From a bacterium (GTDB lineage: Bacteria; JAJVIF01; JAGGVT01), in contig JAGGVT010000079.1 of NCBI GenBank assembly GCA_021157815.1, positions 1 through 5,608 of the forward strand: a stretch of DNA of 5,608 nt, written 5' to 3'. Made by a program: the position numbers and the translations under genes. This document shows, piece by piece, positions 1-5,608 of the stretch; within the stretch, counting starts at the first letter, position 1; each line of letters starts with the position of its first letter. A model generated the notes under the pieces. That model worked only from the letters and a program-made list of their open reading frames with translations, did no database searches and was not told the DNA's origin.

Positions 1-209
1 ATAAACTACACCGCGAACCCGCATTTATACTGAGTTTATTTGCTTTGTTGGGACAGTCCCTTTTTTACTACCGTCGTGGAATATTCTCAGTTTTTACTTT
101 CATTCGAATTTAACCGGACAGTAGTGAGATGACATACTAAAAGATAGGCGTTGAATTTATAAATCCTGTTCGTAAGATTCACTTTTTCCATTTCTGGTTA
201 GCTCACTCA
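1..209. other. Left-edge intergenic DNA, possible mobile-element remnant
   Basis: No convincing gene. On the plus strand a frame enters from the left edge (codons from position 3) and stays open for 36 codons to TAA at 111-113; the peptide is hydrophobic and not recognised, and this length can arise by chance. It contains the near-palindrome GGGAC-A-GTCCC (50-60) followed by six T (61-66), a minimal plus-strand terminator shape. The TAA lies in ttaaccggacagtagtga (110-127), which resembles insertion-sequence ends as I recall them. From about 128 to 209 I see only AT-rich sequence without structure. Confidence 0.3.
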
Positions 210-232
210 GGTGCCGGTCAGAGACCAGCGCT
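210..232. repeat. Imperfect hairpin downstream of the operon
   Basis: Positions 210-219 pair with 223-232 around a 3-nt loop AGA: nine of ten pairs form if two G-U wobbles are allowed, with one C-A mismatch (215/227). The core GGTC-AGA-GACC is perfect. No T run follows on either strand. It resembles REP-like palindromes found between genes and may also protect the 3' end of the operon transcript. Confidence 0.45.
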
Positions 233-245
233 CCCAGGTAAAAAC

Positions 246-257
246 TCATAATTATGA
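246..257 (-). terminator. 12-bp palindrome followed by a T run, weak terminator candidate
   Basis: TCATAATTATGA is a perfect 12-bp palindrome 22 bp downstream of the last gene's stop. On the minus strand it is followed by GTTTTT. The stem is short and AT-only in its core (4 bp around AATT), so as a terminator it would be weak; it might equally be an operator-like site. No better terminator is visible downstream of the operon. Confidence 0.25.
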
Positions 258-279
258 AATTCTAAAAATGGGATTTCTT

Positions 280-1503
280 CTATCGCACAAGACTCACAAT
301 CTCATCCGCGGCATTCTCAGCCGCAAATCCCAGATTAACCAGCTCCCTGTCGAGTATCTCATCACGATGACTCTTAACTTTCAAAGTCAATTCATCAACC
401 CAATCAGCCTTTTTCAGCAAACTGGCAAGACTCTCCGATGACCTCACAGAAAGCGCGGCTGGTTCAAGATTCAACCGATAATTCACCTTTGTATAATCAA
501 GCGTGATAACAGGCACATTATGTACCAGCGATTCCAGCGCCATTGTTGAATAGACTGTCATAAACGCGGATGCTATCCCCAGGAATTCATACGGCGAGAA
601 TTCATCCTTTGCCAGATGCACATTTTCAGATGGATTCCATTCGATGAATTTACGCCGGTACATTTCATAATTGTTGTCAGGATGCAATTTGATTATCAAT
701 TCAACGTTACTCAAATCGCGAAACAGGTCAACAAGGCTTTTTACAAGTTCTATTTCATCATCCAGTGAGAGAACATCATGCTTGCTAAAACACTGCATGC
801 CGAAAAGCAGAACAGGTTTGCTCGGAGAAATCCCCAGAAATCCCTGGATTTTATCAGCATAACCATGGGGTAGGGGAGCAGCGGAGTCATACATCGGATT
901 ACCAACTGTCGCAAGTTTATCCCGATGAATCCCCTTCCTGATTAACTGATCACGCACCTCATTTCCAAACAGCAGAATTTTATCAACACGATTTGTACCA
1001 AACGGTGAGAAGAAATAGCCGGCACCATATAATCCGCGAGACCATTCGTTCGCAATCGCGCTTATCTTACTGATAATGCAGGTTTTCGCTTTCTCTATGA
1101 AATTCGCATCCTGCTCAATCCTGAGGCCATCCTGCATAAGGACAGTTTTGATTCCTCTGTGTTTTGCCTCCTCGATAAAAATATCCTCCACATACGATGC
1201 TGCCCCAAGAAGAATTACAGATGGGTTTATCGTTTTGAGCAAGTCGCGAACTGCTGGCACGGTTTCTTTCAGTATTTTAAATCGCTCTTTGCGGCCAACC
1301 TTAAAAAGGTTCGTATCCGGGGCGGCTGAAAGTTCGATATACGCATGGCGAGATTGTTTCAAGACCGGTGTTGCGTCCTGATTCAGAATCGAATCAAGCG
1401 ATACAAAGGTAATTTGCATGTTCATGTCAGCGAGTTTGTCCGCTATCGGAATGAAAACCTTCGCTCGGTTTTTCGCATTTGCTGTTATAAGAATTTTTGA
1501 CAT
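280..1503 (-). CDS. GT-B-like surface-carbohydrate transferase, candidate nonulosonate transferase
   Basis: A 407-residue soluble protein with no signal peptide or membrane span, looking like a two-domain GT-B fold. N-terminal half: Rossmann-like ILITANAKNRAKVFIPIADKL (4-24), a second strand near VILLGAAS (96-103), then VLMQDG at 121-126. Linker: LLFGNEVRDQLIRKGI (177-192) and VGNPMYD (200-206), a pattern shared with UDP-GlcNAc 2-epimerase-like and CDP-glycerol transferase-like proteins. C-terminal half: KLHPDNN at 272-278 and TVYSTMALESLVHNVPVI at 316-333. HP and Ser-Thr motifs, plus an acidic-Gly motif like the QDG at 124-126, are also features described for bacterial sialyltransferases (families GT38 and GT52). 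The position after neuA, neuB and a flippase supports a sugar transferase acting on the exported glycan. A glycerophosphotransferase-like role or a non-catalytic epimerase relative are alternatives. The start is fixed by the TAATG overlap. The family is fairly clear; the substrate is not. Confidence 0.6.
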   Translation of the reverse strand: MSKILITANAKNRAKVFIPIADKLADMNMQITFVSLDSILNQDATPVLKQSRHAYIELSAAPDTNLFKVGRKERFKILKETVPAVRDLLKTINPSVILLGAASYVEDIFIEEAKHRGIKTVLMQDGLRIEQDANFIEKAKTCIISKISAIANEWSRGLYGAGYFFSPFGTNRVDKILLFGNEVRDQLIRKGIHRDKLATVGNPMYDSAAPLPHGYADKIQGFLGISPSKPVLLFGMQCFSKHDVLSLDDEIELVKSLVDLFRDLSNVELIIKLHPDNNYEMYRRKFIEWNPSENVHLAKDEFSPYEFLGIASAFMTVYSTMALESLVHNVPVITLDYTKVNYRLNLEPAALSVRSSESLASLLKKADWVDELTLKVKSHRDEILDRELVNLGFAAENAADEIVSLVR

Positions 1504-3074
1504 TAGTTTCGCCTGTTTACCTCAAACGACAGAAGGTTATACTTCCGAATTGCCAGAACAATCACTCCACAAAACAAAAGCGCACAAAGCATCTCGATTA
1601 AAAAAACGCCGATCCCAAACATCGTCAATTCAGAATTAATCATGCTCAACTGCGGTTGCCATTTGAAAAATCCTGTTACTCCATGAGCGCTGAAATAATC
1701 AGCCCAGAATTTATCGAGTATCATTATATCCGCAAAAACGACAACCGCGAACACAATAAACTGAAGCGCGAACAAGCGCAGGTAGTATCGAACATAGGCT
1801 GCCAAACTCCCGAAATATTTCGTTATCGCGTAATGGATCAGAAACACGCTGTAGATAAAATATGAAATTGTCGTGCCAAGAGCGATTCCCTCAATGAACA
1901 TTCCCCTGACCTGCCAGAAATACCAGTTCATTGACAGGTTTAAAAGCAGCGCGCCGACCTGATACAGCACCATGCGTTTACGGTCATCCATCGCGATGAG
2001 GAAATACATGAACATATTCACGATGCACCAGAAATACATTCCGGGGATTAATATTTTCGCCGCCGGGATTGTCGGGGTGTATTTAGCCAGAAGAATCGGG
2101 ATAATAAAATCGAGCGAGAGATACATCATTGCACCAAGAGGCAGTATTGCCTGAATGACCGTGGCTGTCGGCGGGAACACAAATTCAGCGACCTTTGTGC
2201 CGTCCTTTGTTTCACCGTACCGCTGCAGCATAAGGGGGAATATGACCCATCCAACCGCGAACGGTACGAAATAAAGCAGTCCCGCGACCTGGCTCCCCAG
2301 AAGGTAATACCCCATTCCCTCATCCTGAAAGAACCAGTACGCCATAAACTTGTCGCCATTTTTAAAAAGCGAATCCATCAGAAAGCAAATGAAAATGGGG
2401 ATTCCAAGGCGATATAGATATTTCACCTCAGGGATATTCCATCTGACGCCGATTTTTTCAGGCGCGCTGAAATAGGCATACCCGATTGTCGCGGCGAATG
2501 TAAGGAACAATCCGACAAACAGTCCAATCAGCGCATACTCGACACACGGCGAAATGCTTACGAAATAATACACAGGCCCGACACGAAGAACGAATTCAAA
2601 CGTGCCGAAAATCAATTCCATTACATTGATTCTACCGAATTCTTTCGTCACCCTGAAAAAAGTCCGGTAGTATTCAACAAGCATCTGAAGCGGAAGCGTG
2701 AACGCGAGAAGGACATACGCCCACCGTTTTTCAAACGACGCGTTGTTATTCACAATCGCGAACAGGATAATCAGCACCATGGCGGCAAGGGTTATCATCA
2801 TGCTGAACGTATATGATGAATCACGGATATTACCAGCTCTTGTTTTGTCGCGCTTTCCGATTTCCACCGGATACTGTTTGCCAAAAGCGTTTTCCAGCCC
2901 CAGATGAAGAGATGCGCCGTACGTTAAAATTAAAAAGAGGAATCCAAACGCGCCGTATCCGGCAACAGTGAAAAGTTTCGCGATTACAAAATTGCCGGCG
3001 ACATGCATTGCCGTTGCATATATCTTGACAAGGAAATACTGGGAGGAGCGTATTGCTATGGCTTTGCTTTCCAT
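1503..3074 (-). CDS. Wzx-type polysaccharide flippase (MOP superfamily)
   Basis: Integral inner-membrane protein expected to move lipid-linked oligosaccharide across the membrane for assembly outside. At 523 residues it is slightly longer than the usual 420-500. Reading the sequence gives about 13-14 hydrophobic spans, near residues 15-35, 40-60, 90-108, 118-136, 158-176, 180-202, 222-240, 258-282, 300-320, 340-362, 368-385, 395-418, 430-455 and 484-508. Basic loops such as GKRDKTRAG (73-81) fit cytoplasmic positions. N-terminal GYGAFGF at 39-45 and a Gly/Pro/aromatic-rich core are typical of the polysaccharide-synthesis/MATE-like fold. ATG at 3074 is the only start possible: an in-frame TGA lies 8 codons upstream with no start codon between. 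No SD is visible, so translation probably depends on coupling to the phosphatase gene 10 nt before. Its TAA overlaps the next ATG. The glycan carried is unknown. Confidence 0.88.
   Translation of the reverse strand: MESKAIAIRSSQYFLVKIYATAMHVAGNFVIAKLFTVAGYGAFGFLFLILTYGASLHLGLENAFGKQYPVEIGKRDKTRAGNIRDSSYTFSMMITLAAMVLIILFAIVNNNASFEKRWAYVLLAFTLPLQMLVEYYRTFFRVTKEFGRINVMELIFGTFEFVLRVGPVYYFVSISPCVEYALIGLFVGLFLTFAATIGYAYFSAPEKIGVRWNIPEVKYLYRLGIPIFICFLMDSLFKNGDKFMAYWFFQDEGMGYYLLGSQVAGLLYFVPFAVGWVIFPLMLQRYGETKDGTKVAEFVFPPTATVIQAILPLGAMMYLSLDFIIPILLAKYTPTIPAAKILIPGMYFWCIVNMFMYFLIAMDDRKRMVLYQVGALLLNLSMNWYFWQVRGMFIEGIALGTTISYFIYSVFLIHYAITKYFGSLAAYVRYYLRLFALQFIVFAVVVFADIMILDKFWADYFSAHGVTGFFKWQPQLSMINSELTMFGIGVFLIEMLCALLFCGVIVLAIRKYNLLSFEVNRRN
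1512..1514 (-). promoter_or_regulatory. SD-like AGG and TAATG overlap coupling flippase and transferase
   Basis: On the minus strand the flippase ends AAC AGG CGA AAC TAA, and the next gene's ATG shares the final A of the stop (TAATG). The AGG inside the last flippase codons is 8 nt from that ATG. This fixes the transferase start and indicates translational coupling. Confidence 0.65.
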
Positions 3075-3084
3075 GAGGGATTTT

Positions 3085-3594
3085 TCAGGATTGTGATTTC
3101 ACTTTCGCGCGCATAATCAGATTTGCGATTTCCCTGATTACTCCCTCCCCGCCTTTTTTCTCACAGACATATCCGACGATGTTTTTAATCTCATCCTCGG
3201 CATCGGACGGGCAGAAAGAGAATCCTGCCACTTCGAGCACTTCAAGGTCGTTGATATCATCGCCGACATACGCCGCATCGCCGGGAGTAAGTTTCAAATC
3301 ATCGAGAAGTTTATTAAATGTTTCGAGTTTTTGTTTAATGCCCTGAAAACAGTGTTCTATATTTAATTTCCGCACGCGCCTTGCAACAATGTCTGTTCGT
3401 TCACGAGTAATAATCGCTGTAGGGATCCCAAAATTCTTTTGCAACAGCACAATACCCATGCCGTCCCGCGTGTTGAATTTCTTAATCTCATCGCCGGATT
3501 CCGTATAATACATTCCGGCATCGGTCAACACACCATCGACATCGGTAACCAGAATTTTTATGTTCGTAAAATCATATTTTGTATTCACAATCAC
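3085..3594 (-). CDS. KdsC/YrbI-type HAD phosphatase, probable nonulosonate-9-phosphate phosphatase
   Basis: Type C0 HAD hydrolase without a cap domain, expected to act as a tetramer and to release phosphate from a keto-acid sugar phosphate. The 169 residues match the family's usual length. HAD motif I is DVDGVLTD with Asp18 nucleophile and Asp20 acid/base; KKFNTRDGMG at 38-47; motif II Thr63 in IITRERT; motif III Lys89; motif IV GDDINDLEVL with Asp112, Asp113 and Asp116; C-terminal KKGGEGVIRE at 146-155. Glu65 and Lys76 align, from memory, with Glu56 and Lys67 of Bacteroides KDN-9-P phosphatase, the residues reported to separate it from KDO-8-P phosphatase. The neuA/neuB context agrees. The usual ITGE-type motif II is ITRE here. 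The start is GTG at 3594 or 3588; an in-frame TAG just upstream excludes a longer protein. It ends TGA, 10 nt before the flippase. KDO-8-P phosphatase (kdsC) is the alternative. Confidence 0.88.
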   Translation of the reverse strand: MIVNTKYDFTNIKILVTDVDGVLTDAGMYYTESGDEIKKFNTRDGMGIVLLQKNFGIPTAIITRERTDIVARRVRKLNIEHCFQGIKQKLETFNKLLDDLKLTPGDAAYVGDDINDLEVLEVAGFSFCPSDAEDEIKNIVGYVCEKKGGEGVIREIANLIMRAKVKSQS

Positions 3595-3650
3595 AACCTA
3601 TTAACCTATTAACTTACTAACCTATTAACTTACTAACCTGCTAACCTGCT
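3595..3650 (-). repeat. Proximal 8-bp tandem array (7 units) running into the phosphatase start
   Basis: Seven uninterrupted octamers on the plus strand: aacctatt 3 times, aacttact twice, aacctgct twice; these are the distal array's units in a shifted phase plus one private variant. On the coding strand they read AGCAGGTT, AGTAAGTT and AATAGGTT. The private AATAGGTT form lies only next to the phosphatase gene, and the last copy ends directly at its GTG start. The AGG of this last unit is the only SD-like signal before that gene, so the array may double as the translation-initiation region. Confidence 0.93.
3597..3599 (-). promoter_or_regulatory. SD-like AGG supplied by the repeat, before the phosphatase gene
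   Basis: On the minus strand the last octamer reads AATAGGTT and is followed by GTG ATT GTG. AGG lies only 2 nt from the first GTG (3594) but 8 nt from the second GTG (3588), a normal spacing. This favours 3588 as the true start, two codons shorter. The next upstream AGG lies one unit (8 nt) farther back, 10 nt from the first GTG, so it could serve that start instead. Confidence 0.45.
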
Positions 3651-3740
3651 AAATGTAACCCGGCGTCCCTTCGCCGGGGTAATACATAAATTCACCACTA
3701 TCTTTCCCGGTTAATGAGAAACCGCGCTACTTACTGTTTT
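3651..3740. other. Non-repeat island splitting the octamer array
   Basis: A 90-bp segment between the two octamer blocks without their periodicity. It holds a GC-rich hairpin (3659-3678), a weaker inverted repeat (CGGTT 3708-3712 with AACCG 3720-3724, 7-nt loop), and on the minus strand a 12-codon frame MYYPGEGTPGYI (3687 to 3649) whose TAG stop falls in the neighbouring octamer. The frame is preceded by GGTGA 5 nt upstream of its ATG. Its codons overlap the hairpin, so the peptide may be chance. It may be an older insertion into the array, or the linker between two independent expansions. Confidence 0.6.
3659..3678. repeat. GC-rich hairpin inside the array island
   Basis: CCCGGCG (3659-3665) and CGCCGGG (3672-3678) form a perfect 7-bp stem with a 6-nt loop TCCCTT. 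No T run follows on either strand, so it is not a canonical Rho-independent terminator. It could be a dispersed palindromic (REP-like) element, an RNA processing or stability hairpin between the neuB and phosphatase cistrons, or a pause site. It stands out as a strongly GC-rich element in an AT-rich gap. Confidence 0.6.
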
Positions 3741-3912
3741 CTAACTTACTAACCTGCTAACTTACTAACCTTCTAACTTACTAACCTTCTAACTTACTAA
3801 CCTTCTAACTTACTAACCTTCTAACTTACTAACCTGCTAACTTACTAACCTGCTAACTTACTAACTTACTAACTTACTAACTTACTAACCTGCTAACTTA
3901 CTAACCTGCTAA
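3741..3912 (-). repeat. Distal 8-bp tandem array (21 full units)
   Basis: From 3741 to 3908 the plus strand parses with no slips into 21 octamers: ctaactta 12 times, ctaacctg 5 times, ctaacctt 4 times; a partial unit (ctaa) then runs into the neuB stop codon at 3913-3915. On the transcribed coding strand the units read TTAGTAAG, TTAGCAGG and TTAGAAGG. Units mostly alternate, giving a 16-bp higher-order repeat: 3757-3820 is a perfect fourfold 16-mer and 3853-3884 is four identical octamers in a row. Every unit has TAG on the coding strand and, since 8 is not a multiple of 3, three successive units stop all three frames. There are no spacers and no dyad symmetry in the unit, so it is not CRISPR. 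Function unknown. Confidence 0.97.
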
Positions 3913-4962
3913 CTATTCTTCAAAATACTCCCACAGCAATATCTTATCAGCGTCGATATTCTTCTTCGCCACCTTACCTATCAATTCACTCAGTTCCGAT
4001 GGCGGAATGCCGATGCCGGGGCATTTTGTGGTCAGATGCTCCGCTGTTATTTTAGTCCCCGCCATTATCGGTTTTGCTGATGTCAAACTTTTCTTGAGTT
4101 TCTGCGCAACTGGATCCTCAGATTTCATTTTAGTTTTCTCACTATTTCCAAACGATGCTTCAGCCGCGCGGATATCGCGAATCATTTTCTGCAACCCGCC
4201 GGGTTCAAGCGATGCCGCATGGTCGCCGCCTTTCATCGTGCGGTCAATTGTGAAATGCCGTTCTACAACTCTTGCTCCCAATGCGACCGCGGCAATCGGA
4301 ATCGCGATTCCCCGCTCATGCCCTGAGTAACCGATTGGGCAATCGAATTTCTCCAGGTAGGTTTTAATCACGTTCAGGTTGATATCCTCGAAACTGCTTG
4401 GATATGTGGATGTGCACTGCAATATTACAATATCTTCAGTGAACTTTTTTACAAGATCGTAGGCTTTTTCAACGTCAGATATATCTGACATTCCGGTTGA
4501 TACAATCATCGGTTTGCCCTTTTTCGCGACATGCTCCAGAAACGGAAAGTTGTTAATATCAGCGGATGCTATCTTGAAAGCCACAATGTCGAGTGAGTCA
4601 AGAAAATCCGCTGAATCCTCATCCCACGGTGACGCGAGAAATATCAATCCCTTTGATTCAGAATATTTCTTCAGGAATCTGAATTCATCTTCAGTCAACT
4701 CAAGCGCCATACGATGTTCTCCGTACGTTTTACCGAATGAATTTGGGTTTTCATACGGCTTGTCAAAGCCCTCCTGTGTTAAAAGGCGTTTGATATTTCT
4801 TTTTTGGAACTTGACACAGTCAGCCCCGGCGAAAGCCGCGATATCAACAAGGCTTTCAGCGATTTTAACATTGCCCTGATGGTTTATTCCCGCTTCCGCG
4901 ATTATAAAAGTCGGATCATTCCTGCCGATCCATTTGTCACCTATTTTCACTCGATTTGACAT
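3913..4962 (-). CDS. neuB: N-acylneuraminate / nonulosonate synthase, NANS-like (probably 9-phosphate type)
   Basis: Condenses an N-acetylmannosamine-type (or mannose-type) sugar, probably as the 6-phosphate, with phosphoenolpyruvate to make a nonulosonic acid; cytoplasmic. The 349 residues match the family's full length. The TIM-barrel NeuB domain spans about 20-265, with FIIAEAGINHQGN at 19-31, CVKFQK at 49-54, KTYGEH at 78-83, NNFPFLE at 137-143, STGMS at 155-159, QCTSTYP at 182-188, GYSGHE at 211-216 and ERHFTID at 234-240. His215 and His236 match the metal ligands of Neisseria NeuB. The C-terminal antifreeze-like (SAF) domain spans about 293-349. The KTYGEH and NNFPFLE blocks and the GGDHAASLEPGGL segment (245-257) resemble human NANS and Bacteroides KDN-9-P synthase more than Neisseria NeuB, from memory of those sequences. 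Position 314, Arg in Neisseria NeuB, is Cys. ATG with a strong RBS sets the start. Its TAG stop abuts the 8-bp repeat array. The family is certain; the exact sugar is inferred. Confidence 0.95.
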   Translation of the reverse strand: MSNRVKIGDKWIGRNDPTFIIAEAGINHQGNVKIAESLVDIAAFAGADCVKFQKRNIKRLLTQEGFDKPYENPNSFGKTYGEHRMALELTEDEFRFLKKYSESKGLIFLASPWDEDSADFLDSLDIVAFKIASADINNFPFLEHVAKKGKPMIVSTGMSDISDVEKAYDLVKKFTEDIVILQCTSTYPSSFEDINLNVIKTYLEKFDCPIGYSGHERGIAIPIAAVALGARVVERHFTIDRTMKGGDHAASLEPGGLQKMIRDIRAAEASFGNSEKTKMKSEDPVAQKLKKSLTSAKPIMAGTKITAEHLTTKCPGIGIPPSELSELIGKVAKKNIDADKILLWEYFEE

Positions 4963-4968
4963 TTATTT

Positions 4969-4974
4969 CTCCTT
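4969..4974 (-). promoter_or_regulatory. Ribosome-binding site of neuB
   Basis: AAGGAG on the minus strand, 6 nt before the neuB ATG, lying wholly in the 19-nt gap after neuA. It is the only strong Shine-Dalgarno in the window, which fixes the neuB start and shows that the host uses ordinary SD initiation. Confidence 0.85.
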
Positions 4975-4981
4975 GTGGTTT

Positions 4982-5608
4982 CTAATTGCCATTTGCCTGA
5001 TTTTCAGTTGCATCATCAGGTTGTTGTTCATTTATGTTTTCATTTTTCATTTCGTGTTTTCTTATGAAAGAATGATGTGAACCCTGCATTATTTCACTCG
5101 CCAGCCAGAAATCGAACTCACTGTCAATCTCCATGCTGAAATGATCCTCCATGACAAACATCACAATATTCCCGCCAAGGCGATTATGCTCGTTCATCAG
5201 GATATCTCGCCTGGTAATATAAATCGCGCCGTTCTCCCTGTAAAGCACCTCGTCCTCTTTCATGTCCTGTCGTCTTGGGCGTTTTTTGTAATCGTATGTC
5301 GGAATCCCCTTGTGCGAATCCTTTTCGCGTTTCCAGAAAAAAGCGTGAGACTTGCATACGCTTAAAAGCGAATCAGCGTTGGTGTCGTTAAAAAGCATGA
5401 GAGCGTTGTCGATATCCTCGTCATTTCTCAACGGGCTTGTGCACTGTAGAAGAAGAACCGTTGCAACTTTCTCGCCGGATTCCTCAATCGTTTTGACGAC
5501 ATGTTCCAAAGCCGGTTCAGTAGGGGATTCATCCGTCGCCAGATCCTCGGGACGCTGAATCGCCTCAGCTCCATTCGCGCGGCTGACAGCAAGAATCTCC
5601 TCATCATC
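4982..5608 (-). CDS. neuA: CMP-nonulosonate (CMP-sialic acid) cytidylyltransferase, N-terminus beyond right edge
   Basis: Activates a nine-carbon sialic acid-type sugar with CTP to give the CMP-sugar donor; cytoplasmic. The frame is open from the last base of the window, so 208 residues are visible; a TTG near 5509 is an internal Leu codon, not the start. NeuA proteins are usually about 220-235 residues, so the N-terminal nucleotide-binding loop is missing here. In the visible fragment: an N-terminal DDEEILAVSRANGAE stretch typical of the family, LQCTSPLR at about residues 54-61, RRQD at 112-115, ENGAIYI at 125-131, and EIDSEFDF at 160-167, whose acidic residues match the family's metal-binding D-I-D motif (the first Asp is Glu here). 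A hydrophilic Asn/Gln/Glu-rich tail of about 30 residues follows the fold. It ends TAG, 19 nt before neuB. The family call is firm; the acceptor could be Neu5Ac, KDN or legionaminic acid. Confidence 0.93.
   Translation of the reverse strand, partial: DDEEILAVSRANGAEAIQRPEDLATDESPTEPALEHVVKTIEESGEKVATVLLLQCTSPLRNDEDIDNALMLFNDTNADSLLSVCKSHAFFWKREKDSHKGIPTYDYKKRPRRQDMKEDEVLYRENGAIYITRRDILMNEHNRLGGNIVMFVMEDHFSMEIDSEFDFWLASEIMQGSHHSFIRKHEMKNENINEQQPDDATENQANGN

Follow-up and report, generated by a model that had tools for sequence, protein, structure and literature searches.

The window, that is, the whole stretch of DNA analyzed here (5,608 nucleotides), carries a nonulosonate operon on its minus strand. 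Along this strand lie genes for a CMP-nonulosonate cytidylyltransferase (neuA/pseF-like by a weak match; 4982 to 5608, cut by the end of the window), a neuB-like nonulosonate synthase (3913 to 4962; PF03102 and SAF), a KdsC/KDN-9-P-type HAD phosphatase (3085 to 3594), a polysaccharide flippase (1503 to 3074; PF13440), and a glycosyltransferase-like protein with weak matches to polysialyltransferase and surface carbohydrate families (280 to 1503). As an earlier note on this DNA had stated, the genes are otherwise tightly packed: neuA and neuB are separated by 19 bp, the phosphatase and flippase genes by 10 bp, and the flippase and transferase genes overlap. The single large gap is located between neuB and the phosphatase gene (3595 to 3912, 318 bp). 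No tRNA gene was detected in the window, and an Rfam search gave no real match.

This gap is occupied by two blocks of tandem octamers on the minus strand. Block 1 (3745 to 3912, 168 bp) consists of 21 strict TTAGNARG units without a phase slip and abuts the TAG stop codon of neuB (3913 to 3915). Block 2 (3597 to 3652) contains seven in-phase units, four of which are strict TTAGNARG and three TTAATAGG; it is followed by TT and then by the first possible start codon of the phosphatase gene, GTG at 3594. A second possible GTG start lies at 3588. The AGG of the last octamer is located about 8 nt before this alternative GTG (3588 to 3600 of the window) and could be its ribosome-binding site. Thus, the 28 coding-strand octamers, the unbroken phase in both blocks, and the contact with the neuB stop and the phosphatase start were as the earlier note had described them. 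Its statement that the array fills almost the whole gap was an overestimate, as 28 units of 8 bp make up 224 bp, or 70%, and a 92-bp non-octamer spacer separates the blocks. Block 1 shows a higher-order alternation of 16 bp (TTAGCAGG/TTAGTAAG and TTAGAAGG/TTAGTAAG), and the 16-bp form of the gap array had a TRF score of 250. Only two inverted repeats were found in the gap, neither of them a hairpin inside an octamer block. The octamer array itself was considered as a REP/BIME element and rejected, as it lacks the palindromic hairpin of that class.

The spacer (3653 to 3744) holds two inverted REP palindromes in a BIME-like arrangement. On the coding strand, GTAGCGCGGTTTCTCATTAACCGGG, a GTAG-tagged copy of the REP_C family (3706 to 3730, minus strand; family consensus GTAGCCCGGTTTCTCATTAACCGGG), is followed by inverted GTAACCCGGCGTCCCTTCGCCGGG, a GTAA-tagged copy of the REP_A family (3655 to 3678, plus strand), which resembles a terminator hairpin when read on the coding strand. 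REP_A has about 132 copies in the genome (with two or fewer mismatches) and none in three genomes of the same class, and no REP palindrome was found in viral contigs. In families A, B, and C, almost every copy has GTAA or GTAG immediately ahead of the stem. The genome has nine genes for RAYT-like Y1 transposases (Y1_Tnp, PF01797). One of them, at locus L273, is flanked on each side by REP_A-type copies, and related copies also occur at locus L274; one Y1 gene lies near both REPs and an octamer array. The spacer hairpins fit the GTAG-tagged REP/RAYT class (PMC3733652) in tag, copy number, and a flanked transposase gene, the latter being RAYT-like. We therefore regard the spacer as a REP pair inside, or between, the octamer blocks. 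At another locus (L275), a Y1 transposase gene is located between inverted 22-bp repeats GGTGCCGCCCACACATCACGTC (1391 to 1412 and 2032 to 2053). This repeat occurs 53 times in the sample, and its copies around the L275 gene probably form the terminal repeats of an element that is either IS200-like or a RAYT.

The earlier note had proposed a genome-wide search for (TTAGNARG)n and had offered, as its second reading, a genome-wide intergenic repeat of this lineage. The search revealed a dispersed family and bore this reading out. (TTAGNARG)3 gave 1,547 matches in the 3.2-Mb genome (735 and 812 on the two strands, overlapping matches within arrays included), compared with 0 for a reversed-pattern control, and the gap sequence had 72 BLAST matches in the same genome. 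A 1.49-Mb contig sample contained 64 blocks of at least four units, with a median of 15 units, accounting for about 0.6% of the sequence; scaled to 3.2 Mb, this corresponds to roughly 140 blocks. No array overlapped an ORF by more than 24 bp, the ORFs being simple longest-frame calls. With dispersed, mostly intergenic arrays and unit-number polymorphism, the octamers form a short tandem repeat family of the STRR/LSSR type. A single clear gene with a 23S_rRNA_IVP four-helix-bundle domain (TIGR02436; L064, 831 to 1587, on genome contig C6) sits between two inverted octamer arrays. This domain was considered as the source of the arrays and rejected, as one clear genome copy is not a dispersed carrier.

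No octamer arrays were detected in the other genomes sampled (59, then 385), which included three of the same class. The nearest neuB homologues in the same class were 33–34% identical, in other gene settings, and had no syntenic gap. Scattered arrays of the same consensus were present in Pseudoalteromonas, Bacteroidota, Thermoanaerobaculales, Moorena, Cloacimonadota, and others among the matches listed in a scan of 84,980 species, which looked for TTAGNARG alone and so does not demonstrate a preference for it over other octamers. The six such genomes examined had far fewer matches than this genome. A text search of papers for the octamer returned nothing relevant.

We then compared the positions of the arrays with those of the neighboring genes. 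Among 43 arrays with a same-strand 5' neighbor, 35 start between −20 and +15 nt from the upstream stop codon. In the 1.49-Mb sample, the start was within 15 nt of the upstream stop for 31 of the 37 sense arrays with both neighbors known, while random placement in the same gaps gave a mean of 6.7 and a maximum of 16 in 20,000 trials. In ten arrays, the TAG of the first unit is the stop codon of the gene. Sense arrays outnumber antisense arrays in co-directional gaps (29 versus 6, p = 1.2e-4). Arrays occupy about 5% of co-directional, convergent, and divergent gaps alike (eight arrays in 157 divergent gaps), and the median distance to the next gene was 217 bp in the first sample. In other taxa, 17 of 31 arrays were within 20 nt of a same-strand stop, by crude gene calls and with some arrays mutually orthologous, and the sense bias was absent (10 same/same versus 18 opposite/opposite). 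In Pseudomonas entomophila and Sphingomonas wittichii, REPs are likewise placed close to stop codons, and the TAG is often contributed by GTAG REPs (PMC3733652). The anchoring may therefore be owed to a general niche and not to the octamer as such.

The sense orientation of the arrays and their anchoring at stops would also fit a functional 3'-end element selected at many genes, acting either through antisense Rho loading that blocks antisense transcription into the upstream gene or through binding of a regulator to the sense RNA. Consistent with Rho loading, the antisense RNA of block 1 was predicted to be unstructured (MFE 0), C accounts for only 6.8% of the sense strand of arrays, so that the antisense strand has a strong C>G bubble, and the genome encodes Rho. 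However, this C-rich, Rho-site-like composition follows trivially from the unit, Rho is near-universal, arrays occupy only about one gap in twenty, and genomes of the same class do without them. We consider selection for such an element rather unlikely.

The genes upstream of the arrays encode PurH, glutamate dehydrogenase, RsgA, HydF, PrmC, an aminotransferase, a transketolase, glycosidases, a kinase, and phage head proteins. Judged from this list, they are mostly housekeeping, signalling, or phage genes, and an association with surface genes is not apparent. This bears on the proposal of the earlier note that the array makes the glycan phase- or dose-variable. The gap would then be a dedicated contingency locus, in which the unit number varies the output of the phosphatase, flippase, and transferase and hence the surface nonulosonate glycan. 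The array does sit within a nonulosonate operon, its last units adjoin the phosphatase start, and sister arrays differ by whole units. However, arrays of the same family also occur after housekeeping and phage genes, and this variety of upstream genes speaks against a contingency system for the surface glycan. The gap showed no promoter-like site, and on/off frameshifting is impossible because the array lies in no reading frame. Glycan tuning as a dedicated role is unsupported by these results and, in our judgment, very unlikely; a side effect of the array on the coupling of neuB and phosphatase expression is possible.

Length differences were observed between a prophage contig from IMG/VR (L137) and contig C167 of the genome. 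Across 11.6 kb, the two are distinguished by 30 SNPs, and the only internal indels, of 120 bp and 40 bp, are both within arrays and correspond to 15 and 5 units; the other three of the five arrays are identical. These differences support length change but do not prove it, as short-read collapse could also yield them. In Pseudoalteromonas, orthologous arrays with flanks 87–97% identical had 7, 10, 10, and 21 units, or 8 and 19 units. Whole-unit length variability in sister arrays of the lineage and in the Pseudoalteromonas orthologues is thus supported at the level of assembled sequences. The Pseudoalteromonas loci (L080 to L133) have homogeneous TTAGCAAG or TTAGAAAG arrays, unit numbers differ at several orthologous sites, and arrays at several loci share a similar 3' flank, cactagactgcctaccacttgtgtcaag. 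Contigs L137 (5298 to 10648) and L258 (genome contig C167; about 5500 to 12100) carry a prophage-like head operon of terminase, portal, protease, capsid, and adaptor genes. Octamer arrays follow the portal, protease, and capsid stop codons, and a repeat of roughly 100 bp is interleaved with octamer arrays in the portal gap.

Several arrays lie at the contig ends of this fragmented draft genome. We weighed whether the family is an assembly artefact of a fragmented metagenome genome. Eight of the 64 arrays lie no more than 100 bp from the end of a sampled stretch, mostly a contig end, draft lengths may be collapsed, and the differences between L137 and C167 could themselves be collapses. Nevertheless, the arrays occupy many loci with different flanks and unit orders, the same arrays recur in the independent IMG/VR contig with three of five identical, and similar arrays are present in isolate genomes, which makes an artefact extremely unlikely. 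The contig-end arrays L181, L208, and L257, and likewise L235 and L259, have long unit orders in common. These are probably the same array on adjoining contigs, which suggests that the assembly breaks at octamer repeats.

Within arrays, neighboring units matched at a frequency of 0.19, compared with 0.30 expected, and second neighbors at 0.42, above expectation, indicating a higher-order unit of 16 bp. Copying of whole arrays between loci was considered and rejected, as long unit words common to different arrays did not exceed a Markov null; this absence of shared unit order suggests that arrays evolve locally. The unit patterns and lengths are most simply explained by local slippage or recombination once an array has been seeded.

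How the arrays were seeded is a separate matter. An active mobile element would mean that a RAYT-like Y1 transposase or another enzyme places octamer seeds at stop codons, by insertion or by copying, in the manner of REPs. This would be in line with the nine Y1_Tnp genes, with the Y1 gene flanked by REP_A and the one near REPs and an octamer array, and with the arrays in the prophage. In contrast, the octamer has no hairpin or terminal structure, target-site duplications were not seen, and long common haplotypes that would indicate recent full-length copying were absent. We regard this mechanism as highly doubtful. A bolder reading assumes an undescribed stop-codon-targeted tandem element: an enzyme would seed or extend TTAGNARG exactly at gene ends, both cellular and in prophage, and the consensus would be reached again in unrelated phyla (Pseudoalteromonas, Bacteroidota, Thermoanaerobaculales, Cyanobacteria, and Paceibacterota) as the process, not ancestry, fixes the unit. 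We hold this to be unlikely.

The explanation that we favor, with moderate confidence, is that the gap array is a member of a genome-wide octamer family that multiplied in this lineage and has been kept mainly just after stop codons in the sense orientation. The analysis shows the size of the family, its stop anchoring, sense bias, and alternation with a 16-bp period, its occurrence in the head operon of a prophage, and the whole-unit length differences between two assemblies; the following mechanism is proposed. Arrays would lengthen and shorten through slipped-strand mispairing or when identical unit words recombine. Coding sequence would bound them on the 5' side, because stop codons in every frame of the array permit it to start only at or after the stop of the gene, and growth on the 3' side would be tolerated up to the start signals of the next gene. 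REP palindromes appear to use the same post-stop niche, and one REP pair lies inside the gap array. The probable outcome at this locus is ordinary: neuB and the phosphatase gene are kept apart by the gap, some transcripts may terminate or be processed at the REP hairpin, and, since the final units adjoin the phosphatase start, a change in length may have a slight effect on downstream expression with no dedicated switching role. We thus favor a largely passive, REP-like intergenic repeat that is held in place by coding constraint, with small effects on neuB/phosphatase coupling possible. Three points speak against this explanation. Stop anchoring is tighter than tolerance of the 3' flank predicts, which leaves room for targeting or selection; divergent gaps carry arrays about equally often, so that 3' ends are not the sole niche; and slippage alone fails to explain the same consensus at so many separate loci.

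Families of short tandem repeats spread across bacterial genomes have been described, but there is little explanation for them. The octamer family follows a clear rule, in that sense arrays start from the stop codon. The rule recurs across dozens of the genes sampled and in the head operon of a prophage, and length differences in whole units accompany it. Such repeats could be passengers under coding constraint, REP-like mobile parts, or functional 3'-end elements, and the octamer family provides a clean way to test which. A glycan phase switch was a tempting but unsupported reading of the single locus, which the family-wide view corrects.

Among genome-wide short tandem repeats, which are a known class, the family represents a further variant, and its stop anchoring resembles that of REPs. 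Surface genes carry the classical phase-variation repeats, such as the tetranucleotide contingency loci of Haemophilus, in their reading frames or promoter spacers. The octamer arrays share whole-unit length change with these repeats, whereas they lie between genes of all functions. Cyanobacterial STRR are dispersed intergenic arrays of short units. The cyanobacterial LSSR (Mrazek et al. 2007, as summarized in PMC4679880) are likewise dispersed intergenic short-unit arrays that occur sporadically across phyla; heptamers predominate among them, and stop anchoring with sense bias is not reported in that summary. The TAACTGA heptamer direct repeats of Beggiatoaceae, Cyanobacteria, and some Bacteroidetes (PMC4679880) are similar to the octamers in that one short tandem unit is spread genome-wide, almost always intergenic, gene-oriented, and patchy across unrelated phyla, with close strains differing mostly in whole-unit steps (PMC4679880). 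However, they are 7-bp units, present in 2–6 copies in Maribeggiatoa just before start codons (PMC4679880), whereas the octamers are 8-bp units with a median of 15 copies just after stop codons; the gap array, with its 8-bp stop-anchored unit, was not assigned to this start-codon type. GTAG-tagged REP/BIME elements with RAYT (PMC3733652) resemble the octamers in placement, as both lie within 20 bp of the 3' ends of upstream ORFs at variable distance from the next gene and often supply the TAG. They differ in structure: REP/BIME elements are palindromes, the octamer is a tandem unit without a palindrome, and membership in the REP class is confined to the spacer hairpins.
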